Shown here: positions 1 to 64,000 of the stretch, piece after piece
Numbering within the stretch: position 1 is the stretch's first letter
Layout of the letters: each line of letters opens with the position of its first letter
Source of the DNA: Ligula intestinalis
Lineage: Eukaryota > Platyhelminthes > Cestoda > Diphyllobothriidea > Diphyllobothriidae
Assembly: GCA_036362985.1 (NCBI GenBank)
Contig: JAYGXS010000003.1
Span: 5,983,751-6,047,750, forward strand
DNA length: 64,000 bases
Reading direction: 5' to 3'
Notes under the pieces: generated by a model
What the model saw: the letters and a program-made list of their open reading frames with translations, nothing else
What the model was told of the DNA's origin: nothing
Database searches by the model: none
Position numbers and translations under genes: made by a program

Positions 1-335
1 TGAAGAAGATTGGATCATTAGTTGAAAATATATTATGCCAATCTAGAGTACTTACGAAGTCATTTATGAGTTCAAGGTTTGCATAAGCAAAATCGAGGTT
101 TTTGCATTTTACCTCATGCTTTGCAGAAAGGGAGATTGGAAAACTACACTGAATTAATGCGTGGTCACTTGTAAAGATATCACGATGAAAATAAGTAAAG
201 AGAGGGTGGACGTCATTTGTAAAAATTAAATCTAATATGCTCTCATTTCTAGTCACTGAACTGACCAGTTGTGACATGTTTCCTGCTGTTTCTCGTAGTA
301 AGCTGTACTTGCAGTCACGTTTACAAAGTGTGAGA
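1..335 (-). pseudogene. LINE endonuclease-domain fragment
   Basis: Reading the minus strand gives the C-terminal part of an APE-type endonuclease of a non-LTR retrotransposon. A recognisable stretch ends in SILDLIFTND, followed by FTSDHALIQC, where SDH is the conserved catalytic histidine motif, and then a linker resembling the one after the endonuclease in LINE-E. No RT follows directly, so this is an isolated fragment, cut by the window edge on one side. Which family it belongs to is unclear; LINE-C is possible because its endonuclease is not seen elsewhere here. Confidence 0.6.
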
Positions 336-654
336 ATGTGAAGCGCTCGGAACGGCAATAACGCCGTTCACCTCAAGACTCGTTGACAGGGTGCCCACAT
401 CGGTGCAACTTTGATCATCCGGATCTGAAGTTCGAAATCAACTGCTGATCTGACGGAAAGAAGTAACAAGGTACAATATATTTGCATGTTTATTAAAGGG
501 TAACAGACAAGAAATGCCCATAAGGACCATATTGATGTCAAGCAAACAATGCTATTCTTACAGTTAATGTGCAGTTGGTAGAGGACATATGATACCATGA
601 CAGAATTTCGACTAAATTTTCACTGAACAGAATAAAAACCGTCTAGAGCCAGAA
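336..654. other. Unassigned spacer between LINE fragments
   Basis: I see no coding signal, RNA gene or clear repeat here. It lies between an endonuclease fragment and a LINE-G tail and may be untranslated LINE sequence. Confidence 0.3.
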
Positions 655-1297
655 AAATTGTTTACAATGCTGGCAGTAGGAAATCGTGTTGTAAAAATCG
701 TTTTTTGTCAAAGGGAATGACATTGAGACTTCTTTTAAACTCTGCTATTGTGTCAGCGGAAACCGTCTCGCTTGGTAGCAAGTTTCAAGGTCGGACCACG
801 CGTTGACTGAAGAAATCTTTTTGGAGGTCTAATCGAGTGCGTTCGTTTTTGACCTTGTAAGGATGGCCACGCAGATGAATTGTGATCGGTAATTTGAAGA
901 AGTCCTCTAATTTCAGAGAGGAACTGTGGCCCCTGATTATCCGGAATGTCAAGAGCAGGCTGCACTGAACGTTCCTGTAAGACAAAGGAAAAAGATCCAG
1001 TTCAATCAATCTCTCCTAATATGGTAAGTCTCTAAGACCATCGACCATCTTTGTCGCTCTGCGTTGCGCTTGGTCAAGAAGTTCTATATTCTTCTTCAAC
1101 CACGGTGTCCACACTGGCATTCCGTATTCAAGATGTGACCTGACAAATGCACCAAATATTTTTTCCGAGTAGATGGGAAGATTTTGAACGCTCGTCTGAT
1201 CCAGTGCAGTGTAATATTGGCCTTCTGGACGGCCTTTTTAAAGTGCTCTGTTGGCAATAAGTTCGCGGTTGTCCATATACCCAGGTCATTGTTTCAG
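655..1297 (-). pseudogene. LINE-G reverse transcriptase, C-terminal remnant
   Basis: The minus strand encodes, over several frames, the C-terminal end of a LINE RT: a FVRSHLEYG-like thumb motif, QRRATKMV, LDLFPLSYR, HLRGHPYKV and a final FFSQRVV-type motif. The same order of motifs is seen in LINE-A at 1507-2000. Frameshifts and stops show it is dead. A second copy of this 3' region lies at about 62040-62410, sharing the phrase coding for SETV(S/T)ADTIA. The upstream part is cut off where the 3' end of LINE-A begins at about 1298. Confidence 0.65.
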
Positions 1298-1404
1298 TTT
1301 TTTTTAGTTTAGTTTATTTGGTGAGGATAATAGGCAATGCCTTTGAAAACCCTATTTAGCATGTGTAAATTTACCACTACTAACATAGTATTGGCAAACA
1401 GTGA

Positions 1405-1528
1405 GTAGCATTGTTTTTTACAATATATGTCTGGTTTTTTTAGAGGTCAGACTTGGAGGGAGGAGAGTAGCATTGTTTTTTACAATATATGTCTGGTTTT
1501 TGGAGTTCAGACTTGGAGAGAGGAGAGG
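1405..1528 (-). repeat. 62-bp tandem duplication in LINE-A 3' UTR
   Basis: Two adjacent near-identical 62-bp units (1405-1466 and 1467-1528), each starting GTAGCATTGTTTTTTACA and ending in a GGAGAGA-like stretch. The second unit runs into the last codons of ORF2. Confidence 0.75.
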
Positions 1529-4416
1529 AGACGCATGTAATTATCCAAGCGTTGTTTGTACATTTGAAGAGAAGTTGCCTCCACAACTGACTGTGGAAGG
1601 TTATTCCACTGTTGTATGACACGTTGCGTGAAGAATTCAGAGCGGAGGTTTAGCTTGGACATTTTCGTGCGCAGCTTCATTGTGTGCCCACGGAGATGAG
1701 GCGAGAGGTGCCACTGAAACATGTCTTCGAAGCGTAATCCTTTCTCAAGACCGTTTATTATCTTGTAAACTAGGATAAGATCCCCTCTTTGTTGCCTGTA
1801 ATGCAGAGGGAATAAATTTAGGCATGCCATTCTATCTATGTAAGTGTGGTTTTTTAGACCTCTTACTAGCTTTGTTGCCCGACGCTGCACTTTCTCCAGA
1901 CATGCTGTGTCCTTTGCTAGCCATGGCCGCCACGCCTGTATGCCATACTCTAGGTGTGGCCGAACAAATGTGCCGTACACTCTGCCAAAGAGATCTTCAT
2001 CGAAGGCTAGAAACGCCCTTTTGATAGCGTGCAGCACTCCCGTGGCTTTATTTGCAGCTTTGACAGACTGTAATGAGGGCTTCAGATTACTCTGTATCCA
2101 AATGCCGAGGTCTTTTTGCGTAGATGCTACGGGAATTTGGATATTTTTCAAGTGATATGTCCTGCTGCTCTGGGGGATAGGGTAGTTTGTTGGACGCAGG
2201 TGGAGGACGGCACACTTTTGCACATTGAAATCCAGCAGCCATCTCTCAGACCACGTCTGCAGTTTGCAAAGATTATTTTGCAGAGCATCTCGGTCGCTTG
2301 GGCGCTTAATGACCTGCCAGAGTTTAACGTCATCGGCGAACATGATTTTACCGCAGTCCAGTTCTTGAAGGCTGTCATTTACATAGAGAATGAAGAGTAG
2401 AGGACCGAGAACGGAGCCTTGAGGAACCCCACTAACTACGTCCACCCAGTCCGATTTATCCTCCCCGATGCAAACGCGTTGTTTTCGACCGACTAAAAAT
2501 GACCTGATCCAGTCCAAAATTTTTCCCTTGATGCCAAGAACGCTCAGTTTGTGCAAAAGGCGTTGATGGGGCACGCTGTCAAAGGTTTTGCGGAAATCGA
2601 TGTACACTACGTCCACTTCGAAGCCCTCTTCTAAAGCACTTGTCCAGGCCTCAATTGAAGTCAGTAAATTTGAAAGGCAGGAGCGCCCTTGCCGAAAGCC
2701 ATGCTGAAAATTTTGTATGATGTCACTTTCATCGCAAAATCTTAGTATGGCCTGCTTCACAAGGACCTCCATCATTTTGCAGGAAAGGCAAGTCAAGCTT
2801 ATGGGCCGAAAGCTGTTTGTAGACATCTTGCTTCCTCCCTTATATAACGGTACGATGTTGGCCGTCTTCCATTGCAAAGGCAAGTCCCCTGTTCGCATGG
2901 AAAGCTCGAACAGAATTGAAAGAGGCACCGCTAGCTCGGTCGACAGTTCTTTAAGTATCAGTCCAGGGATCCCATCCGGTCCAGGAGACTTGTCTGGTTT
3001 GATGTGACTGAGGACATGTCTTACGTCTGCGACAGAAAAGGTAACAGTTTCAATAACGGCTGTACCTTCGCCCACTTCTACTCCCAAATTATCGTCGGGG
3101 GATTCCATCGTAAACGCCGATCTGAAAAACTCTGACAATAACTCTACTTTCCGCGGTCCTTCCGTTACTACGTTCCCGAGGTTATCCTTTAGAGTTGCAA
3201 TGTCGTCCCGGTGCTTCCTTTGACTGCGGATGTATCCATAAAACTTCTTTGGACATATTGTGGCTTGTGTTGTAAGTTGACGCTCAAAGGCAGTTCTAGA
3301 ATTTCATATTTCCTTACGGCATATATTTCGTTGCGCTTTATATTCGGCAAGTGATGTTGGATCTTGAAGATGCTCGTACTTTTTCCACAACCTTTGTTTC
3401 TTCTTCATGGCCCTTTTTATCGGCTGGTTGACATATGGAGGTCTGGCACATGGTCTTATTACTTTCATTGGGCAATGGACTTCAATTAAGCGCTCTACAG
3501 TCCCCTGGATATGCTGCCATAATTCATTTGTATCGTTCGTACTGGGTAACCAGTTTTCTGCGGAAGCGGTACGTCTCATTTCTTCAAAATCGGCTTTCCA
3601 AATATTTCTGCGCCTCTTAGTTTGCAATTTTGGAGACAATAGGTAACACACGCAGGTAAAAGCAACGTGGTCGCTTAGCCCAAGTGGCGGTTGTGAGTTC
3701 ACTTCCCTTATGATCCCCTCTTCTTTACTAAAACCGAGATCTAGACAATTTGATCTTTGGCCTTCTCGCAGTCGGGTTGTGAAGTCTATGTGTTGAATGA
3801 GATATTCGTCCAAAGAAAACTGAAGTAGTTGATAATTGAAAGGTGCTGCTGCGGCCTTTACTCCAGGCCTCATCCAATCGATGCCAGGAGCGTTGAAATC
3901 ACCCAGGAGTAATAGATTTTCCTGTTTACAGATAACCGTCAGTGAACTTAGCAGTTCTACGTCGTCACTTTCGCTGGAGCCGGGAGGCCGATAAACAACG
4001 CATATATTGAGTGCCGGATGTTGCCTTATCTTAATTTTGCATGAAATTATTTCATATCGTCGTAGGGCTATGTCTGCGATTTCCCTCTGACAACAGGAAA
4101 TTTCATTGGCTACATAAAGTGCCACTCCTCCGCCCCTACGTTGAGATCTGTCGCAGCGGAACAGTTGATAGCCTTCAATGCTGACTTCGCTGATCCCTAT
4201 TGCTTCGGTCAGCCAAGTCTCTGCTAATGCAATTATATGTGGTTTCTGCTCAGATACTATTGTTTTGAGTTCGTCAAGTTTATTGAAGAGACTCTGACAA
4301 TTGGTATAATAGATTTCGAGGCATCGGCCACTATTGCTTGTGGTATCTTCTAGAACCGGCCGGTTGACCTTGGTTAAGTTTTCCGCCTGACTACTTCCGG
4401 CCAAAGAAAATTTCGT
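1507..4416 (-). pseudogene. LINE-A ORF2: APE endonuclease + reverse transcriptase (one in-frame stop)
   Basis: This polyprotein makes the nick and copies the element RNA at the target. The endonuclease comes first: YTNCQSL, then ALAETWL (catalytic E), RGGGVALYV, YRPPGSS, LLGDFNAPGIDW and LSDH. RT follows with SPGPDGIPG, HGFRQGRSC, DFRKTFDSVPH, GVPQGSVLGPLL and the catalytic FADD, then the thumb. The frame is open throughout except for one TGA at 3304-3306 between endonuclease and RT. The frame opens only at 4416, just after a TGA, and contains no ATG before the endonuclease core; the first Met lies after the GDFNAPGIDW motif. Expression must therefore depend on ORF1 translation (see 4407-4413). 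Length without the stop would be about 970 codons, normal for CR1-like ORF2. Confidence 0.8.
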
Positions 4417-5474
4417 TCAATGTGGACTATTTTTCCTCCTTTTATTTGTAGGCCGGTTTTGCCTTTGTTCTTTCGGTCGTTTAGATCGTTTTTCAAAAGT
4501 CGCATTTTCCTGCGTTCCTTTGGTTCATAATCCGGCTGAAAGAAAACTCCAGCATACATGGTCCGCAGAGACGATTTTCTTTCCAGCATAAGCCGTGTTT
4601 GCGCTTCGGTGTCCCAAATGACCTTTAATGGTCGTGGCCGAGAGCTTGAACCATTCGGCGGCTGATCCTTGCCTATTCTAAATGTTTTGAGAATTTTTAC
4701 AGATTCAGTGCCCTTTAGCAGTGATTTAGCGTACTGCCGAACGAGACCTCGATCGTGCTCCACCTTATCCCCAGCAACTGTAGCCGTTGATTCTGGTGCA
4801 CCCTGTATCACTATATGTTGCTTACGGTTTGCTCGAGCTTGGGCCGTGGTCACATCGCACTGAAGCAGAGTAGCAGCAGGGGTTTCGAAGTCTAGATCTG
4901 TGAAAGATTCTATGGAAATTTTGCTGGTAGCATTTACTTCTAAGTTACCGTTTGCACTTTGGTCCGATTCAACTTCCTTTTCTTCAGAAGTCTCCTCTTG
5001 GAATGGTTGTCTTCCTTTTTGTTCACATGGCGTGCTCCAAGTTCTTTCTCGCGATAAAACTGAGGGCTTTGGTTGGTCTTTTGCAGGCCGTTCTGCATCC
5101 GCCTTCTGCTGGCGTATACACCTGCGTTTGGCCCTGCTGGACTCGTGGTTTCCTGGTTGAGCAACCACTGACCTGTCCTCTGCATGCGCCGCATCCTCTT
5201 GGAGTGGTTGCCTTGCTTTTTGTTCACATGGCGTGCTCCAGGTGCTGTCTAGCGATAAAACTGAGGGCTTTGGTTGGTCTTTAGCAGGTTGCTCTTCAGC
5301 AGCCTTCTGCTGGCGTATGCGTCTGCGTTTGGCCCTGCTGGACTCGTGGTTTCCTGGTTTATCAACCACTGACCTGTCCTCTGCATGCGTTGCATCCGGT
5401 GGTGTTGTCTTATTGTGCTTTATGAGCACTGCTAGTATCTCCGCGTAAAATTCAAGGCTTCCCTCTAAACGCAT
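4374..5474 (-). CDS. LINE-A ORF1 protein, RNA-binding type with duplicated basic region
   Basis: 366 codons from an ATG at 5474, but the same frame stays open upstream to about 5760 without another ATG. That upstream stretch includes CNQVNLC and CDGC, so the 5' part may be mutated or start differently. Residues 27-93 and 94-160 are a tandem duplication, each with the basic cluster SSRAKRR(R/C)IRQQK, which could serve nuclear entry or RNA binding. From about residue 215, IVIQGAPES, VRQYAKSLL, FRIGK, RPRPLKVIW and FFQPDYEPKERRK follow the pattern of the RRM plus C-terminal domain of L1-type ORF1 proteins. The end overlaps ORF2 in the -1 frame. No zinc knuckle is seen in the C-terminal half. Confidence 0.7.
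   Translation of the reverse strand: MRLEGSLEFYAEILAVLIKHNKTTPPDATHAEDRSVVDKPGNHESSRAKRRRIRQQKAAEEQPAKDQPKPSVLSLDSTWSTPCEQKARQPLQEDAAHAEDRSVVAQPGNHESSRAKRRCIRQQKADAERPAKDQPKPSVLSRERTWSTPCEQKGRQPFQEETSEEKEVESDQSANGNLEVNATSKISIESFTDLDFETPAATLLQCDVTTAQARANRKQHIVIQGAPESTATVAGDKVEHDRGLVRQYAKSLLKGTESVKILKTFRIGKDQPPNGSSSRPRPLKVIWDTEAQTRLMLERKSSLRTMYAGVFFQPDYEPKERRKMRLLKNDLNDRKNKGKTGLQIKGGKIVHIERNFLWPEVVRRKT
4407..4413 (-). promoter_or_regulatory. Candidate -1 ribosomal frameshift heptamer A AAT TTT
   Basis: In the ORF1 frame the codons read ..CGA AAT TTT CTT.., so the last A of CGA plus AAT TTT forms an X XXY YYZ heptamer in the correct phase. Slipping back one base gives TCT TTG GCC, exactly the ORF2 frame. 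The ORF1 stop (TAA, 4374-4376) follows 30 nt downstream, and the ORF2 frame has a TGA at 4417-4419 just upstream, so the site lies in the only window where a switch can occur. I did not fold the downstream RNA. Confidence 0.6.
4995..5396 (-). repeat. 201-bp in-frame tandem duplication in LINE-A ORF1
   Basis: 4995-5195 and 5196-5396 encode two 67-residue copies that differ at roughly a dozen positions. Both carry HAEDRSVV, PGNHESSRAKRR, AKDQPKPSVLS and TWSTPCEQK. The length is a multiple of three, so the frame is kept. Confidence 0.85.
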
Positions 5475-5699
5475 TACGCGCGTGGATAGGTTAAGACATC
5501 CATCGCAATCTGCACGCGCAGGCTTATTTGGCTGGGTGGTGTTGGGTTCTAAGACGGTTGGTGAAAGGAGATGCGTTTTTGCATAGTGGGTGGTCTGGGA
5601 TTTCGTACTCGTTATTGAAAGCGCTTCGGCTATTTCTGGGAGTACCTTGTCAAAGGTTGTACGCGGCGGCTTGCATAAGTTAACCTGATTACACCCGTT

Positions 5700-5815
5700 A
5701 GAGTATATCTTAGCGACTTGGCCTTCAGGGTGTGAGCTGGTGGTGAAGTCGGCAGAGCGTCAGACATTATAAAATGAGGTCCGGGGTTCGAACCCAGCCG
5801 TCGACGAACATTTTC
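5700..5815 (+). other. tRNA-like relic (possible SINE head)
   Basis: The stretch GTCGGCAGAGCGTCAGAC followed about 20 bases later by GGGGTTCGAACCC looks like the D-arm and the T-arm/B box of a tRNA. The anticodon stem does not pair well and no clean acceptor stem is seen, so it is not called a functional tRNA gene. It overlaps the 5' edge of LINE-A. Confidence 0.35.
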
Positions 5816-5819
5816 TTTC

Positions 5820-6386
5820 AGCTAGCAGAGATGGATCGTGCACGTTAGCGTTACCCATGCTATTGGAAACTATATTAGAGTGCATTAATTCAAAGTCTGC
5901 AATCAACCGGCCGTGCTAATATAGATAGCGAAAAGATTTGCTTGTGCAATCAATTTCAACAGTCAAAATTTGTAATGTGAACGACTCAGCCTTTGTTGTA
6001 AGGAGTTCTTTGCACTGTAACAATCAGATTCAGAAGCAGCGATGTTGTTCTTAGGAGCGAGTGAACTTCCAGACTTGTGCTGATCGTAGGGATAACTTCC
6101 AGAGCGTGGTATAATCCGCGGTCCAGTTAGATTGTTCAAGCGAAGGATTCGTCCCACTCAGAAAGGATATTTCCAAAGGGCAGGTAATACGCAGTCCAGT
6201 TAGATTGTGAAAGCGAAGGATTCGTCTCACTCAGAAAGGATATTTCCAAAGGGGAGATAATACGCAGTTCCTTTGTCAGTTTTTATAGCCAGATGTGTCT
6301 TCTACACTAAGGTAGAGACTAAAAACCTCGTGAGCGCAAAGAGCTTAAATTCGAAACCAATTTCAAATGCAGCATTCTGCCTCTTT
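5820..6386. other. Spacer with 73-bp tandem duplication, no gene seen
   Basis: No recognisable protein. The only structure is the tandem duplication at 6117-6262 described separately. Confidence 0.4.
6117..6262. repeat. 73-bp tandem duplication
   Basis: Copy 1 (6117-6189) and copy 2 (6190-6262) both contain GTCCAGTTAGATTGT, AAGCGAAGGATTCGTC and CACTCAGAAAGGATATTTCC and differ at about six bases. Confidence 0.85.
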
Positions 6387-6417
6387 TAATAATAATAATG
6401 ATAATAATAATAATAAT
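6387..6417. repeat. (AAT)n microsatellite, LINE-B 3' tail
   Basis: Short AAT repeat with one interruption. It forms the 3' tail of the adjacent minus-strand LINE-B copy; the other LINE-B copy has the same tail. Confidence 0.85.
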
Positions 6418-7156
6418 ATGTTTATCGTTCCATTTTACAGGCACTTGTAAAGAGTTGATAATGCACCTCTTGGGCGCCTTCCAACACCTCGAAGACCGGA
6501 AAAACCTAACACAAACTCTCTATGTTGCAGCCAGTATTGGTTTTTTTTCAGGTTTTGTGTTTTTTCAATACTGGGCGAGATAAAAGAGTTTGTTTCAAGT
6601 GAAAAAAACCTGCCTTCAAAGGTATGATACAAACGGAAAAAAGGACAGTTTTAAGCTGATTTGACTCATCAGCAGGAGAAATGTTGCATAGTTCGAGACG
6701 GAGAGGGTTGGCACAAGAACACAGTGTTCTCAGTCTTCCTTCAATGGTTTTCGGCAAAAGTTGTGCGCTATTGGCTGAAGGGTTAGCAGACTGCGGGCTG
6801 TTGCTTCAGCAGCATTATCTTCAGCATGAAGCCTGGCGGGGTTCAAAGTCCACGAACGCCATCAGAGTGAAAGAGAGATTCCACTGAGTCAGCACCCAAA
6901 CTTCGTGAAAGTTGTCCTGAATGTAGAAAACTTGTTATAGCTCTCTTAAACATTGGGGAGCTTTGCTGGGTTTTCATACTTTTGGGCAGATTATTCCAGA
7001 TTTATGTGGCGTTTACTGAAAAGAATTGCCGGTACTTAACTGTTCGTGCCATAGGAAGAAATAAAAATACGTCTCGATGACTGGCGCGTCGAGAGTGCTC
7101 AAGCTGCCTTATTGTACTAAGAGGATTAAAGGTTTGACCATTCAAAATTTTAAACA

Positions 7157-9110
7157 CTAAAATAGACCCTTCTGCAATCTACGAAGCCATAGGGGATCCA
7201 GCTTTATAATTTCGCACCTTTGTTGGTAGGCTAAGTTACGGTGTTCTGTGGTGAAAACTCTTCTAGTGAAGAAGTGCTGGACCGATTCTATTTTCTTTCG
7301 TTCACTAGTGCGCAGAAGACTGAATAGGGGCGAGCAGTATTCAAGACTATGTCTCACGTACATATTATAAAGGCTAGTTCTAATCTTGATAGTCTTAAAA
7401 TTTCTAAGGATAAATCCGGTGGTTCGGCGTGCTTTCGAGACTATCAGGGCACAGTGCTCTGACAAATTGAGACTATTAGAGTAGGATATGCCCAAATCCT
7501 TGATAACTCCTGGGACATTTAGTTCGTGGCCGTCAATGCTTAATTCCGGTTGATGATCGTCGCCAACAACCATAACGGAACAGTTGTGCCATGAAAGGTT
7601 GAGGCGCCATGTGCAACACCTCTGGGCGAAGGCCTAAAGATCCTTTTTTAATCAGCTCGAGCACTATATTGTGATCTGCCGGTTTATATCGATAAGCGAA
7701 TTTTAAGTCATCAGCGTACACGAAGGGTCTGCCATACGGAAAACAATCTGAAACGTCGTTGACAAACAGGCAAAATAGGAGCGGACCCAGTACACTACCC
7801 TGTGTAACTCCACTCCTCACATGCGTGGGGTTGGAGATAACATTAGAAATTTTTACTCGTTGTGTGCGAGCATCCAAATAGGAAGATATGAAGTTCAGAG
7901 GCTTGCTACCTATGCCGAAGGAGGCCAGTTTCAGAAGGAGGAGGTTATGATCGACCCGGTCAAAGACCTAATTAAAATCAAAATGGACGCTATAAGTGGA
8001 AAAACCGCTGTCTCTAGATTACAGCACATAATCAAAGAAAGAGAGCTGGCAGGTGTCACAGGATCTTTTCTCCAGAAAGCCATGTTGAGCTGTATTAAGC
8101 AGATTGTTCTCTGTCAAGTGACGCATCATTTTTTCTTTGATCGAGGTCTCCAAGATCTTCGAGGCTGCGGGAAGTGTATTTATTGGCCCAAAGTTGACGA
8201 ATGATGTCGATCGGCCAGGCTTGCAAAAAGGCATTATGTGTGATTCCTTCCATAACGAAGGAAAGGTTTCGCTCTCAAGAGCAAGATTAAATACCTTACA
8301 AAGAATAGACGGAAAGATATCATTCGCTTCAGCTTTTAGAATGCTAACTGGGACGCCATCTGGTCCTGGACTATAGGATTGACGATACCGACGAATGAGT
8401 ACAGTCACATCCCAGACGGTAAAACTTATGGTTTCGAGTATGGCACCCGTCCAAGCCTGGATAACCGGAGGTGCAGCGAACGAGCTTTCACGAAAAGTTT
8501 TGGATAGGAACGCATTGAAGCTATCGGTGGTCAACTTAGCGTCAGCTATGGGGTTTCCTAAATCATCTTGAAGAATGGGGTGTTGTGTTTTCCTCTGCGC
8601 TTTTACTGTACGCGAAAAGAGTTTCGCAACATTAAGGGAAGAATTTTCAGCAAAGTGAGCCTCACCGGCTATCTGCTTTTCTTCGGAGAGCTTCTTAGCC
8701 TGCTCAAGAATCAGTGTGATCAAGGGCAGAACGGAAGTGTCGTTCAGCCGATGCAAACGACGAGAGTGTTTACGCAGCCTACGACGGAAAGACAGAGGAA
8801 GATAACTTCATCTTTGACATGTATTGCATTCTTACGGAGGACAAAGTGGAGGATGAGTGGATCCAGCACTTTGCACAGTGCATCGGTACAAACATTTACA
8901 TCCAAACATTTGAAAATTTCAGACCAGTCGAGAGCGTTTAGATGTGCCAGTAGGTCAGCCGTGTTTGCTGATCGGAAGTCATGATAAAAACTATACTTTT
9001 GGGAGAATGTTTCATCCGCCTCCAGCTCTAGTTCACTAACAACTGTAAGATGGTCTAAAATCCCAAGTGCGTCTAAGGATGAAATTGAAAGTGGTTCGCA
9101 TCCTCTTCAA
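7157..9110 (-). pseudogene. LINE-B1 endonuclease end and reverse transcriptase (frameshifted)
   Basis: Read on the minus strand: the endonuclease end and linker (about 9110-8760, LDHLTVVSEL...ALDWSEIFK), then RT with SPGPDGVPVS, HGFLEKRSCDTCQ, LASFGIGSKP, GVTQGSVLGPLL and catalytic YADD, then the thumb SLEYCSPLF and LWLRRLQKG. At least three frame breaks split it (about 8019, 7877/7573 and 7157). The last break is a base loss relative to copy 2 within a run of A. Dead. Confidence 0.75.
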
Positions 9111-9430
9111 AAAATTGTGTCGAGTATGTTTGCTCCTCGAGTGGGAAAATCGACTACCTGATCCCACATGCCGTATCTACTGCCTCAAGTAAATTCTCGA
9201 ACTTTGCGGTGCCAATGATAAAATAACTGTGTTTCGGCGACACTCTTCGACCCGCGCTTATGTGTAGAACCAGCCAGTTGGATACATTTGAGTTGAGAAG
9301 CCACGTGGATGACCAGGTAACCCAGATGTCTATTTTCGTCTGTCACTCCTTTGCGACGTCGGCGCTGCTTAATTCAGCCTATATTTATATTTCATCCGCA
9401 AACATGACAGCTACGCAATCAAGCTCTTTA

Positions 9431-11600
9431 GGAATTTAGGAATTAGGAATTTATATTTGTCAGCGCCTGTACGGCACTATCTTTACAAAGTTGGTATCGA
9501 AAAAATAAAAATTCAAAACAGAATTTGACAATATATGCTCTAAATACACGTAGAAAGTCGTAATAATGTCAGCAGAATTTTTTTCCTTTTGTACTTTTGC
9601 AATGTTTTGCAGTTAATTGTGAACTTAAAAACTAAAAACTAGCAGTTAAAAAACTCTTACATTGAAAATGGAGACATTGTTCAACGGGCCTCCGTGTTCA
9701 AAAAGTGTGAAAGATAAAAAACTGCTTGGGAAGATAAGACATAGTAGTAGAGCAGAAATAGGTGTGGGAAGTCTGAGGATGGTTAGTAGTCAAGAAAACA
9801 GCAGCAGTTTAGACTAAGTAATTCCACATGGCTTCCTTTGATTGAGCGGTGGTCGATGGAAATATCTAGGTTCTCAGGGGACACAAGGCAGAGAGAAAAG
9901 TTTCAAGAGGACCTCCTAAATTCCTGATAGTCCTTTCTCAGAGTCATGGAGAAAGCTGCTCGGAAAATATGAGGAGAATATAAGGTTATTTGAATCAGTT
10001 TTACGATAAATGTACATTCTTCGTTTAAAAGCAGATAGTCTAGTTAACGACCTAATTTAAAGTGGCAAGTTTTTCCAAAGAAAGCTATATCTGGAAAAAG
10101 AAGCAAAGAGCGTTTACATTAGGAAGACGCAGGAGGGGGTATGATAAATGCCGAGTTTCTTAGGTTGTAGGGACTGCTGACGGGGTAATGACAGAAGTCC
10201 TGGGAAGATGTGTGCTATTATTAAGGCGAAAAAAGAGACAAAAGCCTGCTTCAAATCTCCTGAGCCAAAGAAACCTTAGTTTTTTTAAATTGTCATCTAT
10301 TTGAGTATAAAGCATTGGAAGCTGTCAGATAAAGCAGTTTTCGTGTGAATTTCTTTTAGATTTTTTGAATTTTTGAATGGCTAACTTCATTCATGAGAGC
10401 AAAATGGGGGCAACAGTATTCTAAGATGGGAAGCACAAACATACGATAAAGTCTTAATTTAATTTCAGGAAGCTATAAATTATAAGAAATAAAGCCGCAA
10501 ATCCCTGCAGCTTTGGCTGTAATTCTATCGGCGTGAGGAGAAAGGTCTAATTTAATGGTGTAGCTTGAACCTAGGTCCTTGATATTGGAACGTTCAGTCA
10601 TTTGGTAACCTTGAAAAATATCGTGGGTTGGCAGCCTTTCAAGCTTACAGCAACTGTATCGGCACTTAGAAGGTGAGAACTCCATCTGCCATGTTGAGCT
10701 CCACGCCGATAGATCGTGCAGATTACAATGAATTTGTTCTAGACATCTCGTGGCCGTAGAGTTAGATAAGGAGTAAAACACTTAAGATCATCCGCATAAA
10801 TCTAAGATTGGGAGTGTTTAACACTCAATGAGATATTATTCATGTAAAGCAAGAACAGCAGAGGACCTAGCACGGTACCTTGAAGGACACTATTCAGAAT
10901 TGCGGAAGGAGTAGAGTATGAGGATCCCACTAAGACCTTTTGTTGTCGATTTGAAAGATGAGATATGACAAAGTCAGTAAGAGGGCTACGAAATCCTATA
11001 GCCCCTAGTTTGGCTAGGAGCCTCCTGTGAGGAACTTTATTAAATGCTTTACTCAGATCAAAATCGATAACAACCACAGATAGATGATCATTACGAAGAG
11101 AAGTAAGTAGGTTTAGAAAGGACATGTGACATGTTTCACAAGATCGGGTTCGGTAAAAAGCTATGCTGTGAGGAGCTGAGAATGTTACTGTGTATGCAAA
11201 AATCTGTAATTTTTTTGGCCATAAGTTTTTCAAATAGTTTAGCCAGAGAGGACGTATTATGAACACCACGATAATTGTGAATATCTGATCGGGAACCAGA
11301 TTGAATACGGGAATTATAATAGAAGTCTTCCAGTAGTCCGGTAAAAAGCCATTCTCAAGAAGCACTGAAAATAACTTACTCAGTAAGGGTGAAAAATCTC
11401 TTAATTGTTTGATGAGTGAGTTTGGAATGTTATCAGTTCCAACCGAATGTGAATTTTTAAGACAACTTATTTCTTTTTGAATGTCAGCGGGTGGGAAATT
11501 AAGGGTACTGAGATTTGAATCTCACAGCGGAGGGATTACAGGAGTAGGGCTAGTTTCGACGGTAAAGAACTTGGCGAAAAAGAAATTTACCAATGCTGCT
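9431..11600 (-). mobile_element. LINE-C copy 1, 5'-truncated
   Basis: The 3' end at about 9426-9452 is a short AGGAATTT-like repeat, followed by a 3' UTR matching that at 30026 (CAGCGCC.GTACGGCAC). The 3' UTR and thumb region cover about 9430-10470 without an open frame; RT follows upstream. Confidence 0.7.
10473..11590 (-). pseudogene. LINE-C1 reverse transcriptase, broken
   Basis: Minus-strand RT with FPPADIQKE, NGFLPDYWKTSIIIPVF, RSCETCHMSFLN, DFDLSKAFNKVPHRR, VLQGTVLGPLLFLLY and, after a stop, YADDLK. It then ends in LSAWSSTWQMEFSPSKC. Several frame breaks and a garbled finger region show it is inactive. Confidence 0.7.
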
Positions 11601-12620
11601 TTAATTGAGGCAGTCATTTGCGTAGATCAGGAATAGCAGCGGTCCCAAAACTGAGACTTGTGGAACACCACTCTTAACCTTTGTCCATTCCGAGGTTGTG
11701 TTACCAACAACAAAAACTCTCTGTTTTCTGAGGGACAAAAAGCTGCTAATCTATTTATACATATTTCCTTGAATTCTAACGTCCCAAATTTTCTGTAGAA
11801 GAAGCCTGTGTGGTCTGTGTTTTAGGTTTTTTCCGGTCTTCGAGGTGTTGGGAAGCGCCCAAGCGGCGCATTACCAACTCTTTACAATTGACTGTAAACT
11901 GGCATAATAAACACATTATTATTAGTATGCTATCAAAGGCCTTCTTGAAGTCGAAAATTATGACATCAATTGGATAGCCTCTATCTTCGGCCTTTGTCCA
12001 CTTCTCCTGTGAGCAAAGAGCACTCGTGAGGCAAGAGCGTCCTGGGTGAAAGCCGTGCCGTCCATCACAACGTATTTTGTTGCTTTCCAGGAATTCCATT
12101 AAATACTTCATGATAATGTGCTCCATTATTTTGCACGCGATGCAAGTAAGTTGCGGTAAGTTGCGCAATCAAGTCTTGCACCTCCCTTATAGATCGGGGT
12201 GACGTTTGCCAACTTCCATTCTTCCGGGAGTTCGCCTTCTTCAAAAGATATCTGAAAGATGGCAGCCAGAGATTTGCACCGTTCGTTAGCTAATTCTCTT
12301 AAAGCTTGTGCAGGAATTTTGTCTGGCCCAGGCGATTTGGCAGGCTTAAGTTGGAGTCATTCGGCCGTGACAGTGTTGTGTGAAAACTCTAGGTCCTCTA
12401 TTTTGGGCAATGAGGAGGAGGGTAAGGTTCCAGTTATCTGTCGATGAGTGGACGTACCGTCAGCAAAAGTTGAATGTTCTTGAGTGTAGACGAATTCAAA
12501 GAAATCGGAGAGGAGGGAGGCTTTCATCTGGTCTTCAGTCGCCAGCTGTCCATATGCTCATCTTAGGGCAGGGATCAGTTGGTGTGCGAATCGAACCTAT
12601 TCTATGGTAAAAATGTTTTT
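11600..12620 (-). pseudogene. LINE-D reverse transcriptase fragment
   Basis: Minus-strand RT N-terminal half: SPGPDKIPAQALRELANE, EEWKLANVTPIYKGGAR, LTCIACKIMEHII, HGFHPGRSCLT and IIFDFKKAFDS. It is interrupted by a short LINE-B 3' end, and RT resumes after it (HRLLLQKIWDVR). The final part at 11600-11700 reads VLGPLLFLIY. It resembles LINE-A more than LINE-C or LINE-E. Confidence 0.65.
11805..11936 (+). mobile_element. 3'-end-only LINE-B copy inserted in LINE-D
   Basis: About 130 bp matching the last bases of LINE-B (TTTTTTCCGGTCTTCGAGGTGT, CTTTACAATTG, GGCATAATAAAC, then ATTATTATT), here on the plus strand. It splits the AFDS..HRLLLQK stretch of the LINE-D RT, so it inserted later than LINE-D. 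Confidence 0.75.
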
Positions 12621-14080
12621 AAAAGCAACAGTTTAATGCATCAATTGAAAAAAGGGAGAATTTTGAATCTGAAATAACTCCAGACAGTAGTTACTTTTTA
12701 GAATAGTGCTACCTCTATTGGGAAAACTGGCTGAAAAGATTCTCGAATAACTGTTGCTTTGGCAGTGTTTCTTTATGCAGTGCTAGTTTTCGTCGCGTGA
12801 ATAAATGCACCCGTGGTCAGAAGTTATGCCTTAGGACAGTCAGATAACTTGGTTATTACTTATGTGGTTCTGTAGAAAAAAACAATAAGGTTAACAGTAC
12901 ATGATATGTAAAAAATGCAAGGTATAAATTAAAAGGAGGGTGAAATATATTCCAGGTGCTTAGACAAGCAGTCGCTTGAATAACGCAACGCATTGCAGGG
13001 AATTAATGAACGAGAGAGCAAATAAGGACATGGTGCGGGGAACAAAGCCCATGGGACGGACGTGAACAGAGGCAATTCTGTGCCGGAAAGGGGGAGTGGT
13101 AAATAAGCACACTGGAATAAAGCTCGTAGTGTCACCGAATGGGAAGGCAGTCAATGAGGCCAAGGGGTCAGAACATGCGACAAAGCACGTGGGCGCATAA
13201 TAAAACAACGGACATGGACCATCAGTGGATAAATAGGCGTGCTTAAGGACACATGCTTCGGCCAAGTGGCCCAAGTCCTAACACACAGTTAGTAGCAAGT
13301 AAATCCTGAATATGACATTGACGTGATGAATGTCACACATATTTTGGGAGCATTATTTTACATGCGAAAATGTTTAAGATTGTGCCACAGATACATATGA
13401 AAAACTTTAAATGGCAGTTATTTGTTAGAATAGTACTGCTCATATTTTTAAAATACTATTTTATTAGTGAAAATACGAGACACACCGCCATACAAACAAT
13501 AGCGTTTTCTTAGTCCTTGTCCAAATAAACGGAAAACTACCGAAGTTTTATGAGGAATATTTTGGGAGTCCTCGGAGATGCATCCAGCTGAAGATAAAAT
13601 CACGTCCTTGATTTCTTTTATGTGTGAATACAAAGTTTTAACCATAGAAGAATTATATTTAGACATCACTGGTCTTAATAACTAGGCTTCTGGTATTGAT
13701 CCAAGGAAACGTATCAAGTAACACGATTGAGGTATCACTCTCTTCATGGAATTATCATCTACATTCTTCCCTAGTGCACACGTTGCTTTCACTGGGAATA
13801 CCCAAGTTGAAAGCTAAACCTTAGGGAATTAGAATGGTAATCACTAGACTAGCATCTACTCTTCGTCAATAAGAAAAAGGGTTCGTGACCTTTATTAAAC
13901 TAATTTTAATAAACGCAAGTGCTTAAATAAGTTTTACCATTATTTTTTTTTTCAGTTTACCATATTTTCCAAAGATTTTTGCCCGTTGCTTTCAATGACG
14001 AACAGGTGTGGATTGGATGGTATAAACTCATACTACACACTTCTCTTGTATATATTGTCGCTCGCATAGAGCAGATATTG
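12621..14080. other. Unrecognised stretch
   Basis: No gene recognised. A 104-codon open frame on the minus strand (12960-13274) has no domain I know and odd composition. The rest is AT-rich with many stops. Confidence 0.3.
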
Positions 14081-14162
14081 TCAAGTTTGTATTTATTCTT
14101 ACCATAGCTTTAAGTTTGTAATGAAGTGGTCCCTTGGGCCTTAAATATACAATTTATCTATT
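14080..14162 (+). repeat. LINE-E 3' terminal fragment
   Basis: Contains TTAAGTTTGTAATGA, then GGTCCCTTGGGCC and TTAAATATACAATTTAT, the terminal core found at every LINE-E 3' end. Only the end is present. Confidence 0.6.
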
Positions 14163-14334
14163 GATTATCTCCTGTTTGGCAGCCTAGTCTTTGGTGTAAA
14201 AACCTGCGCACAAAAACCATTTATCAGGTGGTTATGTTCCGTCAACGTTAGCACAATTATAACTTGGATCGTAAATAATAAATGCTAAAATAATAAAATA
14301 AAATCAATAAATAAAAAATCCTACACATCAGAAT

Positions 14335-15960
14335 CGATCGTCCCTCACTTTCTTTTTACAACACTAAAGAAACTGAGAAGGCAATTAAATGATAGATCTA
14401 CTATTTCGCCGTCTGTGTATCTAAGGACCGCAGAGATTTTTGAATTTGTGTCTAACATTCATCTTGCCTGTGACAGCCAGAGGGAATCTTGCACACTAAG
14501 CGTGGTGTATTCTGCGAAATCGGTTGCTCAACTGTTCCGTAATCGGCTCTCTCCTAAATGAGGTCACAAAATTCCTTCGCTATTAAATGAAGATAAAATC
14601 TTCGTGCTCGAAGACAAGGAGAAGGCTGAGTCGTTAAGGGCATTCTTTGCAAAACATTTTACAACCGAATCTGAACCAGTCCCGTCGTTTCAACCAAACT
14701 CATAAAATATTCTCGGAACCATTCATTCGGAAGCATATAATTCGCCTTAACAACTCCGGGAACTGACGGAATTGCAAACTCAGTTATCAAAAGAGTTTCG
14801 AGCTTGCCCGATCCCTTAGCCATATATTCTCAGTCTATCTGTCAAATATATTCTTTCCTGACTCATGGAAGACGTCTCTCATTCTTCCTGTCTTCACGTC
14901 AGCATCTCGTTCGGATATAAACAATTACCGAGGTGTTCATAAAACCCCGGCCCTAGCCAAACTTCTGGAAAAGATAATTTTTTATCAAATTCTCGATTTT
15001 TGCCTAGAAAACAAGCTTGACAGCGAAAGTCCATGCAAAACGTGCCACTGGGCTTTTCTTAACCTCGTCACTTCGCTTCATTACAAACAGAAATAAGTGA
15101 TTGTGTTCTTCTTTGACCATAGTAAAGCCTTTAACAAGGTACCGCACAGACGTCCTCTGGAAAAAACAGGACGCCATCGGCATCCGTCCCGTTTTCGTTG
15201 ACTTTATTGGTCCCTTCTTTTCTAATCGCAACTAAAACGTCTTAGTAGATACTAGCTACCCAAAATTTCAGCTAATCACGAGTAGCATTTTTTCAAGGCG
15301 TTGTCGTGGGTCTTCTACTTTTCAGTGAATACATTAATGAAATTTTGAAAATCGTGAAAAAATTCACACAATCTCATTTACGCAGACGATTTTAGGTACA
15401 TACACTGATTTTCTAAGGACACGGCCAACAGTTGCGTTGATAAAACAAACACAGACCTGCTTGCACTCTCTCGTTGTAGTGTGACCTGGTAGATGACGTT
15501 TTCTCCATCCAAGTGTAGTTTCATGTGTTTTGGCCCCGCTAAGCTCCCTAGTCTTTCAAAATAATCCACTTTCAGAACGGTCCACCATAATGGACTAAGG
15601 TCTGATTTACACAAATAGAATAGCATTATCGCCTCATGCGTATTGAGTTTCTGCGAAGGCTGCACAGCTATGTGGTTTTATATCACATAAGTTCTCCCTT
15701 CTAGAAATAACGTTAAAACTGAACCACATGCTTGTTCTACCCATCCTGGAATACTGCCGTCCTCTCTTTGGTCTAATGAATGCTTCGGACCGCGGTGAAG
15801 TTGAAAATAATGAGGGTTTTTACTCGAAAATATTTGCTCTTCTTCGCTCCTCTTTTTCTTATACGGAGAGATGTCAGGTAGCAAACAGTTGTTATTGTAG
15901 AACTGAACCTAGAGGTAATAGAATATACTGAAAACTGTTCCGATTAGAAAGAAAGGTTAG
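14335..15960 (+). pseudogene. LINE-E copy 1, heavily decayed RT
   Basis: Plus-strand remnant from the endonuclease-RT linker through RT. Recognisable pieces are ILEKIIF-type TPALAKLLEKIIF, KAFNKVPHRR, YADDF (catalytic motif kept, about 15380), MTFSPSKCSFMCFGP and ILEYCRPLFGLMNASDR. Stops and shifts occur every few tens of codons. It is closer to the copy at 32705 than to the minus-strand copies because it keeps YADD. Confidence 0.65.
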
Positions 15961-16757
15961 CTCTTTCATTTTTAACAGAATGTGTCCATAATTTTTAGGA
16001 AAATCACTAAACTGGCCAAAAATTACCATTCTGATCTTGACTTAATCTTCAAAAAATAAATAACGCCGACATCCGACGCCAAAATATATAACTAAATCTG
16101 TCTTTCAAGATATAAACTGTTAAATAATTTTTAAATCAATCTTATGCATATTCATTTGTGTTTTGTTGTGAACCTTCATTTTTCTCGGCAAGGAGTTGAC
16201 ATATTTGGGTGGGTCTGAATCCATGATGCACAGAAAGAACTGCATCAGATAAACCGTCTAAAGGCCCGTTATTTAGATATATGCTTTTAACATATACCTT
16301 ATTTTCAAACTTTTGGCATGCAAATAGAATAAAATAATTATTTATTGTCAATCAACTGAGAACTATGAAAATCGTTAACTCATAATTAGCATTGCAAGGA
16401 ACATCTGAATCTCTTCGTAATGGAAATATCAATATAATTATAAAAAATTTTGCGGAGGGTAGTTACGCTTAGTGTGCGAAAAATGGTAGGCTTAAAATTT
16501 TACCTGTCAATTCCATTTAAATTTATTAGTCATTGACTGGCATGTCCGCACGGGAGCTTAAGAAATATGTTACTCCTGTGATCTCCCAATGAGCCATATC
16601 AAGCGAAAACGTGGTTGCCTTATTCCAGCGCACCCCAAGCGATGCATAAACAAAAGAAATAAATATCAGTTCTCCTGAAAACGTGTTAGAATACATACTC
16701 AAATTTTGGGCTGTCTGGTAACAGACATACATTATATTGCACATAATGTGGAAGCAA
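15961..16757. other. Unrecognised AT-rich stretch
   Basis: No known domain. Two open frames of 69 and 81 codons on the minus strand look like chance. Confidence 0.3.
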
Positions 16758-17618
16758 ATAAATAAATGCATAATTGGTATATTTCAGGCCCAAGGGGCCC
16801 TTTCATTAAAAATGTAGTGCTATCGCGAAAATAAGAAACAAGAAAAAATATTTAAGATTAACAGCGAACTCTTCTTAAATAATTAGCTGGGCAGTAGAAA
16901 AAACTACTTCATCGGTGGATGAGTTCAGTGAGCCACCGATTTACAAAAATGCGGAAAAAAAGTGCCTTAAGAGGTAGCATGGTACAGTTAGATGGGATCT
17001 TATTGTTGAGGGTTCGGACGCTTATTTTCATGGGAAAAATAATATAGCGGTGAGTTACGAAGGGGTCATCCGGAGCAACAAGGGAGGGCAGTGGAATTCA
17101 AGGCAACATCACCCAGATGTGAATAAACAGACTCCAGAGTCCACCGAAAAGTTGGCGGCCAAGCAATAACCTCGAAGGTCACCGTATTTTGGGAACAGCT
17201 TCAAATGCCAGGAGGACCCTTTCGAAATCTACAAATTGCGTGTTTGGAAAGGAAACAGGCAGTAACGACTTTATTTCCTCCAAATTGAAATGGCTACGTT
17301 ACTTGCCTTTGAAAATTGATAATGTGGTAGACAACCTAATTTCGAGTGGAAGATTATTCCAACGAAAAGTATATGTGGAGGTTAGAAAACGAGAACGGTT
17401 AGAAGTGGAGCTGCGGGATGGTAAAATTATCATGGAGGAGAAACGAGGGGTGTAATTTCGGTTTACCGGAGTAACAGCGTTAATTTGTGGGAGATTAGGA
17501 CTACTGTTAACGCGAAACAGAAAGCATATACCAGCTTCGAGTCTTCTTACCTAAAGAAATTTAATGTCTGCTAACTGACATCTATCTGTATAACACATAC
17601 CAAACCCAGAAAGAGAAA
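16758..17618 (-). mobile_element. LINE-E 3' fragment (copy 2)
   Basis: Starts with the common 3' end (TTTCAGGCCCAAGGGGCCC on the plus strand) and matches the 3' UTR and RT thumb of other copies up to AGAAAGAGAAAAT, where copy 3 abuts. The end of the coding part gives FEKGPPG-like residues on the minus strand, as in other copies. Confidence 0.7.
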
Positions 17619-18209
17619 ATAATGAGAATAATTTGTATATTTAAGGCCCAAGGGGCCCTGTCGGTACAAACTTAGTACTATCGTGAAAATAAAAATAATG
17701 ATGATAAGCAATTAACTCTTATAAAATAATTGTCATCGGCAGTAAAAAAAAACTCCTAAATCGGCGGATGAGTTCAGCGGGCCACCGAGTTCAAAAACAC
17801 TTGAGGAGAAAAAACTGCCTTAATAGGTAACAGGGTTTGATGTGGTTAGTTTGGGACCTGATGTTGAGGGTTCGGGACGTTTATGGTCATGGGAAAAATA
17901 ATATATCGTTGGGCTAAGAAGGGGCCATCCGGGACAACAGGAAAAGGCAGTAGAAGTCAAGGCAACATCATCGAGTTGCGACCCACCAGATTCCAGAGCC
18001 AATCTCGAAGACCACAGCGAATGTTGCGAAAACGGAGAAAAATTCGCAGCCCTTAGGAGTGATGCTTGACTCTGCAGAGGGAAATGCTAACATATTTAAA
18101 AACCATTTTGGTATCCTGGGAAGAGCTTCAAATGCCAGGAGGACCCCTTTCAAAATCTACAATTTGCGTGTTTGGAAAGGAAACAGACAGTAACAACTTT
18201 ATTTCCTCT

Positions 18210-19520
18210 AAATTTAAATGCTTATATAAGTTGCTTTTAAAAATCGATAGTGTAGAAGACAGTCTAATATCGAGAGGAAGGATGTTCCAAATAAAAGCAT
18301 ATTTGCAGGTAAAAAGCGAGAATGGTTAGATGTGGAGCTACGGGGTGGTAAAATTATCATGAAAGAGTAACGAGAGGCGTACGGTCGGTCTACTGGAAGG
18401 AGAGAGTTAATTTGTGGGAGATTATGACTACTGTTAACGCGAAAGAGAAAGCACATACCAGATTAAGTCTTCTTACCCAAAAAAATTTAATGTTTGCGAA
18501 TTCACATCTATCTGTATAACACATACCAGACAAAGAAAGATTAAATATTTTACGAGTGAAAACTCGCTGGACCTTTTCAATCTTACTACGGTCATGCTAT
18601 GTCATGAGACCAAATAGCGGACAGCAGTATTCTAGTATAGGGAGACTAAATATGCGGTATTGTTTTAACTTCATTTCTGGAAGGAAAAAATTATGCGATA
18701 TGAACCCACATATCTGTGCGGCCTTGGCAGCAATTCAATCTGCATGAGGTGATAATTCAAGCTTATTCGTGTAAGTAAGACCCAAATCCTTTATCGTAGA
18801 TCTTTCGAACAGTGGACTATTTTGGAAGATCATGTAGCCATGTAGCGCTTCAACTTGAGAGAGTACGCAAGTCTGCATTGACTTTCTCAACACAACTCCA
18901 GGCCGTGTCCTTATAAAATGAGTAAATACACTTAAGGTCATGAGCATAAATGAAATTTTCCGAATTATTTAGCACAGTTGAAATTTCATTTATGTAAAGA
19001 ATGAAAAGGAGGGGACCTAAAACCGTGCCTTGTAATACACCACTCGTGATCGGCTGAGGCATCGAGTAGCTATTGCCTACTAAGACCTTCTGGCTGCGGG
19101 TAGACAGGTAGGAGGTAATGAAACTGAGGAGGGGAAGCCTGGTGCCTTGGGCTTCCAGTTTCACTAAAAGGCACCTATGCGGCACCTTGTCAAAAGCTTT
19201 ACTAAGGTCAAAGTAAATCACGACGACTGATTGCTGTTCATTACGAAGTGAAATAACCAGGTTAAGGAATGCCAAGTGGCAGGTTTCGCATGATCTTCCA
19301 GGTAGAAATCCATGCTGTGAAGCACTTAAGAGTTTATTTTTATCACAAAAATCGAGAATTTGATTAAAAATGATCTTTTCCAGAAGTTTGGCTCGGGCCG
19401 GGGTTTTATGAACACCTCGGTAGTTCTTTACGTCCGAACGAGATCCTGACTTGAAGACTGGAAGAATAATAGATGTCTTCCATGAGTTATGAAAGAAATC
19501 GTTAGAAAATAGGCTGAGAA
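18210..19520 (-). pseudogene. LINE-E3 reverse transcriptase with YAHD active site
   Basis: The palm reads HLAFLNLVISLRNEQQSVVV, YFDLSKAFDKVPHR, GVLQGTVLGPLLFILY and then YAHDLK at 18937-18948, where YADD is expected. Losing the first Asp of the YxDD pair should abolish polymerase activity. The frame is also broken in the thumb. The same change occurs in the copies at 25384 and 35594. Confidence 0.7.
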
Positions 19521-19665
19521 TAATAATAATTTGTATTTTTAAGGCCCAAGGGGCCCTGTCGTTACAAACTTATTGCTATCGTGAAAATAAAAATAATGAT
19601 GATAAACAGTGAACTCTTATAAAATAATTGTTATCGGCAATAAAAAAACTCCTAGATCGGTGGAG
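19520..19665 (-). mobile_element. 3'-end-only LINE-E insertion inside LINE-E3
   Basis: A second LINE-E 3' end (AATAATAATTTGTATTTTTAAGG onward, up to AGATCGGTGG) breaks the RT between GCTGAGAA and ACTTAGCAATC, which are joined in the copy at 27330. So this about 145-bp fragment inserted after copy 3. Confidence 0.75.
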
Positions 19666-21070
19666 ATGACTTAGCAATCAGCCGAATCCCAAAACTCTCT
19701 TGATTAGTGAGTTTGGAATACTATCCGTTCCCGAGGAGTACGAGTTTTTCAGACTGATAATGTGCCTACGAATTACTTCTATGGAGAAATCTATGGTACT
19801 GATAGTATTGACTGAGCATGGCTGAAACGATGGGACCGTTCGGATTCCGTCGTAAGATGTTTTGCATAGAATGCATTAAACAGTTCAGCCTTGTCAGACT
19901 CATCTGGCACAAATGTTTTATCTTCATTCAGTAAAAGGGGGATTTCGTGACCTCGTTTAGCGGAGGACGGACGACGGAACAGCTGAGCAATAGATTATGC
20001 AGAGTAAAACTCGCTGAGTGCGCAGTAGTCCCTCTGTTTGTCACGTGCAAGCCGAATCTTAGACGCTAATTTGAAAATCTCTGCGATTCTGAGGTGCACA
20101 GATAATGAACTAGTAGAATAATCTTTCAACTGTCTTTGCAATTTCTTTAATCTAGGCAAAAGAAAGTGAGGAACGGTAGGGTCCGAAGTGTAAGGCTTAA
20201 CATTGTTGATCGGCACAAATTTCAAAATGCTATTTGAAATTGCCGTCATTAAGTCACCGAGAATCGTTACACTGTTCGTGGAGGAAAGCTGCTGCCAGTT
20301 TAGTGTGTCCATGAAGTTGTTAATTGAATTAATATCAGCTAGGTCAAAAGCATGATAGGTACGAACGGTGTTAACCATTTTCGTAGACCCAAGTGGAAGA
20401 CAACAATGGATTAAAGTATGGTCACTTTGGAAGAGGTTCTTATCGTAGTCAACTAAAAGGGGGAAAATTTCGTCCGTGAAAATTGAACCTAAAATATGCT
20501 GATCCCTCGTTGGGGAACAGACCAACCTAGGCCAGTTTGAAAAATTTATGGTATCTAGGAAGGGCTGAAATCTGGATGGGCAACAGTACAGTGACCAATC
20601 TATTTTGGGAAGGTTGACATTCCCAGCGATAACTTTAGCGTTAAAGGCGGACTCCGAGATCAGCCTAAATATATCGCAAAGCTTTTCCTTATCTTCAGAT
20701 GATGAGTTAGGGGGGTTATAAATGCATCCGATGATCGCTTTTTGACGGGGAGACAGGATAATGGATGCAAAGCTGTAATTGCCCGAGAATGACTCAACAT
20801 ATAGATGGAATGGCAAATGCTTTAATATAGCTTCAATATAGCGAAGATAACAGCCACCACGCTTATAAGTGCGGTCTCAACAGCAGAAATCATACTCGTC
20901 TATTCTGAGTAAAGCATCAGAAATTAGTGGATGGGTCCACGACTCTGTAATGCATTTAACATCTTGCTTCAGCTCGAATGCAAATGCTCTAAGTTGAGCC
21001 ATCTGATTTATAACAGATCTTGCATTAAGCAAGATGATATCTAAGGTAAATCGAGTAATCGAACGAGGGT
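19666..21070 (-). pseudogene. LINE-E3 endonuclease and linker
   Basis: The main open stretch 19995-20816 covers the C-terminal half of the APE endonuclease (GCIYNPPNSS, GNVNLPKIDW, FQSDHTLIHC) and the linker to RT (FLLPRLKKLQRQLKD). Upstream to 21070 the N-terminal half is readable with stops (ITESWTHPLISDALL). The motif GDFN, normal for this position and kept in copy 4, is GNVN here, so an active-site Asp is changed. Confidence 0.7.
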
Positions 21071-21074
21071 TATC

Positions 21075-22373
21075 TTTATTTAGTAATCAAAATTTGGAGG
21101 TGGGTAATTTTGTTGGAAGTTTGGAGAATAGCCACTAACTGGATCTGGACAATTGGCATTAGAAGGCTAAGTGGGGATAGCTTAAAGCTGCAGGATGATA
21201 GCTCTGTGATATCGACAGGCCATAGGGATTAGTACCGTGATGAGCTTTCTGATAGTTACCGGGAAATTGGGAAAACCAAGACGGGAAATAGAGGCTGGTG
21301 GGCGAGGTAAGTTAACTATGAGGATTAAGCGGTGGAAAGCCTGGCCCAGTTTGATAGTTGTGACAAGTAGGGTAACCTACATGTTTGTTAGCTTCCTGTT
21401 GTATAGGCTTATTTATTGTTTGGGAAAACTGCATGCTCACGGTTGAGTTCCGGATCCCACTCTTTCGACGACCTGAATTGGGTGATTTAATAGAAGGTTT
21501 GGGATGACTCTGTTCGAGTATCAAAGCCATTGGTCTACCTGAAGAAGAGGTTTTTTTGGAATTTTTAGGAGGGCTACCAGAATAATTATCTATGGCAACT
21601 GGGTAAGCATCTAAGGTAGAAGTAGATGGGAATGTCTGGTGACTTCAGGGGGAGGAGACGGTTGCAGTACTGGGGAGCAGTAAACCAGGTTTGCCAGGAG
21701 TAAGAGTACATGGCTCGCTAGGCTTCTTAGGGCTACGACCAGGAACTTGAGCTGGTTGTGGTGAATTTAAGACTTTATTAGAAGAACTCGACGCTATTCT
21801 TCGCTCCATTGGGTTGAGATCATGACAAAGGAAATACTTTGTATTCTTTAGATATTTGGAAACAAGCTCTTGTTGTTCAAAAATGGAGTCTTTTTCAATT
21901 AGAGCAAATAGCTTGACAAAAACTGGTGGGTTGTTACTGCGAGATGACAGTCTAATAGCGTCTGCTATTTTAGAGTTTAATCCGCAGGAGTAGAGGAAAT
22001 GAATGGCAACTTCCAGTGACCGAATTGATTTCGGAATGTTTTTTCAGAATAAAATTATACGTCATTTTTGCCTGTCCTGCGACTCACTTGTGACCAAATT
22101 GACCAGAGTATCCAATCGTTTGCATACCTGGGAGGAAACTGCAGAGATATTCCCGTCAAATAGGGTCCCAAGGATTGAGAGAACTGACCCAAATTTCAAC
22201 ATAAACTCGTTGCAATTTTTCATTGCAGACAAATCTATTTGCTCAGCATTCAGATCTGGCTGAATACTGATGTCAGGCTGAAGACTGATATCAGTTATGA
22301 TGTTCGCTTTTCTCAGACACCGCTTGGGTTTGGACGTCTGAGGATTTCTACTAAATGAAACTGTTGCCTTCAT
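21075..22373 (-). pseudogene. LINE-E3 ORF1 remnant
   Basis: The start MKATVSFSRNPQTSKPKR is at 22373. A following region with YNFIL-like residues and a Ser/Pro-rich tail (PNSGRRKSGIRNSTVS) matches ORF1 of copy 4. Frame breaks throughout. The role in the family would be RNA binding. Confidence 0.55.
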
Positions 22374-22400
22374 ACTTTTCGAAGCAGCGAGAGATTAACC

Positions 22401-24834
22401 AGGAAAACAGTCGGGAATTCAGAATAAACTAACTGTTTAAGCTTATATAAGTTGCTGAAAGCAAGACAGATGGTTAACAGAATGCTAGGTAAGCAAGCAG
22501 AGACAAACCAACGAAAGGAATGGAATCAGATTTTTTAAAGGTTAGTACTGGTACTTACGGATTATTTAGATGAGAAAACGAAAGACAATTATTCGTATCT
22601 TCTCTTAGAGAAATCGCTGTAAAAATAATTTGCCACTTATCTTAAAATTCAAGTAGACTATTTTTGCGGAGCCAATATTTCCAGCGAGATGCCCGATTTG
22701 AAGAAAATTTCCTCGTCGAGCATTGGGGGTATCGAAAAAAAATTGGACGGAAGATCGTTAAAAACAATGTGTTTTTTTATCCAATTTTTGTCCAAAGACG
22801 GTATCTTTCGGTGAAGAACTTGAAATATAATATAATTCAACAACTTTACACAATGATTATTTTCCAACGTAATTGTGCCTGTTTTGCTTTATTTATGCGG
22901 TGGTATTGCATGAACGGGCTTCCTCTGCATGTAAAGCTTAGAGTTATCTATTACGCCCGATTTCCATTTTTTGCGGAATTTCGCCCTTTGCCAAATAAGC
23001 CGGTATTTCTTTAAAACTTTATTTTCCTTTATAAATCCCAATACGTGCTATTATGAAGAACGACCATTACTTTATTGCTGTAACACTTTGGGGGCCGCAG
23101 ATTGGGCTGCGTTTGTGTAAGAGGGAGTTACTTGTGAAAATAGTTGGATTTTATTAGTTAGATAACCTACTGTAGCTCAAAAGCATTAAGCGAGATCGGG
23201 TGCGAGGCCGCCACACCTGACTAGGGGTGCCATAAAGACCACATTAAGAGGGAGCCATTGCAGCCTAGCTGTCAGTTCGCCAGTCAGTCACACGGAACAA
23301 CAACACACACATTGGACTGAGTTATCCCGTCAGTTGGCAACCCTCCATGCTACGGCTTTAAACGCAACGTGATGGTTTTAAACGCATCAAATTGTTTGCA
23401 GTGAGAAGTGAAATTGCTGACTCAATGACCTCACACTATCCCCCCTCCCCCGCCCCTAGATCCAAGCCAGTTAGGAGACACCAACCGGTGCACACACTAA
23501 CTACACCGCGCAGATTGCGCCAGATAGAACATCGATCACGCAAATATGCGAAGGTTGGCATGAACCGTTTTTATTGGCTGCGAATGAAGGCTTAAGGTCT
23601 GAAGCGTGGATGTACTTCCATGTCTTATCATCTATTCTTCTGCAAAAGATTACAGAGCAGCATTTTTACGCCAACATAATGTTCTCCCCATACCGAGAGA
23701 CGTTCTATGATGAAATACTGCTGAACAAGTCTGCCTAGGGCTCAGTCAACTTCAAAAAGAAAACGCACTGGTTGATCTGACACTCGAGTTAAGTTAATCC
23801 TTGATCAGCAACATAATGAAGCCCGTCCTTTTCGTAAGATGATCTGCATATCAAAGTGCATGGTATCATAGTTGCAGCCCGTTTGCCAAAATCAAAAATT
23901 GATTGGTCTCGCTTCCCACAGAGGTGAGTTTGGCATCCGTAGGGGCGTAATAAATAATCCAAATCGGTGGAAGCATTCACCACGTATGTTAACACAGGCC
24001 GGTTGGAGGTCTCCACGTGGACTGGGCAGTCAATCTACCTTCTAGCCGCCTCTGTGGAATTGGAGCATGTACGTCGTTGGTGTGGGCAGTTTATGATTCA
24101 ATGGTGAGTCCCAGCACGGGAACCGTGATTGTTCGCTCATAAATTCACGCAACGGCGCTTCGTTCAAAAAGACCTCACATTATTGAAACTGAGAAGCCTT
24201 TCTGTTATATGAGCGTTATTTTGTCGAACGTTAAGCCCTCAGGTAGTCAGGTTCTTCATTATCTGCAATCCCAGCACGGGATTAACAAACCAGCATAAAA
24301 GACAGTGAGAATGAGCACGCCACTGCTCGTCAACACTCCCACTGAAGCCATGAGGACATACGAATAGCTAAGAGTAAATTGGGAGCTAGTTGTACGGCAT
24401 CTTCCGCGTTTTCTCACCTGACGCTTTTTTCCTATAAAGGCAGCACTGAATAGAGTTGACTGGATGGCCTGAGATTGCATGGACCACAATAGGGCATACG
24501 AAGTGGAAACCACGCCGTTTGTGGCATGCGTAGACGGTGTGGCCGAGCTTCACACAACGTTTTTGACGTTGAGAAGACAGGCTGGCTGTCCGTTCAACGG
24601 ACTGGTAGGTTTTCTCGCCCACGCTTACCACAACTTAGCGGAGCATGAGGTGACAACTGAGCTCTAGGTGTAATCACAGTTTAACTAGCAGTTTAAAGCA
24701 ATTAAGCATATTGTGCGAAATCCGACGCATTCGATTACCGTGTGTTTTAGAAAATACATAGAGTAATACGCATCGAGCATTAGTTTTTAAACCTTAATTA
24801 CATATTTACTCGTTTTATTTTTTTCCTTTGAAAG
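22401..24834. other. Probable host sequence, no gene recognised
   Basis: Between two LINE-E copies and upstream of the KLHL exon. Part of it (about 23190-23350) resembles a stretch at about 50090-50200 (CATAAAGGCC.C..TAAGA), so it may be an old repeat. I found no BTB-domain exon here. Confidence 0.35.
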
Positions 24835-25205
24835 ACTTAGCACATCAAATATTAATCAGATTTGGGACTTCGCAATGGAAACAGGACATCAGGATATTCG
24901 TCTAACCTGCCTGGACTTCATGCAAAAACACTTTGAGGAAGTTGTTGAGACAAGAGGTTTTGGAACACGATCTGAGGATGTACTCTGCCACTTGATCTCC
25001 AGCGATGAGTTGGTAGTGAGCAGAGAGGAGTTGGTAGTGGAGGCGATTTTCACGTGGGCAGGGTCAGCCAGTAACCAATCTAATCCTAGCCTGGAAGCGT
25101 CGTTGTCCCGTCTGCTGCACCTTGTTCGTTTGGCGAAGGTTTCGAGGATTATCTTTCTGAATTATTAAAATTCGAACATCCACAGTCCATTAACAGTTCT
25201 TGCAC
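24835..25205 (+). pseudogene. Kelch-like (KLHL) BACK-domain exon with apparent 1-nt frameshift
   Basis: KLHL proteins are substrate adaptors of Cullin-3 ubiquitin ligases; the BACK domain links BTB to the Kelch propeller. The exon follows a T-rich acceptor (TTTTTTCCTTTGAAAG). It reads NINQIWDFAMETGHQDIRL, CLDFMQKHFEEVV, LISSDELVVSREELVVEAI, FTWAG and LLHLVRL, a clear BACK helix series. The frame then ends early. One base back, the next frame reads FEDYLSELLKFEHPQSINSS and reaches a good donor (AC|GTAAGT) at 25205/25206, as expected for the end of BACK. A single T missing near 25129-25131 would explain this, either as a real lesion or an assembly error. No BTB or Kelch-repeat exon is seen in the window. 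Confidence 0.6.
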
Positions 25206-26214
25206 GTAAGTCTCCGGCTCATTCTACTATTTACTCTTGTCTGAATTGACCCCTTGCGTCTGGTGGCGTTTTTTTAAATTCAGTTAAAATGTGAAATACA
25301 CAACTTCTGCGTCATTTTGCACTGTTTGTAAGCTTTACAAACATGGTATTGTAAGCAATAAGCAAGTCTGTAAATAATAATGATAATTTGTATATTTAAG
25401 GCCCAAGGGGCCCTGTCATTACAAACTTAGTGCTATCGTGAAAATAAAAATAATGATGATAAGCAGTGAACTTTTATAAAATAATTGTCATCGGCAGTAA
25501 AAAAACTCTTAGATCGGTGGATGAGTTCAGCGGGTCACCGAGTTCAAAAAACTTTAGGAGAAAGAACTGCCTTTATAGGTAACAGGGTTTGATGTGGTTA
25601 GTTTGGGACCTGATGTTGAGGGTTCGGGACGTTTATGGTCATGGGAAAAAATAATATATCGTTGAGTTAAGAGGTGGTCATCCGGAAGGCAGGAGAAGGC
25701 AGTAGAAGTAAAGGCAACATCATCGAGTTGCTACCCACCAGATTCCAGAGCCAATCTCGAAGACCACAGCGAATGTTTCAAAAACGGAGAAGAATTCGCA
25801 GCCCTTGGAACTTATGCTTGACTCTGCAGAGGGAAATGCTAGCATATTTAGAAGCCATTTTAGCATCCTAGGAAGAGCTTCAAATGCCAGGAGGACCCTT
25901 TTCAAAATCTACAACTTGCGTGTTTGGAAAGGAAACGGACAGTAACGACTTTATTTTCTCTAAATTTAAATGCTTATATAATTTGCCTTTAAAAATCGAC
26001 AGTGTGGAAGACAGTCTATTATCGAGAGGAAGGTTGTTCCAAAAAAAAGCATATTTGGAGGTAAAAAGCGAGAACGGTTAGATGTGGAGCTACGAGGTGG
26101 TAAGATTATCATGGAAGAGTTACAAGTGGCGTAAGGTCGGTCTACTGGAAGGAGAGCGTTAATTTGTAGGAGATTAGGACTATTGTTAACGCGAAACAGA
26201 AAGCATAAGCCAGC

Positions 26215-27583
26215 TTAGGGTCTTCTTATCCAAAGAAATTTAATGTTTGCTAACTGACATCTATCTGTATAACACATACCAGACAAAGAAAGAGAAAATA
26301 TTTTACGAGTGAAAACTCGCTGAACCTTTTCAATCTTACTACGGTCATGCTGGGTCATGAGGCCAAAAAGCGGGCAGCAGTATTCTAGTATGGGAAGAAC
26401 AAACATGCGGTATAGTTTTAACTTCATTTCTGGAAGGAAAACATTGTGCGATATAAACCCACATATCTGTGCGGCCTTGGCAGAAATTCAATCTGCATGA
26501 GGTGATAATGCAAGCTTATTCGTGTAAGTAAGACCCAAATCCTTTATCGTAGATCTTTCGAACAGTGAACTTTTTTGGATGATAATGTGTCCAGGAAGCT
26601 ATGCGGGACCAAAACTCAAGAAACTACATTTTGATGGAGAAAACTCCATCTGCCATGTAGCGCTCCAACTTGAGAGAGTACGCAAGTCTGCGTTAACTTT
26701 ATCAACACAAGTACTGGCCGTGTCCTTATAAAATGAGTAAATACACTTAAGGTCATGAGCATAAATGAAATTTTCCGAATTATTTAGCACAGTTGAAATT
26801 TCATTTATGTATAGAATGAAAAGGAGGGGACCTAAAACCGTGCCTTGTAATGCACCACTCGTGATCGGCTGAAGCATCGAGTAGCTATTGCCTACTCAGA
26901 CCTTCTGGCTGCGGTTAGACAGGTAGGAGGTAATGAAATCGAGGAGGAAGGCCTGATGCCTAGGGCTTCCAGTTTTTTAAAAGGCGCCTACGAGGCACCT
27001 TGTCAAAAGCTTTACTAAGGTCAAAGTAAATCACGATGACTGATTGCTGTTCATTACGAAGTGAAGTACCCAGGTTAAGGAATGCCAAGTGGCAGGTTTC
27101 GCATGATCTTCCAGGTAGAAATCCATGCTTTGAGGCACTTAATAGTTTATTTTCTACGCAAAAATCGAGAATTTGATTAAAAATGATCTTTTCCAGAAGT
27201 ATGGCTAGGGCCGGGGTTTTATGAACACCTCGGTAGTTATTTACGTCCGAACGAGATCCTGACTTGAAGTCTGGAAGAATAATAGATATCTTCCATGAGT
27301 CAGGAAAGAAACCGTTTAGAAGATAAGCTGAGAAAAGATAACTTAGCAATCGGGGGAAGCTGAATACTCTCTTTATAAGTGAATTTGGAAGGCCGTCAGT
27401 TCCCGAGGAGTGCGAATTTTTTAGACGGATAATGTGCTTACGAATTACTACTATGGAGAAATCTATGGTACTGATAGTATTGACTGAGCATGGCTGAAAC
27501 GACGGGACCGGTTCAGATTCCATCGTAAGGTGTTTTGCAAAGAACGCATTGAACAGTTCAGCCTTCTCAGAGTCATCTTGCAC
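26215..27583 (-). pseudogene. LINE-E4 reverse transcriptase with YAHD active site
   Basis: The open part 26960-27583 has the fingers: SGTDGLPNSLIKR, FFPDSWKISIILP, GVHKTPALA, HGFLPGRSCETCH and YFDLSKAFDKVPRR. 26599-26877 has GALQGTVLGPLLFILY and YAHDLK (26752-26763) instead of YADD. The thumb at 26215-26427 has LPILEYCCPLFGLM. The D-to-H change is shared with copies 3 and 6. Confidence 0.75.
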
Positions 27584-27600
27584 AAAGTTTTTATTTTCAT

Positions 27601-28720
27601 TCAGTAAAAGGGGATTTCGTGACCTCGTTTAGCAAAGGACCGACGGCGGAACAGTTGGGTAATCGATTTTGCAGAGTTTAAGTCGCTGAGTGCGCAAGAT
27701 TCCCTATGTTTGTCACGTGCAAGACGAATATTTAACGCTAATTCAAAAATCTCTGTGATTCTAAGGTGCACAGATAATGAACTAGTAGACTGGTCTTTCA
27801 ACTGTCTTTGCAATTTCTTCAGTCTACACATAAGAAAATGAGGAACGGTGGGGTCCGAAGCATAAGGCTTAACAATTTTGATCGGCACAAATTCCAAAAT
27901 GCTATTTGAAATTGCCGTCATTAAGTCACCGAGAATTGTTACACTGTTCGTGGAGGAAAGCTCCTGCCAGTCTAGTGAGTCCATAAAGTTGTTACTTAAA
28001 TTAATATCAGCTAGGTCAAACGCACGATAGGTACGAGTGGTGCTAGCCTTTTTCGTAGAAGCAAGCGGAAGGCAACAAGGGATCAAAGTATGGTCACTTA
28101 GGAAGAGGTTTTGATTGTAGTCAACAAAAAGGGGAAAATGTCATTCGTGAAAATATAATCTAAAATATGCTGATGCCTTGTTGGGGAACAGACCAACTGA
28201 GACCAGTTTGAAAAATTGATGGTATCTAGGAGGGGCTGAAATCTGGATGGACAGCAGCTCAATGACCAATCAATTTCGGGAAAGTTGAAATCCCCAGCGA
28301 TAACTTTAGCATCAAAGGCGGACTCCGAAATCAGCCTAAATATTTCGTAAAGCTTTTCAGCATCTTCGGATGATGAGTTAGGGGGGTTATAAATGCATCC
28401 AATAATCGCCTTTTGACGGGCAGACAGGATAATGGATGCAAAGCAGTAATTGCCCGAGAATGACGCAGCATCTAGATCGAACGGGAAATGCTTATAAATA
28501 GCTTTAATATAGAGAAGACAACCGCCACCACGTTTACTAGGGCGGTCTTGACGGTAGAAATCATACTCGTCTATTATGAGTAAAGCATCAGAAATTAGTG
28601 GATGGGTCCACGACTCTGTAATGTATATAACATCTTGCTTCAGCTCGAATGCAATAGCCTTAAGTTGAGGCATCTTATTTAAAACAGATCTTGCATTAAG
28701 CAGGATGATATCTAGTGAAG
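27601..28720 (-). pseudogene. LINE-E4 endonuclease and linker
   Basis: 28098-28673 gives most of an APE endonuclease: DVIYITESWTHPL (catalytic E), RPSKRGGGCLLYI, GCIYNPPNSS, IAGDFNFPEIDW (Asp and Asn present) and LDYIFTND. The frame breaks just before SDHTL, and the linker follows at 27601-28086 (FLMCRLKKLQRQLKD). Confidence 0.75.
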
Positions 28721-28775
28721 CTTGAGTAATCGAACTAGGGTTATCTTTATTTAGTAATAAAAATTTGCAGGTGGG

Positions 28776-29720
28776 TTATTTGGTTGGAAGTTTGGAGAAT
28801 AGCCATCGACTGGAGCAGGACAATTTACATAAGAAAGCTGAGGGGGGGTAGCTGAAAGCTGCAGGAAGATAGCTCTGTGAGATCGATGGGCCATAGGGAT
28901 ACGTGCCGTGGTGAGTTTGCTGATAGTTACCGGGAAATTGGGAAAACCAAGACAGGAAAGACGGGAAAGAGAGGCTGGAGGGCGATGTAAGGTAACTATG
29001 AGAATTAAGCGGTGGAAAGCCTGGCCCAGTATGATACTTGTGATAAGTAGGGTAGCCTATATGTTTGTTAGCTTCCTGTTGTATAGGCTTAGTTAGTGTT
29101 TGGGAAGGCTGAATGCTCGCGGTTGAGTTCCGGATCCCACGCTTTCGACGACCTGAATTGGGTGCTTTAATAGAAGGTTTGGGAAAACTCTGATCGAGTA
29201 TCGAAGCTGTTGGTCTACCTGACGTAGAAGGCCTTTCGGAATTTCTAGGAAGGCTACCAGAATTACTAGCCATGGCAACTGGGGAAGCATTTAATTTGGA
29301 AGTAGACGGGGATGTCTGGTGACTTGAGGGGGATGAGACAGTTCCTGTACTTGGGAGCAGTAATCTAGTTTTGGCATGAATAAAAGTACATGGCTCGCTT
29401 GAGCCAGTTGCGGTGAATTTACTATTTCATTAGAAGAACTTGACGCTATTCTTCGCTCCATTGGAGTGAGATCATGACAGAGGAAATACATTGCATTTCT
29501 CAGATATTTGGAAACAAGCTCTTGCTGTTTAAAAATGGCGTCTATTTCAATGGGTGAAAATAGCTTGACTAAAATGGGTGGGTTTTTACTGCGAGATGAC
29601 AGTCTAATAGCCTCTGCTATTGTATAGTTAAATCCACAGGAGCAGAGGAAATGCATTGCAACGTCCATTGGCCTAATTGATTTCGGAACATTTTTCAGAA
29701 TAAAATTGTACGACCTTTTT
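28776..29720 (-). pseudogene. LINE-E4 ORF1, RRM-like region plus Ser/Pro/Tyr-rich tail
   Basis: YNFILKNVPKS and VAMHFLCSCGFNY..AIRLSSRSK..PILVKLFS follow an RRM-like pattern of alternating strands and helices, as in LINE ORF1 proteins. After a shift, 28776-29273 is low-complexity: SNSGSLPRNSERPSTSGRP, a basic patch GRRKRGIRNS, then a Ser/Pro/Tyr/Gln-rich tail. Function inferred: binding and packaging of element RNA. Confidence 0.55.
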
Positions 29721-30167
29721 TGTGCGCTTATATTTTTATGTAACTTGTCCGGAGGCTTTCTCTACAACGAAAGCATGGACCTCACGGTGTCACAGGGTCC
29801 GAAGGATCCCAGCTCTCTAAATGGTGGTGCTAACCGATGGTGATGCAGGTACTGCCAGCCTCGGATCTTCAAGTAATTGTACAAGACTTGATGAACCTGA
29901 CAAAGTTTTGTGCACAGATTGACCAAATTGCTATCTAAACACATCTGTTAAGTAATATTCGCTAGGTTATCGAACTGCTCCAGCTTACAATGGTTGTTTT
30001 GATGGACTCGGAGATGTGGTAAGTTTGGAATTTATATTTTCAGCGCCGGTACGGCACAATCTGTACAAAGTTAATTTCGAAAAAATAAAGATAAAAAGGA
30101 ATTTACCTATGTGTGCAAGTTGTAGGCTCTTGGCCCTACTTACGTGTTGTTTAAATTTATCAATAAC

Positions 30168-30177
30168 NNNNNNNNNN
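30168..30177. other. Assembly gap (10 N)
   Basis: Ten N bases inside the LINE-C 3' UTR; the true gap size is unknown. Confidence 0.99.
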
Positions 30178-30623
30178 ATTTGCTAAGACGTTTTATATAT
30201 TTGTAGCGATAAAGCCACTACAAAGTAGACGTAGAAAGTCGTAATAATGTCAGCAGGAATTGTCCTTTTGGGGCAACATTTAGCAATGTTTTGCAGGTAA
30301 TTTTTAACTAAAGATGAGAACTTATGGCAGTTAAAAAACTCTTACAGTGAAAATAAAGACAGTGTTCAACGTGCCTCCATGTTCAAAAAGTGTTTAAGAG
30401 AAAAAAACTGCATAGGAAGATAGTAGTAGGAACATAGTAGTTGAGTATAAATAGGTGTGGGTGATCTGATGAAGGTGAGTAGTCAACGAAACTGCAGAAT
30501 GTTTGACTGAAAACTTCTGCGTGACTTCATTTGATTCAGCAATGGTTAATGGAAATATCTAGGTTCTTTGGGGACACAGGGCAGAGAGAATAGCTTCAAG
30601 CGGATCTCCTAAATTTCCGATGG

Positions 30624-31250
30624 TCATTTCTCGGAGTTATGGAGAAAGCTGCTCGGAAAAGATAAGGAGAATAGAAGGTTAATAAAATCAGTGTTAAGAT
30701 AAATGTGCAGTCTCTGTTTGAAAGCATACAGGTTAGTTAACGACCTAATTTTCAGTGGCCAGTTTTCCCAAAGAAAGCTATACCTGGAAGCAAAAAACAA
30801 AGAGCGTTTACACAAGGAAGATGCAGGAGGGGGAATAACATGTGCCGAGTTTCTTAGGTTGTAGGGACGGCTAGTGGGGGTAATGACAGGAGTCCTGGGT
30901 AAATTCTGGCTATTATTGAGACGAAAAAGGAGACAAAAGTTTGCTTTCAACCTCCTGACCCAAAGGAACCTTATTTTTGTTTCTATTTGAGTAACAAGTA
31001 TTAGAAGCTTCGGATACAGCAGTTTTCGTGTGAATTTCTTTTGAATTTTTCGAATTTTTGAACGGCTTACTTCATTCATGAGACCGAAAAAGGGGCAACA
31101 GTATTTTAAGATGGGAAGCACGAAAATACGATAAAGTCTTAATTTCATTTCAGGAAGATATAAATTATCAGAGATAAAGCCGCAAATCTGTGCGGCTTTG
31201 GCTGTAATTCTATCGGCGTGAGGAGACAGGTCTAATTTATTGCTGTAGCT
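30624..31250 (-). pseudogene. LINE-C2 RT C-terminal (thumb) region
   Basis: Minus-strand open stretch with LPILKYCCPFFGLMN, IQKKFTRKLL, IRFLWVRRLKANFCLLFRLN and FFASRYSFLWENWPLKIR, the typical C-terminus shared by LINE-C and LINE-E. It is preceded by the LINE-F insertion. Confidence 0.7.
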
Positions 31251-31254
31251 TAAT

Positions 31255-32205
31255 CAGTATCAGTATCAGTATATTGAGGGTATGTAGGAAAAATTCCTTT
31301 GAGTGCCCTATTTGTACATATGTGCAGTGGTAGCAAAAAATTTGTTGCTTAGACTGTTGGCGAGGCCAGTTGTCCTGAGTCATAGGATGAAAATAGGAGC
31401 AGACAGTGAAAAAACTCCTCAGGGATTTTTAGGAGAAAAACTGTCGCCCTTGTGGGGGTAATGCGTGGGATTTAGGAGAGAAAAGGGGTTCCCACTGGGG
31501 GGCATTGCAAAGGTTCCCAGGATCATCACCGTGTGGAAGCCACGTCCTGATTCTTCCTTACTGATTGCAGAGTCCGCCACGGAACTGGAAAAACAGAGGC
31601 ATCCGTCCAGATCGTCGAGAGTCCGCTTTGGGTCGAACCAAGGGTGACTGTTTAGACTGGCAGGTCTGGCTGATAAGATCGCCAGCGGGTAATCACGGTA
31701 CGCAGATAGCCAAGTAGGGTAGACCGCGGAGACCTTCGCATGAGGCTATGCGTGGAAGGGCGTTATAAATAGCAAACGTGAATGGATATAAAAATTAATT
31801 CTACTGAAAAATTGGAAGTAACATTATTGTTTTTGCAAATTGTCAGTTCCGATCCATCGTGCACTGCTATATAGATCCAGTTTTTGCTTAAAACCCTCTA
31901 GCGATTCCGACATAACAACGTCCTGAGGGAGCGCATTCCACGCTCCGACCACCCTTTTTGAAAAGAAGTGTTTCCGAGCGTCCAGCCTGGCCCCTGTCAC
32001 CTTTTATTTGAGAGGATGACCCCTCAGATTCCTGGTCGTTGCTAATCCGAAAAAATTTCCTGATATAAGACAGCAGTCTTGAAGACGTAATACGCGGAAT
32101 GCTAGTATCAGGTCCACCCAAAGCTGCCTGTAGCGCAAAGGGAAGAGGTTGAGATTCGACAGCCGTGTTTCATAAGGCTGCGAGCCCTGCCCCATCCTTG
32201 ATCAT
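31255..32205 (-). mobile_element. LINE-F 3' fragment inserted in LINE-C2
   Basis: Begins with a CAGTAT repeat (3' tail, 31255-31275). Its coding end reads LFPLRYRQLWVDLILAFR, LRGHPLK and FFSKRVV-type motifs over two frames, like the LINE-A C-terminus. LINE-C sequence continues on both sides (..TGCTGTAGCTT and TTCAGTCATTAGGTCACC), so it is a later insertion. Confidence 0.7.
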
Positions 32206-32704
32206 TGATACGGGAATATTCAGTCATTAGGTCACCTTGAAAAATAACAAGTTGTGGCAGCCTTTCAGGCTCAAAGCACATGTATCGGCACTTAGAAGGT
32301 GAGCACTCCATCTGTAATGTTGAGCTCCACGCCAAAAGAGCGTGCAGATCAGAATGAATTTGTTCTAGGCCTCTCGCGGGTGTAGAGTTAGAGAATGAGT
32401 AAACACACTTGCGATCATCTGCATTAATATAAGATTGGGAGTGTTTAACACTCAATGAGATATCATTTATGTAAAGCAAAGAGAACAATGGACCTAGCAC
32501 GGTACCTTGAAGGACACCACTCAAAATTGCGGTAGGAGTAGAGTATGAGGATCCCACTAAAACATTTTGTTGTTGATTTGAAAGGTAAGTTCTGACAAAG
32601 TCAGTAAGAGGACTACGAAATCCTATAGCCTCTAGCTTGGCTTGGAGCCTCCTGTGAGGAACTATATCAAATGCTTTACTAAGGTCAGAATAGATAACTA
32701 CCAC
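32206..32704 (-). pseudogene. LINE-C2 RT palm
   Basis: Minus strand: YSDLSKAFDIVPHRRL, GVLQGTVLGPLFSLLY, then NADDRK in place of YADDLK, then WSSTLQMECSPSKC. The frame runs into LINE-E5 on one side and produces a long chimeric open frame (32108-32941) that is not a real gene. Confidence 0.7.
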
Positions 32705-35417
32705 TAGTGCGCTGTCTGTGCATCTAAGGATCGCAGAGATCTTCGAATTAGCGTCAAAGATTCGTCTTGCACGTGACCAGCACAGGGAATCTTGCGCCCT
32801 GAGCGAGTCAAACTCTGCAAAATCGGTTGCACAACTGTTTCGTCGTAGGGCCACCGCAAAACGAGGAATTGAAATACCCCCATTGCTTAATGAAAACAAA
32901 ACATTTGTACTAGATGAGTCTGATAAGGCTGAATTATTCAATGCTTTCTTTGCAAAGCATTTTACGACAGAATCCGAACCGGTCCCGTCGTTTCAACCAT
33001 ACTCAGTCAATACTCTCGGAAACATTGATTTCTCCATAGAATTAATTCGTAAGCAGATAATTTGTCTAAAAAACTCACACTCTTCCGTAACTGATGGTAT
33101 CCCCAATTCAGTTATCAAAAGAGTGTCGACCTTTCCCAAATTACTTAGCCATATATTTTTAGTCTATCACCTAAATGGTTACTTTCCTGACACTTGGAAG
33201 ACATCAATTATTCTTCCAGTCTTTAAATCAGGATCTCGTTCAGACATAAATAACTACCGCGGTGTTCATAAAACCCCGGCCCTAGCTAAACTTCTGGAGA
33301 AGATAATTTTTAATCAAATTCTCGATTTTTGCCTAAAAAATAAGCTTTTAAGTGACTCCCAGCATGGTTTTCTACCCGGAAGATCATGCGAGACGTGTCA
33401 TTTAGCTTTTCTTAACCACGTCACTTCCCTCCGTAACGAGCAGCAATCCGTGGTTGTTATCTACTTTGACCTGAGCAAAGCCTTCGACAAGGTACCGCAC
33501 AGCCGGCTTCTGGTAAAATTGGAAGCCATTGGCATCCGTCCCCTCTTCTCGACTTCATCGGTTCCTACTTGTCTAACCGCAGCCAGAAGGTCCTAGTAGG
33601 TAATAGTTACTCCACTTCTCAGCTGAGCACGAGTGGCATTTTTCAAGGCACTGTCTTGGGTCCTTTACTCTTCATTCTATACATAAACGAAATTTCGACT
33701 GTTCTAAAAAATTCACACAATCTCATTTATGCAGACGACCTCAAATGCATATACTCGTTTTCTAAGGACACGGCAAGTATATGCGTTGATAAAATAAATG
33801 CGGACCTACTTACACTCTCACGTTGGAGTGCTACCTGGCAGATGGAATTCTCTCCATCCAAGTGTAGTTTCATGTGTTTTGGTCCCGCCAAGCTTCCTCG
33901 TCCCCTAGTCTTTCAAAATACTCCACTTTTAGAACGATCCACTATAAAAGACTTAGGTCTAAGCTACACAAATAAACTAGCATTGTCGCCTCATGCAGAT
34001 CGAATATCTGCGAAGGCTGCACAGATATGTGGTTTATATCCCACAATTTCTTCCTGCTGGAAATAAAGTTAAAACTTTATCGCATGTATGTTCTGGCCAT
34101 CCTAGAATACTGCTGTCCCTTCTTTGGTCTAATGAATGCTTCGGACCGCAGTAAGATTGAAAATGTACAGAGGGTATTTACTCGCAAAATATTCGCTCTT
34201 CCTCGATCCACGCTTTCTTATACGGAGAGATGTCAGTTAGCGAACATGACATTTCTTTGGGTCAGAAGACTCAAAGCGGGCCTCTGTTTCCTCTTTTGCG
34301 TTAACTCTACCCCTAACCTTCCACGAATCAACGCTCTCATTCCCGCAGATAGACCTTATGCCACCCGTAATTCCTCCAGGATAATTGCACCCCCCTTAAG
34401 CTCCACTTCGAACCATTCTCACTTCTTTGCCTCCAAATATGCCTTCCTCTGGAATAATATTCCTCTCGAAATTAGGCTGTCGTCGAACTTAACAGTTTTT
34501 AAAGTCAAATTACGCAAACACTTAACTTCGGAAGATATAAAGTCCTTGTTATCCGTCTCCTTACCAAACACACAACTTTTGGACTTTGAAAAGGGTCCCC
34601 CTGGTATCTGAGGTGGTTATGTTTAGATCAAATTTTTTTCCAAACATGTCTATTCCTTCCTCCTTTGAGTGATATTTGCAACGATGTTTCGTCCACTCCT
34701 CTGTCCAGTCATCATTGCCGTTTTCTCCATTCTCCGTTTTACAACCCTGACGATAGGCTTCATGGTCCTTAGTCATGCTCGTGGCGGTTCTGCTATTTTC
34801 GCCAGCTCGTCGCTAAACTCCGCAGTCTACAAGGTCACATCTCGGACGTTTAGTTGATGATCAGGTGACCTCTGCCGTTCCCTCATCTTCCTGACTCTGT
34901 TGTCCTTGATGGCCTCCTCCGGTCTCACCTCCCTGATGGTTGATCATGAAGCCAGTCGGGCGGTGTAACAATGGTGAAAGACAGCCTCTGCTATTATATG
35001 ATTTCTCCAATTACAAGAAGCGTTACCCACCCTCATTCGTTCTCATCAACAGTCCTGTCTCATTTGCACTACAATCAATCCTCTCAACCAAACCCCCTTA
35101 ACTTTTTTGAAGCAGTTTTTTTCTCCTACGTTTTGTTTTTTTTAAGCAGGGGTTCGCTGAACTTCACCCCAGCTTAAATGGTAGGAGTTTTTTTTCACTG
35201 CTTCCTTCTTAGTTCACCATGCGTTGACTACTATTTTAAAATGACGATATGTTGGTGAATATGAATTAATCTACCAACACTACTAATCGCTCCCGCTGTC
35301 TATGTGGTTGTTTCATGGAGAGCAGCATTTTGTCAACTGTGTATTTATTTTTCCACAGCACTAAGTTAGCAATGACGAGGCCCTCCGGGCCTAAAATATA
35401 AATTTTTTTTATTTATT
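32705..35417 (+). mobile_element. LINE-E copy 5 inserted in LINE-C2 (active site YADD)
   Basis: A plus-strand copy, 5'-truncated in the endonuclease-RT linker. 3' UTR 34612-35417 ends in GAGGCCCTCCGGGCC, TAAAATATAAATT and a TTTATTTATTT tail. LINE-C sequence resumes right after (AGATGATCATTACGAAG), which fixes the boundary. Confidence 0.8.
32718..34611 (+). pseudogene. LINE-E5 reverse transcriptase, nearly intact
   Basis: Three overlapping open stretches (32718-33596, 33569-34066, 34027-34611) cover the whole RT, with two frameshifts. Motifs: VTDGIPNSVIKR, TWKTSIILPVFKSGSR, HGFLPGRSCETCH, YFDLSKAFDKVPHSR, GIFQGTVLGPLLFILY, YADDLK (33728-33739), WQMEFSPSKCSFMCF, LAILEYCCPFFGLMN, FLWVRRLKAGLCFLF and the stop after FEKGPPGI. 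It is the only LINE-E copy with a well-preserved, canonical catalytic motif. Confidence 0.75.
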
Positions 35418-35593
35418 TAGATGATCATTACGAAGAGAAGTAAGTAGATTTAGTAAAGACATGTGGCATGTTTCACAAGATCAGTCCGGTAAAAGCCATG
35501 TTGCGAGGAGCTGAGAATGTTATTGTTTATGCAGAAATCTGTAATTTTTTGGCAATTATTTTTTCAAAGTGTTAAGCCAGAGAGGACGTTTTA

Positions 35594-37446
35594 TTAACTG
35601 GACGACATCTATTATACTTCCAGTCTTTAACTCAGGATCTCGTTCGGAAGTAAATAACTACCGAGGTGTTCATAAAACCCCAGCCCTAGTCAAACTTCTG
35701 GAATAGATCATTTTTAATCAAATTCTCGATTTTTGAGTAAAAATTAAACTCTTAAGTGCTTCACAGCATGAATTTCTACCTGGAAGATCATGCGAAACCT
35801 GCCACTTGGCATTCCTTAACCTGGTTATTTCACTTCGTAATGAACAGCAATCAGTCGTCGTGATTTACTTTGACCTTAGTAAAGCTTTTGACAAGGTGCC
35901 GCATATGTGCCTTTTAGTGAAACTGCAAGCCCGAGGCATCAGGCTTCCCCTCCTCAGTTTCATTGCCTCCTACCTGTCTAACCGCAGCCAGAAGGTCTTA
36001 GTAGGCAATAGCTACTCGATGCCTCAACCGATCACGAGTGGCGTTTTACAAGGCACGGTTTTAGGTCCCCTCCTTTTCATTCTTTACATAAATGAAATTT
36101 CAACTGTGCTAAATGATTCGGAAAATTGCATTTATGCTCATGACCTTAAGTGTATTTACTCATTTTATAAGGACACGGCCAGTACTTGTGTTGATAAAGT
36201 TAACGCAGACTTGCGTACTCTCTCAAGTTGGAGCGCTACATGGCAGATGGAGTTTTCTCCATCAAAATGTAGTTTCATGAGTTTTGGTTCCACAAGGCTT
36301 CCTGGACCCATTATCTTCCAAAAAAGTCCACTGTTCGAAAGATCTACGATAAAGGATTTGGGTGTTACTTACACAAATAGGCTTGAATTATCACCTCATG
36401 CAGATTGAATTGCTGCCAAGGCCGCACATATATGTGGGTTTATATCGCATAATTTTTTCCTTCCAGAAATGAAGTTAAAACAATACCGCATGTTTATTCT
36501 CCCTATACTAGAATACTGCTGTCCGCTTTTTAGTCTGGTATGTGTTATACAGATAGATGTCAGTTAGCAAACATTAAATTTTTTTTGAGTAAGAAGACTC
36601 GAAGCTGGTATATGCTTTCTCTTTCGCGTTTACAATAGTCCTTATCTCCCACAAATTAACGCTCTCCTTCCAGTAGACCGACCTTACACCACTTGTAACT
36701 CTTCCATGATAATCTTACCACCCCGTAGCCCCACATCTAATCGTTCTCGCTTTTTTACCTCCAAATATGTTTTTATTTGGACCAACCTTCCTGTCGATAT
36801 TAGACTGTCTTCTACACTATCGATTTTTAAAGGCAACTTATGTAAGCATTTAAATTTAGAGGAAATAAAGTCGTTACTGTCCGTTTCCTTTCCAAACACG
36901 CAAGTTGTAGATTTTGAAAAGGGTCCTCCTGGCATTTGAAGCTCTTCCCAGGATACCAAAATCGTTTTTTAATATGCTAGCATTTCCCTCTGCAGAGTCA
37001 AGCATCACTTCGAACGGCTGCGAATTTTTCTTTGTTTTTGCAACATTCGCTGTGGTCTTCGAGATTGGCTCTGGAATCTGGTGGGTCACAACTCGATGAT
37101 GTAACCTTGACTTCTACTGCCTTCTCCTGTTGTCCCGGATGACCGCTTCTTAACTCACCGCTTTATTATTTTTCCCATGGCATTAAGCATCCCAAACCCT
37201 CAACAATAAGAACATTTTTATCTGTACCATGCTACCTCTTAAGGCATTTTTTATCCTACATTTTATTGTAAATCAGAGGCTCGCTGAACTCATCCACCGA
37301 TGAAGGAGTTTTTTCTACTGCCCAGCTAATTGTTTTAGAAGAGTTCGTTGTTAATCTGAAATATTTTTTCTTTTTTCTTGTTTTTATGATAGCACTTAGT
37401 TTGTAATCAAAAGACCCTTGGGACTTAAATATACAATTTATTTATT
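35594..37446 (+). mobile_element. LINE-E copy 6, 5'-truncated, RT with YAHD
   Basis: Plus strand from within the RT fingers (SIILPVFNSGSR-like) to a 3' end ending TTAAATATACAATTTATTTATTT. The open part 35806-36408 has YFDLSKAFDKVPHM, GVLQGTVLGPLLFILY, YAHDLK (36133-36144) and WQMEFSPSKCSFMSF. The thumb is broken, and the C-terminal FEKGPPGI lies at 36939. It abuts LINE-C2 on its left. Confidence 0.75.
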
Positions 37447-38513
37447 TATAGAGCCAAAACTCTATGGTTGAGCAGGCTTCTGCATCTTTCGTATGATGTA
37501 ATGCAGATGGAGATAGATTGTTGTCTGTCCCAATTAGGCTGTTAATTTTATAGGCGTTTTCTAGAAAGGTGACCTCTGGAAATGTAAGACTTCTACGTTT
37601 ATTATTTGGAGATTGCTCTCGACCAGTTCTCATATCCTGACGAGTTCTACTTTGAGAAATCGCCATTCCTCTTGCTCCACGAGGGGAAAATCCGGCTGAA
37701 AAAAGCCCTTGGGTGGGAGTATCTAAGTATTGGTTTCCTGCGCAGCAAAAGATGTGCGTCGACCTCACTCTTCAAGAAAACCTTTAACGGTTTTGGGTTG
37801 GCGTTGTTCGTCGTTTGGTCTTCTTATTCTGCCCATTTGGAACGCCTTTAGACCTCGAATTTCTCCTCATTTTTAGGAGGGATTAAAGATATTTTTTAAA
37901 AAATTCACTGTCTTCTCGTATTCGTAACTTCGGCGTGTCTGACGTAGCTTTAATAATGTTTATGATGAATCTGCAATTTCTACAATCTCCTCGAGGGCCT
38001 TGTGGTGTTGCCTTATCCTGAGAGATTGAAGTATACTCCTTCCGGTTCTCGTCTTCTGCTCTATTAAGGCTTGTAAAGACAGGTTTAATGCCAGGTTCGG
38101 CATATACTGAGGTCCTGTAGTCCGTTTTAACCTTTGACGGCGCTCTTTTTGCTTGGATGGTGCTTAAGCTCAGCCCACTTATACCTACAATGTGGCGGAA
38201 GTTTTCTTTTGGGGGAAACCGAGTATGCTTCTTTGCATTCTGTAAAGCCTGCGAGTCGACTGTTTTCCGTGTCCATGACAAGTTAATGGTTCTGGCAAGG
38301 CCCACGGACGCCCGGGCATTTTTCTTCCTTGACACTACGGTCAGGGTAACTGCTTTTCTGAAAGGTAAGTTGTTTCCATCAAGTTCAGACACTGCTGATT
38401 TCTTCTCTTTGTGGGGAGGTTTCTTCAACTTCTCTCTCCGTCTCGATTCTCACATATTGCATCGCCTTATCAAGATCCGAAAAAAAATGGAAAAGTTTAT
38501 GTCACTTCATTAA
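37447..38513 (-). pseudogene. Possible LINE ORF1 remnant
   Basis: Two minus-strand open stretches (37442-37768 and 37883-38428), rich in Lys, Arg and Ser. In one frame a phrase LLRRKPILR followed by FFSR and SWSKRNG resembles the C-terminal part of LINE-A ORF1 (LERKSSLR, FFQPDYEPKERRK). The longer upstream piece has no domain I recognise. It could be ORF1 of LINE-B or another family; a host protein cannot be excluded. Confidence 0.35.
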
Positions 38514-38629
38514 AGGAAGAAGGATTTTGCTCTTGAGCTCCTTATTCCTATTCAAAAATCGCAAAGGTGCATAATACAAGTGTAGGCTTAACCTCAGTGA
38601 TAGGTGTGAGGCAGCTGCAAACTATTGTA

Positions 38630-39000
38630 ACTGACACTACCTTCATTATATCTGTCACAGTTTCTCAGGAACTGAGAATCAAGTTCGCGGTTAAAAGTTT
38701 TAACAGTATCTAAGAGAAACACTTCGCAGGGTGTCCGTTCTAAGCTTTAATGACCAACGAGAAGACATTCCGTCGAACGTCCACCTGGACCAACTTCCTC
38801 TGCACTTTAAAGGGATGACCCCGCAGATGCTCCGTCCGAGGCAGTTCGAAGAATTTATCAAAGCCGGGTTTGCGAGAGCGAGTAGTGTTGAACGGATTAA
38901 ACGAGGTTCCACTAGTGTAGCATTTCATAATGCGATCCGCATGTTCAGTTAAATTATCGATGGTCGTGCTGACGTTGAGCAAAGTCAGCTCTGCTGCATG
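38630..39000 (-). pseudogene. LINE RT C-terminal fragment (LINE-F/A type)
   Basis: Minus strand: KPGFDKFFELPRTEHLRGHPFKV and VDVRRNVFSL, then VIKAWN-type residues after a shift, the typical end of LINE-A-like RT. 3' end near 38630. Confidence 0.6.
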
Positions 39001-39521
39001 GGGGATGACAGTTTATTCATCCAAATGTGACGAAGTATCGAGTCATCTAGCGAACGACTGGCCAGCAGAGAACGCATATGTCACATGAGTGTGAATGGCA
39101 TGTGATCACCGAGCTCGACTGAAGTGAAGAGCTTGTCCAGCATGCCGTCAGTACATTTGGCAGTATGCTGGAGTATAGCCTCTTTTAATTGCGAATACGG
39201 CTTCATTTTTGGAAAAGAATAAAAAAGATCCTGAACTGCGCATGTGACAACGAACGGCAAAAATGCACTACATAAGTGTAGTGCGTCATCTCACTAGTTA
39301 CTCTACGTGTGGCGACGGGTCCGAACGCCTTTCTTCAACAGTAGCCAGAAATTTAATTTGCAATGAAGAACAATTGACCAAATTAGCTGGCAACATTCGG
39401 CCGTTCGAACGCGCGTTGATTGTGGGTCACTTGCACTGCAGAGACCGGTAGTTGTTCTTGAGCCCGCACAGCGTACAACGCCGGATAGTCGGAGCAGGTT
39501 GATATAGGGGCAGGAAACGCA

Positions 39522-39522
<1 letters not shown>
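39001..39522. other. Unassigned spacer
   Basis: No gene or repeat recognised. Confidence 0.3.

Positions 39523-39568
<46 letters not shown>
39523..39568. repeat. (AAT)n microsatellite, LINE-B2 3' tail
   Basis: About 15 AAT units at the 3' end of the minus-strand LINE-B copy 2, equivalent to 6387-6417. Confidence 0.9.
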
Positions 39569-40126
39569 TGTTTATTATGCCAGTTTACAGGCAATTGTAA
39601 AGAGTTGGTAATGCACCTCTTGGGCGCCTTCCAACACCTCGAAGACCGGAAAAAAACCTAAAACAAACTCCTTATGTTGCAGCCAGTATTGGTTTTGTTT
39701 CAGGTTTTTTGTTTCGTCAATACTGGGCGAGATTAGGAGTTTGTTTCAAGTGAAAAAAAACCTGCCTTCAAAGGTATGATACAAACGGAATAAATGTACA
39801 GTTGTAAGCTGAGTTGACTCATCAGCAGGAGAACTGTTTCATATCGTTTAAAAACATTAGTTCCAGACGGAGAGGGTTGGCACAAGAACACAGTGTTCTC
39901 AGTCTTTCTTCAATGGTTGTCGGCAAAAGTTGCGAGCTATCGGCTGGAGGGTTAGCAGACTGCGGGTTGCTGCTTCAGCAGCATTATCTTCAGCAGTGAA
40001 GCCTGGCGGGGTTCAAAGTCCACGAACGCCATCAGAGTGAAAGAGAGATTCCACCGAGTCAGCACCCAAAATTCGTGAAAGTTGTCCTGAATGTAGAAAA
40101 CTACTTATAGCTCTCTTAAACATAGG

Positions 40127-41431
40127 CTAGTTTTGCTGGGTTTTAATACTTTTGGGCAGCTTATTCCAGATTGATATGGCATTTACTGAAAAGAATTGCC
40201 GGTACTTAACTGTGCGTGCCATAGGAAGAAATAAAAATACGTCTCGATGACTGGCGCGTCGAGAGTGCTCAAGCTGCCTTATTGTACGAAGAGGATTAAA
40301 GGTTTGACCATTCAAAAGTTTAAACAGTAAAAATAGACCCTTCTGCAATCGACGAAGCCATAGGGGATCCAGCTTTATAAGTTCGCACCTTTGTTGGTAG
40401 GTTAAGTTAAGGTGTTCTGTAGTGAAAACTCTTCTAGTGAAGAAGTGCTGCACCGATTCTATTTTCTTCCGTTCACTAGTGCGCAGAAGACTGAACAGAG
40501 GCGAGCAGTATTCAAGACTAGGTCTCACGTACATATTATAAAGGCTAGTTCTAACATTGATAGTCTTAAAATTTCTAAGGATAAATCCGGTGGTTCGGCG
40601 TGCTTTCGAGACTATCAGGGCACAGTGCTCTGACAAATTGAGACTATTAGAGTAGGATATGCCCAAATCCTTGATAACTACTGGAACATTTAGTTCGTGG
40701 CCGTCAATGCTTAATTCAGGTTGATGATCGTCGCCAACAACCATAACGGAACATTTGTGCCATGATAGGGTGAGGCGCCATGTGCAACACCACTGGGCGA
40801 AGGCCTGAAGATCCTTTTTTATCAGCTCGAGCACGATGTTGCGATCTGCCGGTTTATATCGATAAGCGACTTTTAAATCATCAGCGTACATGAAGGGTCT
40901 GCCATACTGAAAACAATCTGAAACGTCGTTGACAAAAAGGCAAAATAGGAGCGGACCCAGTACACTACCCTGTATAACTCCACTCCTAACATGCGTGGGG
41001 TTGGAGATAACATTGGAAATTTTTACTCGTTGTGTGCGAGCATCCAAATAGGAAGATATGAAGTTCAGAGGCTTGCTACCTATGCCGAAGGAGGCCAGTT
41101 TCAGAAGGAGGAGGTTATGATCGACCCGATCAAAGGCCTTAGTAAAATCAAAATAGACGCTATAAGTGGCAAAACCGCTGTCTCTAGATTGCAGCACATA
41201 ATCAAAGAAAGAGAGCTGGCAGGTGTCACAAGATCGTTTCTCGAGAAAGCCATGTTGAGCTGTACTGAGCAGGTTGTTCTCTGTCAAGTGACGCATCATC
41301 TTTTCTTTGATTGAGGTCTCCAAGATCTTCGATGCTGCGGGAAGTGTATTTATTGGCCTAAAGTTGTCGAATGATGTCGATCGGCCATGCTTGCGAATAG
41401 GCATTATGTGCGATATAACCACAAAAGGCAC
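40127..41431 (-). pseudogene. LINE-B2 reverse transcriptase, open but 5'-truncated
   Basis: 434 codons without interruption: FDNFRPINTLPAASKILE, HGFLEKRSCDTCQ, YFDFTKAFDRVDHN, LASFGIGSKP, GVIQGSVLGPLLFCLF, catalytic YADDLK, WRLTLSWHKC, then the thumb (SLEYCSPLFSLL, LWLRRLQKG) and an end WNKLPKSIK. The C-terminal part is intact, unlike copy 1. The first fingers and the endonuclease are missing, so it cannot act alone. The start Met is a chance codon at the truncation. Confidence 0.8.
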
Positions 41432-41667
41432 TCAGCCACGCGTGTATTAGCCGGAATAGTGTACAAGCAGACCACATAGTTAATTCAAGCAAAAGTAGGT
41501 CAGATTTACACATCTAAAAAGGAAAGGTACAATGACCTACAAAATAAACTAAAATGGTATATGTAATCCGCTAACGAATGCACAGCAAACCATACTTGTT
41601 GAAGAGAGCAAGTTCAGCGTTGCTGGTTGACCACACCATTTACATATGCCTCTAGTAACAAACAGTG

Positions 41668-41763
41668 CTCTAATTGTAAGGTCTGTAATAGTTTACTTTG
41701 TTGAAATTAATCGCAACGGGATATCACGGTTGGTATTGTGGTTGTCTACGAGGAGGTGGTCCT
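41668..41763. repeat. 96-bp direct repeat, left flank of gypsy element
   Basis: Starts CTCTAATTGTAAGG and ends GAGGTGGTCCT, directly before the LTR. It matches 47052-47147 with about five mismatches over the same 96-bp length. Confidence 0.85.
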
Positions 41764-42305
41764 TGTAATGAGAAGCTGACGACAAAGGACGGGGACGAGT
41801 ATTCGAGACGAGCCACCGAGCAACCAATATGATAGTCAGTCCAAAAAGAAAAGTCAGTTATCGGAGATGAGTGTTTTGAAGGTCCTGGGTACAAAAATAA
41901 TCTTCAGGGAGAACCTAGTACAAAAATAAGCTAAAAGGGAGTACTGTCTTTGGGAAGAACGCAGCTGAATCTTTGACCGGACGGGACAAGCCGCAACGAC
42001 GTTGGGAGCGCGCTGGAAGTCGGGAGTCCAGTTCCTCAGTCGGCCTCGTTATTTATCCCTGCCCGTCAAGGTCATCCAGGGAGCGGCCATTGTAGTACAA
42101 GATAAAACAAAGGAAGTGATCAATTATCTTAGTGATTATTATTTATTTATTATTATTATTTAATTAAATATAAACATGATAATAGTTATAGATTTCCATG
42201 ATCCGTTCTATAAATACGGGGAAGGTTCGCGCGCGCCCCTTAAGGGGCGCGTTTCCAGAACGTTCGGCGCGTCACTCACGTGCTTCTATCCCACGTGCCT
42301 CTACA
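41764..42305 (-). repeat. gypsy 3' LTR
   Basis: On the minus strand it begins TGTAGAGGCACG and ends CTTCTCATTACA, so TGTA...TACA ends are intact. It includes a TATTTATA box on the minus strand (about 42209-42216) and a 20-bp perfect palindrome (42232-42251). Confidence 0.85.
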
Positions 42306-42320
42306 TTGCTCCCCCCTTCG
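42306..42320 (-). other. Polypurine tract
   Basis: The minus strand reads GAAGGGGGGAGCAA directly before the 3' LTR, the position where plus-strand priming starts in LTR elements. Confidence 0.65.
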
Positions 42321-45300
42321 AAAGGGACGCTGTCCTCAGCGGCATTATCCAGGTCAACGATGGGTCCACCGTCGAAGGGTATTTCGACCTCCCCGCCACC
42401 GGTTGTTTGCCATCGTATACCTCATGTGTCGCAGTACCCCCGTCAGCAGGTACCACAAGGTAGTCCTCAACAGGAGGATTACTGGTCTCATATGGCGGAC
42501 AGGGGATGCCATTCATTGGTGCCCCAGGCTTCAGCCGGTTGAAATGAACCGTAAAGGGTGCGGCATGCGGCCGGTCGTGGGGGCGGATGAGGCATGTTGT
42601 ATCTGATAACACCCGAGTGACGTCATACGGACCGACCCAAGTGGGGTTAAATTTGGCCGGTACTCCTACGAGGGCCGCGTAATTGCGCACCCATACAACA
42701 TCTCCCTCCTGATAAGGCGTCCCATGGGCTAGGCTGTCGTAAAACGCTTTCTGATGTCGCTGTCCTTCTTGCAGATGCAAGCGAACCTCTTCAGACGCAA
42801 TGCGCAGGGTTTTCCTGACCCGGGATGCATACGTATCGACATGTTCAATCTTAGCGGCCGACGGAAGGACTAAATCTTCAGGGAGCTGCATCTCCCGTCC
42901 GCAGGTGAGAAAGAATGGTGTGTAGTGAGTAGTGGTGTTTACCGTAGATCGGTAAGCCAGAAAACAAGCTGGTAGAACTTCATCCCAGGTAGTCGGTGGG
43001 TGACGATCGATAAATGCTTTTAAAAGGTTTATGAGGGTGCGATTGGTTCGCTCAACTTGGCCGTTCCCTTGCGGGTGATAGGCCGTGTTCCGAGTTTTCT
43101 TAATGTTCATGAGACGACAGAAGTCGTGGATGACGCTATTCTCAAACGAGGAACCACGATCAGAATGCAATTGATCCAATGCACCCCAGCGGCAAACCCA
43201 ATGGTTGAAAATGGCACGGGCGACTGTCGGGGCTTTGGCATTAGGTAACGGGACAGCCTCAGCCATCTTGGTGTAGAAATCAACCATGACAAGGATGAAC
43301 TGATAACCATTATCAGAGGGAGTGAGGGGCCCAACAAGATCAACGCCTACCCGCTCATTGTAATAGCCAGTCTTAATCGGCTGAAGGGCCGCCCGTGAGG
43401 ACCGACCAGGAGACTTAGAGCTGAGATAGAACTCGCATGCACGAATCCTATCTTGAATGTCACGTTTTTGATTGGGCCAGTAGTAACGCCGGCGGAGAGC
43501 CCACTCAGTCTTGTGGATGCCAGAATGGCCTAAGTCGGTGTGCACTCCGTCAATAACATCATCAACCATAGACAGCGAAAGGACGAGTCGTCTGGGATAT
43601 TGGTCGCCGTCGCGGTAGAAAAGGACGCCATTCTCAATAAATAGCTTGTTCCACAACCCGTGCATGCATTTTGTCTCGTAACTGAGGCCACTAAGCTCAA
43701 CTTTACTGAGAGGTCGGGCATCGGCAACCTTGCGGTTATAGACGGGTGAGATGTGGGGTTCGTCCCTCTGCGCAGCAGCCCAAAGTAGGCACTGATCGCT
43801 CTGGAGGGTGATAGTGGAGATAGCGATGTCCATACACGAAGGACAGTCCCCATGTGGGCGGTATGGTTTACGGGACAAGGCGTCAGCGTTGCCATGTGAC
43901 CGACCAGGATGAAAGATGCACGAATAATCGTATTCGGCAAGCTTCTCCTGCCACCGAGCAACCTGTCCCTCGGGGTGCTTGAAATTCTGGAGCCATGTTA
44001 GGGCACTGTGGTCCGTGCGTATGATGAAGGGCCGAAATTGGAGATAAGGGCGGCACTCCTCAACAAAGTAACCTAGGGCGAGCATCTCCTTGCGTGTGAC
44101 GCAATAGCGGCGCTCGGCCCTCGTGAGTAAGCGACTGAGGTACTGAATAACACGCTCGGTGCCGTCTGGTTGTTGTTGAGAGAGGACGGCACCAATTGCG
44201 GTCTCGTTAGCATCAGTGTCGAGCACAAATTTCCCCGCATCGCTGGCAGTATTAGGAAATACCAAGATGGGGCTAGAACAGAGCTTGTCCTTAAGCGACT
44301 GGAAGGCATTGACACAGGCAGCAGTCCACTTAAACTTAACATCTTTCTGCGTCAATTTGTGGAGGGGACCGGCTATATGGGCGTAGTCCTTGATGAAACG
44401 TGTGTAGTATGAGGCTAGCCCTAGGAAACTACGAAGTTCCGTGACGTTTGCCGGGGTGGGCCAGTCGCGGATATGCTTCACCTTATCTTCGTCAGTCTCT
44501 ATTCCAGAGGACGAGACGACGTGGCCTAAGAATTTGACTCGAGGTCGTAAAAATACACATTTCGAGGGTTTAAGAGTGAGCCCAGCCTCTCGAAGACTGT
44601 TGAATACAGCCCGAAGGTTTTGCAAATGGTTTTCAAAGTCTTTGCCTTACGCAATAATGTCATCCACGTATACTAGACAAGAATTAGGTAAGAGCTGGGC
44701 TAGGACTTGATTCATGAGACGTTGGAATGTGCTGGGCGCATTGGCTAAACCGAAGGGCATAGTCTCAAACTCATACAGGCCAGAGGGAACGGCAAAAGCA
44801 GTCTTCTCGCGATCCGAGGGCCGCACCTCTACCTGCCAGTAGCCTGAGGCCAAGTCCAAGATAGAAAACATAGTGTTACCAGCTAGGGTGTCGAGGGTCG
44901 CATCTATGCGAGGCAAGGGAAAAGAATCTTTCTTAGTAACGGCATTAAGTTTCCTGTAGTCGATACAGAGTCGCATCGACCCATCCTTCTTTTTGACGAG
45001 CACGATGGGTGAGGACCACGGTGAGTGAGAAGGACGGATGATGCGACGACTAAGCATGTCCTCGATAAGGTCATCTAACTCCTTTTGATAAAAGATAGGC
45101 AAGCGACGGGGCGGAACCCGAATAGGGCTCGCATCACCCGTGTCTATACAATGCTGAGTGGCATTGGTGTGGCCAGAAGATTTCCCGTCCCAGTCAAAAA
45201 TATCCTTAAATTCGCTGAGAAGGTTTCGAAGCCTATCGGCATTAGCGGGGTTGAGGTGCTGAGGTACTAAGTCAGCAAGGCTAGGAGTGAGGGTAGACGC

Positions 45301-46499
45301 GCAGACTGAATGGGGACTACGGGAGGATCGGCTGAATGGGACGTCAACTGAGGACGTCCGGAGGAGTCTGTTCCCGAAGTCCAGGGAGCACCCAAACTTC
45401 TGGAGAAAATCGACGCCTAAGATACAATCCCATGTTATATCAGGGGAGACAATAAACTGATGGCAGAAACTAGAACCAGAAAGGGTCAAGGAGAACTCCA
45501 CGAAACTAGTATAACTAAGACTAGTGCCATTAGCCGTGTGTAAAGAAAAACGAGGATTAGGAATATATCTAACACGGGTTTGGAACTCTAGGAAGGGCTG
45601 CTGACGTATCAATGGGCAACCAGCGCCAGAGTCAATGAGACAGCAAAAGATGGTAGAGCCTACAGCAGCTACAACTAGGGGACAAGAGGAAGAGAAAAGG
45701 CTTGAAACTACAATATCAGAGAGAATGAGGCACTCACCGTCACCAGGGTTAGGTCCAGCCTCGATTGCCATAAGTGGACGAGGGCCAGGGAGTCCGTTTG
45801 GCCGCCGGGGTTGCTGACGGCGCCAGCGGTCCCGACGAGGGAACGAAGACCCACAAGAGCACCAATGGCCAGGAGTCTGAGTACCAATGGTGGCCGACGA
45901 CCGAATGGCTGCGACCGCAAATTGGCCTCGTGGGGAACCACAGGCAGACTGCAGAGCCTCCTCGCGCCGGGCAACTTCAATAGCCGCATCCAGACTGGTG
46001 GGTTGTTGCCGAAGGACAACTTTCCGGACCTCAGGGTCTGACAGGCCATTGACAAATTGCTCCATGACCATATAGTTGAGGGAGTTCAGGTCCAAGTGTG
46101 GATACGCCTGTTTGGCCAGGAGACGGAGAGCTTGTTGGTATTAAAGGACGCTCTCCAAAGGTCCTTGAAGTCGCTGGCGGAAGTCAGAGACGAGGATCCA
46201 GGAAGGAGTGGCCTGGCGCAGGACACTGCTCAAGGTCTTGAAAAGGTCGTCCACGGATTGGGTCGATGAGGCACCAGCAGCAAGGGCAAGATCGTAGACA
46301 TCGTCGTCCAACTGGGCCAGAATCGTTCGGGTCCGGGCCGTCTCATCCACTCCGTCGAGGTAGTCATGCATGCGTGCTTCCCAACGCGGATAGTCGCAAG
46401 AGAGCGTCAGACGGGAAGGCGGCCGGCGGGAGGACTGAAGGCTAACCTGGGACAGTTGAGCCAATAACTTCTCCAGAAGGTTGTTGGCCGTGGTAAAAA

Positions 46500-46511
46500 C
46501 CGCTGCCACCA
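46500..46511 (-). other. Candidate primer binding site
   Basis: The minus strand reads TGGTGGCAGCGG, three bases inside the 5' LTR end. TGG is the complement of a tRNA CCA end. I could not assign the tRNA. Confidence 0.4.
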
Positions 46512-46514
46512 AAG

Positions 46515-47056
46515 TGAAATGAGAAGCTGACGACAGAGGACGGGGACGAGTATTTGAGACGAGCCACCGAGCGATCAATATGATAGTCAGTCCAAAAAGA
46601 AAAGTCAGTTATCGGAGATGAGTGTTTTGAAGGTCCTGGGTACAAAAATAATCTTCAGGGAAAACCCAGTACAAAAATAAGCTAAAGGGGAGTACTGTCT
46701 TTGGGAAGAACGCAGCTGAATCTTTGACCGGACGGGACAAGCCGCAACGACGTTGGGAGCGCGCTGGAAGTCGGGAGTCCAGTTCCTCAGTCGGCCTCGT
46801 TATTTATCCCTGCCCGTCAAGGTCATCCAAGGAGCGGCCATTGTAGTACAAGATAAAACAAAGGAAGTGATCAATTATCTTAGTGATTATTATTTATTTA
46901 TTATTATTATTAAATTAAATATAAACATGATAATAGTTATAGATTTCCATGATCCGTTCTATAAATACGGGGAAGGTTCGCGCGCGCGCCCCTTAAGGGA
47001 CGCGTTTCCAGAACGTTCGGCGCGTCACTCACGTGCTTCTATCCCACGTGCCTCTA
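46515..47056 (-). repeat. gypsy 5' LTR
   Basis: Nearly identical to the other LTR. The inner end reads ..CTTCTCATTTCA, one base different from TTACA. The outer end lacks the terminal TG and passes straight into the 96-bp repeat through the shared bases CTCTA. Confidence 0.85.
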
Positions 47057-47147
47057 ATTGTAAGGTCTGTAATAGTTTACTTTGTTGAAATTAATCGCAA
47101 CGAGATATCAGAGTTGGTATTGTGGTTGTCTATGAGGAGGTGGTCCT
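47052..47147. repeat. 96-bp direct repeat, right flank of gypsy element
   Basis: Counterpart of 41668-41763. Its first five bases CTCTA overlap the LTR end. Confidence 0.85.
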
Positions 47148-50100
47148 GATCGAGGGACTGACATGTGATCGGGTGTCCTTTTCCTTACTGGTCCTGTATC
47201 AGCTTGGCAAGTGTCACTGAAGCCTCTTTATACAGCACTCCATAATCCTAGTCCGTGAACTGTCTTATACACTCAGAAACGTACTGCGAGTCATTAGTAT
47301 TTTGATGTTGCGATACTTAAGTATCCAGTCACATTACACTCGCTAATTTGCGCTCAATGGCTAGTTATGTGATGGGCTTACTCTTTTTAGTAATCATTAC
47401 GGGTCCGACTCTCCCAGCACTACATTTCTGTGATTTGCGAAGCTGTACTCCTAATATTGCACTAGTTTACATCTAGCTTTGCGTTAGCAGGTCGGATTTG
47501 CGGTCTTTTGCACTTCTGTTGAGCTGACTACTGAACCGGATAAAATTCGCATCTGCTACTTATTCGAAGAGACTGGTGGTCAGCTGGTACCAGTACGGAC
47601 TACAGAAATGAGTCATTTGATAACAAAATTAGCTTCAGACTAACTTTAAGAGTTAGCCCCGGACGCATGTGACGTAAACACAGCAGATCACTTGTCGCAC
47701 GCAAGCTCACAACTTGTCTGCTAGTGAGAGGCTTACCAGACCTCTGTGCAATGCTATCGTAGTACTGTTATGCATAAGCACGTATAGACAAAATCGAAGT
47801 GAGCACACCAATGTAGCAAATTAGACCGGATTCCATGATGGATTCCGGCCGGAAAAGTCGCGATACTATGCCGGATTTCAAGGCGGACATTGGTCGGCAT
47901 GGATTCTATGCTGGAAAAGTCGTGATACGTCGCCATACTTGGATAAGTGTATTTAAGCTACTACTGCAGTAGTAGCGTATATGATATTACATTGATAGGA
48001 CTAGTGATAAGAAGGGTATAGGGACTAAATTGCTTCGTAGTCCTTTGATACCAGACATTGTCACTGACGACCTTCGGGACTATGTCTATTTCGGCCTGAT
48101 GTGCTTTCTTTGTTTCGTTTGTTCTTGTCATCATGCTGTATTTACCTTATTAAGTAAAATGCAAATATTTGTAAATGCATAATTCAGGCGCAGTTTACCT
48201 CTGTCTCGGCATAAGTTATTAGTCTTGAGAAACCTGTCGTCCACGCTCACCCCGACGCAGCTTTCAAAAGGAATGCCGTCATCACCTGGCCCCTTGCTAT
48301 CACATGGCCTTAATATTATATTGATGGTTGTTGGAAGAGGCTCGCATGGGGATACACTTGACAGATAGGCATAGAACTCCATTGCAAAGGGGGGATAGAG
48401 AGAGAGAGATGCTGTTCTGGTCATCGAATCTGTGAAAGTACAAAAAGCACTAACGTCATCCCTTAAACTTATCTGGGCTGTCAGTGCCATTGTTTGTCCG
48501 ACTTAATTGGAAATATTTTAAATGTATTACGGTTGCACAATTAACGTATTCTCTGTGTGGCCGACATTCCTATTGCTATCTACACCGCTAACGGAGTTTC
48601 TCAGTTCAAAGGATATATAACATATCTGAGGAAGAAATTAGCCGTGTTGGAATGCCATCGACTTTTTATGCCTGCTGTATGGAGGTTGCCATTGAAGCCA
48701 TTTCTGTCGACTGCTATAATTTACTGAATTTGACGTAAATACTAGTCGCTGTGAGACCTAGATTGATTTTTCCGGACAGACCACTATAATATTAATGAGT
48801 TAATAGTCATTGCGTCCCATTTCTTAACTGTCCCCTTTAACCAAGGGCTCCAATATTAAATATTTTCTGACGTTTTCTCTTTTGTATCGTGCTGCAGCTC
48901 AAAACTGAGTTTACGTGCTCACAGCTTTGAGTGTTGGACTATCGTACTTTTTGACATGAACCCATTTTGCATAGAACATTTTGGGTGTGGATAAAATGTG
49001 GGTATTCAGGTGGGCTTGAACAGGGAAGTGATTCAACCCAAAGGTATTGCCGGTTTCAGTTCATTTATTGCTTTGCTATTACGAGCCAATTTTCGAAATT
49101 AAATTCTTATCGGTAATTAAATTTAAAAATTTAAATTAAATGATGCATTGGTAAAAACTTTTCGGACATAATCAGTAAAGTTCTCCATACTTTCACCACC
49201 ATCTCATCAAAGACTATAGCCGATGCAGCTGATCGGAGCATCTTCTGACCACGCCTCATCATTTCAGTACTTGATAACAATTAGCAGACATGGCATATTT
49301 TAGCAGATTCTTCGTGCTTGGAGGTAAGGAAGTTTTCACATTTTTCAAATTTATGTAAAAAGCCCATTCCATAGAAGAATGTGAACATTTTATGCTACTG
49401 CCTTCCAAGGCGCCGCTAACGTTATTGATCACAGTTTATATCTTCTCAGACCCATTTTTTCGGGTGTGCTTTACAGACAGAAATTTAGACGGCAGCTTTT
49501 GGTTTCTGGCTAGCAATGCTGAAAATGCCACTATACTAACTTTAATCTTGGTACCAATTAGTAGCCTCCCTCAAGAAGAGATCGACAAAATTAAGTTCCA
49601 ACTCGTACTACACAGAGTTCTTCCCATTATGCCATGGGGATTAGCTGAATACATGCGCCTCCCCCCCCCCCCCCCACAACAACGCATCTACGAAGCCGCC
49701 ACACTTTTGCTACTTACTTTACATCGGTTTTACCGAAACGAAAGCATTTGTGCACTTTAAGTCCGCTTTGCTTGTGGCTACATTAAAATGTACAGTCCTA
49801 GTGCTCCTGTCCACTGAGCGTGTGCTGCAAATCACCGTGGGCCTTCGCGATTAAGCTCAGGAGACTGCTTTTCAGCCGTCCAACACCGGCGATAGAGATA
49901 GATGTAAGCTGCGACTACCATCTTTTTTAGTCACGCACTTGGCAGAAATCCAACCATCAGCTATCAGTATAGTTAGAAAGTGAAGACATCCAACAGTAGC
50001 AGCATCTGCCGCACTTTCTTCCTTCGCCCGTCCATGTCAGATGGTCCCCATTACGTATGCCTGGCTTTTGTGATGACGGCTCGGGCCTCATATGCGTAAG

Positions 50101-50524
50101 GCTGTCATAAAGGCCACCCTAAGAACCAGCTCAACAGTCCGTCTTGGGAAGAACTGAATTTTCATATCAGTCGGCAGCCCTCCAAGCCATTACCCCTTTT
50201 GTACGTTTTAACAGATTCGTGTGTGAGAGGAATGCCTTAAGAATGAGCTGTTCAATATCCGCCTGCACTCGCCGACTGTCTGAGCCGAACCAGCAAGTAG
50301 TGGTTGATTGGGCGCAGTGACTGACGCGAAGTTAAGACGTACGTGTACCCACACACACACACACACATGTACGGCAACAATTATTGGAGTCGCGCGGACT
50401 TGGTCCGACAGTTTGACCATCGATTTTGACTATGCCCACGGTATGCTCCATAACAGGGTAGTGACTTGCGCATGAATTAGTTTTAACTGATAGCAGTCTT
50501 GCAAAGTATCTACCACACTCTATT
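47148..50524. other. Unrecognised stretch
   Basis: No convincing gene. A minus-strand frame at 48131-48490 contains KGPGDDGIPFE, vaguely like an RT finger motif, but nothing else supports it. A plus-strand 122-codon frame at 49392-49760 has a Pro run from a C tract and no known domain. Around 50090-50200 the sequence resembles 23190-23350. A short (CA)n tract lies at 50351-50368. Confidence 0.3.
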
Positions 50525-51010
50525 CTCCCTCACCCACCTGGGCCGGTGAAATCTCCATCGCCACGAAGATTCGTGTATACCGTGCATCCATCCGGTCAGT
50601 CCTCCTCTATAGATGTGAATGCTGGGCTGTGCGCGCTGAAAACGAGCGGAGACTGGAGGTACTTGACCACCGGTGCCGTAGGACGGTCCTGTGAGTCAAG
50701 TATAGCGACTTCATCTCAAATGAGACAGTCCGCACCCACTGCGATCGTATCACGGGGATATTTCAGGCCATTCAAGAAAGGCGACTGAGGTGGTTTGGAC
50801 ACGTTTGCCGTCGTCCGCCTCACGAGCCTAGCTATGCTGCTCTCGACCCGGCGCCGCAGCCCACCTGGAAACTTCGAAGAGCAGGGCAGCTGAAGACTTG
50901 GTTCGACACCGTCCGTCAAGACATGGAAGCAGTTCTTGGACCTTCTTTTTTCGGTCTCCGTCGCTGAAGAAGAGACTGAATGGAGCTTTCCAGATCTGCT
51001 GCTGCCAATA
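50525..51010 (+). pseudogene. RTE-like LINE, RT C-terminal remnant
   Basis: Plus strand: ATKIRVYRASIRSVLLYR, CECWAVRAENERRLEVLDHR, one TGA, then VKYSDFISNETVRTHC, QERRLRWFGHVCRRPP and LKTWFDTVRQDMEAVLG. RLRWFGHV and the preceding motifs are typical of the C-terminus of RTE/BovB-like elements and related flatworm LINEs. No upstream RT core is present. Confidence 0.75.
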
Positions 51011-51884
51011 GTCCCACATGGAGAGGTACCGTTCGTGAGGCCGGCTAGCTGAGGCATGATTACAGCCGTAACAAGTACAAGTGAGCCGGTGGAGGGACGC
51101 AGTCAAGAAGACTAGAGGTGGGATCGAGCGCAGGCCGCTGGCGTGGCCGAAGTCATCTTTACGCGTACCTCCACGCCCCCCCTCCCCCATCTTCGGCATT
51201 CTTTATCGGTGTGCCACCTGAATGATGCCTGCCATACCCTGATCTGGCTGCCCCCCGTGTTGGCCCAGCTATCTTCCACGCGTCCATTTTGGGGGTCCAT
51301 CTCGATAAACACGTACCGTTACGTAGTCTGACTTTCTGTCTTGGTTCAGTGTATCTGCGCAGCGCACCCCGTTGTTGTGGGGGAATTACCGGCCGGAAAT
51401 TTGATCACCGCAAACGACGATGTACACTGTGCTTCGGAATGCGGCCGGTGCAGGACGCTGACTTGCACACCATCGACTGCACGCGTTGAAAGGGGGAGGG
51501 CGCTTAATGGTCGACCAGTCATCGCTCATATCCAGCCGTCTTAACCTTAGAATACGGCGTTTGCTTGAAGAGGAGAAGAATGTATTTACTACCCAGTAAA
51601 AATTTCTCGCTTCCAAGTCTTTGCTGTCTTCAAATGCTGATCCTTATTGCTTAATACGGACTGACAGTCATGTGTCATTTGACCAATCTCAGTTTTCCTG
51701 TTTCTTCCCCTTAGTCCACACTAGACTGCGTCGTGTAGCCTCAAATCGATCCAGACTCAAGCTAATGTAACATATAATGTTAGATATGCGTCCCATGGAT
51801 CGTTTACAGAAATTATTCGTCCCGCCGTGCTTAGGGGGGGTGGCTGTCCCCCGAGCCCCGCCAGCGGCCACACAGTAGCTAATT
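51011..51884. other. Probable LINE 3' part and spacer
   Basis: The first few hundred bases continue from the RTE-like tail (RWRDAVKKTRGGIERRPLA in plus frame). The rest shows nothing I recognise. Confidence 0.35.
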
Positions 51885-52137
51885 ATATAGGCAGAATGGC
51901 ATTACCGACAAAGACCAGGGAGACTGAAGTGGTCATTTCTGGCTTATTAGCCATTATCAGCCAGCCACTTCCAATCCCAGGTGGTACACCACCCGAGGCT
52001 CGAACCCGTGAACTGTTGATTAGAAAACCAGCACCGTAGCCTCGGGGTACCGCAACACCTGGGGTTGGTTATAGCTGACTGATGAGGGCTAATAAGTCAG
52101 AAATGGCCTTTCCAGTTTCCCTTGTCTCTGCCAGCAA
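51885..52137. repeat. SINE-1 head-to-head pair (minus, then plus)
   Basis: 51885-52040 is a minus-strand copy with B box GGGTTCGAGCC (reverse complement at about 52000) and the tail phrase for GGCTGATAATGGCTAATAAGC. 52041-52137 is a plus-strand copy lacking the tRNA head, starting ACCGCAACACCTGGGG and ending CAGTTTCCCTTGTC. Confidence 0.7.
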
Positions 52138-52261
52138 TTTTCATCTGCTAGTCGCAGTGTGGCTGCTGACGGTGTTCGAGAGAGAAAAAGAGTCCCAAAG
52201 CACGACGGAAACAGTGGTGGGCGCCTATCTACCATTGTGTTTATCCCCTACATAAACCGGC

Positions 52262-52428
52262 AAAAAAACGAACTCGTGACGCAGTGGTTAGAGTTTTGGA
52301 CTTCTAGCCAACACATCACGGGTTCGAGCCCCGGGCGCCGCAACACCTGGGGTTTGGTGTGGCTGGCTGATAATGATGGCCTGTAAGCCAGAAATGGTCA
52401 TTCCAGTCTCCCTTGTTATTGTTTGTTA
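52262..52428 (+). repeat. SINE-1, complete plus-strand copy
   Basis: A box TGACGCAGTGG (52277-52287) and B box GGTTCGAGCCC (52321-52331) mark a tRNA-derived polymerase III promoter. The body follows: CGCAACACCTGGGGTTTGG, GGCTGGCTGATAATGATGG, AAGCCAGAAATGGTCATTCC and CAGTCTCCCTTGTT. Confidence 0.75.
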
Positions 52429-52449
52429 TGTACCTGTTTGAGTGTCTGA

Positions 52450-52672
52450 CCGAAGAAGACAAGAGAGACTGCAGCGGCCATTTCCGACTAATTAGCCGTC
52501 ATCAGCCATGCCCAATCTCCGGTGGTACACCGCCACAGGCTCGAACCAACAAACTGTTGATTACGATTCAATCGCTCTAGCCTCAGATACCGCAACACCT
52601 GGGTTTGGGTCTGACTGACAGACCGACTGATGACGATTAATAAGTCCGAAATGACCATTGTCCCGAGCGAAA
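52450..52672. repeat. SINE-1 head-to-head pair (minus, then plus)
   Basis: Minus-strand copy at about 52450-52585 followed by a headless plus-strand copy at 52586-52672, joined at TAGCCTCAGATACCGCAACACC. The junction closely matches that of the pair at 51885-52137. Confidence 0.7.
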
Positions 52673-52679
52673 CCGCCAA

Positions 52680-52840
52680 GACAACGAGCCCGTGGCGCAG
52701 TGATTAAAGCGTTAAACTTCCAGCCAACAAGAACGCTGGTTCAAACCTTGGGTACCGCAACACCTGTGGTTTAGTATGGCTGGGTGATGACGGCCTATAG
52801 GCCAGAAATGCCCATTCCAGTCTCTCTTGTCATTGTTTGT
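52680..52840 (+). repeat. SINE-1, plus-strand copy
   Basis: A box region GTGGCGCAGTGATTAAAG and a weaker B box GGTTCAAACC, then CGCAACACCTGTGG and the common tail ending CAGTCTCTCTTGTCATTG. It ends about 200 bp upstream of the MRPL19 start. Confidence 0.7.
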
Positions 52841-53048
52841 AATGACATTGTGCCTTATATAGTATCTTTCTGCTCAAGTCTCTGTCTGATTACCTTGATC
52901 CTAAAGCGACATGTCTTGACCCCCGGACATCTAGTTACTCTCTTTAAGTTCACTCACTGAAGCTGATGCACTTTATTCTTCTGTTTCTTATTTTTCTACC
53001 GAAGCTTCAACTTTGCCTTCTTCTCTGTTCTCCGTTTAGCTTCAAAAA

Positions 53049-56000
53049 ATGGTCTCGTCAGGCCTCGGTCTCCGTCTTCTCCGACTTTTACCAACCAATT
53101 TTGTCGGTAAGGTTCCGGTTAAACCCCCCTTTAAACCCCCTGTGGTCGCTTTGAAGAAGTGCTGCCCAAGCGTTTCAGCCGTCATCGGTCTATGCCTCCG
53201 GAATTCCGCAAAAAGTACTTTCCCAAGGTCACAGGGAGCGAACTAGAGGCCTTCCAACGCGGACCCTTTGGTGATGTCGCCCTGAGGCGTCACGAGGCAG
53301 AGGTTCCCACACCCTCACCCAGAATCGAAGCCCCACGAGCTCTGCGGTACGTCCAAGTGTTTTTTTTGACAACTTTTTATTTGTTGTTTTTTTTGTAGAG
53401 CAGTCTACCAAGAGTTACTGCCACACAATCTCGACCCGCGCTACAGGGATCGTCTGCGTGAGCGTCTGGAACGACGCGAAATGATGCTTCGACGAAGGCA
53501 CCTCAAAATACCCGAATTTTATGTTGGTAAGTTGGCAGACACCGTCTCCTGTTGCATGCAAAGGAAATTAAAATGAATCGCTAGTGCATACTATGTGTAT
53601 GCGTGTGTCCCTCACATCAGAAAGAGCGTGTACCTCGTTTTCCTCTGCTTCTGCTATATCCAGTTGAAGCTTTTAGTTTTCTGCGGAGTTGCGCTGCCGG
53701 AAATCGTGACCGTTATAGACTTTGCATCCGGGCCCTCTTTCGTTGCCGCCACGACGTCCCTCGTGGGCAATTTTTCCTCCGCCACCAACTGACTAAATGT
53801 TATGCTATGCCAGAGTTCTATGCTCGTCATTGTCAGCAGGAAAGTGAATACATCGCGTTTCAACGCATTCACCGAACCGGCGTCATCACTGCGGAAACTC
53901 GCGGATATATAGGCCCTGGGAATACCGATGAGGCCGCCGCAGAAGAGGCCACTCAAGCAGTGGATGGCCTCGGTGTACTCTGAGACAGAGTTGCGTTTGC
54001 CGTCCTCACGCAAGCGGGCGCCGACATGGGCCTGGCACCAGCGTTGACAGTACTTTAGAAAGGTGGCAAGAATAGCTTTCTGGGGAGGTGACATCCGGTC
54101 CACGCTCTGCTGTACCTGCTTGCTGCCGTTTGTGAAGACAACGTCCTTGGCCCGACATCGGCTCATACGCGGGTCCATGTAGAAGATGCGTCGGTGGATG
54201 AACTGGCACAGTTCGGGCAGTGCCTCAAACACGGGCCTTTCGAAGCGTAGAAACAGGAGTTGTAGCATTTGGGCCAACTCGCCGGGTGATAGGCTGGCCA
54301 ACAGATGGTCACACAGCATCCTATTGGTCTTGCCCACGTCACTGACTAGGTGGCCGAGAAGGCTGTCACAGTTGCGCATCGACTCCTCAGTGAGTCCGTT
54401 GAGTATTTTGTCCACAGGCGGCACCACCTTGTCCAGAGCTTCCAGCAGGGCCACCAGGATGACGGGCGCTGTGCAGTTGGTCGGTTCGGGTGTGAGGCTG
54501 TCAAAGCGGAGGCTACGGGGCCACATGGTCACCGGTTTGGGTCCGAGTAGGGCCAGCTTTCGCTCCTCCTCGGCGGCTGTGTCAAGGCTGCTGTTGAGAA
54601 AGATCTGCAGTAGCTCATCCTCCTCTTCGATTTCAAGGCTCTTGGAGACTGAGGTGTCGTTGCTGACCTCAAGGGAATTCTGCTCCCGCAGATAGCGCTT
54701 GGGCATGGCGCGAGGAGCCACCAGCCGTGCCGTGCCGAGTCGACGCTTCTATGCACGCGCGCATGGCCTCTGCGCACATGGGTGCACGTCTGTGCCAAAA
54801 AATCGATATGTGATAATTCGACCGTCGGTGTCCACCGCATGCTGCGGCAAGCTGGAGGCAGACTTGCGTGGCATCTACCTTGCACTCTCTTTTCTCTCAC
54901 TTACCTGAGCCCGGTTTCAAGACAACTAGAGGCTGAATCGGGCGCAAATAAAAGGGTATATTAGCCGCATCATTCCTTAGACCTCGTCGCCCACTTGGGT
55001 CTTCGCCAAAAAGGCAGTATCCGATTGACTATGTACGACAAAATTGGACGTCGAAAGCATCACACACCATGGATTGACATAGGGAGGACAAAGAATCGCA
55101 CGAGGGAGGCACAGGTCCTTGTCTACTTTGTACCCCATCCGTGCTATAGTAGCTGCAAAAGTACACCACTTAAACTGCATTTAATTAATCCAACCCGAGT
55201 GCGAGGGTATACTATGCAACCCTATTGGATTGCTCCTCTAGCTGTAGTTTACTGTAGTTGGCTTGGCAATAGGTCCGTTAAAGAGGTTTTGTGTCTATAG
55301 TTTACGTTTGAGTTTACCGTTAGGTTTAAGAGGTCTAGTGTTTGGTTTTGGGATTCAGGGTTAAACTTGGGGTGAGAAGCGAGTTTTGTGGTTCTTGTTT
55401 CAATGTTGCCAAAACCCAAGATTTCCGCCCGCCCCAGACGCTTTGTTTCAACCCTCAAGGAGACGAGAGCGCAAGAAAAATGAGGCATTTAATGCTTACC
55501 TAGTACGGATATTTAATCAAGTAAGCGTTATAAGATCGGGCCAGTTGGATTTTATCCTCAAGAAAGTAACGAATCGATTGGCCATCTGATTGGTTGATCC
55601 TTATGTAGCAGCCGCGCATGCCTGTGGGTCTTTGTGTGTGGACGGACCAATAGCGTGGCCTGACAGCGTATCGCCCGGGCTGCATGCGAACAAGTCTGTT
55701 GGGGTGGCTCCTAATAGTTTTATGGTTAAGGCAGAGGTTACGTGTTGGGACTGGGGTTGGAGTGAGGGTTAGGGTTTTACGGACTTTCTTATCAGGAGAC
55801 AGTCGCTGCTTGGAACATTCAGGGCCGCCAACTATCTCTGCGGTCAATGTGTATGGACGTGAAAAAAGCCAGGGTGGCACGCGGGCTGATGCAGTTGTTG
55901 TTGTTGTTGTTGTACTAGCTTACTCCCTTAACCTAGTTTGCCAGCAATACATGGTATAAAATTTTTAAGAAAGGTGAAGCAATAAAGATGAAGGTATAAT

Positions 56001-59000
56001 GTTTTTAAGAAAGGTTAAGGAATTCGGCGACTTCGTCTGGGCGAAGCCATAAGTCCTCAGGCGTGAGGTCCGTAGGGTTGGCCAGGTAGTCGAAGAGGTG
56101 GCACGTTGTGTGGGAAGGCAAGAGGCAGTCAGGACAATTGTCTGTGACGTTGTGGAAGCATGAGGTGAGACGGCATTTGAATGAGTTCAGCAGCGTGGAG
56201 AAGCCGGAACACAGCTGGGATAGTCTGGTTCTGGCGTTTCTGGACAGGTTGGCCCTACGTTCTCTGGCCATGACGTCGGAGACCGGCGGAGGAGCGTTGA
56301 GGACTCTGTTGGGATTATATCTGCTAATGGTTTGCTCGACAGTTTCGGTGTGGATACGCTTAACGAGGTCCAGTATCAGTAGATTAGTAGAGTTCACTGA
56401 AGCATGTGAGCGGTACGCGTCTATGGTAGATTGCTTCATGCGTCTAGCAGGTGTAGGGCGTGTTAAGAGACGATAACCCAGATGTTCTGGGTTATGGGAC
56501 TGCGCAATGTAGATTTTGCCTGCATGATAGAGTGTACTTTCAGAGGCAGGACTTGAGTTTCCTGATAGAGTTGATCTACATTGGTCATGTTAACACAGCC
56601 CGTGGCGATGCGGAGAGCAGCGTTCTCAACGCGTTGGACTTTCGCCCAGCTGGTGTCGCTAGACAGTGGGGCAAGGATAGCTTATGCATGCTCAGTCGAT
56701 GCCTTGCCTGTTGCCCGGTAGATCGTGACTAGCGTCTCTGTGTCCTGGCCCCAAGAAGAACCTGCCGAAGCTTTTAAGGTGTTGAGCTTGGCTTTCTTGG
56801 CTTGGATGCCAGCATGGTGGGGCCGATGCAGTAGTACAACAGGCGGTTAACGGGGGAGGACGGCTAGGGGGGGACACAAGTGACAGTGAGATGCGCGCCA
56901 CACACGCACACGCTTTTAAAATATCAACTTATTTAGGACTAGTGTAGACCCCATGGACCTTGATTGTGGGTTAGTTGTCTATATCTGCTTCTGATATGTC
57001 GCACTATCCTGCTTTCATTTAGTCGAGTGTCGGTGTCACAGCCAACTGATCTTTACTGCGATTCAGATATCATGCCTAACCAGCAGATCATGTATTTTGC
57101 TAAGCATAATACGGTTTAGTATCTTAGACGACCAAGCTATTATCAGTGTTGGTTTGCAAGCAGAAGCACCAGACTTGATCGAATCCTCCCAACTCGCGCG
57201 GGCTCGCTGCTCGCTCGGGAAAGACAGTAGTCGGCAGTTCTAACTGCAGATGCAGAAAGAGATTCTGTAAACCGTTGTCGCAGCATGAGTCTGGTTTATC
57301 AAATGTTGACGACAATACGCACTAGAGGTCACTCGCAGGATTCGCTACCCCGAGAACGCTAGGTAAATTAACCCATCTCAAACGGAAGTAAACGGTACTG
57401 ATTATGTGACTAGTCGTTAGATGGTAACGGATCCAGAGCACGGTATGAGCAACAAGGGGCTGCAAACGGACTAAATGTGCCTTGGGAAATACCTCTGCAT
57501 ATTGGCAATAAAGATTGGTCTGACCCTCATACCCGTCTCCTCTTCTTCTTCACCCGTTGTTGTGGCAGTGTAAATATATTTATTGATGTCGAGGTAGAAC
57601 CGACAAAAAATAAGGGAGACCGATATTACCGTTTCTACCTTATTAGCCGTTGTTGTCGGCCAGTCATACCCAATCGTAGATGTGAATCATCCGAAATTTG
57701 AACTCGTAACCTCTTGGTCATGGAGTGTAACATTCTGCTATTGAGTCACGGGCCCGTTGTTTTGTCGACTGCCATCGGGAACCTGATAACATTGTAGGTA
57801 AGAGTGTGTCGTGGGGCCTTTTAATGATACTTATGTATTATACCCACCTACTTACAAATTGTAAGTAGGTTAGATTTCCCACAATCTTCCAGTTTTCAGC
57901 ACGGACCACCCAAAGATAAAAGTTGCCAAAATGTTTTGTACAGAATTTGTCTCTACTGTACACACACGCAGGTACACTCCCAAAAGTAGCGTTGGGTGCG
58001 GACAGAACGTCCTGTATCTCCCTACTCAGAGTGTAATTTGACATCCTAATTTCGGAGGTATCCAAATGAGGGTGAGAAAGGAAAACGGCGACGACAAGCA
58101 GGGTAAATGAAGTGGTGTAAAAGCACCAGGTTCAAGAACACATGCCGGCACTCTCTCCTTCTCCGGCTGGTCGGGGGGGAGGAGGAAGAGGCCCTCGTTG
58201 GGCCTTGCACTCTATCAGTTATAGCTTGCACACAGCAACCCCAGGCGGGCATCCCTTCCGCTTGCGTCGTGTCTTTGGCCGGCGCTTCCGTCGTCGACGT
58301 CTTATTTTGCGTGTGATTGCCTGGAACGACAGCCTGTGCCAGTACTCCACCCCCAGCGAGCACATCAGCAGCATGAATACGCTGTGCCTAATGTCCGATC
58401 CGTAGGAGAGCATTGCTCTCCGACCGCCGGCCGCCGGGTGGTGTGCTGCACCGCCTCCTGCCGGGCTTCTGTCCGTCCCTCGGGGCGTGTTCAGCCTCTG
58501 CATGTTATCCATATTGACCCAGGCGATTCGCATACGGGAGAAGTTTTCCGTATTCAGACTGCAGAGGGCTGTGTAGTTGGTGCCTATTGAATCGCGTCGA
58601 TCGTCGGTTATATCCACATCCAGACTGAACCCATAATTACTGGAGTTTTGATGAATGCCACCGCCGCTGCCGTACTGATTGTTATTATCCTGCTCCATGG
58701 TCTTGGTGCGTCGCGTCCTGGCCAGAAAGACAGTCGCGTTGTCCAGGCTGTCCGAGTCGACTGAAGTGAAGGGGTGTCGGTGCAGCGTGGGGAGTGGTGC
58801 TGGAGGTGCCTCCGGAATGGTCTCCACGAAGAGACTGCGTGCCTCCTTCACGCTCATGCCGCCCCGATAGATCATCGAGGCGCGCAGGTAGGCTGGTATA
58901 AAGATGACGCAGCGGGAAAAGAGTTTTCCCAAAAAGTTACTCGCCTCCAGCAGCACGTGTTCAGAGCTCTTCTTCGATGTGCTCATCACCCGGTAGGCTA

Positions 59001-62000
59001 CATGTTTGGTCATCCACAGACGCAGCTTCAGCATGACTCGAGCCAGCAGGAGGAGACGTGCTCGGTCCATGCTACGGCAGCATTCCTGCATTTCTGCCAG
59101 GATTCGGGTGTTGTTAACTTTGCGTGTCAGTGAGGGAATAAAGTCGTTCAGGACAGCCAGTTGGCAGAGTCGTTTGGAGGGCTCAAATACCGGCCTGTCG
59201 AGGTTTGAGAGGTAGTACTGTAGCATGCGCACGAGTTCCCCGGTGGTGAATTTGTCCAAGTAGGCTGCTCGCCCTTCCTCTGTCATCTGTGGTGGCGTGG
59301 TGATGGTCTTGTTGTTGCTATACTGCTGGACGTTGGGTTCAGGCTGGCCCAGGTCACGCAGCACAACCTGCAGCATCGCGTGGACCTCTGCTTGGCTGCG
59401 TGCATTCATGCCGTTGGTGAGATTCTGCAGCGGTGGCACCCGGCCCTCAATTGTCTCTAGCAGGCCCTCGACTATTGGTGGAACCTGGACTTTCTTTCGG
59501 CGGTGGTGGCCCTTTGACCAATCGATGGGCGTGCCCTGTCGATCTTCAGGTGGCGAGGAGTCGGTTGAGTCGAATTCGTCCTCCTCGTCATCCTCCTCAG
59601 TGGTGGAGTCTGCCGACAGACAGCTCCCTGCTCTAGTGCCGAGGGCCATTCACAACCCTACCGCATGCGTTCCGCGGTCGATCTGCTACCGCGTGGCATC
59701 GATCGATAACAAGCACTTTTCAACTGTGCGTGTCTGGTGTGTTTCGAGGGCCCCGCCCCCGCCAATGCGCCTAGCTGGGCTTCTACTTTGCGCCAGCGAG
59801 TTCCACGACGGTTTTCCGGATTTAAAAGTTTTCCTATCTCTTCAAAGAATAAAAGTATGGACAGGGGAAGCGTCTGTAAAATAAAGCGGTAGCAGCAGCT
59901 TGGGGTCTACTGCAGAATTCTGACGGGGTGTTCTGTTTGTCGAAGGATTTATGAATAGAGGCGGGGCCGCTTTAGGTTCAAACCGAAAAAAATCTAGGGG
60001 AACTGGAATGAGCATTTCTGGATTGGTAGCCATTGTCAGCCAGCCAGCTAGCCATTCAACCAATACAAAGCTCTCAACTTTTGCTCAAAATTTTCGGATT
60101 GCAGAAGCTGATTTCCTCGCAACACTTGATATACCAACAGGAGCCCCCTACTCGATTGCTTTTTCTTTCTCAGTGAACTACACTATTCCTGAGCTCCTAC
60201 GTTTTTTGGGGCTCCTCTTCTGCTCGAACATTTACATGTGTGCTAGATGGCTGCTTGTCGACCGACTAAAGGAAGTCACTCGTCCTGTTGTACCTTGAGA
60301 CTCATTCTCGAGATCCTTCGGCCACCGCTTAGCGACCAGCATATTATAGGCAGAAATACATTATCGAAAAATACTTGGCAGACCGGACTGGCCATTTCGG
60401 GCTTATTAACCGTCATCAGTCAGTCTTATCCAAACCGAGACGATGAACTACCCGTACCTCGAAGTTCAACGTTCTTAACGCAGCGCTGATGACAGCGAAT
60501 AAGCCGAAAATGGCCATTCCAGTCTCCCTTCTGTATGTCGGTAATGTCTTTCTGCTTAGAATTTACATCCGTTTTCTAAGACAGTAGCCAGTAGTTTACC
60601 TCAACCTTTTAGCAAATGCCTTCCTTCCTGGGGATTTTCCATTTTTGGAATTGTGTCTCACTAAACGTTCTGATTGTTGAAAATTTTAGACGTTGCCACA
60701 GTCTGTCACAAGACCTGGCCTGGGTCCTCCCTCTAAACACTCTTCGTCTTTTCAGGATCTGTACTCGCAGTAACGATTAGTGATCAGTCGGCGCCCAACC
60801 AGACGCACCGATTTGTTGGAATTTGCATTGAACGAATCAACGAAGGCCTGTGGAGCAACTTCACCCTCAGGAACGTCGTTGAACGCACTGGTGAGTGGCG
60901 TCCTCTCTGTGGGCGTTCGCCCAGTAAGCTTTTGTGGTACCCCTCTCTCTCTCTCTCTCTCCCTATCGCTCTCGCTTTTCAGTGATAAGTTAATTGGATG
61001 TGAGCTGGGACACGGTGGCTGACCTAGTTTGAGGCCTCAGTCCATATTTTTCACGGCATAGTTCGGTTACTTCCTCCTGACCGAACCTGGACTTCATACA
61101 TGTGTTCGCTGGTGTGTGAAGATCAGCTGACCCTAATATGTTATGCATACCACTGCGCCATCAGAACCCAACTCATTGCTCTCCTTGAATCACGATCAAA
61201 CTTTGTATGCTAAAAGGGCATACTACTCACTATGACTTAGTACCCTTATTTATGAACTTTTACTTGAAGTCTTTGACGCTGGACGGTTCATCGTCTCGAA
61301 TACTCTTGTTCATGTTCTATGTTTATTAACATATTTCTTAACGCATTTCAGTACACATGCTGTACACTTTCAATATTTGTAGGCTGAAGACGCCTTTCTT
61401 GTTATCTTTTTGTACACCGATTTTACATATAGGGAATTTGAATACCTGTGTCTATATTTGCCTTAAATAAACTGGACTGAAATGAATTGCTTTCAATCGC
61501 CAGTTGAAACGGATAGCAGGCATGTTGCTGCGCTTTCAGAACCACATATGGGGTACCAGGTGGTGTAAGAGTGAAATTACCACCTTGTGTAGTTAGCCCT
61601 TGAGGATGAATGTCCGTTCATCAACGTGAGTACTCCTTCTAGGACGCCACGTATTACCCAGGTGGGTAAACAGTGTTACGGTACAGTTGTAAATCTTGGG
61701 GGCCGCGTATTTTATCTTTAAGTGGTGTTGTCAATTGCTGTCTCACACTTGGTGGACCTCTGTGAATAAGCCTCTGACCGATAAAATTTCTGCCACGGCT
61801 GTCGGGTATATACAGTTTACAACTTGGCTTTTGTATATGTACATTTGAAGGATTATAAGCAGCAAATGCCCTTGATGACCTTATAAATGGCAAGTAACCA
61901 TTGCATATTTACATTTAGTATAAATGTGTAGACCTTTAACATAATTTGGAGTCAAAGCCTAACAGCTTCGATTGACTTGTCGTGATACAGTGCAAGACAG

Positions 62001-62977
62001 TATGGGTAAGAACTAGAGTGAGAAAGATTTTTACAAAGCTGCCATCAAAAAAATATGTTGTGAGAGTTGCCTTTGTGAAATATAATGCCATCAAGTCTTC
62101 TTTTAAAATCAGCAATGGTGTCGGCGGTAACCGTCTCGCTTGCCAGTGAGTTCCAAGATCGTACCATTCGTTGACTGAAGAAAAACTTCCTGAGGTCCAA
62201 TCGAGTGTATAGGTGACTTGTGCTGGTAACACTTGAAGAAATCCTCCGGTCTCAGAGAGGAATCGTAGGCCGGATTATCCGAAATGTCCAGAGTAGGTTA
62301 CACTGTGAGCCAAGGGAACTAATGTAAGCTTTATCAATCTGTCTCGGTACGGTAGTGCTTAACACCGTCGACCATCTTCGTCACTCTCCCTTGCACCTGT
62401 TGGCGTGATAAACATCTTTTTTTCATCTCCAGTGCCCAAACTTGCTTTTGCTAAATTTTAATTTTTCAATCACCCACCGTTTTTATACCTGTTTATTTGT
62501 TCTCATCCTCCCCTAAATGCAGCGGTGGAAATTAACTACGAGTTATATAATCCGACTATACTGTCGATAGAGGTACTTCTGCTGGAGAAACGGTTAGACA
62601 AGAACCTGCTCTTCCTACGCGATGCTCCCCTCGCAGAGAGCAGGTACCCCTTTGACCTAGCGCCCGTACCCCACGAGAAGGGAGCTCCTGTCCCCGTGAA
62701 CGATAAAAAGGTACAGATCTGCTTAATGCGGGTTAAGTTCTTTCATTTGTGTGTCTGTTAGTTGCCGTTGCTCTCGTCTAAAGGTTAAGTGAAAGTGCAA
62801 GTCAGTTGCCAGCCACCTGTGCTCGATAACGCCTTGGTGTTCTTGCATCTGCGAGAGATAGAGAGCAGTGGATGCCGCGCAAGTCTCCTATAACTATAAC
62901 TATTGCAGTAGTAGAATAAGTAGTAGTAGTATTAGTAGTAGTAGTAGTAGTATTAGTAGTAGTAGTAGTAGTAGAAT

Positions 62978-63032
<55 letters not shown>

Positions 63033-63291
63033 TCCAACCTCTGGCTGTACCGGTAATACGTATTCGTGATACTTGCCCGTGATGCTGTTTCTCTTGTCCT
63101 CATTTAATTTGCCCAATTGCATGTAGGTTAAACTACTCCCTCGACCTTGGCATTTCCAATGGCAACTTCATGGATATCGAGGGATCGATCCCGACTCACT
63201 CTACGGCCAACTCACTCCAGAGGAACTGAGGGAAATTGAGAAAAAGGTGGATTACGTTGACCGCTACGACCTCATGAAGATGTACCGGTAA
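53049..63291 (+). CDS. MRPL19: Mitochondrial ribosomal protein L19 (bL19m), six exons
   Basis: A structural protein of the mitochondrial large ribosomal subunit. Exons: 53049-53106, 53157-53346, 53399-53526, 60756-60890, 62523-62710, 63127-63291; 287 codons plus TAA, close to the roughly 290 aa of animal orthologues. All introns are GT-AG. Exon 1 (MVSSGLGLRLLRLLPTNFV) looks like a mitochondrial presequence: Arg and Leu rich, no acid. The conserved core is RDRLRERLERREMMLRRR, HLKIPEFYVG / SVLAVTISDQ, FVGICIERINEGLWSNFTL, RNVVERT / AVEINYELYNPTILSIEV, LLEKRLDKNLLFLRDAP, PVPVNDKK and LPRPWHFQW. Introns 1 and 2 are 50 and 52 nt, intron 3 is 7.2 kb and contains two antisense genes, and intron 5 contains a microsatellite. 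Intron 1 ends GAAGAAG, so exon 2 may start at 53157 or 53160 (one residue difference). The last codons CGG TAA also form a donor-like CG|GTAAGA, so a further exon is possible; as read, the protein lacks a short C-terminal tail seen in vertebrates. Confidence 0.85.
53654..54706 (-). CDS. Diverged RhoGAP-like protein, paralogue 1 (nested in MRPL19 intron 3)
   Basis: 350 codons, single exon, ATG at 54706 (the frame extends five codons further only from a GTG). The N-terminus has an acidic stretch IEEEDELL. From about residue 79: APVILVALLEALDKVVPPV, LSPGELAQMLQLLFLRFERP, MSPPQKAILATFLKYCQRW, then IHCLSGLFCGGLIGIP. The order and spacing resemble RhoGAP helices (PPIV..., a loop normally holding GIFR, LLKRFLRELPEPL, NRATLRYLL, NLAIVFGPTL). 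Where the arginine finger should be there is KILNG, so GAP catalysis is unlikely. The C-terminal LWHSITF is shared with paralogue 2. That it is a paralogue is clear from sequence; the RhoGAP link is inference and untested. It lies antisense inside MRPL19 intron 3. Confidence 0.7.
   Translation of the reverse strand: MPKRYLREQNSLEVSNDTSVSKSLEIEEEDELLQIFLNSSLDTAAEEERKLALLGPKPVTMWPRSLRFDSLTPEPTNCTAPVILVALLEALDKVVPPVDKILNGLTEESMRNCDSLLGHLVSDVGKTNRMLCDHLLASLSPGELAQMLQLLFLRFERPVFEALPELCQFIHRRIFYMDPRMSRCRAKDVVFTNGSKQVQQSVDRMSPPQKAILATFLKYCQRWCQAHVGARLREDGKRNSVSEYTEAIHCLSGLFCGGLIGIPRAYISASFRSDDAGSVNALKRDVFTFLLTMTSIELWHSITFSQLVAEEKLPTRDVVAATKEGPDAKSITVTISGSATPQKTKSFNWI
54722..56004. other. Intron 3 spacer of MRPL19
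   Basis: No gene recognised. A short (GTT)n tract lies at 55896-55915. Confidence 0.35.
56005..56830 (-). pseudogene. Jockey-like LINE, RT C-terminal remnant
   Basis: Minus strand: WGQDTETLVTIYRATGKA, SDTSWAKVQRVENAALRIA, TGCVNMTNVDQLYQETQVL, then after stops the 144-codon stretch with ISRYNPNRVLNAPPP, CPDCLLPSHTTCHLFDY and LWLRPDEVAEFLNL. The Q(R/T)V(E/Q)NAALRIATG and CPDC...H..HLFDC motifs are the normal C-terminus of Jockey-type elements. The core RT is missing. Confidence 0.75.
56831..57595. other. Intron 3 spacer, no feature seen
   Basis: No gene or repeat recognised. Confidence 0.3.
57596..57765 (-). repeat. SINE-1, minus-strand copy
   Basis: Reverse complement starts GGCCCGTGACTCAATAGCAG (A-box region) with the B-box-like GAGTTCAAATTTC and ends in the common tail GGTCTCCCTTATTTTTTG. 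Confidence 0.65.
58219..59649 (-). CDS. Diverged RhoGAP-like protein, paralogue 2 (nested in MRPL19 intron 3)
   Basis: 476 codons, single exon, ATG at 59649. Acidic, Ser-rich N-terminus (TTEEDDEEDEFDSTDSS). From about residue 54: KVQVPPIVEGLLETIEGRVP, FTTGELVRMLQYYLSNLDRP, SMDRARLLLLARVMLKLRLW, NFLGKLFSRCVIFIPAYLRA. These align piece by piece with paralogue 1 and with RhoGAP helices; LQNLTNG stands where the GIFR arginine finger would be. An insertion of about 140 residues, Asn/Gly/Ser rich, precedes SVFMLLMCSLGVEYWHRLSF, which matches LWHSITF in paralogue 1. The C-terminus is strongly basic (KIRRRRRKRRPKTRRKRK), suggesting binding to acidic lipids or nucleic acid. RhoGAP relation is inference; no exact function is assigned. 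Confidence 0.7.
   Translation of the reverse strand: MALGTRAGSCLSADSTTEEDDEEDEFDSTDSSPPEDRQGTPIDWSKGHHRRKKVQVPPIVEGLLETIEGRVPPLQNLTNGMNARSQAEVHAMLQVVLRDLGQPEPNVQQYSNNKTITTPPQMTEEGRAAYLDKFTTGELVRMLQYYLSNLDRPVFEPSKRLCQLAVLNDFIPSLTRKVNNTRILAEMQECCRSMDRARLLLLARVMLKLRLWMTKHVAYRVMSTSKKSSEHVLLEASNFLGKLFSRCVIFIPAYLRASMIYRGGMSVKEARSLFVETIPEAPPAPLPTLHRHPFTSVDSDSLDNATVFLARTRRTKTMEQDNNNQYGSGGGIHQNSSNYGFSLDVDITDDRRDSIGTNYTALCSLNTENFSRMRIAWVNMDNMQRLNTPRGTDRSPAGGGAAHHPAAGGRRAMLSYGSDIRHSVFMLLMCSLGVEYWHRLSFQAITRKIRRRRRKRRPKTRRKRKGCPPGVAVCKL
59650..60755. other. Intron 3 end with SINE-1 pieces
   Basis: Contains a partial minus-strand SINE-1 (about 59965-60040) and a minus-plus pair (about 60380-60535) joined near 60486. 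No gene recognised otherwise. Confidence 0.45.
60380..60535. repeat. SINE-1 head-to-head pair, decayed
   Basis: Minus-strand part with GGCCATTTCGGGCTTATTAACC, then a plus-strand part with GAATAAGCCGAAAATGG and CATTCCAGTCTCCC. Same arrangement as at 51885 and 52450. Confidence 0.6.
60946..60977. repeat. (CT)n microsatellite
   Basis: About ten CT units followed by an imperfect CT-rich run, in MRPL19 intron 4. Confidence 0.8.
60978..62039. other. MRPL19 intron 4, no feature seen
   Basis: No gene recognised. A 79-codon minus-strand frame at 61654-61893 is likely chance. Confidence 0.3.
62040..62410 (-). pseudogene. LINE-G RT C-terminal fragment (second copy)
   Basis: Matches 700-1090: the minus strand reads SLASETVTADTIADFKRR and DRTRLDL/LRKFFFSQRM over shifted frames. 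It lies inside MRPL19 intron 4. Confidence 0.6.
62892..63032. repeat. (AGT)n microsatellite in MRPL19 intron 5
   Basis: About 40 imperfect AGT units with a few ATT/AAT interruptions. It creates long Ser or Thr repeats in chance frames on both strands; none is a gene. Confidence 0.95.
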
Positions 63292-63479
63292 GATTGACTT
63301 AGCTTAATTTCAACAATGATTGTTTTTTTTTTGCTGCAGTAATTGGTAGCAACTACTGAAACTTGCAGAACGAGTTGTCGCACCGTTTCCTTTCGATTTT
63401 TCCGATACCCTGTAATTTGCATATAAGTTCAAGCACAGTCACCTAGACGCTGTTGTTCTTGTGGTCTATTCTGCTCTTA

Positions 63480-64000
63480 AATATTCAGATAAGGGTTGCA
63501 GTGCGTACGTATAAGCATTTATTGACTTCTCATCAGCCTTTAATGCTATCCCACGCCATCTCCTTAATAAAACGCCTGCATGTGGCTCTCCTGGCAAGCG
63601 AAAATTTACGGTCCTTTCCAACAATTGCGGAGTTATGCAAGACTTATCTTCTTATCCCTTCATCTCTCCTCTCTCCACACTGACGACCTACGGTCGCCAA
63701 ATGGTTTTTTTATGTAGAATATGCTGATGATATGATCGTTTATTCTCTCAAAAGTCAGCCACATCTCTGGATTCTTAAAGGTGACCTAGATCACGTGTGA
63801 GCATGGTCGTTAGCCAATGGTCTTGGACGGAATAACCAGAAGTCAGTCCATTGTGCATTTCGATTGCGACTCTCTCCCAGTTCTGAATTCTTAGACATCC
63901 TGTTTAATGAGGTATCCTCTTTCCGGTACCTTGGTGTTACTCTGACATCTAATCCTTCATTGCCTCTTCACTGAATCAGTTGGTTACGTTTATGTGACAC
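63480..64000 (+). pseudogene. LINE RT palm fragment at window edge
   Basis: Plus strand: FIDFSSAFNAIPRHLLNK, then EYADDMIVYS (catalytic YADD), SQPHLWILKGDLDHV, AWSLANGLGRNNQKSVHCAF and SSFRYLGVTLTSN. Between the first two pieces the region with the QG motif is shortened or garbled. This is an LINE type not seen elsewhere in the window. It continues past the end. Confidence 0.7.

What the first reader, a model, noticed from the sequence alone, without database searches (positions are those of the whole stretch)
4374..4419. LINE-A may make its endonuclease-RT by -1 ribosomal frameshifting
ORF2 lies in the -1 frame of ORF1. The overlap is limited to 4374-4416 by a TGA (ORF2 frame, 4417-4419) and the ORF1 TAA (4374-4376). 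Inside it is A AAT TTT (minus strand, 4407-4413), in phase with ORF1, matching the X XXY YYZ slippery rule. ORF2 has no ATG before its endonuclease catalytic core. Most LINEs are thought to start ORF2 by separate initiation or reinitiation, so a virus-like -1 shift in a CR1-like LINE would be notable. A heptamer could occur by chance, but here phase, direction and window all fit.
Basis: partly seen in the sequence, partly recalled or inferred. Interest (0 to 1): 0.75.

Follow-up and report, generated by a model that had tools for sequence, protein, structure and literature searches.

The report
Tapeworm LINE with retrovirus-like frameshift site
A mobile element (LINE) in a likely tapeworm genome has its second gene one base out of step with the first and without a start codon before the endonuclease core, and ribosomes likely reach that gene by slipping back one base at a virus-type slippery site, although several relatives of the element likely carry an ordinary start codon at the same place.

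Summary
ORF2 lies in the -1 frame of ORF1; A_AAU_UUU (4413-4407) is in phase and is the only such heptamer in the 461-codon ORF1 segment (chance in the overlap about 0.05); ORF2 has no ATG before 3873. The copy is dead (TGA at 5762-5760 and 3306-3304).

For it: LINE-C, a second CR1-like LINE of this window, also has a -1 overlap, no ORF2 ATG before the endonuclease core, and the same heptamer in both readable copies. A related LINE from elsewhere (L001) has U_UUU_UUA eight bases before a hairpin. Against it: LINE-A shows no downstream structure above shuffles. The heptamer is absent from the nearest relative (P0126, 80% identical) and, at its place, from three other ORF1s. In two relatives back-translation puts an ORF2 AUG in the same -1 frame, over a conserved ORF1 Trp codon where LINE-A reads UUG. 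One LINE-C copy has a -1-frame stop right after the slip site.

I commit narrowly to -1 frameshifting (0.45) over AUG-coupled initiation lost here (0.33). No second LINE-A copy could be read: the genome search did not complete. Side result: three diverged LINEs end ORF1 in UGA CUA, in frame with an ATG-less ORF2.

The parts
4374..5885 (-). LINE-A ORF1, ATG 5885-5883 to TAA 4376-4374, interrupted by TGA 5762-5760
   Evidence: 93% identical to P0001
5760..5762 (-). in-frame TGA in ORF1 of this copy
1507..4416 (-). LINE-A ORF2 frame (endonuclease and RT), -1 relative to ORF1, interrupted by TGA 3306-3304
3304..3306 (-). in-frame TGA in ORF2 of this copy, between endonuclease and RT
4374..4416 (-). 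ORF1/ORF2 overlap
4417..4419 (-). TGA that closes the ORF2 frame upstream
4407..4413 (-). slippery heptamer A_AAT_TTT in phase with ORF1
4401..4404 (-). TTGG: ORF1 Trp codon TGG (4403-4401); in the ORF2 frame TTG (4404-4402), where relatives P0129 and P0145 have ATG by back-translation
28760..28766 (-). LINE-C copy 1: A_AAT_TTT in phase with ORF1, whose TAA is 28753-28751; ORF2 in -1 from 28775
21089..21095 (-). LINE-C copy 2: A_AAT_TTT at the same place; the -1 frame reads TGA directly after it

Best explanation
In this likely tapeworm CR1-like LINE the endonuclease-RT frame lies -1 to ORF1 and has no ATG before its endonuclease core, and it is likely reached by a -1 ribosomal slip at the in-phase heptamer A_AAU_UUU at the end of ORF1. 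Shown: geometry, phase, missing ATG, and the same heptamer and geometry in LINE-C of the window. Inferred: that tRNA-Asn and tRNA-Phe re-pair one base back, that the product is a low-frequency ORF1-ORF2 fusion, and that this served the family while it was active. The copy in the window cannot make a full-length product, because both ORFs carry a stop. Within the wider clade the entry to ORF2 likely switches between an AUG in the same -1 register and AUG-less recoding.
For: Only in-phase heptamer in the 461-codon ORF1 segment, inside the 43-base overlap, chance about 0.05. No ORF2 ATG before 3873, and only near-cognates ACG 4416, TTG 4404, AAG 4371 and ATC 4314 in the first 150 bases. LINE-C: -1 overlap with the same heptamer, chance 0.027 in copy 1, and no ORF2 ATG before the endonuclease core in either copy. 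L001: -1 overlap, U_UUU_UUA at 480-486, hairpin from 495 (8-base spacer), z -2.16, 9 of 200 shuffles as stable, heptamer chance 0.044. P0126, the nearest relative, also lacks an AUG at the Trp place. A -1 shift for ORF2 is stated in a review for TRE5-A and TRE3-A (PMC5911963, passage).
Against: No downstream structure beyond shuffles in LINE-A (z -0.23 and 0.31) or LINE-C (z 0.16). Heptamer not conserved: P0126 has no dipeptide that could be XXX-YYY in its stretch of overlap; P0002 has T-F, P0004 S-H and P0005 R-F at the place. AUG-started ORF2 in two back-translated pairs. LINE-C copy 2 has a -1 TGA right after the heptamer. L011, another -1 overlap, has no heptamer. A wider fold of L001 gives only z -1.02, and L001 also has an ORF2 ATG at 522. 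One dead LINE-A copy only.
Confidence: 0.45

Rival explanations
1. ORF2 is normally started at its own AUG, which lies in the -1 frame over the conserved Trp codon near the end of ORF1 (coupled termination-reinitiation or internal initiation). This copy or subfamily carries UUG there, and the heptamer is chance.
For: One DNA sequence can encode P0004 and P0129 (18 of 18 positions) and P0005 and P0145 (20 of 20) only with ORF2 in -1 and its ATG over the ORF1 Trp codon; 0 of 3000 randomised peptides fit in each case. tblastn puts P0129's Met 1 at 4404. P0134 has Met where P0133 and P0006 have Leu. Coupling is documented for SART1 (PMC5972666, passage).
Against: LINE-A has TTG and P0126 has Leu (CTG or TTG) there, although P0126's ORF2 is open for 1004 codons. 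The AUG of P0129 and P0145 lies 17 and 19 codons before the ORF1 stop, far for a ribosome that reinitiates after termination. The phased heptamer would be a 5% coincidence.
Confidence: 0.33
2. Nothing functional: a decayed copy that has lost its ORF2 start (for example an upstream AUG like that of P0126), with a chance heptamer.
For: Two nonsense codons; 5% chance of the heptamer; P0126 has a Met 34 codons upstream of the Trp place.
Against: The geometry and the heptamer recur in LINE-C; the last residues of ORF1, including R-N-F-L-W, are identical in P0001.
Confidence: 0.15
3. ORF2 gets its start codon from a spliced leader: flatworm leaders end in AUG, and trans-splicing into the ORF1 tail would put that AUG in the ORF2 frame.
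For: Flatworm leaders carry a 3'-terminal ATG with few exceptions, and partial leaders at LINE and LTR loci are read by those authors as possible traces of trans-spliced retrotransposon transcripts (PMC12582326, passages). In-frame AGs end at 4387 (CAG) and 4369 (AAG), downstream of TTTTCTTT (sequence).
Against: The first AG after that tract (4395-4394) is out of phase and would give AUG UAG (sequence). No RNA data here.
Confidence: 0.05

Closest known systems
TRE5-A and TRE3-A of Dictyostelium (APE-type non-LTR elements)
   Same: Two ORFs; a review states that ORF2 needs a -1 frameshift (PMC5911963, passage)
   Different: Different host group; I did not compare their sequences or slip sites
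CR1 LINEs (bird protein P0130, Mycteria americana)
   Same: Endonuclease-RT ORF2; LINE-A RT part 39% and endonuclease part 29% identical
   Different: Its ORF1/ORF2 junction was not examined at DNA level; no phylogeny was made
SART1 (silkworm non-LTR element)
   Same: ORF2 translation tied to the end of ORF1 (PMC5972666, passage)
   Different: Uses an overlapping stop-start site; LINE-A has no AUG at its junction
Paramecium non-LTR elements
   Same: Authors suggest recoding for ORF2: +1 shift or reinitiation (groups 1 and 2), stop readthrough (group 3) (PMC5405496, passage)
   Different: +1 or in-frame, not -1; a ciliate clade of its own
HeT-A (Drosophila telomeric non-LTR element)
   Same: A non-LTR element said to need frameshifting (PMC5009743, passage)
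   Different: The shift serves its gag gene; HeT-A has no RT of its own

Membership tests
Programmed -1 frameshift cassette | Downstream ORF in the -1 frame with an overlap | tested here: met
   4416-4374
Programmed -1 frameshift cassette | X_XXY_YYZ heptamer in phase inside the overlap | tested here: met
   4413-4407; chance about 0.05
Programmed -1 frameshift cassette | Stimulatory structure 5 to 9 bases downstream (spacing recalled) | tested here: not met
   Folds equal to shuffles; a GC stem about 4 bases away is 1.1 kcal/mol above the minimum. Pseudoknots were not searched
Programmed -1 frameshift cassette | Heptamer conserved in relatives | tested here: not met
   Absent at the place in P0126, P0002, P0004 and P0005; P0001 has the same residues but its DNA was not seen; other copies of LINE-A not available
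Programmed -1 frameshift cassette | Measured frameshift product | not testable with these tools
   Needs a reporter or proteomics
Stop-start coupled reinitiation (SART1 type) | ORF2 AUG at or near the ORF1 stop | tested here: not met
   No ORF2-frame ATG before 3873 in LINE-A; met in relatives P0129 and P0145, 17 and 19 codons before the stop
CR1-clade LINE | APE-type endonuclease and RT in ORF2 | tested here: met
   PF14529, PF03372 and PF00078
CR1-clade LINE | RT groups with CR1 in a phylogeny | not tested
   Only pairwise identity to a bird CR1-like protein, 39% over the RT part
CR1-clade LINE | Characteristic 3' end with short tandem repeats (recalled) | not tested
   3' end not mapped

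The most novel reading that the evidence does not exclude
CR1-like LINEs of animals reach ORF2 by virus-type recoding as a rule rather than by a separate start: -1 slips at canonical heptamers (LINE-A, LINE-C, L001) and UGA CUA stop-codon readthrough (L005, L006, L008), with repeated evolutionary switches to and from an AUG placed in the same register. ORF2p would then be an ORF1-ORF2 fusion made at a set ratio, like Gag-Pol.
Probability: 0.35. Interest if true: 0.8.

Novelty: new member of a known kind. Interest (0 to 1): 0.5.

Why it matters
How many LINEs translate ORF2 is unsettled. If animal CR1-like LINEs use Gag-Pol-like recoding, the ratio of ORF1p to ORF2p is set by a short RNA signal that can be tested directly, and a parallel with retroviruses follows. 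The protein pairs also show the -1 register kept while the entry signal changes, which makes the clade a natural experiment on how recoding signals arise and are lost.

Tried and rejected
Downstream stem in LINE-A: folds no better than shuffles; an enforced GGCCGG/CCGGCC stem is 1.1 kcal/mol above the minimum. LINE-C downstream fold: z 0.16.

Other copies of LINE-A: tblastn of seven tapeworm-type proteins against the window found no second LINE-A junction. Viral contigs gave no relative (7 stretches matched a pattern; 8; 2; none confirmed). Plasmids gave 11 records and phages 1, all under 30% identical and covering at most 44% of the query.

Gene models that join ORF1 and ORF2 (9 rows) were not taken as fused ORFs: 7 skip part of the sequence as a predicted intron would, and 2 (P0006, P0183; also P0177) read on in -1 after GVFF, which an extra T in that genomic copy would explain.

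The count of ORF2 proteins whose start lies at most 5 residues before, or after, the conserved endonuclease Asn (37 of 120; 68 start earlier; 15 not classified) was not used as proof: gene callers force a start, and decayed copies are included. Dipeptides that could be slip sites also exist in P0006, P0177, P0183, P0145, P0134 and P0128, but their DNA was not seen. P0003 was left out of the tail comparison because its end diverges.

The L001 chance value was run without the ORF1 stop codon (490-492), so its overlap was counted 3 bases short.
Full report
What is there. On the minus strand lies a LINE: ORF1 from ATG 5885 to TAA 4376-4374, and an ORF2 frame from 4416 to 1507. ORF2 has APE-type endonuclease and RT domains; ORF1 matches no Pfam family. 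The best ORF1 relative is P0001 (93% identical), an uncharacterised Schistocephalus solidus protein in UniRef; of the four weaker ones three are named as Sparganum or Spirometra and one (P0004) has no name. So the host is likely a tapeworm near S. solidus; this is an inference. The copy is dead: TGA at 5762-5760 and at 3306-3304.

Geometry. ORF2 is in the -1 frame of ORF1, the overlap is 4416-4374, and A_AAT_TTT (4413-4407) is in phase with ORF1. It is the only in-phase X_XXY_YYZ in the 461-codon segment 5759-4377. Codon resampling gives a 5.0% chance of one in the overlap (5.3% and 4.4%). ORF2 has no ATG before 3873.

Relatives of LINE-A. Protein searches gave P0126 (80% identical over 99% of the query) and several tapeworm ORF2s at about 45%. 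For ORF1 and ORF2 proteins I asked in which register and placement one DNA sequence could encode both (5 ORF1s against 8 ORF2s, shifts of 1 and 2). Three of the 40 combinations fit fully, all at shift 1: P0004 with P0129 (both listed with a longest contig of 5048 bases; 18 of 18 positions, ORF1 stop included) and P0005 with P0145 and with P0167 (20 of 20 each). In all three ORF2 is in the -1 frame and its ATG overlaps the Trp codon of ORF1's L-W or I-W. None of 3000 randomised peptides fit, for each of the two pairs tested. tblastn independently places P0129's first Met at window 4404, where LINE-A has TTG. P0134 starts MDRTDP where P0133 reads PLDRTDP and P0006 PLDQADP, the same place with ATG replaced by a Leu codon. 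So the -1 register is kept, and some relatives likely start ORF2 at an AUG there.

P0126, the nearest relative, fits neither simple story. Its ORF2 frame runs about 50 codons into the ORF1 tail: 20 of 36 positions around and before the Trp are compatible with P0002 and 15 of 36 with LINE-A. It has Leu (CTG or TTG) at the Trp place, a Met 34 codons upstream, and no dipeptide in that stretch that could be an XXX-YYY slip site. At the heptamer's place the ORF1 residues are N-F in P0001 and LINE-A, T-F in P0002, S-H in P0004 and R-F in P0005. The heptamer is therefore not conserved. Dipeptides that could be slip sites exist elsewhere in other relatives, but their DNA was not seen.

Structure. RNA folds of 81 and 121 bases after the heptamer are no better than shuffles (z -0.23 and 0.31).

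A second LINE in the window. LINE-C has two copies with a readable junction (85.5% alike over the 221 bases compared). ORF1 ends GCA AAT TTT TAT TAC TAA in copy 1 (heptamer 28766-28760) and CCA AAT TTT GAT TAC TAA in copy 2 (21095-21089). ORF2 of copy 1 is in -1, and neither copy has an ORF2-frame ATG between the heptamer and the endonuclease core (sequence). Chance for copy 1 is 2.7%. In copy 2 the -1 frame reads TGA directly after the heptamer. Which state is ancestral cannot be told from two decayed copies.

LINEs elsewhere. A scan of prokaryote assemblies with a profile of 17 ORF2s returned 19 loci, the better ones being, by inference, eukaryotic LINE contigs in bacterial or archaeal assemblies. 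L001 (39% identical to the bird CR1-like protein P0130) has ORF2 in -1, open from 459; ORF1 ends CGT TTT TTA GTG TAA, that is U_UUU_UUA at 480-486; and a hairpin begins at 495 (44-base fold: z -2.16, 9 of 200 shuffles as stable; 73-base fold: z -1.02). Chance of its heptamer is 4.4%. It also has an ATG at 522, 29 bases after the ORF1 stop. L011, more distant, has a 13-base -1 overlap and no heptamer. In all, three of the four families with a -1 junction readable as DNA carry a canonical heptamer.

Other ways in. L002 and L004 (one family) have an ORF1 TGA and ORF2 in the same frame, with ATG only at the endonuclease core. L005, L006 and L008, 39 to 50% identical to each other in ORF2, all end ORF1 in TGA CTA with ORF2 in frame and no ATG before the endonuclease core. 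CTA makes up 26 of 972, 15 of 957 and 12 of 720 codons of their ORF2s. That UGA CUA is a readthrough context is recalled, not from a call. A search for retrotransposon, readthrough, UGA CUA and LINE together found 0 papers, and one for non-LTR retrotransposon, stop codon readthrough and ORF2 listed 3, none on this subject by title.

Literature. A review says TRE5-A and TRE3-A need a -1 frameshift for ORF2 (PMC5911963, passage). Paramecium LINE consensus sequences suggest +1 shift or reinitiation, or readthrough (PMC5405496, passage). HeT-A (PMC5009743, passage) and SART1 (PMC5972666, passage) are the other recoding or coupling cases seen. Flatworm spliced leaders end in AUG with few exceptions (PMC12582326, passages). 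The Jockey-superfamily ORF1 paper (PMC4120745) has no hit for frameshift, readthrough or overlap. I searched for CR1, non-LTR, ORF2, frameshift and overlapping together and saw 4 listings, none on this subject by title.

Judgement. The AUG in relatives shows that frameshifting is not the only way in this clade and may not be LINE-A's. But LINE-A and P0126 both lack that AUG, and canonical heptamers in LINE-C and L001 raise the prior for -1 slips. I put frameshifting at 0.45, AUG-coupled initiation lost here at 0.33, chance in a decayed copy at 0.15 and leader splicing at 0.05. These are judgements, not computed. A set of LINE-A copies would decide it, and I could not get one.

Noticed in passing
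L005:1438-1443, L006:1523-1528, L008:1088-1093: Three diverged LINEs (ORF2 39 to 50% identical) in two MAGs labelled Poribacteria end ORF1 in TGA CTA, with ORF2 continuing in the same frame and no ATG before the endonuclease core: candidates for UGA CUA stop-codon readthrough.
   Followed up: partly
L001:459-530: CR1-like LINE with a -1 overlap, U_UUU_UUA at 480-486 and a hairpin from 495: a stronger-looking frameshift signal than LINE-A's.
   Followed up: partly
L002:353-355, L004:1230-1232: One LINE family, two copies: ORF1 TGA followed by ORF2 in the same frame (TGA CAA), with the first ORF2 ATG at the endonuclease core.
   Followed up: partly
L003:26-3925: LINE in a Bathymodiolus symbiont assembly with one 1300-codon ORF that holds a 2A-like DTETNPGP motif near its N-terminus; the 2A label is recalled.
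   Followed up: no
proteins P0006, P0177, P0183: Three tapeworm gene models read on in the -1 frame directly after the conserved GVFF of ORF1, where ORF1 proteins have FFQP. An extra T in a T-rich run of those genomic copies, or slippage when the RNA was made, would explain it.
   Followed up: no
window 41764-46814: LTR retrotransposon: terminal repeats 41764-42063 and 46515-46814 are 97% alike over the 300 bases compared; two pol-like ORFs 46140-44647 and 44646-42301 follow one another in the same frame across one stop. A paper title on Saci2-like LTR elements of diphyllobothriidean tapeworms was seen in a listing only (PMC12471100).
   Followed up: no
window 6827-9106 and 39997-41431: Another LINE family (LINE-B), two copies about 95% alike in three of the stretches compared; the junction to ORF1 was not found.
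   Followed up: no
window 62892-63053: Array of AGT/ATT trinucleotide repeats, read on the minus strand as a threonine-rich ORF.
   Followed up: no
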